From NCBI RefSeq assembly GCF_014647495.1, contig NZ_BMPH01000003.1, positions 1-64,000 on the forward strand: DNA of 64,000 nucleotides. The letters are read 5' to 3'. The stretch is from Glutamicibacter protophormiae. Lineage in GTDB: Bacteria > Actinomycetota > Actinomycetes > Actinomycetales > Micrococcaceae. This document shows, piece after piece, positions 1 to 64,000 of this stretch (positions are counted from its first letter, which is position 1; each line of letters begins with the position of its first letter). The translations under genes and the position numbers were made by a program. The notes under the pieces were generated by a model. That model searched no databases. It saw only the letters and a list, made by a program, of their open reading frames with translations, and had not been told where the DNA came from.

Positions 1-393
1 GCGCGAGCCCTTGGGCACCAGCGTCGGGGCGAAGGTACCGGCCCGGTCCCTGGGGATCTGCAGGTCGATATCCCCGGCCACCGTGGACACGGTCTTCGGG
101 TAGGAGCCATTGCGGGAGTTCGGCAGGAACCGGCCGTGGGCCTCGCCTTGCTCGTAGCCCAGATGGCTGCTCAGCTCGGATTTCAGGCCGCGTTCGAGGC
201 CGGCACGGATGATCTGCTGAATGAATCCGTCTTTGCCGTCGAGCTGGATTTCTCCGCGGTCGATGAAGCCCATGAGTTCGTCGAAGGCCCCGGAGTCCTT
301 GACGGCGTTCATGGAGCCGAGGGCTGCGATCTTCTCTGCGATGTCGGAGGCGTTTTCCATGCTCTGTTCGGTCTGGTCTTTCTGGATGGTCAT
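1..393 (-). CDS. IS256 family transposase, N-terminal part
   Basis: This is a DDE transposase (mutator/IS256 type) that would move the surrounding element; only the first 131 codons are inside the window. The start ATG is at 393-391 and the product begins MTIQKDQTEQSMENASDIAE. The N-terminal region carries family blocks visible here: a helical segment ending in IIRAGLERGLKSELSSHLGY, then GEAHGRFLPNSRNGSYPKTV and the beta segment DIDLQIPRDRAGTF leading to PTLVPKGSR. The catalytic DDE core would lie upstream of base 1. No stop or frameshift is seen in the visible part, so it may be intact. Confidence 0.9.
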   Translation of the reverse strand, partial: MTIQKDQTEQSMENASDIAEKIAALGSMNAVKDSGAFDELMGFIDRGEIQLDGKDGFIQQIIRAGLERGLKSELSSHLGYEQGEAHGRFLPNSRNGSYPKTVSTVAGDIDLQIPRDRAGTFAPTLVPKGSR

Positions 394-430
394 ATCGTGT
401 TTTTCCTAGTCTCTTTCTATCAATTGACTA

Positions 431-462
431 GGGGTCTTACACAATCCATCTGACAGGCTCTC
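431..462 (-). repeat. IS256-type terminal inverted repeat
   Basis: Read on the minus strand from 462 inward, the end starts GAGAGCCTGTCAGATGGATT and continues GTGTAAGACCCC, the usual style of IS256-group termini. A related but diverged copy occurs alone at about 7566-7597. The partner end lies outside the window. Confidence 0.75.
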
Positions 463-630
463 GAGACACTGATAACAATTGCAACGGCGGCTGCGCGCTC
501 ACCGATGTCACCGACGACTTGGTCAGCGCCACCGGGCCCTGTCCTTCATCGGTGGCAATTAGCGCCACGCCGCCGGGTGCCCGCGGAAGAGCGTCTTGAA
601 GTCTTCCACGGGCGCCGATGGCACCGCCAC
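463..630 (-). pseudogene. flavin reductase (FMN-binding split barrel), N-terminal remnant, frameshifted and cut by IS256
   Basis: Starting from GTG at 630-628, seven bases after the mesD stop, the minus strand encodes VPSAPVEDFKTLFRGHP. One base is then missing near 577-580, and the next frame continues GVALIATDEGQGPVALTKSS followed by VTSVSAQPPLQLLSVS. These blocks match the first strand-loop-strand region of the flavin reductase-like FMN-binding domain (SSVTSVSAQPPL is the family hallmark). The homology stops exactly at the IS256 end near 462. The gene is therefore broken twice: by the one-base deletion and by the insertion. Its place as third gene after mesX-mesD suggests it once supplied reduced flavin to that system; this role is an inference. 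Confidence 0.8.
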
Positions 631-637
631 TGCGGTT

Positions 638-1678
638 TTAGACGAGGGCTCCGACAAGCTCCTCGCGCAGCACCGCGGCCCCGGCGCTCAGCGCACTGAG
701 CTTGGCCAGCGCCACGTCGCGCGGGAACGGGGCCATGCCGCAGTTGGTGCTCGGGATGAGCTTGTCGGCATCTACGTACGCCAGCGCCTTGCGCAGGGTT
801 TTGGCCACCTCGTCAGGGGTCTCGACCTGCTGGTTGGCCACGTCGATCGCGCCGAGCATGACCCGCTTGCCGCGCACCAGCTCCACGACCTCCAGCGGGA
901 CGTTCGAGTGGTGGGATTCGAGCGAAATGGTGTCAATCGAGGAACGCTGCAGCAGCGGGAACGACTTCTCGTAATGGCGCCACTGGGTGCCCAAGGTCGC
1001 CTTCCAGTCATTGTTCGCCTTGATGCCGTAGCCGAAACAAATATGCGCCACGGTCTCCGCTTTCAGGCCCTCGCAGGCGCGCTCCAGCGCTGCCACGCCC
1101 CAGTCGGCCACCTCGTCGAAGAACACGTTGAAGGCCGGCTCATCGAACTGGATGACATCCACGCCCGCGGCTTCCAGTTCCTTGGCCTCCTGGTTCAGGA
1201 TAGCGGCGAACTCCCAGGCCAGCTTCTCGCGGCTGCCGTAGTAGCCGTCGTGCAGGGTGTCCACCATGGTCATCGGGCCGGGCAGAGTCCACTTGATCTG
1301 GCGGTCGGTCAGGGTGCGCAGGAACTTCGCATCCTGCACGAACACCGGGGCCTTGCGCTCCACCGCGCCGACCACGCTGGGCACGCTGGCCTCGTAGCGG
1401 TCGCGGATCAGCACGGTCTGCTTGTTCTCGAAGTCAACACCTGACAGGTGCTCGATGAAGGTGGTGACGAAGTGCTGCCGGGTCTGCTCGCCGTCGGAAA
1501 TGATGTCGATCCCGCGGCGGGTCTGCTCCAGCACCGCGGCGCGCATCGCGTCCTGCTTGCCCTCGGCCAGCGCCGCCCCCTCAAGCTTCCACGGCGACCA
1601 CAAGGTCTCGGTTTCCGAGAGCCACGCAGGCTTGGGCAGGGAACCGACAATGGAGGTGGGAAGCAGGGTGTTGGTCAT
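638..1678 (-). CDS. mesD: core methionine synthase MesD (folate-independent, MetE catalytic-domain type)
   Basis: The 346-residue protein corresponds to only the C-terminal catalytic barrel of MetE and lacks the N-terminal folate-binding half (MetE is about 750 residues). Zinc ligands of the family are visible: His212 and Cys214 (AHICFGYG), Glu254 (SLESHHS) and Cys313 (STNCGMAP). The early block DGEQTRQHFVTTFIEHLSG and the direct adjacency to a DUF1852 gene fit the MesD family, which is known to make methionine from homocysteine without methyl-THF or cobalamin but to need DUF1852 and oxygen. The start has an AAAGGA ribosome site 6 nt upstream. It lies 38 bp after mesX in the same operon. The natural methyl donor is unknown. 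A generic MetE-like methyltransferase is the alternative. Confidence 0.85.
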   Translation of the reverse strand: MTNTLLPTSIVGSLPKPAWLSETETLWSPWKLEGAALAEGKQDAMRAAVLEQTRRGIDIISDGEQTRQHFVTTFIEHLSGVDFENKQTVLIRDRYEASVPSVVGAVERKAPVFVQDAKFLRTLTDRQIKWTLPGPMTMVDTLHDGYYGSREKLAWEFAAILNQEAKELEAAGVDVIQFDEPAFNVFFDEVADWGVAALERACEGLKAETVAHICFGYGIKANNDWKATLGTQWRHYEKSFPLLQRSSIDTISLESHHSNVPLEVVELVRGKRVMLGAIDVANQQVETPDEVAKTLRKALAYVDADKLIPSTNCGMAPFPRDVALAKLSALSAGAAVLREELVGALV

Positions 1679-1716
1679 AACAGGTCCTTTGAATTCGTGA
1701 GGTGTTCAGGGGGCGC

Positions 1717-2709
1717 TTAGGCGGCGGGCACGGCGTAGCCGGCGGCCCACTCTTCGAGCAGTGCGCGGTTCGGGGTGATGAAGTGTTCTTCGGTGTACCT
1801 GCCCTGGCTCGCGCCCAGGCGGGTGCGTTCCTCGCGGTCGTAGGAGACCAGCGTGCGGGAGAAGTCCTGCACCTCCAGGCTCGGGCGGTAGACCGCCGGG
1901 GCCGGGGAGTTCGCGTTGTAGATCTCCGGTCGGTAGATCTTCTGGAAGGTCTCCATGGTGGCAATCGTGCTGGCCAGCTGCAGGTTGGTGTAGTCGTTCA
2001 GCAGGTCGCCGCGGAAGTAGAAGGCCAGCGGTGCGACGGAGCCGGCGGGCATGAAGTAGCGCACGCGCAGGCCCATCTTCGCGAAGTACTCATCGGTCAG
2101 CGAGTAGTCGTCCTGCTGGTATTCCAGGCCCAGCACCGGGTGGCTGTTGCCGGTGCGGCGGTAGGTCTTGGAGGTGGAGACGCTGATGCAGATCACCGGC
2201 AGCTGCTCGAAGCGCTGGCGGTAGGCCTGTGAATCCAGGAAATGCTGGAAGAGCCGGCCATGCAGCTCCCCGAAGTCCTCCGGAACCACCGGCTTGCCCG
2301 AGGCGTCGGCCGTTGCCGGCAGCAGCACGCTGAAGTCGTAGTCCCGCACGTAGGAGGAGAAGTTGTTGCCCACGACGCCGTGGGTGCGCGCCCCGGTGTA
2401 CCGGTCCAGGATGCTGGTGTTCAGGACCTCCAGCAGCGGGAAGTCCTGCGCCCCCTGCGCCGAGTCGAAGTGCACGTTGGCGGAGACGATTTCAAGCTCT
2501 AGCGCGTAGCGCTCGCCGTCCGGGTTGTCCCAGTGCGCCAGGGAATTGAAACGGCGGTTGATCATTGTCAGCGCGTTGCGCAGGTTCTCCTGGCGGTTCG
2601 CGCCGCGGGCCAAATTGGCGAAGTTCGTAGTGATGCGCGAATTCTCCGAGGGTGTGTAGTCCTCGGTGAAGTCGGTGCTGGTGATGCTGAAGTTCAGTGC
2701 GTCTGCCAT
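1717..2709 (-). CDS. mesX: DUF1852 protein MesX, oxygen-dependent partner of MesD
   Basis: DUF1852 proteins are required together with oxygen for methionine synthesis by MesD; their chemistry is not established. The product (330 residues from the chosen ATG) contains the family block ENSRITTNFANLARG near the N terminus followed by NRRFNSLAHWDNPDGERY. It has no signal peptide or membrane segment, so it should act in the cytoplasm. The ATG at 2709 was chosen because family members begin only a few residues before this block. An in-frame ATG at 2769 would add 20 residues that do not look conserved. It is first in the operon mesX-mesD-(flavin reductase remnant) and divergent from a LysR regulator. 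Confidence 0.85.
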   Translation of the reverse strand: MADALNFSITSTDFTEDYTPSENSRITTNFANLARGANRQENLRNALTMINRRFNSLAHWDNPDGERYALELEIVSANVHFDSAQGAQDFPLLEVLNTSILDRYTGARTHGVVGNNFSSYVRDYDFSVLLPATADASGKPVVPEDFGELHGRLFQHFLDSQAYRQRFEQLPVICISVSTSKTYRRTGNSHPVLGLEYQQDDYSLTDEYFAKMGLRVRYFMPAGSVAPLAFYFRGDLLNDYTNLQLASTIATMETFQKIYRPEIYNANSPAPAVYRPSLEVQDFSRTLVSYDREERTRLGASQGRYTEEHFITPNRALLEEWAAGYAVPAA

Positions 2710-2769
2710 GGCGGCCAATCTGTTGCTCAGGGGCCTGGGCAGGCCGGAGGAAGTCAATGCGTCCATCAT

Positions 2770-2830
2770 GCAGCGTCTTCGGAGGTATCAGGTAACTCGG
2801 GCTAGCTATGGGTTGATATAGACTCAGCCT
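2770..2830. promoter_or_regulatory. divergent promoter region between mesX and the LysR gene
   Basis: A TAGACT -10 box (2819-2824) lies 6 nt before the LysR ATG at 2831, which points to a leaderless LysR transcript. An imperfect inverted repeat, GGGTTGA (2810-2816) with TCAGCCT (2824-2830), overlaps this box and is a candidate LysR operator controlling both directions. The operator call is tentative. Confidence 0.45.
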
Positions 2831-3772
2831 ATGGTTCAGAAAGCGAACGGCCTGACACTGCAGCAGCTGCGCTATTTCATCACGGTGGCGACCGAGGGGT
2901 CGATCTCCGCCGCCGCGGATCTGCTCTACGTCACGCAGCCGAGCATGTCCGCGTCGATGAAGGAGCTCGAAGCACGGGTCGGGCGCACGCTGCTGGCGCG
3001 CTCGGCGCGGGGCGTGACGCTCACCGTCGAGGGGGCGGAGTTCCTCGGCTATGCCAGGCAGGTCCTCGAACAGGTGGAGCTGCTCGAACACCGCTACCTG
3101 GGCCGGCCGCCCTCGCGGCGCCTGCTGGGGATCTCGACCCAGCACTACTCGTTTTCCGTGGATGCGTTCGTGCGCATGGTCCAGGCCAGCGGGGCCGAAG
3201 AGTACGAGTTCTCGCTGCGCGAGACCCGCACCGAGGAGATCATCGAGGACGTGCGCACGCTGCGCAGCGAGATCGGGATCCTCTACCGCAACGACTTCAA
3301 CGCGAAGGTGATCGACAAGCTGCTGCGCGAATCCCGGCTGGTGTTCCACCCGCTGTTCCTCGCCGATCCGCACATCTTCATCTCGCGCAGCAACCCGCTG
3401 GCATCCCGCCGGCGGGCAACCCTTGCCGATCTCGAAGACCTGCCGCGGCTGACCTTCGACCAGGGCGCGAACAACTCCTTCTACTTCGCGGAGGAGATCC
3501 TCTCCACGCTGTCCAGCAAACGCGAGATCAGGGTTTCCGACCGCGCGACCATCTTCAATCTCATGATCGGCCTGGGCGGGTACACGATCTCCACCGGCAT
3601 CATCAGCGACGAGCTGGACCCCTCGATCGTCGCGATCCCGCTGGACATCGACGAGCGCATCGAGATCGGCTGGATCGACCATGCAGCGATCCCGCTGACC
3701 GAGCAGGCCCGGCGCTACCTGGAAGAAGTGCGCACGGTCGTCGCGGAATTCGGAGTCCACCTGCTCGGCTGA
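2831..3772 (+). CDS. LysR-family transcriptional regulator next to mesXD
   Basis: This is a 313-residue regulator of usual LysR length. An N-terminal winged helix-turn-helix (about residues 8-67: LTLQQLRYFITVATEGSISA, then TQPSMSASMKELEARVG) is followed by a LysR substrate-binding domain (about 95-300). It is divergent from mesX across a 121-bp gap to the chosen mesX start. Such an arrangement usually means the regulator controls the divergent operon, and a sulfur metabolite such as homocysteine would be the expected co-inducer by analogy with MetR. Neither target nor ligand is shown by the sequence. The ATG is 6 nt after a TAGACT box, so translation may be leaderless. Confidence 0.8.
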   Translation: MVQKANGLTLQQLRYFITVATEGSISAAADLLYVTQPSMSASMKELEARVGRTLLARSARGVTLTVEGAEFLGYARQVLEQVELLEHRYLGRPPSRRLLGISTQHYSFSVDAFVRMVQASGAEEYEFSLRETRTEEIIEDVRTLRSEIGILYRNDFNAKVIDKLLRESRLVFHPLFLADPHIFISRSNPLASRRRATLADLEDLPRLTFDQGANNSFYFAEEILSTLSSKREIRVSDRATIFNLMIGLGGYTISTGIISDELDPSIVAIPLDIDERIEIGWIDHAAIPLTEQARRYLEEVRTVVAEFGVHLLG

Positions 3773-3998
3773 CACCGTCACACTGCGTCATCGATTCGCC
3801 GCGCAGGACACATTGCGCAGCGAATAACCCCGGAATTCCGCGGTTTTTGGCCTGCGCGCCGCGTCATACAAGGTCCGCGCACCCGGTGTAACGATGACGA
3901 TCACACGACATATGACGGGCCACTGCCTTGTGTGAAGCGCAGCCCCCGGCGCCGTTTGCGCCGTCCGGGACCCATGTCCAACCATGGAACTACACACC

Positions 3999-4083
3999 CC
4001 ATCAAGAGCGACCGAGAGATCTGGCTCGTCGACGTCGCAGCAACCATCGGGAAACCGAAAGGTGCTAATGCCAGGAACGATGG
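3999..4083 (+). promoter_or_regulatory. SAM-I (S-box) riboswitch
   Basis: The closing stem P1 is CCATC (3999-4003) with GATGG (4079-4083). Between them are the S-box core elements in order: AAGAGCGACCGAGAGATCTGG, a P3-like arm with the conserved GCAGCAACC, and GGTGCTAATGCCAGG. This layout matches the SAM-I aptamer that binds S-adenosylmethionine. It stands about 140 bp before metY, so high SAM is expected to lower metY-metB expression. The match was made by eye; covariance scoring was not run. Confidence 0.85.
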
Positions 4084-4124
4084 AGCAGCCCCGGACTGCG
4101 TCTCTTGACGCTGCGCTGTGCCTC

Positions 4125-4184
4125 GTACCATGATGGACAGGCCGCCGGCCTGCCGTCCCCGGTACCTCGCACCGTGTTCGGTGC
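4125..4184 (+). other. hairpins between the SAM aptamer and metY (candidate expression platform)
   Basis: A long stem joins GTACC (4125-4129) to GGTAC (4161-4165) around an inner stem GGACAGGCCG/CGGCCTGCCGTCC. A second hairpin GCACC-GTGTT-CGGTGC follows at about 4169-4184, then a C/T-rich run. Neither has a clear U-tract, so whether control is by termination or by another route cannot be told from sequence. Confidence 0.4.
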
Positions 4185-4221
4185 CCTCTCTCGTGGATTC
4201 GACAACGAGAAGGAGCCAGCC

Positions 4222-5532
4222 ATGGCACAGCCACACACCGGGCCGTCGACGACGGCCATCCACGCCGGGTACACCCCCAGCGGCGACTACCGCCCGCTGG
4301 CCGTGCCGCTGTATTCCTCCGCGGCCTACGAGTTCCCCTCGCATGCCGAGGCGGTGGAGAAGTTCGCGCTGCGCCAGACGGGCTTCACCTACTCGCGCAC
4401 CGGGAACCCGACGGTATCGGTGTTCGAACAGCGCGCCGCGGCCCTGGAAGCCGGGGCCCATGCGGTGGCCACCGCCACCGGCCAGGCGGCCGTGGCGCTG
4501 GCGCTGCTGGCCCTGACCCAGGGCCCGAAGCACATCATCGCCTCCAGCCAGCTCTACGGGGGCACCGTGGACCTGCTCACCGATTCCTTCAACGACTTCG
4601 GCATCCGGGTCAGCTTCGTGGACCCGGAGGACCCGGAAGCTTGGGAAGCGGCCATTGAGCCAGACACCCGAGCCTTCTTCCTTGAATCGGTCACCAATCC
4701 GCTGTCCACGCTGCCGGACCTGCCGGCGCTCAGCGAGATCGCGCACCGCCACAACATCCCGGTGGTCGTGGACAACACTCTGGCCACCCCGGCCAATTTC
4801 CGTCCGCTGCTGCACGGTGCGGACATCGTGGTGCACTCGGCCACCAAGGCACTGGCCGGCCACGGCCAGGTGCTCGGCGGTGTGGTGGTGGACTCCGGGA
4901 CCTTCGACTTCTCGGATCCGGAACGCTGGGCGCAGATCGCCGCCCCTCGCGCCCGCTACGCCGGCACCTCGCTGCTGGAGCGCTACGGGGCCGGAGCCTA
5001 TTCCATGCTGGTGCGCTCCAAGTTCCTGCACGATCTGGGCCCCACGCTGTCGGCCGCCAGCGCCCACGGCATCCTGACCGGCATCGAGACGCTGTCGGTG
5101 CGCACCGCCGCGGCGCAGCAGAACCTGCTGCTGCTGGCGAACTTCCTGCAGGCCCACCCGGCGGTGGCGGCGGTGCACCACCCCAGCCGTCCCGGGCACC
5201 CGCATCACGAACGCGCCAAGCGCTTTTTCCCGCGCGGCACCGGCAGCGTGCTGGCGGTTCAGCTGCACGACGAGGCCCTGGTTTCCGCGTTCATCGACAG
5301 CCTGGAGGTGATCGTGCTGGCCGCCAACATCGGCGACACACGCACCATGATCGCCCACCCAGCCACCATGACCCATTGCCGGCTTTCCGAAGCGCAGCTG
5401 GCCGACGCGGGCCTGAACCGCGCGGTGCTGCGCCTGTCGGTGGGTCTGGAAGACCCCGCAGATTTGATCCGCGACCTGGACCGCGCACTGAGCGCGGCCC
5501 AGGCCGCCACCCGAGAGGAGAGCTTCGCATGA
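4222..5532 (+). CDS. metY: O-acetylhomoserine sulfhydrylase (homocysteine synthase)
   Basis: A PLP enzyme that joins O-acetylhomoserine and sulfide to give homocysteine. The product is 436 residues, the usual length. It starts with [10 protein letters not shown], has the PLP-phosphate region [14 protein letters not shown] (about 57-70), the PLP ring Asp in [10 protein letters not shown] (about 181-190), and the Schiff-base lysine in [12 protein letters not shown] (Lys209). The ATG at 4222 has AAGGAG 6 nt upstream and follows the SAM-I riboswitch. Its TGA overlaps the metB ATG (ATGA), so the two are translationally coupled. An O-acetylserine side activity is possible in this family. Confidence 0.92.
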
Positions 5533-6734
5533 GCGGCTTCAACACGCTGGCGGTGCACGCCGGCCAGGAAAAGGACCCGCACACCGGTGCGGTGATCCCT
5601 CCGATCTACCAGACCAGCACCTTCATCCAGGACGGCATCAACGTGCTGCGCGCCGGCCACGAGTACTCCCGCGGCTCCAACCCGACCCGCAACGGATTCG
5701 AAGCCCAGCTCACCGCGCTGGAAGGCGGAGCCGCCGGCTTCTCCTTCGCTTCCGGAATCGCGGCGGAAGATGCGCTGCTGCGGGCGCTGCTGGCCCCGGG
5801 GGACCATATCGTCTTGGGGGCGGACGGTTACGGAGGAACGAACCGTCTGATCACCCGGCTGCACCACAAGTGGGGCATCACCGCCAGCGCGGTGGACATC
5901 ACCAACCTGGATGCGGTGCGTGCCGCACTGCGCCCGAACACCGCGCTGCTCTGGGTGGAGACCCCGTCCAACCCGCTGCTGGGCATCGCCGACCTGGCCG
6001 GCTGGGCCGCCATCGCCGCCGAGCACGGCGCCCTGCTGGTCGTGGACAACACCTTCGCCACCCCGTACCTGCAGCGGCCGCTGGACTTCGGAGCGCACGC
6101 GGTGGTGCACTCGACCACCAAGTACATTGGGGGGCACTCCGACGTCCTCGGCGGCGCGGTCATCGTGGCAGACCACCTGCACCGCGGCCAATCGCTGGCC
6201 GAAGCCGTCGGCTACCAGCAGTTCGCCGGGGGAGCGGTCTCCGGTCCGCAGGATTCCTACCTGGCCGCCCGCGGGCTGAAGACCCTGGGCCTGCGCATGG
6301 AACGCCACTGCGCCACCGCATCCACCCTGGCCGGCTGGCTCGATGACCGGCCCGAAGTCGCCCGCGTCTACTATCCCGGGCTGGAAAGCCACCCGGGCCA
6401 CGAGCTGGCCAAGCGCCAGCAGCGCGGTTTCGGCGGCATCCTCTCGCTGCAGCTGGCCGACGAGTCCGCGGCCCGCGCCTTCGCCGAGTCCATGGAATAC
6501 TTCCAGCTCTCGGTGTCCCTGGGCGGGGTGGAATCACTGGTCTGCTATCCGCGCGAAATGACCCACGCTTCGCTGATCGGCACACCGCTGGAAATCCCGG
6601 CCAACCTGGTCCGCCTCTCGGTGGGCATCGAGGAGCCCGAGGACCTGATTGCCGATCTGGAACTCGGACTCGCCGCTGCCGAAAAGGCTTCCGGGGCGGG
6701 CAGCATCCAGCACCGCAGCCTGGCTACCGCCTGA
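5529..6734 (+). CDS. metB: cystathionine gamma-synthase
   Basis: A Cys/Met-metabolism PLP enzyme expected to condense an acylhomoserine with cysteine to cystathionine. The 401-residue product begins [20 protein letters not shown] and has the conserved YSRGSNPTRNGFE, the PLP Asp in VVDNTFATPYLQRPL (about 171-185) and the Schiff-base lysine in VHSTTKYIGGHSD (Lys198). The start was placed at the ATG that overlaps the metY stop; in-frame codons upstream would run deep into metY. Together with metY it gives both routes to homocysteine under the same riboswitch. A cystathionine gamma-lyase function cannot be excluded from sequence alone. Confidence 0.88.
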   Translation: MSGFNTLAVHAGQEKDPHTGAVIPPIYQTSTFIQDGINVLRAGHEYSRGSNPTRNGFEAQLTALEGGAAGFSFASGIAAEDALLRALLAPGDHIVLGADGYGGTNRLITRLHHKWGITASAVDITNLDAVRAALRPNTALLWVETPSNPLLGIADLAGWAAIAAEHGALLVVDNTFATPYLQRPLDFGAHAVVHSTTKYIGGHSDVLGGAVIVADHLHRGQSLAEAVGYQQFAGGAVSGPQDSYLAARGLKTLGLRMERHCATASTLAGWLDDRPEVARVYYPGLESHPGHELAKRQQRGFGGILSLQLADESAARAFAESMEYFQLSVSLGGVESLVCYPREMTHASLIGTPLEIPANLVRLSVGIEEPEDLIADLELGLAAAEKASGAGSIQHRSLATA

Positions 6735-6752
6735 GCTTTCTTCGCAAGAAGC

Positions 6753-6793
6753 ACGCGGGCCCTCCTCATTCGAAGGCCCGCGCGGGCGTTTAA
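6753..6793 (+). terminator. intrinsic terminator after metB
   Basis: A stem CGCGGGCC/GGCCCGCG with a 13-nt loop is followed by CGGGCGTTT. It ends the metY-metB transcript. Confidence 0.7.
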
Positions 6794-6922
6794 CGTCGGT
6801 GTCACTCAGCGATTCGCACCTGCGGCGTACGTCAGGCAGGGAATACTGGGTTCTGGAAGTGAAGATCTCCGGTCACCGTGATCGGTGGTCCAGAATGAAG
6901 ACTGCATCCCGGGGAGCCAAAC

Positions 6923-7246
6923 GTGTCGCAAATTCCAATGAAAGCATTCGGCATCGTGGGCGTAGTGGCCATGCTTGGTTTGAACATCTCGGTGCTGGCC
7001 TTCTTTGTTCTGTGGAAGATTGCCGACAGCACCGCAATCGGCCACATGGAATCGGAATCCAGTGTGGACCCGGGCCAGATGCTTCCGAATTCCGAAATGA
7101 TGTGGTTGGCAGCGCACGGTTCCGTGCTGATGCTAGTGGTTGTGGACGTGCTTATTGTTGCAGGGCTGGTCAAGATGGCAGGTGCCCCGCAGCGTGCCGC
7201 CAATAGGGAACAGGACGCCTATTCGGAAAGCGACCGTCTGGTTTAG
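6923..7246 (+). CDS. small membrane protein of unknown function
   Basis: The 107-residue product starts at GTG 6923, with GGGGAG 6 nt upstream. It has two predicted membrane helices (about residues 8-30 and 63-87: GSVLMLVVVDVLIVAGLVKM) separated by a short polar loop with several acidic residues, and a polar tail. No family was recognised. It sits alone after the metB terminator, at the edge of an AT-richer accessory stretch. Confidence 0.6.
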   Translation: MSQIPMKAFGIVGVVAMLGLNISVLAFFVLWKIADSTAIGHMESESSVDPGQMLPNSEMMWLAAHGSVLMLVVVDVLIVAGLVKMAGAPQRAANREQDAYSESDRLV

Positions 7247-7954
7247 TTAAGCGATTGGGTTGGTTCCGCATTCCAATCGGTAGTATCCAGATCAGCTAAC
7301 GGAAATTCAACGTCTTGTACATGACATGACACGGCCACCACAGTATTGGCCGGAATTCCTAGCAACGAACAGGAGCTGGACGCGCTACCCATGGGCGCCA
7401 AGCTGATCACTGATCGGAAAACTCTTTGAGGCCCGCGCAGCTGTGCTCTGCGAAGCGCTAGGCCTCCCGGCTGGGGACTACCGCTCGATTTCTTGCTAAT
7501 GGCGGGATGGATGAGCTGACACCGAAGCGATGAAGTGCTTGGCGCAGGCATTCGCCATTGACCTGGGAGCCTGTCAGAACGTTAGTGTAAGGCACTAGTC
7601 AAGTTCCTTTATCAGAGCTCATGATACTTACTTCGAATACGGTTCAATCCGGTCCCGATTCGCCAGCTCAAACTGCTGCAACGATTGCTTTCTTCCGTTC
7701 GTGCCGGCCCCTTCCAACAGAATACGATCTGGCGCCGGCCCATGGGATCCGACCCTTCTTCTGCGCATTCAGGAACGTAGGATTAATTCCGGCGTGTGAG
7801 TTGCTGCCAGAACTGGTGGGCGGGTGGTATTCACCCGGTTTCTTCCTGTATGGCTGTTGTAGATGATTGACCGTGGGGTGTCTTGTCGGTTCAGGGTGGA
7901 CCGTTGTTGAGATGTCATTTAGAGTTCGAATCAAATAGCAGGTGAGTTGGGTTT
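7247..7954. other. 708-bp stretch without a convincing gene
   Basis: The base composition is lower in GC than the flanks. Short open frames exist on both strands but none has a ribosome site plus recognisable protein character. The segment contains a solo IS256-like end near 7566-7597. It looks like a scar of mobile-element activity and decayed coding sequence. Confidence 0.55.
7566..7597 (+). repeat. solo IS256-like terminal repeat
   Basis: The sequence GGGAGCCTGTCAGAACGTTA then GTGTAAGGCACTAGTCAA lines up with the end at 431-462 read outward-in: GAGCCTGTCAGA, GTGTAAG and CTAGTCAA are shared and the middle differs. No transposase is next to it. It is most simply a leftover end from a deleted relative. 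Confidence 0.55.
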
Positions 7955-9403
7955 ATGGGGGATCACATGGGGAAAGATTCGGAAGGCCGGGTCCCGGACG
8001 CTAAACCAGATCATGAAAATCCTGCATTCTGGCGACGCTGGGTGAGGAGTTTGAAGAAGTGGGGGCCCCTCCTCTGGTTTCATAAGCGGTTGAAGAAGTT
8101 ACATGAGCAGTTGGAACAGTCCCCCCTTTTAGTGGCCTCTCTATGGGCCATTACCGGCGCACTAGTAGCATTCGGAGTGCTTTGGATCTTAATTGGTTTC
8201 GTCATGCATGGGTTTTGGACCTGGGGGTTGGGCCCCGGGGACACGACGAGGGCCGATGCTGTTCGTACCGTACTGACGATGATTGCTGGTGTTGGCGGCA
8301 TCATTTACCTGACGATTGCGTACCGACGCCAGCGGGGTGTTGAGGCATCTGACTTCATGAATCGGTTGGAGAACGCGGCGAGACAATTGGGATCCTCTGA
8401 CCCGATGGTGCAGTATGCGGGAATCTATGCCTTGGAAGCGCTGGCTGATGAAAATGCGACTGAGCGCAAACAACTATGCGTGGATGTGCTGTGCGCGTAC
8501 TTACGGCTACCCTATCAGGGTAACGGACGTCCGACCTTGTTGAAAGAGGTTGTGGAAAAGCATGCTTGGACAGATGGGCGGCGCAACGTTGAGGAAATCC
8601 GAACTCACCAGCTTCGACCGGCCGACAAGGAGGTGCGCCTAACGATCATACGAACGATTAGTAGGCATCTTCAGGATGACGCATCTAAAACGTGGTCAGG
8701 GTTGGACTTAGATTTTACTGGTGCGGTTATCGATGGTGGAGATTTCTCTGGAGCCGTATTCTCTGGCGGAAAGGTGTCCTTCAGCGGTGCGAAGTTCTCT
8801 GGTGGGAAGGTGTCCTTCAGCGGTGCGAAGTTCTCTGGCGGGCAGGTGAACTTCGACGGTGCCGAGTTCCTTGGCGGGAAAGTGACCTTTTTCGGAGCGC
8901 AGTTCTCCGATGGGGAAGTGACCTTTTTCGGGGTCCGGTTCTCCGGTGGGGAAGTGTCATTCAGCGAAGTGCAGTTCTGTGGTGGGGAAGTGTCTTTCGG
9001 ACGGGCAAAGTTCTTCGGCGGGAAGGTATCCTTCGGATATGCGGAGTTTTCTGGCGGGAAGGTGACCCTCAACGGTGCGGAATTCTTTGGCGGGAAGGTG
9101 TCCTTCGGGCGTGCGCGGTTCTCTGAAGAGGCGGAGGTGTCCTTCGGACGTGCGAAATTCTCTGGTGGGGAAGTGCCCTTCAGCGGTGCGAAGTTTATTG
9201 GTGGAGAAGTATCCTTCTTCGGTGCGAAGTTCTCTGACGGGGACGTGGACTTATCCGACGCGAAGTTCTCCGGTGGTCATGTGGACTTCAGGAAGCCTGC
9301 TGCATGGGATGCACCGCCGCGTGTTCCATGGGATGACGGGCAACCGCCGGTTAATGTGCTTCCGGACCAGTGGCCTCCAACTGTGTGGATTCCAAAGGAG
9401 TAG
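7955..9403 (+). CDS. membrane-anchored pentapeptide-repeat-like protein with 12-residue repeats
   Basis: The 482-residue product has a charged N-terminal cytoplasmic segment, two membrane helices (about 60-83 and 97-117), a helical soluble region resembling that of other actinobacterial pentapeptide-repeat proteins (FMNRLENAARQLGSSD, IYALEALAD), and a repeat domain (about 258-447). The repeats have a strict 12-residue period, FxGGxVxFxxAx, with alternating hydrophobic positions as expected for a right-handed beta helix. One unit has an extra residue (FSEEAEVSFGRAK). The start ATG has GGTGAG 8 nt upstream. The gene is isolated in an AT-richer stretch and was probably acquired. Its function is unknown. 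Confidence 0.8.
   Translation: MGDHMGKDSEGRVPDAKPDHENPAFWRRWVRSLKKWGPLLWFHKRLKKLHEQLEQSPLLVASLWAITGALVAFGVLWILIGFVMHGFWTWGLGPGDTTRADAVRTVLTMIAGVGGIIYLTIAYRRQRGVEASDFMNRLENAARQLGSSDPMVQYAGIYALEALADENATERKQLCVDVLCAYLRLPYQGNGRPTLLKEVVEKHAWTDGRRNVEEIRTHQLRPADKEVRLTIIRTISRHLQDDASKTWSGLDLDFTGAVIDGGDFSGAVFSGGKVSFSGAKFSGGKVSFSGAKFSGGQVNFDGAEFLGGKVTFFGAQFSDGEVTFFGVRFSGGEVSFSEVQFCGGEVSFGRAKFFGGKVSFGYAEFSGGKVTLNGAEFFGGKVSFGRARFSEEAEVSFGRAKFSGGEVPFSGAKFIGGEVSFFGAKFSDGDVDLSDAKFSGGHVDFRKPAAWDAPPRVPWDDGQPPVNVLPDQWPPTVWIPKE
8759..9295 (+). repeat. tandem 36-bp coding repeats (14 full units plus a partial)
   Basis: Imperfect 36-bp units begin TTCTCTGGCGGGAAGGTG and encode the 12-residue repeat of the surrounding protein. 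Units start at 8759 and recur every 36 bp, with one 3-bp expansion in the unit near 9120; the last partial unit begins at 9266. The first two units are nearly identical in DNA, which suggests recent unit duplication. Confidence 0.85.
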
Positions 9404-9937
9404 TTTCCAGTCATAGAATTCGACGACTGTCGATCTTGTGGCTCACCGCAACTTGTTGACACATGATATAGCTCATGCTTCCATTTCGAGCGCGATCTCA
9501 TGCTTTTCAGCGCTTTCCTGATGGCAGCGGAACGTCTGCTCAATCTCGATAACATGGAGTGGTTCGAGCGGACTAGTGCTCGAAGAGCAGGAAGATGCTA
9601 AAGGTTGCCCCAGCTGTAATTGGGCGGTTGAAGTTAGATTGCACATCTATTCAGTGCCAGCTACTTCCGGAACAACCTATGCTGAAGGTCTTGGCTCGGG
9701 CTGACCATTTTTTAGCTCTGCTGCAACCACTGCCAAACTACTGTGCGGAAAGATGTTCCGCTATTCCCGCATAGGTACGATTCGGCCGAAGCCAGTGGTA
9801 AACACAACCCGGACCCGTTGTCCGGCAATCGGCGCTGGTGAAGGCTGGAGTCTTCGGCCCACCTGATCTGAACGAACCGCAAAAGTCGGGCGCGACTTTG
9901 CTTCCCCTCGGGATAGTGGATGGTGAAGGGTGGGAAC
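9404..9937. other. 534-bp stretch without a convincing gene
   Basis: Only short frames are present. One plus-strand frame near 9470-9602 (LFSAFLMAAERLLNLDNMEW) reads protein-like but lacks a clear start and could be a decayed fragment. Nothing regulatory could be assigned with confidence. Confidence 0.45.
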
Positions 9938-10801
9938 ATGATCGGAATTCTGAATCGGCTCATGGAGCAGATCGAACAGCACCTTGAAGTCGAGATCGAT
10001 TTCGACGAGTTGCTGGCGGGCTCGGGTACCACCGTGTACCACGTTCGCCGCATGTTCTCTTCGCTGGCAGGAATGCCGCTGTCGGAGTACGTGCGCCGTC
10101 GGCGCATGACGGTGGCGGCTGCGGACCTGCTGGAAGGCCAGGATCTGCTGGGCCTTGCCGTGCGCTATGGCTACGGCTCGGCAGAGGCCTTCGGCCGGGC
10201 GTTCCGTGCGGTGCACGGTGCCGGCCCAGGTGATGTCCGCCGCGATGGCGGCCCCCTTCGAAGCCAACCAATACTCAGGTTCAGCCTGACCGTCGAAGGG
10301 TGCGTCCCCATGGATGCCCGAATTGTTGAACGCCCGGAATTCAAGCTGGTGGGCCACTCGGCCCGTGTGCAATTGATCCACGAAGGGTCCAACCCGCAGA
10401 TCCAGGCCCATATCGCCTCGTTGCCAGTCAGCGAGCATGCCCGGCTCAAGGAGTTGGGCAACACCGAGCCGGCAGGCCTGCTCCAGGTCAGCGCGGATGT
10501 GGATGCAGACTACCGGGAGGGCTCCGAGCTCACGTACCTGCACGGTGTCGCGATGCTGGATGGGACCGTGCCGGAAGACCTGGACACCATCACTGTTCCC
10601 GCCGGGACCTGGGCGGTGTTCCGCACCTCCGGTCCGTATCCGGTGGCACTGCAGAACGTCTGGGCTTCCACCGCAACGCAGTGGTTCCCGTCGAATCCGT
10701 GGCTGCTGCGCGAGGGACCGTCCATGGTGGCGGTGCTTGAGCGGTCCGAGGACTTCAGCACCGCCACCTGCGAGCTGTGGCTGCCCGTGGAACGCGGGTA
10801 G
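9938..10801 (+). CDS. AraC-family regulator with GyrI-like effector-binding domain
   Basis: The product (287 residues) has an N-terminal AraC/XylS helix-turn-helix (about residues 2-105; VRRMFSSLAGMPLSEYVRRR and a second helix set around YGYGSAEAFGRAFRAVHGAG) joined to a GyrI/BmrR-like effector domain (about 125-287; VERPEFKLVGHSARV, WAVFRTSGPYP, CELWLPV). Regulators of this layout sense small hydrophobic compounds or drugs. ATG 9938 is preferred because AAGGGTGGG precedes it; an in-frame ATG at 9920 would add six residues. It stands alone and its targets are unknown. Confidence 0.82.
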   Translation: MIGILNRLMEQIEQHLEVEIDFDELLAGSGTTVYHVRRMFSSLAGMPLSEYVRRRRMTVAAADLLEGQDLLGLAVRYGYGSAEAFGRAFRAVHGAGPGDVRRDGGPLRSQPILRFSLTVEGCVPMDARIVERPEFKLVGHSARVQLIHEGSNPQIQAHIASLPVSEHARLKELGNTEPAGLLQVSADVDADYREGSELTYLHGVAMLDGTVPEDLDTITVPAGTWAVFRTSGPYPVALQNVWASTATQWFPSNPWLLREGPSMVAVLERSEDFSTATCELWLPVERG

Positions 10802-10821
10802 GGCAGCAGGCCCGCCGCGGA

Positions 10822-11340
10822 TCAGGAATTGGCGACCAGATGCTTGGCGGCCAGGCCCAGATAGGTGTCGGCGTTCTTCTTCAGTCCGGCGACCTCTTCC
10901 TCGGTCAGTTCGCGGCGCACCTTGGCCGGGACGCCGGCCACCAGCGAGCGCGGCGGAACCTGGGTGCCTTCAAGCACCAAGGCGCCAGCAGCCACCAGCG
11001 ATTGCTCGCCGATGACCGAGCCGTTCATGATGGTGGCGCTCATGCCCACCAGGCAGCCGTCTGCCACGGTGGCACCGTGGACCACGGCGCTGTGCCCGAC
11101 GGACACCCCGGCGCCCACGGTGCAGGGGAAGCCGGTGTCGGCGTGCAGCACCACGTTGTCCTGCAGGTTGCTGCCTTCGCCCACGCGGATCGGCGCGGAG
11201 TCGCCGCGCACGGAGACCCCGTAGAACGCGCTGGAACGATCGCCCATCGCTACGTCGCCACTCAGAGTGGCGGTAGGTGCGGTGAAAACGTCCTGGCCGA
11301 CCTGCGGGGTCTTGCCGTCAATGGTAATAATGTGAGTCAT
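10822..11340 (-). CDS. gamma-class carbonic anhydrase-like hexapeptide-repeat protein
   Basis: A 172-residue left-handed beta-helix protein. Hexapeptide turns run through most of the chain (APIRVGEGSNLQDNVVLHAD, VSVGHSAVVHGATVADGCLV). The three metal-binding histidines of the family are visible in VVLHADTG, VGHSAVV and VVHGATV. It is likely a cytoplasmic trimer; activity as a carbonic anhydrase or as an acyltransferase cannot be distinguished from sequence. It lies 39 bp downstream of purU on the same strand and may be co-transcribed. Confidence 0.82.
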   Translation of the reverse strand: MTHIITIDGKTPQVGQDVFTAPTATLSGDVAMGDRSSAFYGVSVRGDSAPIRVGEGSNLQDNVVLHADTGFPCTVGAGVSVGHSAVVHGATVADGCLVGMSATIMNGSVIGEQSLVAAGALVLEGTQVPPRSLVAGVPAKVRRELTEEEVAGLKKNADTYLGLAAKHLVANS

Positions 11341-11379
11341 GACACCACTGTAACGGCGAGGTGTTCGGACCTGCGACTT

Positions 11380-12222
11380 TTACGAGAAGACGATGGTGCG
11401 CTGTCCGTCCAGCATCACGCGGTGCTCCGCATGCCACTGCACGGCACGGGTCAGCGTGCGGCCTTCGACGCTGCGGCCCAGGGCCACCAGCTGCTCCGGA
11501 GTGCGTGCGTGGCTCACCTGGGTGACTTCCTGCTCGATGATCGGGCCCTCGTCCAGATCCGAGGTGACGTAGTGGGCGGTGGCGCCGATCAGCTTCACGC
11601 CGCGCGCGTAGGCCTGGTGGTAGGGCTTGGCGCCCTTGAAGGACGGCAAAAACGAATGGTGGATGTTGATGACCCGGCCCTCCATGCGCTGGCACAGCGA
11701 ATCGGAGAGGATCTGCATGTAGCGGGCGAGCACCACCAGTTCGATGTCGTAGTCATCCACCAGCTTCAGCAGTTCGGCCTCGGCCTGCGACTTGTTGGCG
11801 GCGGTGACCGGCAGGTGCACGAAGTCCACCCCGTAGAACTCGGCCATGGACTTCAGTTCCAGGTGGTTGGAGACGATGACCGGGATATCGATGGCCAGGG
11901 TGCCGGCGCGCTGGGCGAACAGCAGGTCGTTCAGCGCGTGCCCGGCCTTGGAGCACATGATCAGCGTTCGGGTGCGTGCCGTGGTGTCGTCTACGCGCAG
12001 CGACATGTGGAAGTCGTCTCGGATGGGCGCCAGCGCCGCGCGAACCTGCGCCAGGGACTGCTCGGTGGCCACTTCGATGCGCATGAAGAAGGTCCCGGAC
12101 TCGGGGGACTCGTACTGCTGGGATTCGGTGATGTTGCAACCGGCACCCAGCAGACCTCCGGAAATGGCATGGACGATGCCGGGACGATCTACGCAGGACA
12201 GGGTAACGGTGAACTTGTTCAT
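11380..12222 (-). CDS. purU: formyltetrahydrofolate deformylase
   Basis: The enzyme hydrolyses 10-formyl-THF to THF and formate, balancing one-carbon pools and supplying formate for purine synthesis. The 280-residue product has an N-terminal ACT domain (about 1-75; LSCVDRPGIVHAISGGLL) and a C-terminal formyltransferase fold (about 85-275). The catalytic-loop residues are visible: Asn186 and His188 in INIHHSFLPSFKGAKPYHQA and Asp224 in ATAHYVTSDLDEGPII. Length is normal. Its pathway neighbour folD lies 1.2 kb away on the other strand. Confidence 0.92.
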   Translation of the reverse strand: MNKFTVTLSCVDRPGIVHAISGGLLGAGCNITESQQYESPESGTFFMRIEVATEQSLAQVRAALAPIRDDFHMSLRVDDTTARTRTLIMCSKAGHALNDLLFAQRAGTLAIDIPVIVSNHLELKSMAEFYGVDFVHLPVTAANKSQAEAELLKLVDDYDIELVVLARYMQILSDSLCQRMEGRVINIHHSFLPSFKGAKPYHQAYARGVKLIGATAHYVTSDLDEGPIIEQEVTQVSHARTPEQLVALGRSVEGRTLTRAVQWHAEHRVMLDGQRTIVFS

Positions 12223-12272
12223 GCATTGAGGTTAACCGTCTAACGCCCTGCGTGCACATTCGCCGCAAACAG

Positions 12273-13325
12273 TTACGCCGGAACGGCCGCCAGGAACTTG
12301 CTCGCTGCCACCGCGGCCTTGCGCCCGGCGCGGGTAGCGCCCAGCGTGGAGGCCGAGGCGCCGTAGCCGACGAAGTACAGGCCCGGAAGCTCAACTGCGC
12401 TGACCGAATCCTCGCCGATCAGGATGCCGCCGGCCAGCGTGTGCAGGTGAAGCGGGCGAAGGTGCTCGTGCGCATGGCGGAATCCGGTGGCCCAGAGGAT
12501 GGCGTCGATGGGTTCAGTGCTGCCGTCCTGGAAGTGTACACTGCGCGGGCCCAGGAAATCGATCTCGCCGCGGGAAACCAGCGCGCCGGAATCGATGGCC
12601 GCCTGCATCACCGGGGTCAGCATCAACCCGGTGGCGCCCACCACGGAGGTCGGCGGCAGGCCCGCGCGGGTGCGCTCGTTGACCTCGCGCTCCACCTGGA
12701 CGCCCCAATCGGCGCTCGGCGTGCGCCAGTCCGGCTCGGAGCGGGTGGACCACAGGGTGTCCACGCCGGCGGCGCGCAGCTGCACGATGAACTGGGTGGC
12801 GCTGGCGCCCCCGCCCACCACCAGCACCCGCTGTCCGGCGAACTGCTCGGGGCCGATGAAGCCGTTGGTGTGCACCTGCGGGCCGTCGAAACGGCCCGGG
12901 TACACGGGGATGTTGGGGTTGGTCCAGGTGCCGGTCGCATTGATGATGCTGCGTGCCTGCAGCGTGCTTCCATCAGAAAGCTCGACGGTGAAGAGGCCGT
13001 CCTGGTGGGTGACCGCGCGGACCGCGGCGTGGTGGCGCACCGGCAGGTTCTTCTCCCGCTCGTAGGCTCCGTAGTATTCGGAGACCACCTCGGAGGCCGG
13101 ACGGGTGGGGTCCTGGTGATCGAAGGGGAACTCGGGCAGCGATGCCACCGCGTGGGTCTTGCCCAGGGTCAGCGTGCGCCAGCGGTGCTGCCAGGCGCCG
13201 CCCGGGCCCGGATTGGCATCCAGCACCACGTAGTCCTCCCAGGGCGCCAGCCCCCGGCGCTGCAGGTGGAATGCGGCGGCCAGTCCCGCTTGCCCCGCGC
13301 CGATCACGATGTTCTGGTATTGCAT
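12273..13325 (-). CDS. FAD-dependent NAD(P)-binding monooxygenase-like oxidoreductase
   Basis: The 350-residue protein has an N-terminal FAD Rossmann motif (GAGQAGLAAAFHLQRRGL, residues 9-26), a GGAW region, and a central NAD(P) Rossmann motif (VLVVGGGASATQF, about 168-180), then ATGF near the end of the second domain. This is the class B flavoprotein monooxygenase or thioredoxin reductase-like architecture. The Baeyer-Villiger fingerprint was not seen, so substrate and reaction are unassigned. The gene follows a GAGG-like site. It is divergent from folD, with the ZTP riboswitch in between. Confidence 0.78.
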   Translation of the reverse strand: MQYQNIVIGAGQAGLAAAFHLQRRGLAPWEDYVVLDANPGPGGAWQHRWRTLTLGKTHAVASLPEFPFDHQDPTRPASEVVSEYYGAYEREKNLPVRHHAAVRAVTHQDGLFTVELSDGSTLQARSIINATGTWTNPNIPVYPGRFDGPQVHTNGFIGPEQFAGQRVLVVGGGASATQFIVQLRAAGVDTLWSTRSEPDWRTPSADWGVQVEREVNERTRAGLPPTSVVGATGLMLTPVMQAAIDSGALVSRGEIDFLGPRSVHFQDGSTEPIDAILWATGFRHAHEHLRPLHLHTLAGGILIGEDSVSAVELPGLYFVGYGASASTLGATRAGRKAAVAASKFLAAVPA

Positions 13326-13414
13326 TGCTGCCTCCTTACCCCTGATAACCGGTTCCGCGGTGCCTCCATTCCACGTGAGGCGGTTGTCACACCGGTGCCC
13401 GGCGTGCAGTTCGC

Positions 13415-13420
13415 TAGAAT
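13415..13420 (+). promoter_or_regulatory. -10 box of the folD promoter
   Basis: TAGAAT lies 6-7 nt before the predicted 5' end of the ZTP riboswitch, so transcription would begin at the aptamer itself. No convincing -35 was identified. Confidence 0.5.
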
Positions 13421-13426
13421 TAACCG

Positions 13427-13492
13427 CGTGACTGGCGTTTGGTGGACTACCACCGGGGAGCTAATCGTGGGAGCCGCGCGCCTGGGTTCGCA
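13427..13492 (+). promoter_or_regulatory. ZTP (pfl-motif) riboswitch
   Basis: Conserved pfl elements occur in order: CGTGACTGGCG, a small hairpin GGTGG-ACTA-CCACC, GGGGAGC, then a linker and GCCGCGCGCCTGGG. These RNAs bind ZTP/ZMP, which accumulates when 10-formyl-THF runs short, and they switch on one-carbon genes. The position directly before folD is a known context for this class. The 3' boundary is approximate. Confidence 0.85.
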
Positions 13493-13534
13493 CACCACCT
13501 GCCTTGGCAACAGGGCCCCTACGGAAGGATGAGC

Positions 13535-14395
13535 GTGAGCGCACGCATTCTCGACGGCAAGGCCACCGCGGCCACGATTAAGCAGGAACTGACCGAGCGC
13601 GTCGCCAAGCTGAAGGCCGCCGGCCACAGCACCGGACTGGGCACCATCCTGGTGGGCAACGACCCGGGCTCGGCCTGGTACGTGGGCGGCAAGCACAAGG
13701 ACTGCGCCGAGGTGGGCATCGAATCCATCCGCGTGGACCTGCCGGAGGAAACCACCCAGGACGAACTGCTTGCCAAGGTGCGCGAGCTGAACGAGAACCC
13801 TGACTGCACCGGCTACATCGTGCAGCTGCCGCTGCCCAAGCACATCGACCAGGACGTCATCCTGGAAGCCATGGACCCGGCCAAGGACGCCGACGGCCTG
13901 CACCCGATGAACCTGGGCCGCCTGGTCGCCAACGTGAACCGCCCGATGACCTCCCCGCTGCCCTGCACCCCGCTGGGCTGCGTGGAGCTGCTGGCCCGCC
14001 ACGACATCGAATTGAACGGCATGCACGTGCTGGTCGTCGGCCGCGGCGTGACCATCGGCCGCCCGGTGGGCCTGCTGCTGACCCGCCGCGACGTGAACGC
14101 CACCGTCACCCTGGCGCACACCGGCACCGCCAACCTGGACGAGCTGCTGGCCCAGGCCGACGTGGTGATCGCGGCCGCCGGCTCGGCCCACATGATCAAG
14201 ACCGCCAAGCCGGGCGCCATCCTGCTGGACGTGGGAGTTTCCCGCGTTGACGGCAAGGTCACCGGAGACATCGACCCGGCCCTGTACGAGGTTGCCAGCT
14301 GGATCTCCCCGAACCCGGGCGGCGTGGGCCCGATGACCCGCGCGATGCTGCTGAACAACGTGGTGGAAGCCGCGGAGCGCAACGCCGCGAAGTAG
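13535..14395 (+). CDS. folD: bifunctional methylenetetrahydrofolate dehydrogenase/cyclohydrolase
   Basis: FolD interconverts 5,10-methylene-THF, methenyl-THF and 10-formyl-THF. The product (286 residues from GTG 13535) has the Lys-containing catalytic region ([18 protein letters not shown]), [12 protein letters not shown], the PGDVDG-type block [12 protein letters not shown], the NADP-binding stretch [14 protein letters not shown], and the C-terminal [20 protein letters not shown] lies 7 nt before GTG 13535 but only 1 nt before an in-frame ATG at 13529, so the GTG is preferred. A near-identical copy of its last 200 bp occurs as a fragment at 15855-16060. Confidence 0.93.
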
Positions 14396-14411
14396 GCGCG
14401 AAGCGAACCAT

Positions 14412-14456
14412 CGGCCGACGGCTCGCCAGTGAATTACTGGCGGGCCGTCGGCCGTT
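14412..14456 (+). terminator. intrinsic terminator after folD
   Basis: A long stem CGGCCGACGGC.CGCCAGT/ACTGGCG.GCCGTCGGCCG with a short loop is followed by TTTAAT. Confidence 0.8.
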
Positions 14457-14592
14457 TAATGGGTGTTTCGCATCCTCGCGGGGCAAGGCGCCGGGAACCA
14501 CCGCCGCCGCCTGCCCGCGCGGGTTGGGCAGCTGTCCGCCGCTGGCCTAGCATGGGATGAGCAGGACCCAAATACACAGGTGAGGCAGGGAT

Positions 14593-15255
14593 ATGGCGGA
14601 GCAGGGCAACGTCGGGGACATCACGCAACAGGCGCAGCCGGATGTGCGCATCTGCTTTGTCGGGGATTCGTTCGTAGCCGGTGTCGGCGATGAGGAGCGT
14701 CCGGGCTGGGCAGGACGGCTGGCGGCGCACGCGCATCGACGGGGGTCCGCGCTGACCTCCTACAACCTGGGCATCCGCCGCGACACCAGCGCGGACATCC
14801 TGCGCCGCATCCAGGCGGAATGCGTTGCGCGGCTTCCTGCCGGCTGCCATGCCGGGATCGTGCTCTCGTTCGGCGTCAACGACACCATGCTCGAAGCGGG
14901 CAGTTGCCGGGTCAGCGCCGAGGACTCGGTGTCCCATCTGCGCGAGCTGCTGGCGCGGCTTGGCCGCCAGGGCTGGCCGGTACTGGTGGCGGGCCCGCCG
15001 GCGGTCGCAGACCCGGCACACAACCAACGGATCGCGGCCCTGGATTCCCTGCTGGCGGCTGAATGCTCCCGCCATGCGGTTCCCTACGCGAGTGTCGTGC
15101 ACCAGATGCAAGGCCATGAAACCTGGCGCCGCGAGGTGCGCGAGGGGGACGGAGCCCACCCGGGGTCGGGAGGCTACGACGCGTTGGCGGCGCTGCTTCA
15201 GCCCGCCTGGGACCGCTGGCTTGCAGCAGTGCGGGCCGGCAGCACCGGGCTCTAG
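14593..15255 (+). CDS. SGNH/GDSL-type hydrolase
   Basis: The 220-residue protein has the three landmark blocks of SGNH esterases and lipases: the nucleophile block ICFVGDSFVAGVGD (Ser near residue 26), the Asn block SFGVNDTML (about 95-100), and a late DGAHPG block with the catalytic Asp-His pair. No signal peptide is evident, so it is probably cytoplasmic. The substrate is unknown. It stands alone between the folD terminator and the scrambled region that follows. Confidence 0.83.
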   Translation: MAEQGNVGDITQQAQPDVRICFVGDSFVAGVGDEERPGWAGRLAAHAHRRGSALTSYNLGIRRDTSADILRRIQAECVARLPAGCHAGIVLSFGVNDTMLEAGSCRVSAEDSVSHLRELLARLGRQGWPVLVAGPPAVADPAHNQRIAALDSLLAAECSRHAVPYASVVHQMQGHETWRREVREGDGAHPGSGGYDALAALLQPAWDRWLAAVRAGSTGL

Positions 15256-15344
15256 CTGTACTTCCCAGAGATGTTGGTTGGACTCCTGCGACGATACGAT
15301 CTGAAGTGATGGAATGACCAAGGCCTCCTGGGGTGGAGTGGAGC

Positions 15345-15452
15345 TGTCTTAGAAACCGCTTCACATAGGAGACCTTCATGTCCCGCGCTAACGCAGAACT
15401 GGCCCCGAAAGCACGTTTGCGACTGGCCCGGCTCATCCTCGAGGACGGATGG
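15345..15452 (+). pseudogene. IS481-family transposase, N-terminal remnant
   Basis: From ATG 15378 the frame reads [20 protein letters not shown] then LEDGW, the typical opening of IS481 transposases. The preceding TGTCTTAGAAACCGCTTCAC (from 15345) resembles an IS481 end. After codon 25 the similarity stops abruptly and unrelated sequence follows. Helix-turn-helix and DDE parts are missing. Confidence 0.7.
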
Positions 15453-15497
15453 AACGTCGCTGGCCGCGGCCGCTGCTGGCAGCAGCATTCGCCCGGA

Positions 15498-15600
15498 AGC
15501 GCCAAGGGGGTGCTGCGCGAACGCTACGCCCGCGGCGAGATCGACGAGACCGAATACCGCCAAGCGCCTGGAAATCCCGCGCACCAGGACGACGTAGACC
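15498..15600 (+). pseudogene. SHOCT-domain protein fragment, frameshifted
   Basis: The frame encodes [20 protein letters not shown], a standard SHOCT motif. An extra A in CCGCCAAGCGCCTGG (near 15562) shifts the frame relative to the intact 3' end preserved at 17864-17914 (QRLEVLRTRK stop). The 5' part of the gene is replaced by the IS481 remnant. Confidence 0.65.
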
Positions 15601-15603
15601 ACG

Positions 15604-15651
15604 CAAAAACCCGTTCCATGGGATCAACAGATCCTCCGGAACGGGTTTTTC
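15604..15651. terminator. terminator hairpin in repeat copy 1
   Basis: AAAAACCCGTTCC pairs with GGAACGGGTTTTT around a 20-nt loop. A- and T-runs on both sides would allow termination in either direction. It corresponds to the hairpin at 17921-17963. Confidence 0.65.
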
Positions 15652-15673
15652 GCTGTGCTAAAGGCGCTTGGCT

Positions 15674-15863
15674 GCTAGTGCGAAGCCTTCTGCGGCTGGC
15701 TCTCGACGGTGCGCTTGTCGAAGACCAGGGCGCCGACTTCCTGCTCCGCCTGGTTGCGGAAGGACAGGTCGATATCGGCCCGGTCGCGGATCATGGAGAC
15801 CGCGATGAAGCCGAGCACCACAACCACCAGCAGGTAGATGGCCACGGCGGTGGTGCCGCCGGT
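15674..15863 (-). pseudogene. 3' fragment of an MHS-family transporter gene (duplicate)
   Basis: On the minus strand it encodes the last 63 codons of the transporter at 17988-19355, ending [16 protein letters not shown] (intact copy: QPQKTSH). It is cut at GTGCCGCCGG near 15863, where sequence switches to a folD fragment. It has no start and cannot be expressed as a transporter. Confidence 0.85.
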
Positions 15864-16060
15864 TCGGCCCACATGATCAAGACCGCCAAGCCGGGCGCCA
15901 TCCTGCTGGACGTGGGAGTTTCCCGTGTGGACGGCAAGGTCACCGGAGACATCGACCCGGCCCTGTACGAGGTTGCCAGCTGGATCTCCCCGAACCCGGG
16001 CGGCGTGGGCCCGATGACCCGCGCGATGCTGCTGAACAAGGTGGTGGAAGCCTCGGAGCG
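15855..16060 (+). pseudogene. 3' fragment of folD (duplicate)
   Basis: The segment repeats the last about 200 bp of the folD coding region, encoding [20 protein letters not shown] through [13 protein letters not shown]. It differs at a handful of bases from folD at 14179-14390 and then diverges before the stop. The shared GCCGCCGG at the junction with the transporter fragment suggests a microhomology-type join. Confidence 0.88.
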
Positions 16061-16236
16061 GTGTCGCCGCAAAGTAGACGCTAACGACAGCAGGGATCGA
16101 TAGCCCGCCGGATAGCGGGTTGTTGATTCTTTGGGTTAGGTGCTTAAACGCGTGTTCAGAAACCTTCAAAAGCCAACCGCCATAAGATGACTACTACGCT
16201 GCGGGTTGTGCGAGTCCTAACATTTGTTCAACGTTT

Positions 16237-16716
16237 TCAAATTAGTGCGGGTCTACGAAGCCAAACTGTTGTGAAGCCCTCGTCCATGTCTTCTTCGAAA
16301 TCGAATTTGAAGCCGCGACGTTCATAAAATGTATAGGCAGTATCGTTTCCTTTGACAAATTCGATCCTCACGTCTTGGGCTGGCCCAACAGTAGCTAAAG
16401 CCACGTTCATCAGAGCAGTGCCAATCCCTTGGCCGTGGGCTTCGGGCACGACATAGATTTTCCAGATTACGGGTTCGTCTTCAAACCGTCCGAGGGTTAG
16501 TGTTCCGACTGCCTGTTCGCCCTGAGCAGCTATGAATGTCGTGTCATCTGTGATTGATGCGCTCACCGACTCATGAGACCACCAGGTATTGAGGTTGTTC
16601 ATGACGAAATCCGGACTTGTGAAACCTAGATACGTAGCTGGCCATGTAATAAGCCCAATTGACCGGATGGCTTGCACATCATCAAGACTCGCGATGCGAA
16701 TTGAAAGGTCTTCCAT
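16237..16716 (-). CDS. GNAT-family N-acetyltransferase
   Basis: The 159-residue protein has the acetyl-CoA binding block IYVVPEAHGQGIGTALM (motif A, Q/RxxGxG/A) at about residues 91-107 and the C-terminal FYERRGFKFD block. The acceptor substrate is unknown. A TAGATT box lies 6 nt before the ATG, consistent with a leaderless transcript. Codon use is AT-richer than in the flanking chromosome. It lies within the segment bounded by the direct repeats and was probably acquired. Confidence 0.85.
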   Translation of the reverse strand: MEDLSIRIASLDDVQAIRSIGLITWPATYLGFTSPDFVMNNLNTWWSHESVSASITDDTTFIAAQGEQAVGTLTLGRFEDEPVIWKIYVVPEAHGQGIGTALMNVALATVGPAQDVRIEFVKGNDTAYTFYERRGFKFDFEEDMDEGFTTVWLRRPALI

Positions 16717-17017
16717 GCCCTGAATCTACAGGAGCATGGAGAAACTAGTGGACTTTCAATGGAGAAATGGGAGCCATTACTTGTTATTTCGCGTTGCATC
16801 GATTGCATGAACAGCCGGATCTTGTCAGTGTGTACGTCCATGCAAGGAACCTTCTGCTGGGCGTCGTTGCAATACACGGTCGAGATGAACGGATTACGTC
16901 TGTGTGAATGCCACGGTCGCAGGAATTGGCAGTTGAGACAATTGAACTGGTCCCGCAGGCGAACCTGCATGGATAAGGGATGGCTTGACAGGGGACCCGT
17001 TAGGCGGTGACTATCGA
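16717..17017. other. 301-bp AT-richer stretch without a recognised gene
   Basis: No RNA gene or family motif was recognised. A short plus-strand frame (16759-17010, Cys-rich) lacks a ribosome site and was not called. The -10 box TAGATT of the acetyltransferase gene lies at 16728-16723 on the minus strand. Confidence 0.5.
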
Positions 17018-17740
17018 TTATTCTCGATGAGCTTCGAAGACCATCAGTGGTGAGTCGTCGGTGCAAGGCGTACGGTTCCAATCACTCCACACGCCGTCAA
17101 CAACGAAACCTGCATCGGCTAGCTGCTGCTGGATAACTTGCCGGTCGCGGAAAGCAAGAACGAGCTGCTCTACAACGTGGTGCCCGCTGGCCATGAACAG
17201 ACTGTGAGAGGTTAGCCGGACCTCTCCGGGGGCCGTTTCACTGGCCTCGGTCCATTCGCGAACTGGACCACTCGTCGTGTCGCGGATCCTCGTGTCTTCA
17301 GCAGCCCAGTTCTCCCAAGCTCGGGTATTTGGGTTCCGGCTCTCGAACGCCAGCACACCGCGATCCCGCAAGGCTGTGTTGATGTCCTCAAGAGTCCGTT
17401 CCCACTCGCCATCTGGAATGTGCTGCGCAACGTTCCCTGTCATAACCGCATAGTCGAAGGCCTCGTGCGGAATATCGCGGCTGTCCCCGAGGATCCAGCG
17501 TACGGCCCGTCCATCCACACGTTCAGCCGCGTAGTTGATCATATTTCTGGACGGGTCAATTCCGACAACCGTGCGCCCGGGCCGGACGAAAGTAGCTGTC
17601 AGGATTCCGGTTCCACAGCCCACATCGAGTATTGAGCGTGCATTTTTCTCATCTGCCAGCAGTCGGTAGAACTCATGGTCGGGGCCGTCTGGATTGGCGT
17701 CATCATAGAGCTCAACAAGCCGCAGGTCATAGTCGTCCAT
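17018..17740 (-). CDS. class I SAM-dependent methyltransferase
   Basis: The product (240 residues) has motif I ILDVGCGTGILTATF (about 37-51), the acidic residue after strand 2 (VVGIDPS) and a motif II-like AFDYAVMTGNVAQHI. It belongs to the Methyltransf_11/25 type; the substrate is unknown. ATG 17740 was chosen because the preceding in-frame extension is not conserved in character and TACGGT lies 6 nt upstream, consistent with a leaderless start. It is AT-richer than the flanks and lies between the direct repeats. Confidence 0.83.
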   Translation of the reverse strand: MDDYDLRLVELYDDANPDGPDHEFYRLLADEKNARSILDVGCGTGILTATFVRPGRTVVGIDPSRNMINYAAERVDGRAVRWILGDSRDIPHEAFDYAVMTGNVAQHIPDGEWERTLEDINTALRDRGVLAFESRNPNTRAWENWAAEDTRIRDTTSGPVREWTEASETAPGEVRLTSHSLFMASGHHVVEQLVLAFRDRQVIQQQLADAGFVVDGVWSDWNRTPCTDDSPLMVFEAHRE

Positions 17741-17863
17741 ATGCCAACCGTAACGGAATAAATCCCGTGTCCACCGATTGCTACAGGGACCACACCAAGG
17801 GATGGATCCATTCATCCATTCGTGGCACTTGTTCAGCTTGTTACCAACCTGTGGTCCATCGTC

Positions 17864-17914
17864 GACGAGACCGAATACCGCCAGCGCCTGGAAGTCCTGC
17901 GCACCAGGAAGTAG
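17864..17914 (+). pseudogene. SHOCT-domain protein, last 16 codons only
   Basis: The frame reads DETEYRQRLEVLRTRK and a TAG stop at 17912-17914. Everything upstream of 17862 is unrelated. It is the intact 3' end of the gene whose longer fragment is at 15498-15600. Confidence 0.7.
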
Positions 17915-17920
17915 AGAGGC

Positions 17921-17963
17921 GCAAAAACCCCGTTCCGGTGAATGGAATTCACCGGAACGGGGT
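17921..17963 (-). terminator. intrinsic terminator of the MHS transporter gene
   Basis: AACCCCGTTCCGGTGAAT and its complement form a near-perfect hairpin. The A-run at 17923-17927 gives the U-run on the minus strand, which is the direction of the transporter transcript. Confidence 0.75.
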
Positions 17964-17987
17964 TGCTGCGCAAGGGGCGCTTGGCTG

Positions 17988-19355
17988 CTAGTGCGAAGTC
18001 TTCTGCGGCTGGCTCTCGACGGTGCGCTTGTCGAAGACCAGGGCGCCGACTTCCTGCTCCGCCTGGTTGCGGAAGGACAGGTCGATACCGGCCCGGTCGC
18101 GGATCATGGAGACCGCGATGAAGCCGAGCACCACAACCACCAGCAGGTAGATGGCCACGGCAGTGGTGCCGCCGGTTGCCTGGACCAGCGCCTGGGCGAT
18201 GGTCGGGGCGAAGGCGCCGCCGAGGATCGCGCCGATGGCGTAGGAGATGGAGACACCGGAGAAGCGGACCGAAGCCGGGAAGAGCTCGGAGTACAGGGCC
18301 GCCTGCGGGCCGTAGGTCAGGCCCAGGCCGATCGAGAACAGGCCGAAGGCCAGGTAGAGCATGGCCAGCGAGCCGGTGTTGACCAGCGCGAAGACCGGGA
18401 ACAGCGACGCGGCAAGGATTACGAAGCCGATCTGGTAGGTGCGCACGCGCCCGACCTTGTCCGCCATGTAGCCGGCGATCAGGGTCATGATCAGCCACAT
18501 GGCTGCGCCGAAGGCCACGGCGACGAGCACATCGGTGCGCTCCAGGCCGATCGGTCCGTCCGGGTTGGTGGTGTAGGCCTGGAAGAACCCGCCGGTGGTC
18601 ATGTAGCCCGCGGCATTGTTGCCGGCGAAGACCAGCGCGGCAATGACCACCAGCGGCCAATGCTTCTTGAACAGCACGACGATCGGCACCTTGGTCTGGG
18701 CCTTGTGCTCGGCGATCTCCTCGAAGACCGGGGACTCGTCGACTGCGCGGCGGACGAAGTAACCGATGGCGATCAGCACGATCGAGACCAGGAACGGCAC
18801 ACGCCAGCCCCATTCGACAAATGCCTCGCCGGGGGAGATGACGCCGGTCATCAGCGCCATCATGCCGCTGGCCAGCAGCATGCCCAGCGGCACGCCGACC
18901 TGCGGGTAGGAGCCAGCGCGGCCGCGCTTGCCCTCTTCGGCATGCTCGACGGCCATCAGCACCGCGCCGCCCCACTCGCCGCCGGCGGAGATGCCCTGGA
19001 TGATGCGCAGCAGCAGCAACAGGATCGGGGCCCACAGTCCTGCGGTCTCATAGGTTGGCAGCACGCCGATCAGCGTGGTGGCCGCACCCATCAGGGACAG
19101 GGTCAGCACCAGCATGGCGCGGCGGCCGATCTTGTCGCCGTAGTGTCCGGCCAGGAAGGCGCCCAGCGGACGGAAGAGGAAGGACAAGCCGACCGAGGCG
19201 AAGGAGATCAGCAGCGCGATCTCCTTGCCGGCAGGCTCGAAGAACAGCTGGCTGAACACCAGGCCGGCAGCGGTGGCGTAGATGAAGAAGTCGTACCATT
19301 CGACGGTGGTACCGATGACTGTGGCGAACGCGACGCGCCGTTGGTTTGCGTTCAT
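17988..19355 (-). CDS. MFS transporter, metabolite:H+ symporter (MHS) family
   Basis: A 455-residue inner-membrane permease with 12 predicted helices. It starts with the MHS signature RRVAFATVIGTTVEWYDFFI, has the loop 2-3 MFS motif GHYGDKIGRRAMLV and RIIQGISAGGEWGGAVLMAV. The family moves organic acids, shikimate, proline/betaine and aromatic acids with protons; the substrate here cannot be told. It is divergent from a LysR gene 98 bp away, the likely regulator. Its last 63 codons are duplicated at 15674-15863. Confidence 0.9.
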   Translation of the reverse strand: MNANQRRVAFATVIGTTVEWYDFFIYATAAGLVFSQLFFEPAGKEIALLISFASVGLSFLFRPLGAFLAGHYGDKIGRRAMLVLTLSLMGAATTLIGVLPTYETAGLWAPILLLLLRIIQGISAGGEWGGAVLMAVEHAEEGKRGRAGSYPQVGVPLGMLLASGMMALMTGVISPGEAFVEWGWRVPFLVSIVLIAIGYFVRRAVDESPVFEEIAEHKAQTKVPIVVLFKKHWPLVVIAALVFAGNNAAGYMTTGGFFQAYTTNPDGPIGLERTDVLVAVAFGAAMWLIMTLIAGYMADKVGRVRTYQIGFVILAASLFPVFALVNTGSLAMLYLAFGLFSIGLGLTYGPQAALYSELFPASVRFSGVSISYAIGAILGGAFAPTIAQALVQATGGTTAVAIYLLVVVVLGFIAVSMIRDRAGIDLSFRNQAEQEVGALVFDKRTVESQPQKTSH

Positions 19356-19453
19356 GAAGGGGCAGCTCCTTGGAGAGGTGAATCACTTCAGTGTGACACC
19401 CCACATAGGTAAGGTAAACTTCAATTGTCTGTAGAACTTCTGAAGGCTGGCTT

Positions 19454-20371
19454 ATGTACTCCATGCGGCATCTTGAAATCATGGCTGAACTGCCCGACCA
19501 TAAAACCCTCGGATCCGCAGCCGACGAACTGCGTATTTCCGAGTCAGCGCTGTCTCAGGCGATCACGGCGATCGAGAAGCTGGCCGGAGAAACACTGTGC
19601 TTGCGGCGCAAGGCGCACGGGTTCTCGCTGACTGCCTCAGGGGTGCATTTCGCGTCCCTGGCCCGCAAAATTGTTGCTGAAGTCGGTGAATTGGCCGCCA
19701 CTTTTCCGCAGCAGGAGGGCGTGCTGCGCGGCCCGGTGCGCTTTGGCTGTTTCGCCTCGCTGTCGCCCCACCTGATCCCGGCGACCATGCAGGGATTCGA
19801 GCACCCGCAAGTGGAGCTCTCGGTCCAAGTGGGTACGCATGAGTCGCTGCTTCCGGGGCTGCGCCATGCGGATTTGGATGTCGCGTTCGTGTACGACCTG
19901 GGCCTGCCGCCGGATATGGACAAGCAGCTGATCTACGATACCCAGATGCAGGTGGTGCTGCATCCGGAGCACCCGCTGGCGGGGCTGCAGCGGCCGCTGG
20001 AGCTGGCCGACCTGGTGGACGAGCCGCTGGTGATGTACGAGTCGGATCCGTCCACCGAATACGTGCTGCAGCTGTTCGCCGCGCAGGACCTGAACCCGCA
20101 GATCATCGCCGAGGTGCCGCAGATGATCCTGGTCTCCGCCATGGTCGGGCGCGGCCTGGGCTACGGCCTGATGATGCGCCGCCCGAACAATGCCGAAATG
20201 TCCCTGGAGGGCAGGCCCCTGGCCTTCCGCGAATTGCACGTGCCGGAGCTTCCGAGCTCGCTGACCTCCACCAGTTCGGTCGTGGCGATCACCCCGCGCG
20301 GGGTCAAGGTGCCGGCCCGGGTGCAGGCGCTGATCGCGCACTGCCGCGAAGCCATGGCAGATTCCTGGTAG
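19454..20371 (+). CDS. LysR-family transcriptional regulator
   Basis: The 305-residue product has an N-terminal winged helix-turn-helix (MRHLEIMAELPDHKTLGSAA, ESALSQAITAIEKLAG; about 4-60) and a substrate-binding domain (about 92-295). GAAGG lies 7 nt before the ATG. It is divergent from the MHS transporter, whose gene is its most likely target. The inducer is presumably the transported compound; this is an inference. Confidence 0.85.
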   Translation: MYSMRHLEIMAELPDHKTLGSAADELRISESALSQAITAIEKLAGETLCLRRKAHGFSLTASGVHFASLARKIVAEVGELAATFPQQEGVLRGPVRFGCFASLSPHLIPATMQGFEHPQVELSVQVGTHESLLPGLRHADLDVAFVYDLGLPPDMDKQLIYDTQMQVVLHPEHPLAGLQRPLELADLVDEPLVMYESDPSTEYVLQLFAAQDLNPQIIAEVPQMILVSAMVGRGLGYGLMMRRPNNAEMSLEGRPLAFRELHVPELPSSLTSTSSVVAITPRGVKVPARVQALIAHCREAMADSW

Positions 20372-20420
20372 CCCTATCCAAGCACCGGCGGCTACCGCAT
20401 AATGGGGCGCAGGAGGCATC

Positions 20421-20777
20421 ATGATTGGCACATGGCAGGCATTGGTGATCGACTGCGAGGACCCGGACTCGCTGGCGGCGTTCTACGAGCAGCTGCTGGG
20501 CATGGTCCGGATTGACAACGACCCGGACTGGGTGAGCATCGGCGATGCCCCTGATCGCCCGGCCGTCGCATTCCAGGCCGTCAGCCCCTATGTAGCGCCC
20601 GAATGGCCGGGCCATGTGCATCCGCAGCAGATGCACCTGGACGTCCGGGTCAAGGACCTGGACCTGGCCGAGGAACTGGTGCTGAATCTCGGCGCCCGGA
20701 GTACCGGGGAAGGCGCCAAGACCTTCCGTGTTTACCTCGACCCGCAAGAGCACCCCTTCTGCCTGGTGAGCTGGTAG
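20421..20777 (+). CDS. VOC-family (glyoxalase/bleomycin resistance-like) protein
   Basis: The 118-residue single-domain protein shows the VOC fold pattern: the opening VIDCEDPDSLAAFYEQLLGM, a central HLDVRVKDLDLAEE and a C-terminal FRVYLDPQEHPFCLVSW. Metal ligand positions (His in MHLDV, Glu near the end) are plausible. Such proteins can be dioxygenases, isomerases or drug-binding proteins, so the function is open. AGGAGG-like bases precede the ATG. Confidence 0.78.
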   Translation: MIGTWQALVIDCEDPDSLAAFYEQLLGMVRIDNDPDWVSIGDAPDRPAVAFQAVSPYVAPEWPGHVHPQQMHLDVRVKDLDLAEELVLNLGARSTGEGAKTFRVYLDPQEHPFCLVSW

Positions 20778-20802
20778 CGGCAGGCCGGCTGCCGCAGGCT
20801 AG

Positions 20803-21420
20803 CTAGCCTGCCGCGCCATAGGCGATCCTGGCCGCCTGCAGCCGGGTGCCCACCCCGAGCTTGGACAGCACCGCCGAGACGTGCGTTTTCACGGTGCTCT
20901 CTCCGATGCCCAGACGCTGCGCCAGCTGCGGGTTGCTCAGCCCCTCGCCGATTCCCTCAAGCACCTCGCGCTCCCTCGCCGTGAGCCCTTCGGGCAGCAC
21001 CGCTGGCGGCGCCGAGGCCAGCGCCCTTTCCATGACCCGGGCGGTGACCTGTGGATCCAGCACGGACTGGCCGCGGCCTGCCGCGCGCACCGCCTCGATG
21101 ATCGCCTCCGGTTCGGCGGACTTCAGCAGGAAGCCGTGGGCTCCGGCCTGCAGTGCGCCGAAGAGGTAGTCGTCGTCATCGAAGGTGGTCAGCACGATCA
21201 CCTTGGCCTGACCGGAAATCCGCGCGGTCGCGGCGATCCCGTCCATCACCGGCATGCGCAGGTCCATGAGCACCACGTCGGGAGCCAGCGCGCGGACCAT
21301 GGGCAGGGCGGCGGCGCCGTCCGCCGCCTCCCCGACGACTTCCAGGTCCCCGGCCGCCTGGAGCACCAGGCGGATGCCCAGGCGCACTGTCGAATGGTCG
21401 TCAACGAGCAGGATCTTCAT
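20803..21420 (-). CDS. NarL/LuxR-type response regulator
   Basis: The 205-residue protein has a receiver domain (1-118) with the acidic pocket Asp7-Asp8, phospho-acceptor Asp53 (VVLMDLRMP), the conserved Thr in VLTTFDDDDYL and Lys in FLLKSAEPE. A LuxR helix-turn-helix occupies about 140-203 (LTAREREVLEGIGEGLSNPQ). It overlaps the histidine kinase gene by 20 bp, so the pair is a two-component system. The target is possibly the divergent gene at 22693. Confidence 0.92.
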   Translation of the reverse strand: MKILLVDDHSTVRLGIRLVLQAAGDLEVVGEAADGAAALPMVRALAPDVVLMDLRMPVMDGIAATARISGQAKVIVLTTFDDDDYLFGALQAGAHGFLLKSAEPEAIIEAVRAAGRGQSVLDPQVTARVMERALASAPPAVLPEGLTAREREVLEGIGEGLSNPQLAQRLGIGESTVKTHVSAVLSKLGVGTRLQAARIAYGAAG

Positions 21421-22582
21421 GGGCTTCTTCCTCGGGGCGCGGGGCGGTCGGCAACGTGACCTTCACCTGGAATTCGGGGGTGGACTGGATGTCGCAGCTG
21501 CCGCCCACGGCCAGGGCGCGGGTGCGGATGCTTGCCAGCCCGACGCCGGTGCCGAAGCCGTTCCCGGGCTGCGCCGGGACCGGATTGCTGGCCATGATCT
21601 GCACGCTGCCCGTCCGCTGCTCCAGGCTCAAGCGCAGCGTGCTGCCCGGGGCATGCTTGGCATGGTTGACCAGCAGCTCGCGGACCGTGCGGTGCGCGGC
21701 GGTGTGCACGGCGGCCGGGATGCGCTCGGGATGGGCCACCGAATAGTCGAGCTGGACCTCTTCCGGGGCATCGGCGACCAGCTGCGGCACATCGGTCAGC
21801 CGGGCGGCCAGCGCCGGGGTGCCCGCGTGCAGCATGCGGACCATGTCCGCCATTTCCTCCAGCCCGGTGACGCTTTCGCGGCGGATGGTTGCCAGCGGTT
21901 CGCTGCCCGGCGCGGCGGCCAGCGCGGCTCCGGAGAGCAGCGCGATGGAGGAGAGCCTGGCGGAGAGCACGTCGTGCATTTCCCGGGCCAGCGCGGTGCG
22001 CTCCGATACCCGGGCCGCATGGTGCTCCGCGGTGAGCCGGTCGGCCCGCTCCTCGGCGGCGGCGGCCAGCGCCGCCGAACGCCCGGCCTGCGAGGCCGCC
22101 AGTTCCTGGGCCGTGCGCACGTTCTGGGCCCACAGCATCGGGGTGAACAAGATGAACCCGGTGAGGAACAGGCTCAGCACCACCTGCTGTTCGGCCTGCG
22201 TGGTCTCCCAGGCGAGCACGGCCGCCACCAGCGAAACCAGGCACATGACGGCGAACGACATCCGGCGCAGCCGCGTCCCGCCGAGCAGGAAGACGCTGAA
22301 GACCGCCTCGAACGCCATGAAATACCCGGCAACGCTGCCCAGCGCCAGCAGTCCCAGCCCGGCCGAGGCCATGGCCAGCACCGCGGGCAGCAGCCAGCGC
22401 CGACGCAGCAGGACGGCGCCCAGGCCCAGCAGCAGCACCGGGAGCCAGAGCCAGCCCGGCAGCTCGACCAGCGGCGGGTTCACCACGCCGAAGGCGTGCA
22501 GCACCGCGGCAAGGAACAGATACATCCCGGCGGTTTCAGGCTCTTCCTGGCCGCTGCCGAGACGCCGGAGCAACGTCGTCAT
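21401..22582 (-). CDS. sensor histidine kinase (HPK7, HisKA_3 type)
   Basis: The membrane histidine kinase partners the response regulator that follows. The N-terminal third has about five membrane helices (residues 20-150), then a linker coiled coil, the dimerisation/phospho-acceptor block ALAREMHDVLSARLSSIALL with the phosphorylated His, and an ATPase domain with N-box ELLVNHAKHAPG and G-box GTGVGLASIRTRALAVGG. The start is uncertain: GGAGG is 1 nt before ATG 22582, and in-frame alternatives are ATG 22600 and TTG 22573. The stimulus is unknown. Confidence 0.88.
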   Translation of the reverse strand: MTTLLRRLGSGQEEPETAGMYLFLAAVLHAFGVVNPPLVELPGWLWLPVLLLGLGAVLLRRRWLLPAVLAMASAGLGLLALGSVAGYFMAFEAVFSVFLLGGTRLRRMSFAVMCLVSLVAAVLAWETTQAEQQVVLSLFLTGFILFTPMLWAQNVRTAQELAASQAGRSAALAAAAEERADRLTAEHHAARVSERTALAREMHDVLSARLSSIALLSGAALAAAPGSEPLATIRRESVTGLEEMADMVRMLHAGTPALAARLTDVPQLVADAPEEVQLDYSVAHPERIPAAVHTAAHRTVRELLVNHAKHAPGSTLRLSLEQRTGSVQIMASNPVPAQPGNGFGTGVGLASIRTRALAVGGSCDIQSTPEFQVKVTLPTAPRPEEEAHEDPAR

Positions 22583-22692
22583 GCCTCCAGCATGCACCAT
22601 CCGCCGGGCGGGGCGGCATCCGCCTTAAGGGGGAGATCCTGCGGGGCCATTGCCGGATACCGCGGCGCCGGTACCCGCGACAGGCTGGAAGC

Positions 22693-23493
22693 ATGGACAT
22701 CTTCACACACGCCGCACCGGCCTCGCTGGTGGTGCTCGCGCTGATCGACGCCACCAGCATCGGCACCCTGGTCATTCCCGTCTGGCTGCTGCTGCGCCGG
22801 GACTACCGCCGGTCAATTCCCCGGGTGCTGCTCTACCTTTGCCTGCTGGCGGGGTTCTACTGGGTGATCGGTTTGCTGCTGCGATCCGGAGTCCAGCTGG
22901 CCGCGGCCCGGATCCCCATGGACGCTCCGGTGGTCCGGCTGCTCGGCCTGGCCGCGGGAGCGGGAATGATCATCTGGGCGCTGGCCTACCGCACCGATGA
23001 GCAGAAGCTCGCCGCCACCCGCAAGGCCGGAACCGCCGGCGGCGTTCGGGCCGAGGCCGGGGGACGGCAGGACTCCGGTGCCGAAGAGCCGCAGGTATCC
23101 GGGGCGCTGCGCCGGCGGCTGGGCACCGCGCTGGATACCCGCACCGGGGTCGTGGTGCTGGCCTTGCTGGCCGGTTTGCTGGAACTGCCCACCATGCTTC
23201 CCTACCTGGGAGCCATGGGCGTGCTGCAGGGCACCGGATGGAGTGCCGGGGTGCAGGCGCTGGTGCTGGCCGGGTACTGCCTGGTGATGATCGCACCGGC
23301 CCTGATGCTAGTGGGCGTGCGCAGGGCGGCGGGGGACCGGATTGAGCAGTGGCTGCAGGCGGCCGGCCGGAAGCTGGGCCGCTATGCGCAGGAGACGCTG
23401 GGCTGGGTGGCTGGCATCGCAGGCTACTTCCTGATCAGGCTCAGCCTGGACGGGGTGCAGCTGCGCGAGCTGGTCGGCAGCGTGCTGGGATAG
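22693..23493 (+). CDS. GAP-family (Sap-like) membrane protein
   Basis: The 266-residue integral membrane protein has six predicted helices with a polar, basic central loop (about residues 100-145). The opening LVVLALIDATSIGTLVIPVW and the second-half LALLAGLLELPTMLPYLGAM are typical of the GAP/SfLAP family, linked in mycobacteria to export or addressing of glycolipids. It is divergent from the two-component system 110 bp away. Two further members of this broad family are in the window (30026-30742 and 37365-38039). The cargo is unknown. Confidence 0.72.
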   Translation: MDIFTHAAPASLVVLALIDATSIGTLVIPVWLLLRRDYRRSIPRVLLYLCLLAGFYWVIGLLLRSGVQLAAARIPMDAPVVRLLGLAAGAGMIIWALAYRTDEQKLAATRKAGTAGGVRAEAGGRQDSGAEEPQVSGALRRRLGTALDTRTGVVVLALLAGLLELPTMLPYLGAMGVLQGTGWSAGVQALVLAGYCLVMIAPALMLVGVRRAAGDRIEQWLQAAGRKLGRYAQETLGWVAGIAGYFLIRLSLDGVQLRELVGSVLG

Positions 23494-23561
23494 AAACGCT
23501 GTGGGCGAAAGGACAGGAACGCAATTGGCCTGCACCGCGGGATGATGCGAGAATTGAAGGC

Positions 23562-24059
23562 ATGGAACCTCTAGGCAGCAGCGCGAAGCAGGGTCGGAAA
23601 ATCACCCTCAACGCATCGACCCTGGCCATGTCTGTCATGGTCATCGTCCTTCTGGTGGCGGTCATTTTCGCCGCCAACTCAAACGAGATCGTCGGCTGGT
23701 TTGTCGTCGTCATCTCCGCCGGCTGGCTGCTGCTCGCCGGGTTCATGATGTTCGGACTCAAGCGCGGAGCGCAGAAGATCAACGAGTCGCTGCGCGAAGC
23801 CACCGTCGCGGCCACCCCGCGCGCCCAGGCCGGTGCCGTCGTCGTCGACGAAGCCACCAGCCAGCGCGACATGAAGCTTGACCACTCCTTCAAGATCGTC
23901 CAGGTGCAGGCACGGGTGATCTCCGAGCAGCGGGAGCTGAAGACCCCGGAGTCCGAGGAAATGATCGACCGTGCACTGGACACCATCCAGATGACCGCGG
24001 GCAATGCCCGGGACATGATCAAACCGGCCAAGCCGTTGGACGGCGAAATCATCGGCTAA
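23562..24059 (+). CDS. membrane protein of unknown function
   Basis: The 165-residue product has two membrane helices (about 20-42 and 46-66: GWFVVVISAGWLLLAGFMMF) and a C-terminal soluble helical region of about 95 residues (ESEEMIDRALDTIQMTAGNA). No family was recognised. The ATG at 23562 is preceded by GAAGG, but only one base away, so the exact start is not certain. An intrinsic terminator follows. Confidence 0.65.
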   Translation: MEPLGSSAKQGRKITLNASTLAMSVMVIVLLVAVIFAANSNEIVGWFVVVISAGWLLLAGFMMFGLKRGAQKINESLREATVAATPRAQAGAVVVDEATSQRDMKLDHSFKIVQVQARVISEQRELKTPESEEMIDRALDTIQMTAGNARDMIKPAKPLDGEIIG

Positions 24060-24070
24060 ATGCATACTTC

Positions 24071-24101
24071 TCGAGGCGGCTTCGGCCGCCTCGATGTTTT
24101 T
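24071..24101 (+). terminator. intrinsic terminator
   Basis: TCGAGGCGGC-TTCG-GCCGCCTCGA is a perfect stem with a UUCG tetraloop and is followed by TGTTTTT. It separates the membrane-protein gene from the NUDIX gene that starts 10 nt later. Confidence 0.85.
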
Positions 24102-24110
24102 AAGGACGTC

Positions 24111-24551
24111 ATGGAACTGATTGCCGTCGCCTATGTCATTTTCCGGCGCGAGAACCAAATCCTGCTGCAGCGGCGATGCGGCACCGGCTTCATGGACGGC
24201 TATTGGTCTTCCGGGGCCGCCGGGCACGTCGAGGCCGGGGAATCAGTGTTCCACGCGGCCTGCCGCGAGGCCCTTGAAGAACTGGGGGTCACGGTCGATC
24301 CGGCAGACCTGATGCCGCTGACCGTGCTGCACCGCGCGCCGAACCGCGTCGACTTCTTCTTCCAATGCACCGCCTGGGACGGCCAGCCGCTGCTGATGGA
24401 GCAGGACAAGTCCGCAGATCTGCGGTGGTTCGAGCTGGAGGAGCTGCCAAGCGCGGTGGTTCCCCACGAAGTGCGGGCGTTCGAGCAACTGCTCACGGGG
24501 TTGCCGCCGAGCGACTCGACCGGCGATTTCACGCCTGGTGCAGGCAGGTAA
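24111..24551 (+). CDS. NUDIX hydrolase
   Basis: The 146-residue protein contains the complete Nudix box GHVEAGESVFHAACREALEE followed by LGV (GX5EX7REUXEEXGU) at about residues 41-63. These enzymes hydrolyse nucleoside diphosphates linked to other moieties and may cleanse oxidised nucleotides; the substrate is not assignable. ATG 24111 has AAGGA 5 nt upstream and lies just after an intrinsic terminator, so an earlier in-frame ATG at 24060 inside the terminator region was rejected. Confidence 0.88.
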   Translation: MELIAVAYVIFRRENQILLQRRCGTGFMDGYWSSGAAGHVEAGESVFHAACREALEELGVTVDPADLMPLTVLHRAPNRVDFFFQCTAWDGQPLLMEQDKSADLRWFELEELPSAVVPHEVRAFEQLLTGLPPSDSTGDFTPGAGR

Positions 24552-24806
24552 GCCCGGTAGCCGCCGGGCATCGGGGCGGTCCGCGGCAGAAGGGGGTGCC
24601 CCGTTGCCGCACGGAACTGGAGATGCCCGCAGTGGGATGGCCCGGCGGCGAGGCAGCGTGCGATCGATGACGAGGAACTGTCGCACTGATCTGGCGGCCG
24701 AAGCTCGAAGCAGCGGGAGCCGGAACTGAACTTCCGATCCGTGTTTCCTTCCGGGGCGCGAGCCGATCAACGCGTAATCAGCACGCGAATTTTGTAAGCT
24801 GGAAGG

Positions 24807-25643
24807 GTGATACCAACCAGCGTGGAAATTCTGAGCAAGAACGCCGGCGCCCTGCGCGTGGCTTCGGTCAATGTCAACGGCATTCGCGCCGCCTACCGCA
24901 AGAACATGGCAGATTGGGTCGCCGCCCGAGACGTCGACATCCTGTGCCTGCAGGAAGTGCGCGCACCGGACAAGGTGCTGCGCGAACTGATCGGCGAGGG
25001 TTGGCACATCCTGCATGCCGAGGCCAAGGACAAGGGGCGTGCCGGCGTGGCAGTGCTCTCCCGCACCGAGCCGGTGGCCGTGCGAGAGAACATCGGCGAC
25101 GAGTACTTCGCCGAATCCGGACGCTGGGTGGAAGCGGACTTCGAGGTCAACGGGGAAACCTTCACCGTGGTCTCCTGCTACGTGCACTCGGGCGAGCTGG
25201 GCACCCAGAAGCAGGATGACAAGTACCGTTTCCTGCAGCGCATGACCGAGCACCTGCCGGCACTGGCGGCGGAAAAGGACCATGTGCTGGTGGTGGGCGA
25301 CTTGAACGTCGTGCACACCGAGAAGGACATCAAGAACTGGAAGCCGAACCACAACAAGCGCGCCGGCGTGATGGATGAGGAGATCGCCTACTTCGACGGC
25401 TTCTTCTCTTCGGTGGGGTACAAGGACGTGGCCCGGGAGCTGGCCGGCGACGCGCAAGGCCCCTACACCTGGTGGTCCTACCGCGGGCAGGCCTTCGACA
25501 ACGACGCCGGTTGGCGCATCGACTACCACATGGCCACCCCGTCGCTGGCGGACAAGGCCATCAAGTCCCATGTTGACCGCGCTTCAGGCTACGACCTGCG
25601 CTTCTCCGACCACGCACCGCTGGTCGTCGACTACCAGTTTTAA
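24807..25643 (+). CDS. xth: exodeoxyribonuclease III / AP endonuclease
   Basis: The 278-residue member of the ExoIII/APE1 family acts at abasic sites in base-excision repair. Visible motifs are VASVNVNGIRAAYRK (metal-binding Asn), CLQEVRAPD (catalytic Glu), VVSCYVHSG, VLVVGDLNVVH (Asp/Asn pair), and RIDYHMATPSLA followed by the C-terminal SDHAPLVVDY with the catalytic His. Length is normal. GTG 24807 lies 6 nt after a TAAGCT box, consistent with leaderless translation. trpS begins 9 bp downstream. Confidence 0.92.
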   Translation: MIPTSVEILSKNAGALRVASVNVNGIRAAYRKNMADWVAARDVDILCLQEVRAPDKVLRELIGEGWHILHAEAKDKGRAGVAVLSRTEPVAVRENIGDEYFAESGRWVEADFEVNGETFTVVSCYVHSGELGTQKQDDKYRFLQRMTEHLPALAAEKDHVLVVGDLNVVHTEKDIKNWKPNHNKRAGVMDEEIAYFDGFFSSVGYKDVARELAGDAQGPYTWWSYRGQAFDNDAGWRIDYHMATPSLADKAIKSHVDRASGYDLRFSDHAPLVVDYQF

Positions 25644-26663
<1,020 letters not shown>

Positions 26664-26664
26664 G

Positions 26665-27183
26665 ATGGATAACCTTGAACCCCGATTCACGCTGGGCGTG
26701 GTGATCCCGGTGCCGCAGCCGCAGCGGGAAACCCTGCGCGCCTGGCGCCGGGAGTTTGGGGGAGCGGACACCGAGGCGATCGCTCCGCACATTACGTTGG
26801 TGTCCGGGTCCTACCTGAACACCTGGGAGAAGGCCGTCGCGCAGGTGCGCCAGGTGGCCAGTTCAGCCGCGAGCTTCACCGTGCAGCTGGGCCCGGCGCG
26901 CACCTTCCGTCCGGCCAGCGAGGTGGTCTACCTGCCGCTGCTGGCCGGGGCGGAGGAATGCTGGACGCTGCACCGCGCGCTGCTATCCGACGCGCTGCGC
27001 CACGAGTCGGGCTTCGCCTACCATCCGCACCTGACCATCGCGCAGAATGTACCTGCGGAGAGGCTGGATGCCGCGCAGGCCGCGCTGCACAGGATCGACC
27101 TGTCTTTCGCCGTGGAATCGATCCAGCTCTTCGACACCCGACGTGGCCAGTGGAGCCTGAGCGAGGAAATCACGCTGGGCTGA
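26665..27183 (+). CDS. 2'-5' RNA ligase family (2H phosphoesterase) protein
   Basis: The 172-residue protein has two H-x-T/S motifs, HITLVSG (about 43-49) and HLTIAQN (about 122-128), that mark the 2H phosphoesterase superfamily. Members act on cyclic or 2'-5' linked phosphodiesters in RNA or cofactors; the physiological role here is unknown. The ATG begins 1 nt after the trpS stop. The terminator at 27199-27233 ends the unit. Confidence 0.85.
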   Translation: MDNLEPRFTLGVVIPVPQPQRETLRAWRREFGGADTEAIAPHITLVSGSYLNTWEKAVAQVRQVASSAASFTVQLGPARTFRPASEVVYLPLLAGAEECWTLHRALLSDALRHESGFAYHPHLTIAQNVPAERLDAAQAALHRIDLSFAVESIQLFDTRRGQWSLSEEITLG

Positions 27184-27198
27184 TAACCCAGCCGCAAT

Positions 27199-27233
27199 AG
27201 GAAAACGCCAGCCCTTTGGGCTGGCGTTTTCCT
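27199..27233. terminator. bidirectional intrinsic terminator
   Basis: AGGAAAACGCCAGCCC pairs with GGGCTGGCGTTTTCCT around a three-base loop. The A-run and T-run let it serve both the plus-strand trpS unit and the minus-strand gene at 27265. Confidence 0.85.
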
Positions 27234-27264
27234 GTTTGCGCCTGCTGTGCGGCTGCGTTTGCGG

Positions 27265-27678
27265 TTAGGCCGTCTGAGCGGCCTTTCCGGCTTGGCTCAG
27301 TGCCTGGGCCCGCAGGATTTCGAATTCGTCGGCGTTGATGGTGCCGGCATCGAACAGGGCCTTGGCCTTGACGATCTCGTCGCTGGGGCTGACCTGTGCA
27401 ACGGTGCGGATGTAGTCCTCAACGGCGTTGGCATTGCCTACCGCGGCCTTGTGGGTTCGCTCAGCCATGCCCTGGCCACGGGCGATGAGGTAGACCAATG
27501 AAGTGATGAACGGGACGAAGATCAACAGCACGAGCCACAGCGCCTTCCACCAGCCGTTCAGCTCGCGGTCGCGGAAGAGGTCGCTAACGATCGAGAACAG
27601 CGCGATCAGATACGCGACGAAAACAAAGGCTGAAACAATTACCCAGATGATGTTCCAGAGTGAATTCCAGAAATCCAT
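27265..27678 (-). CDS. PLDc_N/SHOCT domain membrane protein
   Basis: The 137-residue protein has two membrane helices (about 8-32 and 43-66) with the spacing and aromatic pattern of the phospholipase D-nuclease N-terminal domain (DRELNGWWKALWLVLLIFVP), then a C-terminal SHOCT motif (EIVKAKALFDAGTINADEFE). SHOCT domains promote oligomerisation. The function is unknown. It is a stand-alone gene with its own terminator. Confidence 0.75.
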   Translation of the reverse strand: MDFWNSLWNIIWVIVSAFVFVAYLIALFSIVSDLFRDRELNGWWKALWLVLLIFVPFITSLVYLIARGQGMAERTHKAAVGNANAVEDYIRTVAQVSPSDEIVKAKALFDAGTINADEFEILRAQALSQAGKAAQTA

Positions 27679-27854
27679 GACTTAGTCCTTAGAAGGTAGA
27701 TACCTGCTTGACCTGAAAATTCGATGATCGAAATTTCAGCAATAAACTTTCCCTATTCCAGAATGACCTTCCTTTCAAGGGAAGGCAATGAACTTTTGCA
27801 ACGTCGCCGAAAATTCACCAATTGGTGATGAGTGGGCGGCGGCTGGCCTTGAAG

Positions 27855-28256
27855 CTATTTTTGTCCTCTCGCTGCATCGCGTTGGGCAATTCGCTTTTTC
27901 AAGAAAATGAGCGGCAGCAGCCAGCTGCCCAGCGTCGTGGTCGCCCAGACAATCAACGCAGCAAGAATCCAGGTGGTGAATCCATTGATGGTCAATCCAT
28001 CGGGGAACAAGCTTGCGACAAAGAGCGCAGCCAGGGTGGAAATCAAGCCGAAACCGCCGATGGCCGCGGGAACATAGCGATTGGTCATGCGGAAGATGAA
28101 TGGACCGAGCAGCGATTGGGCGAAAGCGAAAACAAGTACCGCCACCAGGAATCCTTGCGGTGCCAGATGGAAATCATCGAGCAGCCACATGCCTACCAGC
28201 AGTCCCAGTGCCGAAGTGGCCACATAGATTGCCGCGCGGATCAGAAAAATAATCAT
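27855..28256 (-). CDS. phage holin-like four-helix membrane protein
   Basis: The 133-residue hydrophobic protein has four predicted helices and resembles the Phage_holin_4_2/YvlD family (LVGMWLLDDFHL, GFLVAVLVFAFAQSLLGPFI). These are usually chromosomal proteins not tied to a prophage. No phage gene is near. The function is unknown. Confidence 0.72.
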   Translation of the reverse strand: MIIFLIRAAIYVATSALGLLVGMWLLDDFHLAPQGFLVAVLVFAFAQSLLGPFIFRMTNRYVPAAIGGFGLISTLAALFVASLFPDGLTINGFTTWILAALIVWATTTLGSWLLPLIFLKKRIAQRDAARGQK

Positions 28257-28322
28257 CAGAACTACTCCTTGGTCGGTACAGTAATTATCGAGGAAGTTAA
28301 CACAACCATCACCGCTTCACTT

Positions 28323-30029
28323 TCATGATCGTTGCCAGACTTCGGCAAAAGCAATGGCTTCGCTCAGGGATTCTCCGACGTGTTCCCGGGCCAAGAAAAT
28401 GTGCTCCCGGCCCAAGGCGCTGATGGCCCCGGTCGTGACGAACTGCTCGAAGGCCCGTTGGCTGAGTCCGGACAAGAGCAGGGTTCCGCCGGCCTCGGAG
28501 AGTTTTCTCGCGTAGGACTCCAAGGTCCGGATGAATGTACTGCCGAGGTCTTCCTTGCCGCGCAGTCGAATCACGACCACTGCGCGTTCGCAACGGGTGG
28601 GAATCTCCGGAAGCTGCTTCTCGAAGACGGGCGCCGCGGCAAAGAACAAACTTCCATAGGGAACCAGGACGACCAGATCCCCGGCCGCCAAAGTGGCCGG
28701 AGGCGCAGCTTCACGAGGAAGAACCGTGCCGCTATCGAAGATCCAGCGTTTCACGACGGTCCGGTTGGCCTGCCGGGAAATATGCAGGATGATGGCCAAG
28801 CCCACGCCGGTAAGTACCGAGTACTGCAGCGGGATGAGCAGGGTCAGCACAAACGTCACGGCGATCACCGCTGCCTGGATGGGCCCCGTGCGCCACACCA
28901 TGAGCATGTCGTGGATCTTCAGGGTCCGGAATCCCACCAGCATGAGCAATCCCGCAAGGGCCGGCATGGCGACCAGCCCGATGACTGGTCCGAGCGCCAG
29001 GATCGTCACGGCGATGACCGCCGCCGCGACGAGGTTGGCCAGAGCCGACTTCGAACCCGCGGCCCGCACGAGCGAGGTGGCGGACATGGAACCGCCGACC
29101 GGCATTCCCTGGAACATGCTTGCGGCCAGGTTGGCGACTCCTTGTCCCCGGAAATCCGCAGAGGGGTCGGGAAAGCGCCCGTCAGGATTGGCGATGCTTC
29201 CGCTGATTCCCGCTCCCTGGACCAGTCCGACCAGCGCCAGTGACAGGGCGGGCAGGACCAGTTCCGGGACGAGTGAGATATCCGGCAGGCTCAGGCCGGG
29301 CAGGGTGTTCGGAACTGTCGCCAGCGAATTCAGCTGCAGCACGGGTTCAGCAAAGGGCAACAGCGCCAGCGCTGCGGCCAAGGCGGACCCGATGATCACC
29401 GTGACAACCATGGACATTGCTCCCAAGGCAGTGCGTTCTAGCCACAGCACCAGCAGGATTGTGATCCCTCCGACCAAGCATGCCGACCAGCTGAGCTGCA
29501 CCACGTGCAGCACGGTGTCCAGCGCCCGGCTTAATCTGTTGTCGCCCTGGCTGTCGTAGCCGGTGAAGTTGTCCAGCTGCCCGAGCATGATGTTTAGCGC
29601 GACCGCGTTGATAAAGCCGATGAGTACCGCGGTGGGTATGTATCTAACCAGTGATCCCAACCGGGCCAGTCCCAGTCCCAGCATGACCAGTCCCGAGAGC
29701 AGGGCCAAGGTCGCCAGCACCGCTGAGGATTGCTCCGGGTCGTGCGCTTGGGGGACATCCGAGACCACCACCGCCATTGCGCCTGTGACTTGAACCGACA
29801 TGAAGACCGATCCAGTGGCGAGGGCGCCTCCGGCAGTGCCCAGCAAATAACCGTAAAGTCCATGGACCGGATTCACTCCTGCCAGGAGACCGGCGGCCAG
29901 CCCGTCCGGAACACTATGCATGCCAAGTGCCAGACCGGCCTTCACGTCATGCCTGACGGTGGTTCGGTTGCCGAAGCGCCTGAGGTAGTTGCGCAAGCTG
30001 CCTGGGGCTGGGTTGCTGTCCCGTTTCAT
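28323..30029 (-). CDS. SulP-family anion transporter with STAS domain
   Basis: The 568-residue protein has a membrane domain of 10-14 helices (about 25-420) and a C-terminal STAS domain (about 440-560). SulP landmarks are visible: DVKAGLALGMHSVPDGLAAG near the start, VNPVHGLYGYLLGTAGGAL, and QGMPVGGSMSATSLVRAAGS. Family substrates include sulfate, bicarbonate and dicarboxylates. ATG 30029 overlaps the stop of the upstream GAP-family gene (ATGA), so translation is coupled; an in-frame extension upstream was discarded for that reason. Confidence 0.88.
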   Translation of the reverse strand: MKRDSNPAPGSLRNYLRRFGNRTTVRHDVKAGLALGMHSVPDGLAAGLLAGVNPVHGLYGYLLGTAGGALATGSVFMSVQVTGAMAVVVSDVPQAHDPEQSSAVLATLALLSGLVMLGLGLARLGSLVRYIPTAVLIGFINAVALNIMLGQLDNFTGYDSQGDNRLSRALDTVLHVVQLSWSACLVGGITILLVLWLERTALGAMSMVVTVIIGSALAAALALLPFAEPVLQLNSLATVPNTLPGLSLPDISLVPELVLPALSLALVGLVQGAGISGSIANPDGRFPDPSADFRGQGVANLAASMFQGMPVGGSMSATSLVRAAGSKSALANLVAAAVIAVTILALGPVIGLVAMPALAGLLMLVGFRTLKIHDMLMVWRTGPIQAAVIAVTFVLTLLIPLQYSVLTGVGLAIILHISRQANRTVVKRWIFDSGTVLPREAAPPATLAAGDLVVLVPYGSLFFAAAPVFEKQLPEIPTRCERAVVVIRLRGKEDLGSTFIRTLESYARKLSEAGGTLLLSGLSQRAFEQFVTTGAISALGREHIFLAREHVGESLSEAIAFAEVWQRS

Positions 30030-30742
30030 GCCAACAGCTCGATTGCGTTGCGGTACTGCCCGAAGGCGGTCATCGCCAGGAAGACCGCGCCGAGCGTGCC
30101 GTTGTGCACGACGATCCATGCACGCAGTTTCAGCAGCCCCGGTTCAGCGCGGTTCCGGTCTTTGAAATGCCAGAACACAGGCAGCGCCATGGGGACAATG
30201 CACAGGACCAGGAACCAGGCCAGGACTATTGCCGAGGGCCCCGCCGGAACGTGGGCCAGCTCGATTTCCAGTGGTGCGGCAATGGCGCAGGAAACATTGA
30301 TCGGGTTGAAAAGGAAGATGCCGGCGCCCAGCTGCACGGACCGTGCTGGGTTGAATTTGTCGATCTGCTGGTACCACGGCGGCAGCTGGGGAATCGAATC
30401 AAGCACATCCTGCGGCGTCGCCGCGGCAAACATGTGGGTAAGCTTTCTGGGGGAGCGGCTGTAGGTGTACCAGGCGCCGATGAACATCACGGTGCCCAGC
30501 ACGAGCCGCGTGATTGCGACCCAACGCCACGAATGGGCCTCGGAATTCGGTGCGAGCCCATTGAATACCAGATAGGAAACCACCGTGACCGCGATGACCG
30601 CCGCGCTCCAACCAAGCAGGTACATGAGCCCATTGAGGCGCGGCCGGCGGGAAAACAGCACAGCCAGCAACGCCAAGACGGCCAGGGGGCTCGCGATGAG
30701 TCCAAACATGATGGGCAATAGGTCCCAGATGAGCTTAAACAC
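30026..30742 (-). CDS. GAP-family membrane protein coupled to SulP
   Basis: The product (238 residues) has six predicted helices and the family opening LIWDLLPIMFGLIASPLAVL. Its middle holds a polar loop (LTHMFAAATPQDVLDSIPQL) and FNPINVSCAIAAPL. GTG 30742 has GGAG 5 nt upstream and is the preferred start; a long N-terminal extension to 30913 reads as Cys/Arg-rich noise. It is the first gene of a two-gene operon with SulP, so it may be an accessory membrane subunit or a second transporter for the same solute; this is an inference. Confidence 0.7.
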   Translation of the reverse strand: MFKLIWDLLPIMFGLIASPLAVLALLAVLFSRRPRLNGLMYLLGWSAAVIAVTVVSYLVFNGLAPNSEAHSWRWVAITRLVLGTVMFIGAWYTYSRSPRKLTHMFAAATPQDVLDSIPQLPPWYQQIDKFNPARSVQLGAGIFLFNPINVSCAIAAPLEIELAHVPAGPSAIVLAWFLVLCIVPMALPVFWHFKDRNRAEPGLLKLRAWIVVHNGTLGAVFLAMTAFGQYRNAIELLA

Positions 30743-30965
30743 CACGGCTCCAGGGGCCCGCACCGTGCTGGTGCGCCCGCTCCAAGCTCTTGGTCCGCAT
30801 GGCCCGCCGAACTCCTTGCAGCTAGCAGTTTCGGCCATGGGAACTGTTAACGCCCGGGCCCTTGATTCCATGGTCGTGGATGTTCGGCCTTCGTGGAAGG
30901 TGCATGGGCTCAAATCATCAGCAGTTGATGATTACGCAGGGGCAGTTGATGGGCAGGATTAGACC

Positions 30966-31970
30966 ATGTTCGAGAACAGCGGGTCCACCCCGTTTGCCGG
31001 CCGCTTGGGGTCGCGGCTTACGCTCACCGTCGATGAAAAACCGACCTGGGTACAGATCCCCGCCGGACGTTTTTCCATGGGTTCCTATGACTTCTACCCT
31101 GAAGAGGCTCCCGTGCATGAATGCCGGGTCGACTCGTTTCAGCTGACACGGGATCCGGTAACCAACGCGCAATTTGCCCATTTCGTTCGGGCCACGGGAT
31201 ATGTGACGGTCGCAGAGCGCGGTCTCAGCGAATCCCAATTTCCGCATCTGGATCCATTGCAGCGCCTGCCAGGTTCGTTGGTGTTCACTGAAACTTCCGG
31301 ACCGGTCGACCTGCGGGACTGGACGGCATGGTGGCGCTGGACCAGGGGGGCGCAGTGGCGCCATCCGTTGGGGGAGGGAAGCGGCCTTGCCGGCCGCGAG
31401 TCGCATCCGGTGGTGCAGGTGGCCTATGACGATGCCGTTGCCTATGCAGATTGGATCGGTGCGCGGCTTCCCAGCGAGGCGGAGCTGGAATACGCGGCCG
31501 GAGCGGGTCGTACTCCCGACCCCTACGCCTGGGGGCCGGAGCAGGATCTGGACGGTCGGCTCATGGCCAACACCTGGCGCGGTCGATTCCCCTATTTGAA
31601 CAAGGGCTGCAACGGGTGGGTCGGCACCTCCCCGGTTGGGGTTTTTCCGGCCAATGCCTTCGGGCTCAATGATGTCATCGGGAATGTCTGGGAATGGACC
31701 AGCGACCCCTACACCTCCTCCCACGCCGTCGCCGCTGAGGGCGAACCGTGCGGTGCAGGGCCTGGAGACGACGGTGCGGCCTGCCGATGCGCCCCGAAAG
31801 CAGTACCAGCGCGGGAGAGCGCTGCTCCTCGGGCTATCGTCCAGCGTGTCTTGAAAGGGGGATCGCACCTCTGCGCCCCCGAATACTGCCTGCGCTACCG
31901 GCCTGCCGCCCGGTCGCCGCAGTATGAAGACACTGCGACTTCGCATATCGGATTCCGCTGCGCCAGATAA
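30966..31970 (+). CDS. formylglycine-generating enzyme (SUMF1/EgtB-type)
   Basis: FGE oxidises a cysteine in type I sulfatases to formylglycine using oxygen and copper. The 334-residue product spans the FGE-sulfatase domain: WVQIPAGRFSMGS (about 28-40), RLPSEAELEYAAGAG (about 168-182), GNVWEWTSDPY, and the active-site GGSHLCAPEYCLRYRPAAR with Cys303 and Cys308 spaced as in known FGEs. The end SHIGFRC is typical. No sulfatase gene is in the window. It is divergent from the GAP-SulP operon. The paired cysteines favour true FGE over other family members. Confidence 0.9.
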   Translation: MFENSGSTPFAGRLGSRLTLTVDEKPTWVQIPAGRFSMGSYDFYPEEAPVHECRVDSFQLTRDPVTNAQFAHFVRATGYVTVAERGLSESQFPHLDPLQRLPGSLVFTETSGPVDLRDWTAWWRWTRGAQWRHPLGEGSGLAGRESHPVVQVAYDDAVAYADWIGARLPSEAELEYAAGAGRTPDPYAWGPEQDLDGRLMANTWRGRFPYLNKGCNGWVGTSPVGVFPANAFGLNDVIGNVWEWTSDPYTSSHAVAAEGEPCGAGPGDDGAACRCAPKAVPARESAAPRAIVQRVLKGGSHLCAPEYCLRYRPAARSPQYEDTATSHIGFRCAR

Positions 31971-32024
31971 GCGCAATATATGTACATCTCGAGTATAAAA
32001 GATGCCGGAAGCACTCCTTCCGTA

Positions 32025-32030
32025 TACGAT
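32025..32030 (+). promoter_or_regulatory. -10 box for the LAL regulator
   Basis: TACGAT lies 7 nt before ATG 32038, matching the leaderless TANNNT pattern repeated in this window. Confidence 0.45.
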
Positions 32031-32037
32031 TCCTTTT

Positions 32038-34665
32038 ATGGAGCAATCGCCGTCCCTTGAATGGGCTACGCCGCCATGGTTCCTGACCACTGCGCCCAAA
32101 CCGGCCGGTGCGATCATGGCAAGGACACGACTGCATGGCCTCCTCGAAGCCTGCATACACCGCAATGCGGTGACGCTTGTCAGTGCTCCGTCCGGATTCG
32201 GCAAATCGAGCGCGTTGTCCACTTGGGCAGCGCATCGAACTTCGCCCCTGGGCTGGCTCAGCCTGACATGGATGTCTTCGATTGATGAGCGGCGGTTCCT
32301 GGGCGGGATACTCGGAGCGCTGCAGCGGCTGCAGGGACAGCTGCGTCCGGCGGACCAAGAATTGCTGGGGCACCTGGCACCGGGCTCATTGAGCGCCGAC
32401 GATTTCCTGCATCAACTATGCCTGGCCGGCGCCCAGCTCTCCGAACCCGTGGTAATCGTGATCGACGACGCGCACCTGGTCGATGCCCAGAGCTTGCGCC
32501 GGATGGCAGGAATCCTGTCCATGCACTCGGGATTCAACCTGAGACTTGTGCTATCCGGCACCGACAACTTCGCCAAGCATTTCGCGGCAGAACTGCGCAA
32601 CGGCAACGCCGTGCTCATCGGCCCCGAGGAGTTGTCCTTTACCGGGGAAGAAGTGCAAGAACACTACGGACTGGCCCCGGAGCAGGCCGCCGAGGTGATT
32701 TCCGAATGCTCAGGGTGGCCCATTGCAGTCCACCTGTCCATGCTCGCACCGGAGCAATCCGCGAATACGCTGGACCTCATTTCAGCCTATCCCGCCGTGG
32801 AGAATTCCAGCGACGAACTCGTGCAGTACGTCCAGGAGGCAGTCCTGCGGCAGCTCCCGGAGACCCTGCAGCAGTTCGTGCTCGCCACAACGTCGTGCCT
32901 CCGTATTGATGCGGTTCTTGCGCAACGGCTCAGCGGAATGCCCGAGTCGACCGCCTTGCTGGAGGAGTGTGTTGCACGGGGACTGTTCCTCGAACGGTAT
33001 CTGGACCCCAATGCGGAAACTATGTACCGATGGTACGAGCCCTTCGCCAAGCTGTGCCAGATTTTGCTCAAACGGCTCGACCCCGCCAGATCCCGGGAAC
33101 TGAACAAGTCTGCTGCGTGCGCATTGCGCCACGAATACCCGTTGGACGCAATCCACCACGCGTTGGATGCCCGGGACAGCCGAACATGCCGGGACATCAT
33201 CCGAACGTATTTCTTGAGGATACTTTGCGAATCAGGGGCCAGGCTGCTGAATGCCGCATGCCTGCAACTTGAACAGCTGGAGCCGCTCGGCGCCGACTTG
33301 CTGATGATCCGCGCCTGCGCATTGGACGCGATGGGGGACGGCACCGGCGCAGCGGTTCTGCAGCGAACCGCCGCTTCGATGCAGGCGATGACGCCGAAAC
33401 AGGGCCCGCAGGAGCAAGCGATGGCCTTTTGCGGCTTGTTCCTGGCCCGCAGCTCGGAAGAACTCGGGCAGGCAGTTGATTGCGCCCGGGAGTTCCTGCC
33501 GAACAGCGACATTTCGCCGCAGGCTCGCGCCTACCAGCTGTTCTGCGTCGGGTGGAGCGAACTGCGGCTGCGAAGGAATACGGCTGATGCCGTACGCTTC
33601 CTGCGGTCCTCGATGAACGATGCAGAAGCCCTGAACCTGCCAGCCCTCAAACGGCTCAGCCAGTCCAATCTCGCGTTCGCCTTGAGCTTCGGAGGAGACT
33701 TCGTGTCCGCACGGCAGCTGACCCCGGAGCTGGCAACCGGTGATGGAGGCAGCGACCTGGGAGCCCACAATGTCGGCTGGAAATTCTACGACGGAGGCAT
33801 CACCGCGTTCACCCTGGTGTATCTCGACTTCTGGCAGGGCCGCACCGACGAATGCTCGGCACACCTGGCCGAATTATTCCGCCTCGGTGGCCACGGATCG
33901 TCCTATCTGGCGCTCGGGTGCGTCTTCAACGCGTTGCTGGTCGCAGCGACGGGGAACTCGGCACGGATTCAGCAGGCCGCTGAGCAGATGGAACGGGTCA
34001 GCAGCAACGACCAGCACGGCGTGCCATGGGGATCCTACAAGACCCTGGGCCAGGCGGCGCTGAAGTTCGCGGCCAATGACGTCGACGCCGCGCTGGCGTT
34101 GCTTGCACCGTACAAATATGAGCCGAACATCCCGGTGATGAGGGTCTGCGCGGCAGACATCTATCGGCGGGCCGGGAAGCTTGAAGAGGCATCGGCCTGG
34201 TTGTCCCAACTGAAGCCGCAGGAGATGGCCTCATATATCGCGGCCTACGCACTGGTCGTTTCGGCTGCCGTGGCGCGCGAGCGGGGCGAACGGCCCGCCG
34301 CCCACGAGCAACTTGAACGTGCGCTGGATATCGCGGCCCCCGCCGGGATCGCGCTTCCCTTCACCCCCACCGACGACGTCCTTCGCAGGTTGCTGACCGA
34401 GCACGCGGCCTGGGGCACCAAGCATGAAGGCTTCCTGGCACCGCGCATCGGCCAGCAAATGGGCATTTCCCGGACGGCACTCATCTGTGCGCAACTGTCG
34501 TCCCGCGAAAAGGAAATCTTCGGCTATCTCTGCACCACCATGACAGCCGAAGAAATCGCCGCGACGCTGTTCGTCTCGGTGAACACGGTCCGCACACACC
34601 AGCGTTCGATCTATCGAAAGCTTGGCGTCAACAGCAGGCGGGACGCGATCAAGCTGTCCGTGTGA
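32038..34665 (+). CDS. LuxR-family ATP-binding regulator (LAL/MalT type)
   Basis: The 875-residue protein has an N-terminal NTPase with Walker A SAPSGFGKSS (about 49-58) and a Walker B-like VVIVIDDAHLVD, a long helical TPR-like middle (about 330-790) and a C-terminal LuxR helix-turn-helix (LSSREKEIFGYL, EEIAATLFVSVNTVRTHQRS). LAL regulators activate transcription when ATP and an inducer bind. ATG 32038 was chosen over the in-frame ATG 32002 because TACGAT lies 7 nt upstream and the extra 12 residues overlap the promoter. FGE or SulP genes are possible targets by proximity. Confidence 0.87.
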   Translation: MEQSPSLEWATPPWFLTTAPKPAGAIMARTRLHGLLEACIHRNAVTLVSAPSGFGKSSALSTWAAHRTSPLGWLSLTWMSSIDERRFLGGILGALQRLQGQLRPADQELLGHLAPGSLSADDFLHQLCLAGAQLSEPVVIVIDDAHLVDAQSLRRMAGILSMHSGFNLRLVLSGTDNFAKHFAAELRNGNAVLIGPEELSFTGEEVQEHYGLAPEQAAEVISECSGWPIAVHLSMLAPEQSANTLDLISAYPAVENSSDELVQYVQEAVLRQLPETLQQFVLATTSCLRIDAVLAQRLSGMPESTALLEECVARGLFLERYLDPNAETMYRWYEPFAKLCQILLKRLDPARSRELNKSAACALRHEYPLDAIHHALDARDSRTCRDIIRTYFLRILCESGARLLNAACLQLEQLEPLGADLLMIRACALDAMGDGTGAAVLQRTAASMQAMTPKQGPQEQAMAFCGLFLARSSEELGQAVDCAREFLPNSDISPQARAYQLFCVGWSELRLRRNTADAVRFLRSSMNDAEALNLPALKRLSQSNLAFALSFGGDFVSARQLTPELATGDGGSDLGAHNVGWKFYDGGITAFTLVYLDFWQGRTDECSAHLAELFRLGGHGSSYLALGCVFNALLVAATGNSARIQQAAEQMERVSSNDQHGVPWGSYKTLGQAALKFAANDVDAALALLAPYKYEPNIPVMRVCAADIYRRAGKLEEASAWLSQLKPQEMASYIAAYALVVSAAVARERGERPAAHEQLERALDIAAPAGIALPFTPTDDVLRRLLTEHAAWGTKHEGFLAPRIGQQMGISRTALICAQLSSREKEIFGYLCTTMTAEEIAATLFVSVNTVRTHQRSIYRKLGVNSRRDAIKLSV

Positions 34666-34673
34666 ACCGGGCT

Positions 34674-35756
34674 CTAGACCAACGGCACCTTGACGTCGCC
34701 TCCGCCTTCCACCGTGATCCGGTCGCGCATCTGGTTCAGCGTGGGCTCGGCAACGAACCCGCCGGCAAACAGCCCCTGGCCTTGTGCGAAGTCCTTGGCC
34801 TGTTCCAGCAGCTCGGTGGGTACGAAGCCGAAAACTTCTTCGACCTCCTTCAGGTCACGCGGCGAATTGACGCGCATCAATCCCAAGTTGTCGCACTGGG
34901 AAAGGACGTTGGGATGGATTTTGGTTGGCCGCTGCGTTGAAAGGAACAGCCAGAGGCCGAATTTTCGACCTTCGGCCGCGATCTGGATGAGCTGTTCGGT
35001 CAGGGCCTTCTCCACTGGGGTGACCGGATTAGGGGAACACAGGTTGTGTGCTTCATCGATCACGATCAAGATCGGCTTGCGGCTTTGGCGTGTGGCCCAC
35101 AGGTGTTCAAGCACACCCAATGCCGCGACCTTCGGCTCCTCAGGATGGGCGAAGCCGCCCAAATCCATGACGGTCACCCGTGGCCGGGCATCGACGATGT
35201 CGCATGCAGAGGTTCCGCCGCGCGACCACAGATCCCAGCCGAGCACCTGGAGGTTCTCGATCCGGTAGGCCAATCTGACCTGTCCACTGTCGCCGGAAGC
35301 GAGAAGATTCGCGATGAATTCTGCATCGTCGAAACTGCGGGCTTCGCCTTCCAAGTGCAGCAGGGCATTGTATTCCTCGGCGTCCAGCACCGGGTCCAAG
35401 CGGAGCACGGCGGCCTTTGCCGCCGCCGACATGTCGGTGAAGCGGATGTTCAGCCGCTCACCGCCCGGCGTTGTCGTATTTAGGACGTGCATCGAGGCAT
35501 TGCGGATTCCCTGCGCTTCGTCCGGATCGGCCTCCGGACGGGTGCTGCCGAGCTTGGCGAAGTCGGCATTCGGATCCATGATCAGCATCGGCAGCTGTGT
35601 GTGCAGGATCAGCTGTTCCAGAACCACGCCCAGCGCGTAGGTTTTTCCCGAACCGCTCTGTCCACACCAGAAGGTGTGCCGATTGAACTTCGAGGCATTC
35701 AGTTCTACCTGTCCGGTGGACTGGCCTACCCGTGTTCCAATTTTCAGTGCCTGCAC
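34674..35756 (-). CDS. HerA-like ATPase (DUF87)
   Basis: The 360-residue protein has Walker A GQSGSGKT (32-39), Walker B ILIVIDEAHN (about 229-238) and a downstream LFLSTQRPTKIHPNVLSQCD block with the sensor-type Gln-Arg typical of HerA/FtsK-like hexameric translocases. An N-terminal beta segment is short compared with archaeal HerA. No NurA nuclease, SIR2 or other defence partner is adjacent. It could move DNA or serve an unknown membrane process. It converges on the LAL gene with 8 bp between. Confidence 0.8.
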   Translation of the reverse strand: MQALKIGTRVGQSTGQVELNASKFNRHTFWCGQSGSGKTYALGVVLEQLILHTQLPMLIMDPNADFAKLGSTRPEADPDEAQGIRNASMHVLNTTTPGGERLNIRFTDMSAAAKAAVLRLDPVLDAEEYNALLHLEGEARSFDDAEFIANLLASGDSGQVRLAYRIENLQVLGWDLWSRGGTSACDIVDARPRVTVMDLGGFAHPEEPKVAALGVLEHLWATRQSRKPILIVIDEAHNLCSPNPVTPVEKALTEQLIQIAAEGRKFGLWLFLSTQRPTKIHPNVLSQCDNLGLMRVNSPRDLKEVEEVFGFVPTELLEQAKDFAQGQGLFAGGFVAEPTLNQMRDRITVEGGGDVKVPLV

Positions 35757-35965
35757 GTGAGATGTCTCCTTCGGTTTTTACAGGAAGGTGCGTGGTGGAG
35801 CCCGCCCCTCGTTTAACGAGAATCTCACGGAGTTCGGCTTCAGGGGCTGGCCCACAGGGAATATTTCAGGCTGATCGGGCAAAATCACCAACATTTGATG
35901 ATGTGCACGAAGCGCGGAGTTCATAGATTGGAATAGGAACCAGCCTGCCTACGAAAGGTTTTTCG

Positions 35966-36904
35966 GTGAGCCGACAAATCGTGGATTTCGAGAATTTTAC
36001 TCGTGCCGAATCCAACACCATGTTCGCCAACATCATCGCGCAGGCGGGAGGCACCGGGCGGTGGAGCCATGGGTTCACCCCGACCCCGGTCGAGAATCAG
36101 CCGATCGTCCGGATGAACCGCGACACGCTCTACAGCGCTGCCATCGTCGACATTTCCGAGGGTGCACTACTCAGCATTCCTGAGGTCGGCGAACGGTATA
36201 TCTCGGTCATGATCGTCAACCAGGACCACTACATCAACCGGATCTTCCATGCACCGGGCGAGCACAAGCTGACCATGGACGATTTCGATACCGAGTTCGT
36301 AATGGTCACCGCGCGGATCCTGGTCGACTCCGACGACAGCGCAGACGTCGAAATCGTCAACGACCTGCAGCGCCAGCTGGGGATCTCATCGGTATCGCAG
36401 CGCGACTTCGAGCTGCCCGGCTACGACCCGGCATCGCTGGCAGCTACCCGCCAGTCCTTGCTGGAGCGGGGCCGCGAGCTTCCAAGCCTGGACGGCTGCT
36501 TCGGACGCAAGCAGGATGTCGAGCCGGAACTTCACCTGATCGGCACGGCGCTGGGCTGGGGCGGCCTGCCTGAAACCGAAGCCACCTACATGAACGTTGA
36601 CCCGGGCCTGCCAGCCGAGCACTTCCAGCTCACCGTTGGGGAGGTCCCGGTGGATGGATTCTGGTCCATTTCCCTGTACAACGCGCAGGGATACTTCGAA
36701 CCGAACCCCCTCGGGGCCTACTCGGTCAACTCCGTGACCGGTGAACGGAACGAGGACGGCAGCTTCACTGTCAACTTTGGCGGAGAACCCGGTGTCCCGA
36801 ACCACCTGCCCATCATGGAGGGTTGGAACTACCTGGTGCGGCTCTACCGGCCGCATCCAGAAATCCTCGACCACAGCTGGACGTTCCCCAGCATTTCGCA
36901 TTGA
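35966..36904 (+). CDS. DUF1254/DUF1214-type protein
   Basis: The 312-residue protein has an N-terminal DUF1254-like part (VRMNRDTLYSAAIVDISEGA) and a C-terminal DUF1214-like part (VDGFWSISLYNAQGYFEPNP, WNYLVRLYRPHPEILDHSW). No signal peptide is seen, unlike many family members. The role is unknown. The start is GTG 35966 with GAAAGG upstream. A lipoprotein gene follows 35 bp later on the same strand. Confidence 0.8.
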   Translation: MSRQIVDFENFTRAESNTMFANIIAQAGGTGRWSHGFTPTPVENQPIVRMNRDTLYSAAIVDISEGALLSIPEVGERYISVMIVNQDHYINRIFHAPGEHKLTMDDFDTEFVMVTARILVDSDDSADVEIVNDLQRQLGISSVSQRDFELPGYDPASLAATRQSLLERGRELPSLDGCFGRKQDVEPELHLIGTALGWGGLPETEATYMNVDPGLPAEHFQLTVGEVPVDGFWSISLYNAQGYFEPNPLGAYSVNSVTGERNEDGSFTVNFGGEPGVPNHLPIMEGWNYLVRLYRPHPEILDHSWTFPSISH

Positions 36905-36939
36905 CCATCAACATCACTCCGAACACCCTAGGAATCATC

Positions 36940-37356
36940 ATGAACAAGCACATCAAGTCGGCACTAGCCCTGGCCTTTGGAGCTTCTCTGGCGCTGTCAG
37001 CCACCGCCTGCAGCTCGTCCCCCGCAGAGAACGAAGCCGGTGCCTGCACGGCCTACAACGATTTCGTCGCCGCTGTCGCCGGCGTGCAGGCCACGGTGGA
37101 TGGATCGTCGAGCGTCGGTGAAATCCGCGAGGCCCGTGAAAAGGTCGCCACCACGTACAAGGAGCTCGAAGGCAACCTCGACAAGGTCTCCGCAGACCGC
37201 AAGCAGGCCCTGGCCGACTCCTGGGAACAGCTGAATAAGAAGATCGAGGACTTGGACAAGGATCTGAGCGTCCCGGAAGCCAAAGCCGCGATCAGCGATG
37301 AACTGGCCGCGCTCAAGTCTGCGCAGACCAGCGCCAATACCGATCTGAAGTGCTAG
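36940..37356 (+). CDS. small secreted lipoprotein
   Basis: The 138-residue product has a signal peptide with lipobox LSATAC (cleavage before Cys24) and a mature part rich in helix-forming residues (REAREKVATTYKELEGNLDK, LNKKIEDLDKDLS), probably a short helical bundle. Cys residues occur early in the mature part and at the C-terminal end, so a disulfide is possible. No family was assigned. ATG 36940 is preceded by AGGAAT. The GAP-family gene begins 8 bp after its stop. Confidence 0.75.
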   Translation: MNKHIKSALALAFGASLALSATACSSSPAENEAGACTAYNDFVAAVAGVQATVDGSSSVGEIREAREKVATTYKELEGNLDKVSADRKQALADSWEQLNKKIEDLDKDLSVPEAKAAISDELAALKSAQTSANTDLKC

Positions 37357-37364
37357 AGCGCTAA

Positions 37365-38039
37365 GTGCTGGAACTACTTGGAGAGCTCCTGCCCTACGCC
37401 CTGACCATTGCCATCAGCCCGGTGCCGATCATCGCGGTCATCTTGATGCTCATGTCTCCGCGTCCTCGGGCGCTGGGGGGCAGCTATCTGGCGGGATGGA
37501 TCCTGGGCATCGTAGCGGCGGCCAGCGTGTTCACCGCCTTGGCAGGGGTGCTGCCGGAGGCTGGCGAATCCACGGACCCCAAGCCGGCCGTGGCGATCAT
37601 CCAGATCATCCTTGGTGCACTGCTGCTGCTCCTGGCCATCAAGCAGTGGCGTTCTCGTCCGAAAAAGGGTGACGAGCCGGAGCTTCCGAAATGGATGCAA
37701 GGCATCGACTCTATGAAACCCGGCATTGGGCTGGGACTTGGATTCCTCTTGGCTGCGGTGAACCCGAAAAACCTGTTGGTTGCGGCGGCCGCGGGGTTGG
37801 CCATCGGCCAGCAGGAGGCGAGCGGCGCCGCGACAGCGGCCGCGCTGGGGGTATTTACCCTGATCGCAGCGCTGACCGTCCTGCTGCCCGTGCTGATCTT
37901 CCTGGTCGCACCGCAGAAGGCAACGCAGGTCCTGGACCAGATCCGGGAATGGCTGACCGCGAATAACACGGCCATCATGGTGGTGCTGTTCGTGGTTCTG
38001 GGCGGACAACTGCTGGGCAAGGGACTGGGAGGGATCTAG
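37365..38039 (+). CDS. GAP-family (Sap-like) membrane protein
   Basis: The 224-residue protein has six predicted helices; LPYALTIAISPVPIIAVILM at the start, the central DSMKPGIGLGLGFLLAAVNP and the repeated amphipathic ends are typical of the GAP/SfLAP family. The start is GTG 37365, close behind the lipoprotein stop, so the two are probably co-transcribed. The cargo is unknown. A terminator follows at 38060. Confidence 0.75.
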   Translation: MLELLGELLPYALTIAISPVPIIAVILMLMSPRPRALGGSYLAGWILGIVAAASVFTALAGVLPEAGESTDPKPAVAIIQIILGALLLLLAIKQWRSRPKKGDEPELPKWMQGIDSMKPGIGLGLGFLLAAVNPKNLLVAAAAGLAIGQQEASGAATAAALGVFTLIAALTVLLPVLIFLVAPQKATQVLDQIREWLTANNTAIMVVLFVVLGGQLLGKGLGGI

Positions 38040-38059
38040 CCGGGTCCCGGCCCGCCGAT

Positions 38060-38093
38060 AGGTGCCTGCGACATGCGTCGCAGGCACCTTTCC
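38060..38093 (+). terminator. intrinsic terminator
   Basis: AGGTGCCTGCGA pairs with TCGCAGGCACCT, followed by TTCC. Confidence 0.75.
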
Positions 38094-38156
38094 AGTTAAC
38101 CGCCGGTGCCGCGGCGGGTGGCGCCGGGCAGCGCCCCGCGGCCATTGAAGGCATGC

Positions 38157-38190
38157 AAAAGGGCCCGAACCGCATGGGTTCGGGCCCTTT
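38157..38190 (-). terminator. terminator of the sdh operon
   Basis: AAAAGGGCCCGAACC pairs with GGTTCGGGCCCTTT around a 4-base loop. The A-run gives the U-run on the minus strand downstream of sdhB. Confidence 0.8.
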
Positions 38191-38201
38191 AGTTCGCGTA
38201 C

Positions 38202-38984
38202 TTAGACGGTGCGCGAGAGGATTGCCTGCTTGACCTCGGCGATGGCCTTGGTCACCTGGATGCCTCGGGGGCATGCTTCGGTGCAGTTGAAGGTGGTGCG
38301 GCAGCGCCACACGCCTTCCTTGTCGTTCAGGATCTCCAGGCGCATGTCGCCTGCATCATCGCGCGAGTCGAAGATGAAGCGGTGCGCGTTGACGATTGCT
38401 GCCGGGCCGAAGTACTGGCCGTCGGTCCAGAACACCGGGCAGGAAGAGGTACAGGCGGCGCAGAGGATGCACTTGGTGGTGTCATCAAAGCGCTCGCGGT
38501 CCTCGACCGACTGGTAGCGTTCCTTGGTCGGCTCGTGGCCCTTGGAGATCAGGAATGGCATGATCTCCCGGTAGGACTGGAAGAACGGTTCCATGTCCAC
38601 GATCAGGTCCTTCTCCAGCGGAAGACCCTTGATTGCCTCAACGGTGATCGGCTTGGAGGTGTCCAGGTCCTTCAGCAGGGTCTTGCAGGCCAGGCGGTTG
38701 CGGCCGTTGATGCGCATGGCATCCGAACCGCAAATGCCGTGGGCGCAGGAGCGGCGGAACGACAGCGAACCGTCGTGGTCCCACTTGACCTTGTGCAGGG
38801 CGTCCAGCACTCGGTCGGTGCCGTACATGGTCAGCTTGAAGTCTTCCCAGTAGGCCTCTGCTGTGGTCTCCGGCAGGTAGCGGCGAACGCGCAGGGTGAT
38901 GTTGAAGGTAGGGATCTCTCCGCCGCCACCAACACCGGCCTTCAACTCAATCTTTGATGGTGGTTCTGGCAGTTCGGTGCTCAT
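38202..38984 (-). CDS. sdhB: succinate dehydrogenase iron-sulfur subunit
   Basis: This subunit passes electrons from the flavoprotein to the quinone site through three Fe-S clusters. The 260-residue product has a [2Fe-2S] cluster region (SCAHGICGSDAMRINGRNRL then AC), a [4Fe-4S] motif CILCAACTSSCPVFW and a later CTEACPRGI. Length is normal. Its ATG overlaps the last base of the sdhA TAA stop. Confidence 0.95.
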   Translation of the reverse strand: MSTELPEPPSKIELKAGVGGGGEIPTFNITLRVRRYLPETTAEAYWEDFKLTMYGTDRVLDALHKVKWDHDGSLSFRRSCAHGICGSDAMRINGRNRLACKTLLKDLDTSKPITVEAIKGLPLEKDLIVDMEPFFQSYREIMPFLISKGHEPTKERYQSVEDRERFDDTTKCILCAACTSSCPVFWTDGQYFGPAAIVNAHRFIFDSRDDAGDMRLEILNDKEGVWRCRTTFNCTEACPRGIQVTKAIAEVKQAILSRTV

Positions 38985-40771
38985 TAGTACTTACGCTCCA
39001 TTGGCTGGTAACGGGTGAAGACAACCGGCTTGGTTTCCATGCGGATGCCGGCGATGCCCTCGGTAGTAGCGTTGTGGTCGCGGTAGGACATCGAGTGGAC
39101 CATGAAGTTCTCATCGTCGCGGTTCGGGAAGTCCTCGCGGTAGTGACCACCACGTGATTCCTTGCGGTGCAGCGCTGCGGTGGTCATGACCTCCGCCAGA
39201 TCCAGCAGGAAGCCCAGTTCCACGGCTTCGAGCAGGTCGAGGTTGAAGCGCTTGCCCTTGTCCTGGATGGACACGTTCTTGTAGCGATCGCGCAGGCTCT
39301 CGATGACCTCCAGCGCGCTCTTCAGGGACGTCTCATCGCGGAACACCTGGACGTTGGCGTCCATGGTTTCCTGCAGGGCCTTGCGCAGCTCGGCCACGTT
39401 CTCGGTGCCCTTGGAGTTCAGCAGGCCGTCCAGCTGGGCGGTGACCAGGGCTTCCGGGTTCTCCGGAAGCTCCACGAACTCGGCGTCAGCAGCGTACTTG
39501 GCGGCGGCGATGCCGGCGCGGCGGCCGAAGACGTTGATGTCCAGCAGCGAGTTGGTGCCCAGGCGGTTTGCACCGTGGACCGATACGCAAGCCACTTCGC
39601 CGGCCGCGTACAGGCCCGGGATGGTGGTGTTGTTGTCCTGCAGGACCTCGGTCTCGACGTTGGTCGGCACGCCGCCCATGGCGTAGTGCGCGGTCGGGTA
39701 TACCGGTACCGGATCGGTGAACGGCTCCACACCCAGGTAGGTGCGGGCGAATTCGGTGATGTCCGGCAGCTTGGATTCGATGTGCTCTGGCTCCAGGTGG
39801 GTCAGGTCCAGCAGCACGTAGTCCTTGTTAGGACCGCAGCCGCGGCCTTCGCGTACCTCGTTGGCCATGGCGCGGGCCACGATGTCACGTGGGGCCAGGT
39901 CCTTGATGGTTGGTGCGTAGCGCTCCATGAAGCGTTCGCCCTCCGAGTTGCGAAGGATTGCGCCTTCGCCGCGGGCGCCTTCGGTGAGCAGAATGCCCAG
40001 GCCGGCAAGGCCCGTCGGGTGGAACTGGAAGAACTCCATGTCCTCCAGCGGGAGGCCCGAGCGGAAGGCGATGCCCATGCCGTCACCGGTCAGGGTGTGG
40101 GCGTTGGAGGTGGTCTTGAAGACCTTGCCCGCGCCGCCGGATGCGAAGATCACGGACTTGGCCTGGAAAACGTGCAGTTCGCCGGTGGCCAGGTCGTAGG
40201 AGACTACGCCGGCAACACGCTTCTGCATGTAGGCGGTGCCGTCTTCGCGGAAGGCTTCCTCTTCAACCATCAGCAGGTCCAGCACGTAGTACTCGTTGTA
40301 GAACTCGACGTTGTGCTTGACGCAGTTTTGGTACAGGGTCTGCAGGATCATGTGGCCGGTGCGGTCTGCTGCGTAGCAGGCGCGGCGCACGGCGGCCTTG
40401 CCATGGTCGCGGGTGTGGCCGCCGAAGCGGCGCTGGTCAATCTTGCCCTCTGGGGTTCGGTTGAACGGCAGACCCATCTTTTCCAGATCCAGCACGGCGT
40501 TGATGGCTTCCTTCGCCATGACTTCTGCTGCATCCTGGTCGACGATGTAGTCGCCGCCCTTGATGGTGTCGAAGGTGTGCCACTCCCAGTTGTCTTCCTC
40601 GACGTTGGCCAGTGCGGCGCACATGCCGCCCTGGGCCGCACCGGTGTGCGAGCGAGTTGGGTAAAGCTTAGTTAGCACTGCGGTGCGTGCACGCTGACCG
40701 GATTCGATCGCTGCACGCATACCTGCACCGCCGGCACCGACGATGACTACGTCGTACTGATGTACCTGCAT
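38984..40771 (-). CDS. sdhA: succinate dehydrogenase flavoprotein subunit
   Basis: The catalytic subunit oxidises succinate to fumarate in the TCA cycle. The 595-residue product has the FAD-binding [13 protein letters not shown] (about 9-21), the covalent-FAD histidine in [12 protein letters not shown], the substrate site blocks around [20 protein letters not shown] and the capping-domain [10 protein letters not shown]. The start ATG 40771 lies 70 bp after the sdhD stop. Confidence 0.96.
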
Positions 40772-40841
40772 TCTTGATGCTCTCTTTTCTACAAAATCTG
40801 TCTGGCTAAAAGTCTGGCTCTAAAACGGGAGTTTTAGGGTT

Positions 40842-41285
40842 TTAGCACTGTGGCAGGGTGCTGCCGGCCACGCATGGGTCGAAGGTGAAGATCACCAGGG
40901 TGCCGAGCACGACGATGAAGATCGTTGCGACGTACAGGATGCCCTTGAGCCATGCTCGGGTCGAGTGCTTCTCTGCGTAGTCGTTGATAATGGTGCGCAC
41001 GCCGTTGGTGCCGTGCAGCATGGCCAGCCACAGCATGGCCAGATCCCAGAACTGCCAGATCGGGTCGGCCCACTTGCCGGCGACGAAACCGAAAGAGATG
41101 GCGTTGATGCCATCGCCGACGATCAGGTTGGAGATCAGGTGGCCGAAGATCAGGACGATCAGTGCCACGCCGGAAAGGCGCATGAACAGCCATGCGAGCA
41201 TTTCGAAGCTGCTGCGGGACTTCGGACCGCGCTTGTACTTCGGATCGATGCGCTGGCTGCGGGGAGCAGGAATGGTGACGCTCAT
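40842..41285 (-). CDS. sdhD: succinate dehydrogenase hydrophobic anchor subunit
   Basis: The 147-residue protein has three predicted membrane helices (about 28-50, 65-90, 105-130) with the heme-ligand-type His in LIFGHLISN. It anchors SdhAB to the membrane and helps to form the quinone site. It starts 3 bp after the sdhC stop, in the order sdhC-sdhD-sdhA-sdhB. Confidence 0.88.
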   Translation of the reverse strand: MSVTIPAPRSQRIDPKYKRGPKSRSSFEMLAWLFMRLSGVALIVLIFGHLISNLIVGDGINAISFGFVAGKWADPIWQFWDLAMLWLAMLHGTNGVRTIINDYAEKHSTRAWLKGILYVATIFIVVLGTLVIFTFDPCVAGSTLPQC

Positions 41286-41288
41286 GGC

Positions 41289-41669
41289 TTAGTGACCTCC
41301 AAATGCGAGGGAGAGGTGGCGGATGGCGAAGCCTGCGAAGACGACAACCCACAGGATCATGACGCCCCAGAGCATCTGGCGCTGGTACTTGGTGCCCTGC
41401 TTCCAGAAGTCAACGAGGATCAGGCGCAGGCCGTTGAATGCGTGGAAGAGAATCGCGGCGACCAGGCCGGTCTCGCCCAGAGCCATCCACGGGGTCTGGT
41501 AGGTGCTGATCACTGCGTTGTATGCATTGGCATCCACGCGCACGAGGGCGGTATCAAGCACGTGAACGAGTAGATAAAGAAAAATTACGACACCGGTGAC
41601 TCGGTGTCCCACCCAGGACCACATGCCTTCATGGCCGCGGTATAGGGTGCCTGACGAAGTCTTCGACAC
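41289..41669 (-). CDS. sdhC: succinate dehydrogenase cytochrome b556 subunit
   Basis: The product (126 residues) has three helices and the conserved SdhC pattern GTLYRGHEGMWSWVGHRVTG, YLLVHVLDT with the heme His, and FHAFNGLRLILVDF. GTG 41669 has GGAGG 8 nt upstream and is preferred; an in-frame ATG at 41714 would add 15 residues across the ribosome site. It is first in the operon, whose promoter must lie in the 277-bp gap shared with manC. Confidence 0.88.
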   Translation of the reverse strand: MSKTSSGTLYRGHEGMWSWVGHRVTGVVIFLYLLVHVLDTALVRVDANAYNAVISTYQTPWMALGETGLVAAILFHAFNGLRLILVDFWKQGTKYQRQMLWGVMILWVVVFAGFAIRHLSLAFGGH

Positions 41670-41933
41670 TGAACTAACCTCCAAGGCTCGCAACGGCGCA
41701 TGTGTATATTGCACACAATGAGATTTGACGCACTTGTGCGAGCGTTCCTTGTGCGAGTCTAAACCACTTGCCGGGTCTCAATCTATTTCGTGTCTTGTTC
41801 CTGTGAGCATGTTCACCGAATAGTGCCGTCTATGCGGTAAAAGGCTTCGATGCCCCAATATTAGGTCATGGGCGACTTGCCTATTTCGCCCATTGATATC
41901 GTTCTCAATACCGGTATTTCCCGGAGAATGAAT

Positions 41934-41939
41934 TAGTCT
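41934..41939 (+). promoter_or_regulatory. -10 box of manC
   Basis: TAGTCT lies 7 nt before GTG 41947, suggesting that transcription begins at or next to the start codon. Confidence 0.45.
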
Positions 41940-41946
41940 GGAAGGC

Positions 41947-43062
41947 GTGAATGCTGACCTTTTAGCCCGATTCCACGGCGTGATTCCCGCCGGCGGCGTC
42001 GGTACTCGACTGTGGCCCCTTTCCCGTGCATCGGCTCCCAAGTTCTTGCACGATCTGACCGGATCGGGCTCGACCCTGATCCGCGCCACCTACGACCGCC
42101 TGGTGCCGTTGGCCGGCGACCGGATCATGGTGGTCACCGGACGCGCCCACCGAGGCGCCGTCGTCGCCCAGCTGCCCGAGCTGTGCGACGAGAATCTGGT
42201 CCTGGAACCGGAGCCGCGCGACTCGGCCGCCGCCATCGGCCTGGCCGCCGCGATCCTGTCGCTGCGCGACCCGGAGATCATCATGGGTTCCTTCGCTGCG
42301 GACCAAGTCATCGAGCCTGTTGAGGTTTTCCAGGCGGCCCTGAGCGAAGCAATCCACACCGCCGCCAGCGGCAAGATCGTGACCATCGGCATCCATCCGA
42401 CCCATCCGTCGACCGGCTTCGGATACATCAAGACCGGCGATCCGCTGGACGTGGCCAATGCCCCGAGCGCACGCGGTGTGGTCGAATTCGTGGAGAAGCC
42501 GGATGAGGACACCGCGCGCCGCTACCTGGCCAGCGGCGGCTTCCTGTGGAACGCCGGCATGTTCGTGGCCCCGGTGGGCCTGATGCTCAAGCACCTGCAA
42601 GCCAATGAGCCGCAGCTGCACGATGGCCTAATGCGCATTGCGCTGGCCTGGGAAACCGACGCGCGCGACGAGGTCATGGCCGAGGTCTGGCCGGACCTGC
42701 CGAAGATCGCCATCGACTACGCGGTGGCGGAACCTGCCGCCGCGGCCGGCGACGTGGCGGTCATTCCCGGCGTGTTCAACTGGGACGACGTGGGGGACTT
42801 CGCCGCCATCGGACGCCTTAACAAGGCCAGCGCGGCTGAAGGCATCATCAATCTCGGTGATAAGGAAGTGCGTGTCTACGCGGACAGCGCGACCGGTGTT
42901 GTCTATTCGGACCGCCCGCGCGTGGTGGCCCTGGTCGGCATCCAGGACGTCGTGGTGGTCGACACCGCCGACGCGCTGCTGGTGACCACCAAGGACCACG
43001 CGCAAAAGGTCAAGCAGACCGTCGAGCAGCTCAAGGCCGACGGCGCGACCGAAGTGCTCTGA
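41947..43062 (+). CDS. manC: mannose-1-phosphate guanylyltransferase
   Basis: The enzyme makes GDP-mannose from GTP and mannose-1-phosphate for glycolipids and polysaccharides. The 371-residue product has the nucleotidyltransferase signature GVIPAGGVGTRLWPLSRASA (about 10-29) followed by PKFL, and the metal-binding/sugar region GSFAADQVI and FVEKPD. It lacks the C-terminal isomerase domain of bifunctional enzymes, as is normal in actinobacteria. It is divergent from the sdh operon. Confidence 0.9.
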   Translation: MNADLLARFHGVIPAGGVGTRLWPLSRASAPKFLHDLTGSGSTLIRATYDRLVPLAGDRIMVVTGRAHRGAVVAQLPELCDENLVLEPEPRDSAAAIGLAAAILSLRDPEIIMGSFAADQVIEPVEVFQAALSEAIHTAASGKIVTIGIHPTHPSTGFGYIKTGDPLDVANAPSARGVVEFVEKPDEDTARRYLASGGFLWNAGMFVAPVGLMLKHLQANEPQLHDGLMRIALAWETDARDEVMAEVWPDLPKIAIDYAVAEPAAAAGDVAVIPGVFNWDDVGDFAAIGRLNKASAAEGIINLGDKEVRVYADSATGVVYSDRPRVVALVGIQDVVVVDTADALLVTTKDHAQKVKQTVEQLKADGATEVL

Positions 43063-43070
43063 AACTGACC

Positions 43071-43108
43071 GCGCGCCGGCCTCCCGTTGACCGGGACGGC
43101 CGGCGCGT
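43071..43108 (+). terminator. hairpin after manC
   Basis: GCGCGCCGGCC pairs with GGCCGGCGCGT, with an inner CCCG/CGGG stem. No clear T-run follows, so its role as terminator is uncertain. Confidence 0.4.
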
Positions 43109-43240
43109 GTCCAGTTTCACGATTAGCGTCCGCAACCCGGACGTGACCACACCGAAGGCAATTGCCCAGGGCCATGCTGGCCTGTGCTTTTACTGTGCGC
43201 GGCCCGGGCGGATCCTTGGCTGGTTGGTATGTTTGAAGTC

Positions 43241-45373
43241 ATGACTACGGCCAACAATGAGTCCGATTCATCCGATGCCGACACGGCGCAAAACCCCGGA
43301 ACGCCACGTACCCGGATCAACAAAGTGGTTTTTTTCGGCTCGGCATCACTGGTGCTGGGCATTGCTCTTTGGGCCATCATCGACCGCGATTCAGCGGACC
43401 TGGCCATCTCCACGGCCGTCGACTGGATCGGCAGAAACTTCGGCTGGTACTACACCCTGATCATCGTCTCGGTGCTGCTGTTCGTGATCGCGGTAGCGGT
43501 CTCGAAGGTCGGCAAGACACGGCTGGGCCCGGACCATTCGCGCCCATCATTCAACATGTTCACCTGGGCGGCGATGCTGTTCGCCGCCGGCATCGGCATC
43601 GACCTGATGTTCTTTTCCGTCTCCGAACCGATCAGCCAGTACCTGGCCCCGCCGACCGGGGACGGCTCGACCGTGGAGGCCGCACGCCAGGCCATGGTCT
43701 GGGCGCTCTTCCACTACGGCCTGCTTGGCTGGGGGCTGTACGCGCTGATCGGCATGGCCCTGGGCTACTTCTCCTACCGCCGCAACCTGCAGCTGTCCAT
43801 CCGCTCGGCGCTGTACCCGCTGCTGGGCAAGCGCACGTCGGGGTGGATGGGGCACACCGTGGACATCGCGGCCATGCTCGGCACCATCTTCGGCATCGCC
43901 ACCTCCCTGGGCATCGGCGTGGCCCAGCTGAACTACGGCCTGCACTTCATGTTCGGCATCCCGGAAAACCGCAGCTGGCAGATCATCCTGATCGTCATCG
44001 CCGTGGTGATGGCCACGATCTCGGTGCTCACGGGAGTCGAAAAGGGCATCCGCCGGCTCTCCGAGCTCAACGTGCTGCTCTGCATCGGCCTGATGCTTTT
44101 CATCCTGGTCACCGGGGGCACTGCCTACCTGATGGACGGCATCATCACCAACGTGGGCGACAGCATCGCCCGGTTCCCGTCCATGGCCCTGGACACCTTC
44201 GCCTATGACCGCCCCGAAGCCTGGCTGAACGGGTGGACGCTGTTCTTCTGGGCCTGGTGGATCGCCTGGGCGCCATTCGTCGGCCTGTTCCTGGCCCGCA
44301 TTTCCCGCGGCCGGACCATCCGCCAGTTCGTCACCGGCGTACTGGTGGTTCCCTTCGCATTCATCCTGCTGTGGATCTCCATCTTCGGCAACAGCGCACT
44401 GCAGCTGGTCCGTTCGGGCAACGAGGCGTTCGGCGAGGTCGCCATGAACACCCCGGAGCGTGCCTTCTACAGCCTGCTGGAACAGTTCCCGGCCGCGCCG
44501 TTCACCGCCGCGGTCGCCACCTTCACCGGCCTGCTCTTCTACGTGACCAGCGCCGACTCGGGTGCCCTGGTCATGGCCAACTTCACTTCCCACCTCAAGG
44601 ACCCGCAGGCCGACGGCTCCAAGCCGGTGCGCCTGTTCTGGTCGCTGGCTACCGGCCTGCTGACCATGGGCATGCTTTTCGTGGACGGCGTGCCCACGCT
44701 GCAGGGCGCCACCGTGATCATGGGGCTACCGTTCTCGTTCGTGCTGCTGCTGATCATGCTGGGCCTGTTCAAGTCGCTGCGCATGGAATCCGCGCTGGCC
44801 AGCAGCTACCAGAACACCATGCATGAGGCGCTGGCCAGCCGGCTGGGCTCGGTGAGCGACCGGCGCAACTGGAAGCAGCGGCTAGCCCGTTCGATGACCT
44901 ATCCGGGACTGAAAGCCACGCGGCGCTACCTGGACGAGGTGGCGCGGACCGCGCTGGAGGAAGTGGCCGAAGAATTCCGCAGCCGCGGAGCGGACGTGGA
45001 GGTCACCACGGAATCCGTGCCGAACCTGCAGCTTCCTTCGCTGGACCTGCTGGTGGCCACGGGAGCCGAGCGGCCGTTCAAATACCAGGTCTACCCGGTG
45101 CAGCTGCCGGTGCCCCGGTATGCGCGCTCGGCCCCTGCCAACGATGTCTACTACCGCATCGAGGTCTTCTCCCAGGAAGGCAGCCACGGGTACGACCTGA
45201 TGGGCCTGACAAAGGAGCAGGTCATCGGCGACATCCTTGACCAGTACGAGGCGCACCTGGGCTACCTCGATGGGCAGTTGCAGACCGACGAGCCCAGCCA
45301 GGTTAATGCCGAAGCGGTGATGACCACCCGCTGGGAATCGGACTTCGAGTCCAGCCGGCGCGAGGACACCTAG
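43241..45373 (+). CDS. BCCT-family (choline/betaine) transporter, BetT-like
   Basis: A 710-residue permease with 12 predicted helices and a long cytoplasmic C-terminal part (about 190 residues), as in BetT/BetP-type osmoregulated carriers. The BCCT signature appears as FFWAWWIAWAPFVGLFLARI (about residue 335-354), followed by SRGRTIRQF. The Gly-rich stretch AAGIGIDLMFFSVSEP marks helix 3. Substrates are quaternary amines such as choline or glycine betaine. ATG 43241 was preferred (MTTANNE); in-frame ATGs at 43229 and 43184 are alternatives. Confidence 0.88.
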   Translation: MTTANNESDSSDADTAQNPGTPRTRINKVVFFGSASLVLGIALWAIIDRDSADLAISTAVDWIGRNFGWYYTLIIVSVLLFVIAVAVSKVGKTRLGPDHSRPSFNMFTWAAMLFAAGIGIDLMFFSVSEPISQYLAPPTGDGSTVEAARQAMVWALFHYGLLGWGLYALIGMALGYFSYRRNLQLSIRSALYPLLGKRTSGWMGHTVDIAAMLGTIFGIATSLGIGVAQLNYGLHFMFGIPENRSWQIILIVIAVVMATISVLTGVEKGIRRLSELNVLLCIGLMLFILVTGGTAYLMDGIITNVGDSIARFPSMALDTFAYDRPEAWLNGWTLFFWAWWIAWAPFVGLFLARISRGRTIRQFVTGVLVVPFAFILLWISIFGNSALQLVRSGNEAFGEVAMNTPERAFYSLLEQFPAAPFTAAVATFTGLLFYVTSADSGALVMANFTSHLKDPQADGSKPVRLFWSLATGLLTMGMLFVDGVPTLQGATVIMGLPFSFVLLLIMLGLFKSLRMESALASSYQNTMHEALASRLGSVSDRRNWKQRLARSMTYPGLKATRRYLDEVARTALEEVAEEFRSRGADVEVTTESVPNLQLPSLDLLVATGAERPFKYQVYPVQLPVPRYARSAPANDVYYRIEVFSQEGSHGYDLMGLTKEQVIGDILDQYEAHLGYLDGQLQTDEPSQVNAEAVMTTRWESDFESSRREDT

Positions 45374-45507
45374 AATGACGGCGCTGCGGCTGGCGGCATG
45401 CTGCCGCCCGCCGCGGCGCCGTGTCCCTTGTTTCGCGGTTGACGGCCACATTACGGATAAACTGTCTTCCTTAGGCTCAAGACGCGTAGTCTCGAAAGGT
45501 GTCTTCA

Positions 45508-46713
45508 GTGAGTGAATTAGGAAATCTAGGGTCGGTCAAGGACTGGACCGAGTCCTTAACGCCCGAGTTGATCGAGTTCCGCCGCGAACTGCATCGCAAC
45601 CCCGAACTTTCCTTCGCTGAATTCCAAACCACCGAACGCATCCTGGAAGCGCTGCGCGCCGCCGGGCTGAACCCGGTGAAGATGGAACGCACCGGAGCCT
45701 ACGTGGACGTCGGAGAGGGGCCCATCCGCCTCGCCCTGCGCGCTGACATCGACGCGCTGCCCGTGCTCGAGGAAACCGAACTGGACTACGCTTCCACCAT
45801 CGAGGGCATCGCCCATGCCTGCGGGCACGATATCCATACCACCGTGATGCTGGGAACCGCGCTTGCGCTGGGCCGCATCCAGCAGGCCGGACTCCTGGCG
45901 GGCCGGATCCGCGTCATCTTCCAACCCGCCGAGGAAAAGCTTCCCGGGGGAGCTGTCTCGGTCATCGAGCAGGGGATCCTCGATGAAGTTCCGCGCATCC
46001 TTGCCCTGCACTGCGAGCCGCGCATCGATGCAGGCAAGATCGGCACGCGCATCGGCGCGATCACCTCTGCCAGTGACACCATCCGCATCGAGGTCAACGG
46101 CCGCGGAGGGCACACCTCGCGACCGCACCTGACCGAAGACATCGTCTTCGCCATGAGCCAGATCGCCACCCAGGTCCCCGCGGTGCTCGGCCGCAAGGTC
46201 GATGTGCGCTCGGCCGTATCGGTCGTCTGGGGACAGATCCACGCCGGCAGCGCCCCCAACGCCATTCCAGCCACCGGCTACCTGGCCGGGACCATGCGCT
46301 GCCTTGACGGCGACGTCTGGTACGAAGCCGGGCAGCTGCTGGATGCCGCGGTGCGGCAGATCGCCGCCCCGTACGGCGTGGAAATCAAGCTGCAGCACAC
46401 CCGCGGCGTGCCTCCGGTGGTCAACGCCCCGGCCGAAACCGCGCTGATCGAATCCGCGGCCCGCCAGGAGTTCGGGACGGACTCCATCGAGCTGACCCCG
46501 CAGTCCATGGGCGGGGAGGATTTCGCCTGGATGACCCAGAAGGTCTCCGGTGCCATGCTGCGCCTGGGCACCCGCACCCCGGGCGGAAAGATCTTCGACC
46601 TGCACCGCGGAGATTACGTGCCTGATGAGAGGTGCATTGGGGTGGGCGTGCGGATCATGTGCGCGGCTGCGCTGCAGGCAATCGACGAGGCGAACGGCAT
46701 CCGCGCTAATTAA
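45508..46713 (+). CDS. M20-family amidohydrolase
   Basis: The 401-residue zinc peptidase-like hydrolase has HACGHDIHT (about 103-111; Cys and His metal ligands of the IAA-amino acid hydrolase/HipO subgroup), HCEPRIDAGKIG, GRGGHTSRPHLTEDI and GGEDFAWM. It probably removes acyl groups from amino-acid conjugates. GTG 45508 has AAAGG 8 nt upstream; GTG 45499 overlaps that site and was rejected. It precedes the nucleoside uptake operon by 280 bp and is probably separate. Confidence 0.87.
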   Translation: MSELGNLGSVKDWTESLTPELIEFRRELHRNPELSFAEFQTTERILEALRAAGLNPVKMERTGAYVDVGEGPIRLALRADIDALPVLEETELDYASTIEGIAHACGHDIHTTVMLGTALALGRIQQAGLLAGRIRVIFQPAEEKLPGGAVSVIEQGILDEVPRILALHCEPRIDAGKIGTRIGAITSASDTIRIEVNGRGGHTSRPHLTEDIVFAMSQIATQVPAVLGRKVDVRSAVSVVWGQIHAGSAPNAIPATGYLAGTMRCLDGDVWYEAGQLLDAAVRQIAAPYGVEIKLQHTRGVPPVVNAPAETALIESAARQEFGTDSIELTPQSMGGEDFAWMTQKVSGAMLRLGTRTPGGKIFDLHRGDYVPDERCIGVGVRIMCAAALQAIDEANGIRAN

Positions 46714-46993
46714 CCGCGCAATCCGCCAATAATTTTTTCGAGTCCACTAGTCACGCCGTAAATTGGCCAACTGACTTGGGTATTGACGTTAAGCGCTTGC
46801 CGTTTGGCGCTGCGGAATTCGGCAAATTGCAATGTTTGCCGTCTTTACCAGTTACATATCTCCGATAGGCTATGGAGACGATGGGAACGTTCGCTCCTCA
46901 GGGTGCGTGCGGTGGGCATCGGCAACGGCGCCCTGCGTGGGAAGAAAGGCCTCACGGCTCCCGGTTATCTCGCATAACTTTTTGGAGGATTAG
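46714..46993. promoter_or_regulatory. promoter region of the nucleoside uptake operon
   Basis: The 280-bp gap is AT-richer than the coding flanks and contains TTGACG (near 46784) and several TTGCCG/TTTGCCG and TAGGCT elements, the last at about 46865. GGAGG (46983-46987) is the ribosome site for the BMP gene. Exact promoter and operator assignments are not possible by eye. Confidence 0.4.
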
Positions 46994-48082
46994 ATGCGCA
47001 TCGTATCGCGCAAGACCGGCATGGCCGCGGCCATGATCGGCATTTCTGCTTTGGCATTGACCGCCTGTGGCGCGGCCCCGGAAGAGGCGGCCCCCAAGGC
47101 TGGAAACCCGGACTACACCGGTTGCATCGTCTCGGACTCCGGCGGATTCGACGACCAGTCCTTCAACGAGTCCTCCTACCGCGGCCTGAAGAATGCCGAG
47201 AAGGACCTCGGTATCAAGATGCAGGAAGCTGAGTCGAAGTCCAATGCCGACTTCGCCACCAACCTGCAGGGCATGATGAACAATGACTGCGATCTGACCG
47301 TGACCATCGGCTTCCTGCTCGGCGATGCCACCAAGAAGGCCGCCGCTGAGAACCCGGACAAGCACTTCGCGATCGTCGACTTCCAGTACGACGAGCCGAT
47401 CAAGAACATCAAGCCGATGATCTACGACACGGCCCAGGCCGCCTACCTGGCAGGCTACGCGGCCGCCGCTTCCTCGGAGACCGGCACCGTCGCCACCTTC
47501 GGCGGCGTCAAGATCCCAACCGTCACCATCTTCATGGACGGCTTCGCCGACGGCGTGGCCAAGTTCAACGAGGACAAGGGCAAGGACGTCAAGCTGCTGG
47601 GCTGGAATAAGGACAAGCAGGACGGCACCTTCACCGGCGACTTCGAAAAGCAGGACAAGGGCAAGCAGGTCACCAGCAACTTCATCGCCAGCGGCGCTGA
47701 CGTGATCATGCCGGTGGCCGGTCCGGTGGGCAAGGGCGCAGGCGCCGCAGTCAAGGAAGCCAACAAGGGCGGCAAGGACGCCAAGCTGGTATGGGTTGAC
47801 TCCGACGGCTACCTGACCGCTCCTGACTACAAGGACGTCATGCTGACCTCCGTGATCAAGACCATGGACAAGGCCGTTGAGGACCTGGTCACCGCTGACT
47901 CCAAGGGCGAGTTCGACGCGACTCCATACGTCGGAACCCTGGAAAACACGGGCGTGGCCTTGGCACCGTTCCACGATTTCGACTCGAAGGTCTCCGACGA
48001 GACCAAGTCCGAGATCGAGGCGCTGAAGGCACAGATCATCTCCGGCGACCTGAAGGTCGAATCCCCATCGAGCCCCAAGTAA
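46994..48082 (+). CDS. BMP/PnrA-type substrate-binding lipoprotein for nucleosides
   Basis: The 362-residue protein has a signal peptide with lipobox LALTAC (Cys at about 25) and the BMP domain: SDSGGFDDQSFNESSYRG, MVNNDCDLTVTIGFLLGD-like region, ADVIMPVAGPVGKGA and WVDSDGYL. BMP proteins bind purine and pyrimidine nucleosides and pass them to an ABC transporter. It is followed by the ATPase and two permease genes and by cdd and deoA, which supports nucleosides as cargo. Confidence 0.88.
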   Translation: MRIVSRKTGMAAAMIGISALALTACGAAPEEAAPKAGNPDYTGCIVSDSGGFDDQSFNESSYRGLKNAEKDLGIKMQEAESKSNADFATNLQGMMNNDCDLTVTIGFLLGDATKKAAAENPDKHFAIVDFQYDEPIKNIKPMIYDTAQAAYLAGYAAAASSETGTVATFGGVKIPTVTIFMDGFADGVAKFNEDKGKDVKLLGWNKDKQDGTFTGDFEKQDKGKQVTSNFIASGADVIMPVAGPVGKGAGAAVKEANKGGKDAKLVWVDSDGYLTAPDYKDVMLTSVIKTMDKAVEDLVTADSKGEFDATPYVGTLENTGVALAPFHDFDSKVSDETKSEIEALKAQIISGDLKVESPSSPK

Positions 48083-48105
48083 GGGTCTCGAACCAATAAC
48101 GTCAC

Positions 48106-48153
48106 AGAGCGCGTCACCGCTCGCCGCAGCAGCGGTGAACGGAGACGCGCTCT
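48106..48153 (+). other. stem-loop between BMP gene and ABC ATPase gene
   Basis: AGAGCGCGT pairs with ACGCGCTCT and an inner CCGCT pairs with AGCGG. No T-run follows. Such hairpins often stabilise the upstream message or act as partial terminators, allowing the binding protein to be made in excess. Confidence 0.6.
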
Positions 48154-48200
48154 AAGACTGCCCACTGCAACACACACCGAACAATGAAGATGGTGGAATC

Positions 48201-49810
<1,610 letters not shown>

Positions 49811-49814
<4 letters not shown>

Positions 49815-51019
49815 GCGAGACCAAGGCACCTGTGGTTCCCGACCCCAAGAAACCGGGCAACGACCTGTTCAAGTCCATCACCCAGGGACCCGGCCTGGTC
49901 TCGGTGCTGGGCGTCATCGTGGCGCTGGTGATCGGCGGCCTGCTGATTGCCGTCACCGATGAGAAGGTCGGGGAAACGGCCGCCTACCTGTTCGCCCGGC
50001 CCTCGGACTTCTTCTCCGCGCTGTGGAGCGCAGGCACCGAAAGCTATGTGGCGCTGTTCAACGGCTCCATCTACAACTCCTCGCAGGGCTTCGCCCCGCT
50101 GCTGGAAACCCTGACGGTCTCCACCCCGCTGATCTGCGCGGGCCTGGGCGTGGCCCTGGCCTTCCGCGCCGGCATGTTCAACATCGGCGCCCAGGGCCAG
50201 CTGATCATCGGCGCCACCATGGCCGCCTACGTCGGCTTCGCCTGGCACCTGCCGGTGGTGGTGCACCTGCTGCTGGTGATCGTCTTCGGCCTGCTCGGCG
50301 GCGCCCTGTGGGGCGGGCTGGTCGGCCTGCTCAAGGCCCGCACCGGCGCCCACGAAGTGATCCTGACGATCATGTTCAACTACGTGGCGCTGTACCTGCT
50401 GGACTTCCTGATGAACACCGAGGCGTTCCGCCGCCCGGGCGAGACCAACCCGATCTCCCCGATCCTGGACGCCAACGCGGTCTTCCCGGCGCTGCCGGGC
50501 TCCCGGCTGCACCTGGGCTTCCTGATGGCCGTCTTGCTGACCATGGGCGTGGCCTGGCTGCTGAACCGCTCCACCATCGGCTTCGAGTTCCGCGCCGTGG
50601 GGCACAACCCGCACGCGGCGCAGACCGCGGGCGTGAACGTGGCCCGCTCCACGATCCTGGCCATGGCCTTCGCCGGCGCGCTGGCCGGCGCGGCCGGCGT
50701 GGCGCAGGTGGCGGGCACCGAGAAGGTGCTCACCGCCGGCGTGGCAGGTTCCCTGGGCTTCGACGCGATCACCGTGGCGCTGCTGGGGCGCTCCACCCCG
50801 TGGGGCACCTTCTTCGCCGGCCTGCTCTTCGGCGCTTTCCGCGCCGGGGCGGTCAACATGCAGATCACCACGGGCACCCCGATCGACATCGTGCTGGTCG
50901 TCCAGTCGCTGATCGTGCTGTTCATCGCGGCTCCGCCGCTGGTCAAGGCGATCTTCGGACTGAACCGCAAGAAGAAGCGCGCGAGCGCTACCGAATCGAC
51001 CCAGGCAGGTGCCAAGTGA
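49811..51019 (+). CDS. nucleoside ABC transporter permease 1
   Basis: The 402-residue BPD_transp_2-type permease has about ten helices; the family block LAFRAGMFNIGAQGQLIIGA is visible (about 117-136), as is EFRAVGHNPHAAQTAGVNV. It starts at GTG 49811 in a GTGA overlap with the ATPase gene and ends in a GTGA overlap with permease 2, indicating coupled translation and fixed stoichiometry. Confidence 0.92.
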
Positions 51020-52290
51020 CCACCACGGTTCCCTCGAAGTCAGCGATCTCGGTGCTTCCGAGCAAGAAGACCCCGATCATCTTCAGCGTGCTGGCAGTGA
51101 TCGTGCTGGTCAGCTTCGGCCTGCTGGGCAACTCGCAGACCGCCAGCTTCTCGCTGTCCTCTGCCGGCGACGCGTTCTCCCTGCCCGACCTGGTGTTCCC
51201 GGGCCGCGCCTCGAACATCGTCATCGGCGTGCTGCTGGCGGCTCTGGCCGCCTACTCCTGGATGCTGCGTTCCAAGGGCCGGGTGCTTCCGGTCTGGAGC
51301 GTTGCGGTGGGCGCGGTGCTGTTCGTGCTCGCGTTCCTGATCTGGGTCGTCTCCGGCGCCAACATCAACTCCATCTCGCTGGCCAGCCTGCTGGCCGGCG
51401 GCGTGGTGCTGGCCGTGCCGTTGGTCTTCGGCTCCCTGTCCGGCGTGCTGTCCGAACGCTCCGGCGTGGTCAACATCGCCATCGAGGGCCAGCTGCTGGG
51501 CGGCGCGTTCACCGCGGCCATCGTGGCCTCGGTGACGCAGAACGCCTTCGCGGGCCTGATCGCCGCCGGCCTGGCCGGCGCGGTGGTTTCCCTGGTGCTG
51601 GCGCTGTTCTCCATCAAGTACCTGGTCAACCAGATCATCGTCGGCGTGGTGCTGAACGTGCTGGTCTCGGGCATCACCGGCTTCCTGTTCACCACCGTGA
51701 TGCAGGAAGACCCTCAGCTGTACAACTCGCCGGTGCACCTGCCGACCATCGCGATCCCGGGGCTCTCCGCCATTCCGGTGATCGGCCCGATCCTGTTCAA
51801 ACAGTCGGTCATCGGCTACCTGATGTACATCGCCGTGTTCCTGGTCTGGTTCGGCCTGTACAAGACCCGCTGGGGCCTGCGCGTGCGCGCCGTGGGCGAG
51901 CACCCGAAGGCCGCCGACACACTGGGCATCAAGGTCAACCGCACCCGCTTCTGGAACGTGACCCTGGGCGGCATCGTCGCCGGCATCGGCGGCTCGTTCT
52001 TCACCCTGGTCGCCATCGACTCCTTCACCAAGGAAATCTCCGGCGGCCGCGGCTTCATCGCGCTGGCCGCGGTGATCTTCGGGCGCTGGAACCCGATCGG
52101 CGCGTTCGCCGCGGCGCTGCTCTTCGGCTTCGCGGACAACCTGCAGGTGATGCTCACGATCATCGGCACCCCGGTGCCGAGCCAGTTCATGGCCATGATG
52201 CCGTACCTGGTGACGATCTTCGCCGTGGCAGGACTGGTGGGGCGCTCGCGCGGCCCGGCCGCCGTCGGCGATCCCTATGTGAAGGAATGA
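51016..52290 (+). CDS. nucleoside ABC transporter permease 2
   Basis: The 424-residue partner permease has the same family blocks: SERSGVVNIAIEGQLLGGAF and LRVRAVGEHPKAADTLGIKV. An N-terminal extension of about 110 residues contains extra hydrophobic segments. It starts at GTG 51016, overlapping permease 1 by 4 bp; the much longer same-frame extension into permease 1 is not coding. cdd follows 9 bp later. Confidence 0.92.
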   Translation: MTTTVPSKSAISVLPSKKTPIIFSVLAVIVLVSFGLLGNSQTASFSLSSAGDAFSLPDLVFPGRASNIVIGVLLAALAAYSWMLRSKGRVLPVWSVAVGAVLFVLAFLIWVVSGANINSISLASLLAGGVVLAVPLVFGSLSGVLSERSGVVNIAIEGQLLGGAFTAAIVASVTQNAFAGLIAAGLAGAVVSLVLALFSIKYLVNQIIVGVVLNVLVSGITGFLFTTVMQEDPQLYNSPVHLPTIAIPGLSAIPVIGPILFKQSVIGYLMYIAVFLVWFGLYKTRWGLRVRAVGEHPKAADTLGIKVNRTRFWNVTLGGIVAGIGGSFFTLVAIDSFTKEISGGRGFIALAAVIFGRWNPIGAFAAALLFGFADNLQVMLTIIGTPVPSQFMAMMPYLVTIFAVAGLVGRSRGPAAVGDPYVKE

Positions 52291-52299
52291 CCCGTTCCC

Positions 52300-52710
52300 A
52301 TGACTAACACCACCGCGCCGTGGTCGCAGCTTGAAGCTGCGGCCGCGGCCGCGTTGTCCAAGGCCTACGCACCCTACTCGAACTTCCGGGTCGGCGCCGC
52401 GGCGCTGACCGGCGACGGGCGGCTGGTCTCCGGCTGCAACATCGAAAACGCCGCCTACGGGGTGACCCTGTGCGCCGAATGCTCCATGCTCGGCGAACTG
52501 TTCGCCACCGGCGGCGGCACGCTGGACTACTTCGTGTGCTTCGGGCAACTCAAGGACGGCGAACTGGAACTGATCACCCCGTGCGGCCGCTGCCGCCAGC
52601 TGCTCTTCGAGCACCGCGGGCCCGACCTGCGGATCAAGACCGCATCCGGGATCGTGGGCATGGACCAGCTGCTTCCGGACGCCTTCGGACCGCACAACAT
52701 CATCGACTGA
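52300..52710 (+). CDS. cdd: cytidine deaminase
   Basis: The enzyme deaminates cytidine and deoxycytidine to uridine forms. The 136-residue homotetrameric-type protein has zinc ligands Cys58, Cys95 and Cys98 with catalytic Glu60 (TLCAECSM and PCGRCRQLL), and the N-terminal YAPYSNFRVGAAA and NIENAAYG blocks. It lies within the nucleoside uptake operon, so imported cytidine is processed directly. Confidence 0.94.
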   Translation: MTNTTAPWSQLEAAAAAALSKAYAPYSNFRVGAAALTGDGRLVSGCNIENAAYGVTLCAECSMLGELFATGGGTLDYFVCFGQLKDGELELITPCGRCRQLLFEHRGPDLRIKTASGIVGMDQLLPDAFGPHNIID

Positions 52711-52737
52711 CCAGAGAACAGAACGGGAGGCCCCTCC

Positions 52738-54051
52738 ATGGCTGCCGAACAATTCAGCGCCGTCGAAGTCATCCGCACCAAGCGTGACGGCGGCGAGCTG
52801 AGCAACGAAATGATCGACTGGACCATCGACGCGTACACCCGCGGCGTGATCGCCGAGGAGCAGATGGCCGCGCTGAACATGGCCATCTACTTCCAGGGCA
52901 TGCACCGCGCGGAGATCTCCCGCTGGACCAACGCCATGATCAATACCGGCGAACGCATGGACTTCTCCGCCCTGGCCGACCCGTCCGGGCGCAGCCTGCC
53001 CACCACCGACAAGCATTCCACCGGCGGCGTGGGGGACAAGATCACCTTGCCGCTGGCACCGCTGGTGGCCAGCTTCGGGGTAGCTGTCCCGCAGCTCTCG
53101 GGCCGCGGCCTGGGCCACACCGGCGGCACCCTGGACAAGCTCGAAGCGATCCCGGGCTGGCGCGCGGAGCTGTCCAACGAGGAGCTTTTCGCCCAGCTTT
53201 CCACCGTCGGCGCGGTCATCTGCGCCGCCGGCGCCGGATTGGCCCCGGCGGACAAGAAGCTCTACGCGCTGCGCGACGTCACCGCAACCGTTGAAGCGAT
53301 CCCGCTGATCGCCTCCTCGATCATGAGCAAGAAGATCGCCGAGGGCACCGGTGCCCTGGTGCTGGACGTCAAGGTGGGTTCCGGGGCGTTCATGAAAACC
53401 GAGGCGATGGCCCGCGAGCTGGCCGAAACCATGGTGAACCTGGGCGCCGATGCCGGGGTGAACACCGTGGCGCTGCTGACCAACATGGACACCCCGCTGG
53501 GGTTGACCGCTGGCAACGCCATCGAGGTTCAGGAATCCGTCGAGGTGCTCGCCGGCGGCGGCCCGGAGGACGTGGTCGAGCTGACCGTGGCCCTGGCCAC
53601 CGAAATGCTGGCCGGGGCGGGCATCAGCGACGTGGATGTGCGGGCGGCGCTGAACGACGGCCGCGCCATGGACAAATGGCGCGCCATGATTTCAGCGCAG
53701 GGCGGCGACCCGGATGCCAAGCTGCCGGTGGCCCGCGAATCGCACACCGTGCTGGCCCCGGCCGAAGGCGTGCTGCTGAAGCTGGACGCCATGGACATCG
53801 GCCTGGCCGCGTGGACCCTGGGCGCCGGGCGTGCCCGCAAGGAAGACGCTGTGCAGGCCGGCGCCGGCGTGCGCCTGCACGTCAAGCCCGGTGCCCTGGT
53901 GCGCCGCGGGGAACCGATCGCCACGCTGCTGACCGATACCCCGGAGAAGATGGAACGCGCCATCGAACTGGTGCAGCGCGCCATCCTGATCGGCTCGGAC
54001 TCCGACCGCCCTGACATGCGCCTGATCCTGGACCGCATCTGCGCGAACTAG
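52738..54051 (+). CDS. deoA: thymidine phosphorylase
   Basis: The enzyme splits thymidine (and deoxyuridine/uridine in some family members) into base and sugar-1-phosphate. The 437-residue product has the glycosyltransferase family 3 signature SGRGLGHTGGTLDKLEAIPG (about 121-140) and the phosphate-binding KHSTGGVGDK. It is the last gene of the operon, followed by a strong terminator. GGGAGG lies 9 nt before the ATG. Confidence 0.94.
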   Translation: MAAEQFSAVEVIRTKRDGGELSNEMIDWTIDAYTRGVIAEEQMAALNMAIYFQGMHRAEISRWTNAMINTGERMDFSALADPSGRSLPTTDKHSTGGVGDKITLPLAPLVASFGVAVPQLSGRGLGHTGGTLDKLEAIPGWRAELSNEELFAQLSTVGAVICAAGAGLAPADKKLYALRDVTATVEAIPLIASSIMSKKIAEGTGALVLDVKVGSGAFMKTEAMARELAETMVNLGADAGVNTVALLTNMDTPLGLTAGNAIEVQESVEVLAGGGPEDVVELTVALATEMLAGAGISDVDVRAALNDGRAMDKWRAMISAQGGDPDAKLPVARESHTVLAPAEGVLLKLDAMDIGLAAWTLGAGRARKEDAVQAGAGVRLHVKPGALVRRGEPIATLLTDTPEKMERAIELVQRAILIGSDSDRPDMRLILDRICAN

Positions 54052-54059
54052 CCCGGCCC

Positions 54060-54096
54060 GCCGGCAGCCGCCCCGCACGGGGCGGCTGCCGGCGTT
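54060..54096 (+). terminator. intrinsic terminator of the nucleoside operon
   Basis: GCCGGCAGCCGCCCC pairs with GGGGCGGCTGCCGGC around a four-base loop, followed by GTTTAA. Confidence 0.85.
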
Positions 54097-54284
54097 TAAC
54101 CCGGAAGGCCTCCCGGACGCGGGAACTCGCGCAAGCCGCCGGGCGTTAAAAACTTCACCTCATCCCCCGGAGGGAGAACCGCGCGGTGCGAAACACGACC
54201 TTGGTAGGGTGCGAAGCGGTGCGATTCTGGTGGAGAATGGATTAAGAGCGCGGATTTCAGCCGCCGCGTGCTGCAAGGAAGCGA

Positions 54285-54290
54285 TATACC
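54285..54290 (+). promoter_or_regulatory. -10 box of the DedA-family gene
   Basis: TATACC lies 5 nt before ATG 54296, consistent with a leaderless start. Confidence 0.4.
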
Positions 54291-54295
54291 CGCCG

Positions 54296-54985
54296 ATGGA
54301 ATTGGTCAACGAAGCGATCATGCATGCGGCCACCGCATGGTGGATTCTGCCGCTGCTGTTCGCCTTCTGCCTCATTGACGGGGTGTTCCCCGTCGTCCCC
54401 TCCGAGACCTTCCTGGTGTCGCTGGCCGCCGTGGGCATCAGCACCGGAAGCCCCAACCTGCTGCTGATCTTCGTGATCGGGGTGTCCGGGGCGATCATCG
54501 GGGACCAGATCACCTTCCGCATCGGCCGGGGCATCGGCTACCGGCAGTACGGGTGGATGCGCAAGGGCAGGGTCAAGAAGATCCTGGACTTCGCGACCCG
54601 CAAGCTGGAAACCTCCGGCGCGCTGCTGATCTTCACCGCCCGCTACATTCCGCTGGGGCGCGTTGCGGTGAACATGACCGCCGGGGCCACCGGATTCTCT
54701 TACCACCGGTTCACCTTCTTCGATGTCATCGGCTGCATCACCTGGGGCGCCTACTCCGTGGGCATCGGCGCGCTGGCCGGAAAGTGGCTCTCGGAGAACA
54801 AGCTGCTGGGCATCGCCGTCTCCGTGGTCATCGCCGTGGTGCTCGGCTACATCATCGACCGGATCGTCAGCCGGGTGCTGGAACGGGTCCACCGCCGCAA
54901 GCTGCGCCAGTTGGCGCAGAAGCGCGGGGGGACGCTGGGATCAGCGATCCACACCGCGCCTCCGGGCGAGCAGCAGGAGATTTAA
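54296..54985 (+). CDS. DedA-family membrane protein
   Basis: The 229-residue SNARE-associated/DedA protein has FCLIDGVFPVVPSETFLVSL near the N terminus, GAIIGDQITFRIGRGIGYR, and the conserved FTARYIPLGRVAVNMTAG motif (about 114-131). Family members are proton-dependent transporters or undecaprenyl-phosphate/lipid flippases in the cytoplasmic membrane. The start was set at ATG 54296 just after a TATACC box; the in-frame extension upstream is Cys/Arg-rich and unlikely. Confidence 0.85.
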   Translation: MELVNEAIMHAATAWWILPLLFAFCLIDGVFPVVPSETFLVSLAAVGISTGSPNLLLIFVIGVSGAIIGDQITFRIGRGIGYRQYGWMRKGRVKKILDFATRKLETSGALLIFTARYIPLGRVAVNMTAGATGFSYHRFTFFDVIGCITWGAYSVGIGALAGKWLSENKLLGIAVSVVIAVVLGYIIDRIVSRVLERVHRRKLRQLAQKRGGTLGSAIHTAPPGEQQEI

Positions 54986-55063
54986 CCTCCCGGGCCGGCA
55001 CCCGTCAACAAGATGTGTCCAGAACTTCAGCCGTGGTGGCTATCAGTCAGCCGGAAATGCGAC

Positions 55064-55069
55064 TAGGCT
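55064..55069 (+). promoter_or_regulatory. -10 box of the adenosine deaminase gene
   Basis: TAGGCT lies 7 nt before GTG 55077. Confidence 0.45.
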
Positions 55070-55076
55070 CAAGGGT

Positions 55077-56279
55077 GTGACTGAAGAAATGATTCAAGCT
55101 GCCTACGATCCCGAGTTCGACTTCCGGGATCTGCCAAAAGTTTCTCTGCACGACCACCTCGACGGTGGTCTGCGCCCGTCGACAATAATCGAGCTCGCCG
55201 CTGAAGTTGGCCACGAACTGCCCGAGACCGATGCCGAAGCTTTGGGCAATTGGTTCCGTGAATCGGCCGTCTCCGGGTCGCTGCCGCGCTACCTGGAAAC
55301 ATTCGAGCACACCCTTGCCGTGATGCAGAGCCACGAGGCCCTGATCCGCGTGGCCCGCGAGTTCGTGGAAGACCTGGCCGAGGACGGCGTGATCTACGGC
55401 GAAGTCCGCTACGCTCCGGAACAGCACCTGCGCCAGGGCCTGAGCCTGGACGACGTCGTTGACGCCGTGCAGGAAGGCCTGGACCAGGCCTGCGAAGAGC
55501 TGAACAGCGAAGGCCACCCGATGCAGGTCGGACAGCTGCTGATCGCCATGCGCCATGCGGACAACGGCGTGGAAATCGCCAAGCTGGCGCTGCGCCACCG
55601 CGGCCACGGCGTGGTCGGCTTCGACATCGCCGGCGCCGAGGACGGTTTCCCGCCCTCGCGCATGAAGGAAGCCTTCGACCTGCTGGCCGAGAACCTGTTC
55701 CCGACCACCGTGCACGCCGGCGAAGCCGCCGGGCTGGACTCCATCAAGGACGCCATCCTGGTGGGCCGCGCCCAGCGCCTGGGCCACGGCGTGCGTGTGG
55801 CCGAGGACATCGAGATCGAGTTCGGCGGCGTGGACGAGGACGGCGAGGAACTCGGCGAGGACACCGGCCTGGTCTCGCTGGGCCCGGTGGCCAACTGGGT
55901 TCGCGAACGCGGGATCCCGCTGGAAATCTGCCCTTCATCCAACCTGCAGACCGGGGCCACCGCCGAATTCGGCGAGGGCATCGAATCGCACCCGATCGAC
56001 CTGCTGGTGCAGACCGGGTTCAACGTCACGATCTCCCCGGACAACCGGCTGATGTCCGGCACCACCTTGTCGGACGAGTTCGAGCTGCTGGTCGAGGCCT
56101 TCGACTACGACCTCGAAGACCTGCTGGACCTGACGCTGAACGCGGCCGAGGCGGCCTTCGTGCCGCTGGAGATGCGCGAACTGCTCGTCGAGTACATCAA
56201 CGACTTCTACGACCACCTGCTGGACGGCGACGACGAGGATGACGAAGACTTCGAGGATGAGGACTACGAGGAGAACTAA
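55077..56279 (+). CDS. add: adenosine deaminase
   Basis: The enzyme converts adenosine and deoxyadenosine to inosine forms. The 400-residue product has zinc-binding His25 and His27 (SLHDHLDGG), TVHAGEAAG with the third His, the proton-shuttle-type RLGHGVRV and ICPSSN, and NVTISPDNRLMSGTTL near the metal-binding Asp. It ends in an unusually acidic tail (DGDDEDDEDFEDEDYEEN). The start is GTG 55077 after TAGGCT; a long frame extension upstream overlaps the DedA gene and is noise. It complements the nucleoside operon just upstream. Confidence 0.92.
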   Translation: MTEEMIQAAYDPEFDFRDLPKVSLHDHLDGGLRPSTIIELAAEVGHELPETDAEALGNWFRESAVSGSLPRYLETFEHTLAVMQSHEALIRVAREFVEDLAEDGVIYGEVRYAPEQHLRQGLSLDDVVDAVQEGLDQACEELNSEGHPMQVGQLLIAMRHADNGVEIAKLALRHRGHGVVGFDIAGAEDGFPPSRMKEAFDLLAENLFPTTVHAGEAAGLDSIKDAILVGRAQRLGHGVRVAEDIEIEFGGVDEDGEELGEDTGLVSLGPVANWVRERGIPLEICPSSNLQTGATAEFGEGIESHPIDLLVQTGFNVTISPDNRLMSGTTLSDEFELLVEAFDYDLEDLLDLTLNAAEAAFVPLEMRELLVEYINDFYDHLLDGDDEDDEDFEDEDYEEN

Positions 56280-56300
56280 CCTCGACCGTCCTTGAGCACG

Positions 56301-56355
56301 ACACCAAAAAGGCAGCCTGCCCGGAAAATTCCGGGCAGGCTGCCTTTTTGGTGTC
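56301..56355. terminator. bidirectional terminator between add and the aldehyde dehydrogenase gene
   Basis: ACACCAAAAAGGCAGCCTGC and its exact complement form a 24-bp perfect stem around AAAATT. A- and T-runs inside the stem base serve both converging genes. Confidence 0.9.
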
Positions 56356-57845
56356 TAGAACGGGTACTTCTTGGGTGTGCTCTGCACACCCACCCAATGG
56401 TCGGTGGTGAATTCCTCAATGGCCCACTCGCCATTGAAACGGCCCAGGCCCGAGTTCTTCTCGCCGCCGAACATCACATGCGGCTCGTCGTTCACCGGGA
56501 TGTCGTTGATGTGCGTCATGCCGGCCTTGATCCCGCGGGCGAAGCGCACGCCCTTCTCGATGTCGCGGGTGAACACCGCGCTGGACAGACCGTACCGGGT
56601 GTCGTTGGCCAATTCGAGCGCATGCTCTTCGCTGTCCGCCTTGGCGATGCCCACGACGGGTCCGAAGATCTCCTCGCGGAACAGCTCCATCTGCGGGGTC
56701 ACGTCGGCAAAGACATGCGGCGGGATGACGCGCCCCTGGATCGCCCCGGAGAGCACCTCGCGGGCTCCCTCGGCCCGGGCCCGCTCGATCTTGGCGGTGA
56801 CCGAGGCCAGCTGGGCGTCGTTGATGACCGGGCCGATCAGGTTCTTGCGCTCGGCGGCATCGCCGAAGCCCAGGGTGGAGACCAGCTGCGCATATTTCTG
56901 AACGAATTCCTCGTAGACCGGCTCCTGGACGATGATCCGGTTGATCGCCATGCAGATCTGGCCCTGGTGCAGGAACTTGCCCAGCGCCGCGGCCTTCACC
57001 GCTTCATCCAGGTCCGCGTCCTGAAGCACCACGAAGGGCGCGTTGCCGCCCAGTTCCAGGGCCACGCGCTTCATGTGCTCACCGGACACAGCGAGCTTTC
57101 CGACATTCTGCCCCACCTCGGTGGAACCGGTGAAGGACACCAGCGAGGGCGTCGGGTGGGCGACGAAGTAGTCGCCGATTTCCGAGCCGGAACCAACCAG
57201 CACGTTCAGTGCTCCGGCCGGCGCTCCTGCTTCCTCGAAGGCCTTGGCCAGGATCAGGGCGCCGGACAGCGGGGTGTCGGACGCGGGCTTGAGCACCACC
57301 GTGTTGCCCAGGGCGAGGGCCGGAGCCACCGAGCGGGCGGAAAGCAGCATGGGGAAATTCCACGGGCTGATGACCGCGACCACTCCCAGCGGTTCGCGGT
57401 AGACCCGGTTTTCCTTGCCGGGGAAATTCGAAGGCATGATCTTTCCGAATACGCGCGACGGGAAGGTCGCCGCTTCGCGGAGGGCGGCGATGGTGCCGCC
57501 GAGCTCGATGTTGGCCTTCAGCTGCGCGGAACCGGACTCGGCGCTGAGCAGGGCCAGGATGTCCTTGTAGTTGGCCTGGAGGTAGGCGGCGGCCTTCTCC
57601 AGCACCGCGGTGCGGGCCGCGGGCGGCAGCGCCGCCCATTCGGGCTGGGCTTCGGAAGCGGCCAGGTAGGCGGCGTCCACGTCCGCGGTGGAGGCCTGGC
57701 GGATCTCGGCCAGCACCGCGTCGTCAAAGGGATTGGCAGTGGTCAGCGAGGAGGCGGACGTCCCCTCGATCCACTGGCCGTTGATGAACAACGCGGAGGG
57801 CAGCTTCTGGAGGAAGGCTGGGCGTTCGGTTTCCTGCACGGTCAT
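56355..57845 (-). CDS. NAD(P)-dependent aldehyde dehydrogenase
   Basis: The 496-residue ALDH-superfamily enzyme has [18 protein letters not shown] (about 154-171), the nucleotide-binding [12 protein letters not shown], the general base Glu in [12 protein letters not shown] (about 258-269) and the catalytic Cys in [12 protein letters not shown]. It resembles benzaldehyde/vanillin-type dehydrogenases, but the substrate is not assignable. AAAGGAG precedes ATG 57845; a much longer upstream extension in the same frame runs antisense to mazG and is not coding. Confidence 0.92.
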
Positions 57846-57953
57846 GGCGACTCCTTTGGCGTGGGGGTTTCGGCTTAACGCAATGCTAGCCCGAATGTAA
57901 TGCTCGTTACAGGCGCAGGCGCCCCGGCCCGGCGCGGGCCATGCCGGCGGGGA

Positions 57954-57959
57954 TAGGAT
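57954..57959 (+). promoter_or_regulatory. -10 box of mazG
   Basis: TAGGAT lies 6 nt before ATG 57966. Confidence 0.45.
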
Positions 57960-57965
57960 GAACGC

Positions 57966-58664
57966 ATGCCCAGCGAGACGACTTCCATGGACCATCTGAT
58001 CCAGACAGTGCGCACCCTGCGCGAGAACTGCGCATGGACCAGGGCGCTGACCCACGAGTCGCTGCGCACCTACCTGATCGAGGAATGCTACGAGGTCCTG
58101 GACGCCATCGGGGCGGTGGATGCCCCGGCGCTCAAGGAGGAGCTGGGCGACGTGTTGTTCCAGATCCTGCTGCACGCGCTCATCGCCGAGGAACAGGAAA
58201 ACTTCACGCTGGAGGAGGTCGCCGCCACCCTGGACGCCAAGCTGCTGCGCCGGAATCGTCATGTTTTCGACGCCGCGGGGAGAATCCGCGAGTGCATCAT
58301 CACGGACGTCGATGAAATCATCAGGGTCTGGGATGCGGCCAAGCAGGCCGAGCGGGAAGGAGCCCCGCAGGAGCGCCGCAACGCCGGGCTGCCGGCCGGC
58401 CTGCCCGCGCTCACGCTCGCGCAGAAGCTGCTGGACCGCCATACCAGGGCGGATTCCCGGGCCGCCGGGGAGCACCGGATCAGTGCCGCAGTACGCGACC
58501 GCGTGGTCGATGCAGACAGCCTCGCCGCCGAGCTGATGGCGCTCACTGCACGCGCCGAAGAACTGGGGCTGGACGCGGAATCGGTACTCCGCGACCGGTT
58601 GCAGCACAGCTACGGCGCGAAGCCGGACGCAACATCGTCGCCCGAATCCGGTTCAAAGCGCTAG
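57966..58664 (+). CDS. mazG: MazG-family nucleoside triphosphate pyrophosphohydrolase
   Basis: The 232-residue protein has the MazG helices and metal-binding pattern [12 protein letters not shown] with the downstream [19 protein letters not shown] (about 40-76), followed by [11 protein letters not shown]. It is expected to hydrolyse non-canonical or excess NTPs to NMP and pyrophosphate. The second half is less conserved, as is common in actinobacteria. It lies just before eno, as in mycobacteria. Confidence 0.87.
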
Positions 58665-58724
58665 GCTAGAGACAGGCAACGGCGCCAACGGTCACTCAGC
58701 GACCGCTGGCTGGCCAGCCCTTAG

Positions 58725-60035
<1,311 letters not shown>

Positions 60036-60053
60036 TCACCAGCAAAAGCGAAT

Positions 60054-60092
60054 AAGCTCGTCGGTAGTGGATACCGGCGGGCTTTTCGTTTT
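60054..60092 (+). terminator. intrinsic terminator after eno
   Basis: AAGCTCGTCGGTA pairs (with G-U pairs) with TACCGGCGGGCTT, followed by TTCGTTTTTT. Confidence 0.8.
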
Positions 60093-60159
60093 TTAATGGA
60101 GATATCGTGGATTTTCCGCGAATGTACCGCTTGCAGAACACCATGGGGAATGGGGGAAT

Positions 60160-61068
60160 ATGGCCCAGCGACCACCGCGCATGCCACGAAGGAACACCCC
60201 TAGCCCGGGACAGGACAAGCCGCAGGAATTCCCGGAGAACGCCAACCGCGCCTCCGCCGACCCGGCGCCGGCCCATGAGGCCGAGCCGGCCACCGACTCG
60301 CTGCATATCGTGCAGGATCCCGAATTCCCGGCATCCCAGCCCAAGGTCCGCAAGCTGCCCAGCGTCCCGCAAACCCATTCCAAGCCAGCTGCTTCCGCGC
60401 CAGGCTCCGGAAGGACCGGCGGCCCCAAACCGCCAAACTCCAAGCCCGCAGGCGGCACAACGGCGGCACAGGCAGGCCGCCGGGCCAAACCCGAAGAACC
60501 GGGCACCCCGGTGCCGCAACGCGCCGCCCACGCCGAAGGCTCCAAGCGCCCGCTGCGCGAACGCGCCAAGGAAAAGCAGAACGAACGGCGCCGCGAAGAC
60601 CGGGCCAAATTCTCCATGGCCGTGCGCCGCAAGCCGGGGGAGAAGCCCGCGCCGCAGGCCCCGGTCCAGCAGGGTGAACCGGTGGCCGCCCACCGCTTCT
60701 CCGGACGCATTGCCGCGCTGATCGTGGTCTTCGCCTTCTTCGCGGTCATGCTGGTCCCCACGGTGAACTACTACCGCACCCAGATGGCCCAGATCAACGA
60801 GCTGCGCGCCTCCATCGCCGCGATGGAAGCCCAGCGCGACGAGCTGAAAGCCGAGATCGCCCGCTGGGACGACCCGCTGTACATCAAGCAGCAGGCCCGC
60901 GAACGGATAAACTTGGTGATGCCCGGAGAGAAGCTCTACATGGTTGTTGGCGAGAAGCCAGCGGACGAGAGCGCCGAATCCGGCAACGGCAGCACCTATG
61001 AGGTGCGCCAGGAACTGCCTTGGGTCGATGCGCTCATCGACTCCATTACCCGTTCCGCAACAGACTGA
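60160..61068 (+). CDS. FtsB/DivIC-family septum formation initiator protein
   Basis: The 302-residue bitopic membrane protein has a long disordered N-terminal cytoplasmic part rich in Pro, Ala, Lys and Arg (1-175), one membrane helix (about 183-203), a coiled coil (RTQMAQINELRASIAAMEAQ, to about 235) and the DivIC block DDPLYIKQQARERINLVMPG (about 237-256). It is expected to act in the FtsL-FtsQ division complex. Position after eno is conserved in actinobacteria. GGGGGA precedes the ATG. Confidence 0.88.
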   Translation: MAQRPPRMPRRNTPSPGQDKPQEFPENANRASADPAPAHEAEPATDSLHIVQDPEFPASQPKVRKLPSVPQTHSKPAASAPGSGRTGGPKPPNSKPAGGTTAAQAGRRAKPEEPGTPVPQRAAHAEGSKRPLRERAKEKQNERRREDRAKFSMAVRRKPGEKPAPQAPVQQGEPVAAHRFSGRIAALIVVFAFFAVMLVPTVNYYRTQMAQINELRASIAAMEAQRDELKAEIARWDDPLYIKQQARERINLVMPGEKLYMVVGEKPADESAESGNGSTYEVRQELPWVDALIDSITRSATD

Positions 61069-61091
61069 CCGACGACGCAAAGAGACGAAAC

Positions 61092-61790
61092 GTGACTGAA
61101 CAGCCCATCCGCGAAGCCCTGGACGCCGCCGGACGAGTACCCAGCGAGCAGGACCTGGACACCCTCAGCCGCCAGCTGAACCGTCCGGTGCGGGATGTGG
61201 TGGAAATCGGTGCACGCTGCGTGTGCGGCAACCCGCTGGTCGCCACCACCGCGCCGCGGTTGTCCTCGGGCATCCCGTTCCCGACGACCTACTACCTGAC
61301 CCACCCGGTGATCACCGCCGCCGTGTCCCGGCTGGAAGCCGCCGGGCTGATGAACGAGATGAACGAGCGCCTGGCCGCTGAGGCGCCGCTCGCCTCCGCC
61401 TACGCCGCGGCCCACGACTCCTACCTGGCCAACCGCGATGCCATTGGCGAGCGCTCGGGCACCGGAGCCGTGCCGGAGATCGCCGGTGTTTCGGCCGGCG
61501 GCATGCCAACGCGCGTGAAGTGCCTGCACGTCCTGGTGGGCCACGCGCTGGCCGCCGGCGAGGGCGTGAACCCGCTGGGCGACGAGGCGCTGCAGGCCAT
61601 CGCCGAATGGTGGACCAAGGACAAGTGCTTCTGCGTTGGCGCCTGGGACACCGAGGGCCAGGCCCCGAGCCAGGACCGTTCGCGCCATGTGAAGACCCAG
61701 GAAAAGGTCGACCCCGCCATCAAGCGCGCCGAACGCGCCGCGAAGCGCGCGGCCCGCGAGGCCGCGCAGAACTCCGGGGAGCAGAAGTAA
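61092..61790 (+). CDS. DUF501 protein
   Basis: The 232-residue conserved actinobacterial protein has CVCGNPLVATTAPRLSSGIP, FPTTYYLTHPVITAAVSRLE and the late KCLHVLVGHALAAGEGVNPL and CFCVGAWD blocks; repeated Cys and His residues suggest a metal site. Its function is not established. GTG 61092 was chosen because it removes the overlap with the preceding gene; its TAA overlaps the ppx ATG by one base. Confidence 0.88.
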   Translation: MTEQPIREALDAAGRVPSEQDLDTLSRQLNRPVRDVVEIGARCVCGNPLVATTAPRLSSGIPFPTTYYLTHPVITAAVSRLEAAGLMNEMNERLAAEAPLASAYAAAHDSYLANRDAIGERSGTGAVPEIAGVSAGGMPTRVKCLHVLVGHALAAGEGVNPLGDEALQAIAEWWTKDKCFCVGAWDTEGQAPSQDRSRHVKTQEKVDPAIKRAERAAKRAAREAAQNSGEQK

Positions 61791-62722
61791 TGCGCGTCGC
61801 CGGAATCGACTGCGGCACCAACTCCATCCGCCTGCTGATCGCCGACGTCGAGGCGGATGGCAGCGAGCTGCGCGACGTGCTGCGCACCATGCGCGTGGTG
61901 CGCCTGGGCCAGGGCGTGGACGCCACCGGCGCCTTCGCCCCCGAAGCCCTGGAACGCACCTTCGCGGCGGTCAAGGAATACAAGAAGCTGTGCGACGAGC
62001 ACCAGGTCCAGGCTATCCGCTTCGCCGCCACCTCCGCCGCCCGCGACGCGTCGAACCGCGAGCTGTTCACCAGCAAGATCACCTCGATCCTCGGTGTCGA
62101 GCCGGAAATCATCAGCGGCGAGGAGGAAGCCGAGCTGTCCTTCACCGGTGCCGCCTCGGTCCGCGCCGGCAAGCCCGGGCAGGTGCTGGTCATCGACCTG
62201 GGCGGCGGTTCCACCGAGTTCGTCCTGGGCGGCGAGAACGGCCCGGTCGCGGCCAAGAGCCTGGACATGGGCTGCGTGCGCGTCACCGAGCGCTTCCACA
62301 TCGACGGGCTGCGGTCGCGCCAGAGCCTGGAATTCCTCGACGCCACCCTGCAGCGCCTGGACGGCGCGGTGGACGTGAGCCAGGTGGACGCGGTCATCAT
62401 GGTCGCCGGCACCTGCACCACCCTCACCGCGCAGGCGCTGGGGCTGAAGCAGTACGATTCCGCGGCCATCCACGGCGCCGAGCTGAGCTTCGCCCAGATG
62501 CGCCAGGCCACCGCCTCGATGCTCTCCTACACCCGCGAACAGCGCCAGGCGCTGGGCTTCATGCACCCGGGACGCGTGGACGTCATCCAGGCCGGAGCGG
62601 TCATCGTCGAGCGCATCCTGGACTACCTGGAACGCGCCAGCGGACACCGCGAGATGGTCCTGGTCGCCTCGGAGCACGACATCCTCGACGGCATCGCGGC
62701 TTCCGCCGCGCAGCGCGCTTAA
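61790..62722 (+). CDS. ppx: Ppx/GppA exopolyphosphatase-family phosphatase
   Basis: The 310-residue ASKHA-fold protein has the phosphate 1 loop VAGIDCGTNSIRLLIADV and the phosphate 2 loop VLVIDLGGGSTEFVLGGE, consistent with hydrolysis of polyphosphate or pppGpp. It is the short, two-domain form found in actinobacteria (E. coli Ppx is over 500 residues). Its partner gene DUF501 overlaps by one base. Confidence 0.9.
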   Translation: MRVAGIDCGTNSIRLLIADVEADGSELRDVLRTMRVVRLGQGVDATGAFAPEALERTFAAVKEYKKLCDEHQVQAIRFAATSAARDASNRELFTSKITSILGVEPEIISGEEEAELSFTGAASVRAGKPGQVLVIDLGGGSTEFVLGGENGPVAAKSLDMGCVRVTERFHIDGLRSRQSLEFLDATLQRLDGAVDVSQVDAVIMVAGTCTTLTAQALGLKQYDSAAIHGAELSFAQMRQATASMLSYTREQRQALGFMHPGRVDVIQAGAVIVERILDYLERASGHREMVLVASEHDILDGIAASAAQRA

Positions 62723-62756
62723 TGACACCCCAGGCAAGACAGGGCAGGAGATGACC

Positions 62757-64000
62757 TTGAAAGCACCAGCACGTTCCGGCCTCCCGGCCGGCGCACGCAC
62801 CGCCGTTTCGGCCCTGCTCGCGACCCTGCTGGCCTTCGCGTTCCTGCTGCCCAGCCCCGCGGCGCAGGCCGATGACATGCGCAACGCCGAATACTGGCTG
62901 AAGTCGCTGGGCATCACCGAGGCGCAGAAGGAAACCAAGGGCGAGGGCGTGAAAGTCGCCGTCATCGACACCGGCATCGACACCGGCCACCGGGACCTGA
63001 AGGGCGCCGTCGTGGGCGGCGCCGACATGTCCGGGGCCGGGGGAGCCAAAGGCGAGAAGCCCATCGGCGTCATGAGCGAGCACGGCACCCTGGTGGCGAC
63101 CCTGCTGGCCGGGCGCGGCAACAACCAAGGGGAAATCGACCGGGTCACCTCCGAGAACCAGCGGCTGAAGTCGGCCTGGGAACAGGCCAAGAAGACCGCC
63201 GAGGAAGAGGACAAGGACGTCCCGGAGGAACCCGAATACGAAAAGGTCCCCGCGCTGTCCGGCGGCAAGGACGGGGTGCTCGGCGTGGCGCCCAAGGCAG
63301 AGCTGCTGTCCGTGTCGTTGTGGATGGGGGACGGCAACCCTTCCGGCATCTCCGTGGAGCAGCAGATCCCCAGGGCGGTGAAGTACGCGGTGGACTCCGG
63401 CGCGAAGGTCATCAACATGTCCCTGGGCTCCACCAGCCCTGCCTGGCCCGAAAGCTGGGACGAAGCCTTCAAGTACGCCGAGGAACGCGACGTGGTCGTC
63501 GTGGCCGCTGCGGGCAACCGCTCCGGCGGCATGAACCAGGTCGGCGCGCCGGCGACCATCCCGGGCGTGCTGACCGTGGCCGGCGTCGACGAGAACGACA
63601 AGGCTTCGCAGGATTCATCCACCGAAGGCATCTCCATCGGTGTGGCCGCCCCGGCCGAGAAGCTGGTCGGCGGGCTGCCGGACAACGGCTACGCGCGCTG
63701 GTCCGGAACCTCCGGCGCCGCGCCGATCGTCGCGGGCGTGGCGGCGCTGATTCGCTCCAAGTACCCGGACATGCCGGCCGAGCAGGTCATCAACCGCATC
63801 CTGAAGACCGCCAAGGACACCGGAGCCGCCTGGGTCGACAACCTCTACGGCTACGGCATCATCGATGCGAACGCCGCCGTGAATGCTGACGTCCCGGTGG
63901 CGACCGAGAATCCGCTGGGCACCATCACCGAATGGATCCGGGTGCACCGCCGCAATACCGAAGGCGTCTCGGATGCTCCGGACCCGGGCGTCTCCAACGA
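62757..64000 (+). CDS. secreted subtilisin-like (S8, mycosin-like) serine protease, C-terminal part outside the window
   Basis: The visible 414 codons encode a signal peptide (VSALLATLLAFAFLLPSPAA, cut near AQA-DD) and a subtilase domain with catalytic Asp71 (VAVIDTGID), His109 (SEHGTLVATLLAG), the oxyanion Asn in AAGNRSGG and Ser319 (SGTSGAAPIVAG). An extra charged helical insert (about 123-166) sits just after the His block. AGGAG is directly before ATG 62751 but 6 nt before TTG 62757, so TTG is preferred; ATG would add two residues. It resembles mycosins, but no type VII secretion gene is visible. Confidence 0.87.
   Translation, partial: MKAPARSGLPAGARTAVSALLATLLAFAFLLPSPAAQADDMRNAEYWLKSLGITEAQKETKGEGVKVAVIDTGIDTGHRDLKGAVVGGADMSGAGGAKGEKPIGVMSEHGTLVATLLAGRGNNQGEIDRVTSENQRLKSAWEQAKKTAEEEDKDVPEEPEYEKVPALSGGKDGVLGVAPKAELLSVSLWMGDGNPSGISVEQQIPRAVKYAVDSGAKVINMSLGSTSPAWPESWDEAFKYAEERDVVVVAAAGNRSGGMNQVGAPATIPGVLTVAGVDENDKASQDSSTEGISIGVAAPAEKLVGGLPDNGYARWSGTSGAAPIVAGVAALIRSKYPDMPAEQVINRILKTAKDTGAAWVDNLYGYGIIDANAAVNADVPVATENPLGTITEWIRVHRRNTEGVSDAPDPGVSN

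Follow-up and report, generated by a model that had tools for sequence, protein, structure and literature searches.

The window, by which we mean the whole stretch of 64,000 nucleotides analysed here, comes from Glutamicibacter protophormiae and starts at base 1 of its contig (C3), where an insertion sequence runs off the contig end. Beside this element lie the remains of a flavin reductase gene, an intact mesX-mesD pair, a divergent regulator and genes of homocysteine formation (Table 1). MesX matched the Pfam family named 'Putative oxygenase MesX' over the entire profile (557.2 bits against a cut-off of 25, positions 1-323 of 323) and thus belongs to it. MesD matched the methionine synthase model NF006589 with 614.7 bits (cut-off 392) and PF01717 with 124 bits; it is of the MesD type, a catalytic domain of 346 residues that lacks the N-terminal folate domain of MetE and adjoins DUF1852. 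Both proteins are full length and are encoded on one strand as neighbours 38 bp apart, which bears out the adjacency described in an earlier note on this DNA. For comparison we used the best 80 of 585 MesX candidates, a set that leans to close relatives since only these best 80 were kept. In all 80 loci mesX is followed by mesD (in L046 the contig stops within mesD), and the same order was found in all 16 other loci of the genus. The pairing is far above chance.

Table 1. Features at the mesX-mesD end of the window
Feature	Position	Strand	Remarks
IS256-family (Mutator) insertion sequence, one end	1-460	-	transposase ORF 393->1 leaves the contig
PF01613 flavin reductase relic, N-terminal third only, with frame break	461-630	-	profile match and sister-genome comparison
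mesD, core methionine synthase	638-1678	-	346 aa, intact
mesX (DUF1852, PF08908)	1717-2709	-	330 aa, intact
conserved operator-like element, mesX/LysR intergenic	2787-2833	-	CATAG-N6-CTAT..CATAG..TTAC..GAT; overlaps LysR start codon
LysR-type regulator, divergent	2831-3772	+	PF00126/PF03466
SAM riboswitch RF00162, ahead of sulfhydrylase gene	3996-4086	+	63 bits, gathering 44.4
O-acetylhomoserine sulfhydrylase-like gene (homocysteine formation)	4219-5532	+	TIGR01326 458 bits, below cut-off 495
cystathionine gamma-synthase	5529-6734	+	NF005871 566 bits, cut-off 513

The earlier note had also placed a flavin reductase gene 7 bp after the mesD stop. A reductase-like frame does begin there, with a GTG at 630, 7 bp past the mesD TAA, but the gene itself did not stand up. 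The first frame meets a stop at 559-561 and is thereby broken within about 25 codons, and a second frame runs from about 583 to the junction with the insertion sequence at about 460. This second piece comprises 35 residues aligned to positions 9-43 of the PF01613 profile, which has 153 (27.6 bits), so that with the frame break and the IS256 cut the window holds no intact PF01613 reading frame. What had been read as a gene is a broken, IS-interrupted relic, and a search of the rest of the genome at E <= 0.001 returned no C-terminal half of the reductase. The interrupting transposase matched PF00872 with 67.3 bits and, as a partial match below the cut-off of 150, NF033543 with 41.3 bits. The genome contains further near-identical copies of the element, whose resemblance to the window stops at about position 460; coordinate 463, at which the earlier note had begun the locus, is in effect the IS junction. 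We looked for the far side of the element in four other pieces (L160, L131, L165 and L166) and found nothing fitting.

Upstream of mesX, the divergent LysR gene was present in all 58 actinobacterial loci among the best 80 of 585 and in all 16 other genus loci, with 78-94% identity to that of the window, while the 22 non-actinobacterial loci of the same set contained no match to it at E <= 1e-15. MetR was absent among the best 25 NCBIfam matches listed for the window regulator. The space between the two genes carried the motif ATAG-N7-CTAT in 74 of 74 actinobacterial loci; outside those spaces it occurred twice in 1.13 Mb of oriented loci, and the whole 64 kb window contained one match. One of the two extra matches fell within a coding region of L012. 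The other, in L010, lay before a relocated reductase gene and reproduced the operator in full (48.6 bits).

The earlier note had proposed a search for recurrent flavin reductases near mesX-mesD in other genomes and held that their absence would count against a role for flavin. Such genes were found in or near the operon in 39 of the best 80 of 585 loci, and they are of three kinds, so that the absence it had envisaged does not hold. Actinobacterial PF01613 proteins account for 22 of the 39; 21 of these genes lie directly after mesD and that of L010 lies beyond the regulator. Seven more, again behind mesD, are proteobacterial PF01613 genes from Acinetobacter, Rhizobium, Devosia, Pseudochrobactrum and an entry labelled Bacillus subtilis. 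The remaining ten are genes of the MsuE type upstream of mesX (Xanthomonas, Stenotrophomonas, Burkholderia and Achromobacter). MsuE belongs to a Pfam family other than PF01613 and has a flavodoxin-like fold. Four of the ten MsuE loci were scanned with Pfam, all giving PF03358, and three with NCBIfam, giving TIGR03566 at 247-257 bits (cut-off 212.5); the other MsuE-type reductases were 77-86% identical to the MsuE of L074. Most MsuE loci have a LysR gene upstream, and the one scanned was MetR-like (220 bits, below the cut-off of 382). The genome of Stenotrophomonas mori (L060, G059) gave no PF01613 match, and its MsuE gene lies 76 bp before mesX.

In a reductase tree the two PF01613 groups formed separate clades, and the starred branches force two changes, a result that carries the program's long-branch warning. 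The sample from outside mes loci in this tree came from Glutamicibacter only, and the duplicate rows L155, L158, L159, L161-L164 and L168, L003 and L004, which copy L122 and L125, and L140, which is broken, were left out. Mapped on a quickly built MesX tree, the four reductase states require at least 8 changes, with fewer forced by the well-supported branches alone. Since three kinds of FMN reductase adjoin mesX-mesD, free reduced flavin suggests itself as the shared need. A candidate cognate FMN reductase is encoded with the putative oxygenase in 39 of the best 80 of 585 loci, and in the window none is. No reductase was in view in the other 41 loci of the 80; these include the relic of L002, and L046 could not be judged downstream nor L075 upstream.

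We then modelled MesX from the window and from Acinetobacter with AlphaFold2, obtaining mean confidences (pLDDT) of 90.9 from 60 sequences and 91.8 from 52; the two models are not fully independent because their alignments overlap. In the PDB, Foldseek found no hit for either model at E <= 0.001, the lowest E values being 0.23 and 0.074, and no TM-score exceeded 0.22 in the best 50 rows listed per model. The window model had no hit at E <= 0.001 in BFVD, and the MesX sequence had no match below E 0.05 in the PDB. The predicted fold of MesX would therefore be new in the sense that it lacks a Foldseek match in the PDB, and neither model showed a known flavin-dependent fold of the kind found in oxygenase components. 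The suggestion that MesX may be a reduced-flavin-dependent oxygenase accordingly gains from the recurrent reductases, and modelling, which recognised no known flavin or oxygenase fold, speaks against it. Our best reading is that MesX acts as a reduced-flavin-dependent oxygenase of a fold not seen before, with a presumed flavin cofactor and exchangeable reductases.

The absence of a known flavoprotein fold also counts in favour of a metal-dependent MesX. It could be, for example, a non-haem iron oxygenase or oxidase for which the reductases just supply electrons, such as through flavin that reduces the metal, and would for that reason be optional. His150, His190, Glu196 and Asp206 (numbering of A1) are invariant in MesX and may be metal ligands, and a reductase is often missing from mes loci. 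However, no recognisable metalloenzyme fold was found in MesX either, and the three kinds of FMN reductase beside mesX-mesD point to free reduced flavin. We regard a metal-dependent MesX as unlikely, and return to the flavin-dependent reading with the question of where else the reductases occur.

Fifty genomes of the 80 loci, chosen by hand and mostly isolates, were searched for PF02219 and PF01613. PF01613 was found in 49 of the 50, the exception being S. mori, and in 13 of 14 controls; it is near-universal, so a reductase somewhere else in a genome proves little. A PF02219 match above 200 bits was missing in 24 of the 50, among them Paenarthrobacter aurescens TC1 (G022), a strain that is MetF-less according to PMC7857596. 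The mes locus lacked all three reductase kinds in 29 of the 50 genomes, and ten of these 29 (G034, G040, G047, G048, G050, G052, G053, G054, G055 and G060) encode the mesD-linked type elsewhere, at 59-85% identity; nine of the ten have no other PF01613 match. The other PF01613 genes compared reached at most 45% identity to the linked type, and those of L208 and L219 were about equally close to both linked types. Five genomes (G041, G042, G043, G046 and G056) combined no MetF match with a single PF01613 gene that was merely 42-45% identical to the linked type. The comparison left out G045, G065 and G067 and was partial for G036, G038, G044, G051 and G061, and the local PF01613 profile missed a piece of G066. 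A shared operator at the unlinked reductases was sought with a weight matrix built from the 74 operators, which found none in the 450 bp upstream of the ten genes.

An order-wide query joined MesX and the reductase over 396 genomes, with the top three candidates per genome scored. Among the matches listed, at least 39 genomes held MesX, at least 14 the linked type (>= 62% identity) and at least 12 both; of the 12 genomes with both, ten had the genes within about 2 kb of each other, one had them 13.6 kb apart and one had them on separate contigs. On the same listed matches the co-occurrence has a Fisher p of about 1e-11 with kinship ignored, two genomes had the linked type without MesX, and 27 of 39 had MesX without the linked type. 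The linked reductase type thus predicts MesX; MesX does not predict the reductase.

These counts bear on the idea that the reductases do not serve MesX at all and merely share sulfur or methionine neighbourhoods with it, linked by co-regulation only. MsuE, for instance, serves methanesulfonate monooxygenase. Two of the ten unlinked reductases adjoin homocysteine or cystathionine genes: in L214 an O-acetylhomoserine sulfhydrylase gene ends 45 bp before the reductase starts, and in L213 the reductase lies among cystathionine and sulfhydrylase genes, with no such gene noticed near the other eight. The reductase is moreover dispensable in the window genome, as set out below, and in the published rescue of E. 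coli, where metE or metF deletions were complemented by homologous mesD and mesX only together and only with air, the account in section 12 of PMC7857596 mentioning no cloned reductase. Against this, among the matches listed MesX accompanies the linked type in 12 of 14 genomes, and 38 loci have the reductase gene on the same strand as mesX-mesD, at distances that range from an overlap with mesD to 543 bp upstream of mesX. Linkage by co-regulation alone seems quite improbable to us, and we favour a reductase that would supply MesX with reduced flavin.

The genome of the window (G000) gave no MetE, MetH, MmuM or MetF match in profile searches, which included PF02219, PF02965 and PF02574, leaving mesX-mesD as its one detected methionine synthase. 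The MetF negative covers forms recognised by PF02219, a profile that misses flavin-independent MetF according to PMC7857596. The gene content is consistent with oxygen-dependent homocysteine methylation without MetF or cobalamin. We compared G000 with 17 other Glutamicibacter genomes. MesX was found in 17 of the 18 and is missing from G003, the only one with a full-strength MetE (PF01717, 467 bits, in a frame of 786 residues) together with MetF (PF02219). In G003, metF and metE lie directly before the sulfhydrylase and cystathionine synthase genes, in the slot that LysR-mesX-mesD occupies in the other genomes. The MetH activation domain PF02965 occurred in none of the 18, and PF02574 (MmuM/MetH type) in ten, which do not include G000, G009 or G017.

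An intact reductase frame lies directly after mesD in 12 of the 17 MesX-bearing genomes (L113-L120, L122, L124, L125 and L127). No intact linked reductase remains in the other five, which are the window, L128, L126, L121 and L123. Glutamicibacter soli NHPC-3 (L128, also L002) retains a full-length relic without an insertion sequence, whose frame switches at the same place as in the window and which carries additional stops; the two relics are 83% identical in DNA over 174 bp. Since this sister genome shares the frame break without the IS, reductase decay is probably older than the IS, with the break most likely preceding the insertion. A programmed frameshift is unlikely as an explanation of the break, given the additional stops in the sister relic. 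L126 holds a shorter reductase fragment, and L121 and L123 no significant trace.

Between the window and L128, dN/dS was 0.174 for mesX and 0.048 for mesD (dS 0.26 and 0.31), and between the window and L126 it was 0.190 and 0.048, values that indicate continued purifying selection on both genes after reductase loss. Because the pair is the sole detected synthase and is under such selection, the adjacent reductase is dispensable here, and the locus, holding a relic, is evidence for that dispensability and not for the presence of a reductase. A relaxation of selection on MesX after reductase loss is not claimed, since the ratios of MesX dN to MesD dN overlap. That the whole operon is decaying, with reductase loss as a first step toward losing mesX-mesD in a strain that imports methionine, is very improbable: the reductase is already gone, MesX is missing from G003 in this genus and the MesX dN/dS, 0.17-0.19 where three pairs with a reductase give 0.06-0.08 (one of these pairs near saturation), could reflect mild relaxation, but mesX and mesD are intact in the window, L128 and L126 with a mesD dN/dS of 0.04-0.05, no other methionine synthase was detected in the genome and the adjoining homocysteine genes are intact.

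Another reductase would presumably stand in. G000 has five further PF01613 matches; their best identity to any mesD-linked reductase is 34%, none falls within the linked clades of the tree, and two of the types, those of the L101 and L102 clades, are represented in all 18 genus genomes. One or more of these five, or an unrelated reductase, would then supply the flavin.

Taken together, the locus would encode an oxygen-dependent, folate- and cobalamin-independent methionine synthase beside homocysteine genes, under the presumed control of a dedicated divergent LysR regulator. A separate reductase would make freely diffusing FMNH2, which MesX would combine with O2 to release a methyl group that MesD would place on homocysteine. 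The reductase would be an exchangeable supplier, of which lineages have recruited at least three kinds and which they have moved or dropped; in this genome the adjacent copy would have decayed first, with the insertion sequence striking later. Reduced flavin is probably needed by the pair, and a particular reductase is not. As a whole, the explanation that MesX uses O2 and free FMNH2 to give MesD its methyl group, with exchangeable reductases, is one we consider reasonably likely. More tentatively, MesX may be the first known representative of a structurally new kind of oxygenase that depends on reduced flavin and turns part of a central metabolite into a transferable methyl group, with a swappable reductase drawn at least three times from different families and sometimes discarded, as here.

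The wider interest of the pair is methionine synthesis by some aerobic bacteria in the absence of methyl-folate and B12. Price et al. 2021 (PMC7857596) described the MesD/MesX system, showed that it requires MesX and O2, pointed out the flavin reductase gene near it and predicted that the cofactor is a flavin. The same paper reports MesD as the sole synthase in 85 proteomes, 69% of them without MetF, and describes Sphingomonas koreensis mutants rescued by methionine, which were hit in mesD, in mesX and, for the most part, in homocysteine genes, with a small remainder 'not expected to be involved'; going by that description, a reductase may not matter there. In A. baumannii, methylcobalamin is reported to lower the DUF1852 gene ABUW_3198 (log2 -8.33) and a flavin reductase gene two locus tags away, ABUW_3196 (log2 -2.52) (PMC12892962). 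A cobalamin riboswitch behind such repression did not emerge from an Rfam scan of 11 of the 80 loci: the only match was in L065, 323 bp before mesX and on the opposite strand, with none in the other four proteobacterial loci scanned (L055, L056, L060 and L066) or in the six actinobacterial ones. Leyn et al. 2014 (PMC4239095) placed PF08908-metE2 in MetR regulons and called the Xanthomonadales PF08908 protein a hypothetical reductase, and MesD is described as insensitive to N2O (PMC13059711). We found no biochemical study of MesX in the later open-licence PMC literature, and the excerpts of PMC11003636, PMC11378808 and PMC12366255 do not mention it. The reductase link and the flavin idea are thus already published (Price et al. 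2021), and our comparative results support and refine them.

New here are the decay of the reductase, the reductase swaps, the operator and the MesX fold result. They sharpen 'often near a flavin reductase' to three kinds, including MsuE of another Pfam family, to a reductase relocated with a copy of the operator (L010), and to a clade, including the window, that lost the adjacent reductase and kept mesX-mesD as its only detected methionine synthase. The predictions are that free reduced flavin is the shared need, that any FMN reductase would suffice and that the fold of MesX is new.

Two-component FMNH2-dependent monooxygenases include SsuE/SsuD, MsuE/MsuD, RutF/RutA and HpaC/HpaB. In some mes loci, as in these systems, a small FMN reductase gene adjoins that of a putative O2-dependent partner, and MsuE itself lies beside mesX in ten loci. 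Unlike their oxygenases, MesX matches no PDB fold by Foldseek or by sequence, and the reductase linked to it is exchangeable and frequently missing. Compared with the MesD/MesX of Acinetobacter baylyi (ACIAD3523/3524) and Sphingomonas koreensis, both proteins of the window are likewise full length and adjacent. The absence of a MetF match also agrees with what PMC7857596 reports for many MesD-only proteomes, whereas the adjacent reductase here is a relic and the pair faces a divergent LysR gene and an operator-like element of a kind seen in actinobacterial loci only. The PF08908-metE2 MetR regulon that PMC4239095 describes in Proteobacteria likewise couples these two genes to a regulator of the LysR family, but the MetR motif reported in that work, ATGAA-N5-TTCAT, is unlike the CATAG element of the actinobacterial loci.

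The only genome of the genus that lacks MesX, G003, carries metF and metE in a locus (L167, set against positions 2831-6734 of the window) where the two genes occupy the chromosomal slot that holds LysR-mesX-mesD in the other genomes. This slot in G003 adjoins the sulfhydrylase and cystathionine synthase genes. Two methionine synthase systems have apparently been exchanged at one site.

In locus L121 of genome G011, a mesX resembling that of L113, a genus locus with an intact reductase frame after mesD, lies beside a window-like mesD (96% identical). A second, partial mesD together with a reductase fragment was found 2-4 kb after the intact operon in three further genomes of the genus (L168 in G004, L206 in G016 and L205 in G015), and the mesX/mesD chimera of G011 may have been derived from tandem copies such as these. 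Among 396 genomes of the order, G234 and G150 each encode the mesD-linked type of reductase twice, with one copy adjoining mesX and the other distant from it. Among the nearest MesX loci, a record labelled Bacillus subtilis SK6B4 (L072) contains a mes operon that groups with Pseudochrobactrum; this record is probably mislabelled or contaminated.

Two riboswitches and one repeat-rich open reading frame were located in the window and in L065, another of the nearest MesX loci. The cobalamin riboswitch is positioned between mesX and the upstream genes, on the strand opposite to mesX. Judged by eye, the reading frame looks like one encoding a protein of the pentapeptide-repeat type.

Coordinates of the riboswitches and the repeat-rich reading frame
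Feature	Location	Coordinates	Strand	Remarks
SAM riboswitch	window	3996-4086	+	precedes O-acetylhomoserine sulfhydrylase and cystathionine gamma-synthase genes
Cobalamin riboswitch	L065 (Rhizobium locus)	5469-5678	-	127 bits
ORF with long run of short imperfect repeats	window	7955-9403	+	identified by eye
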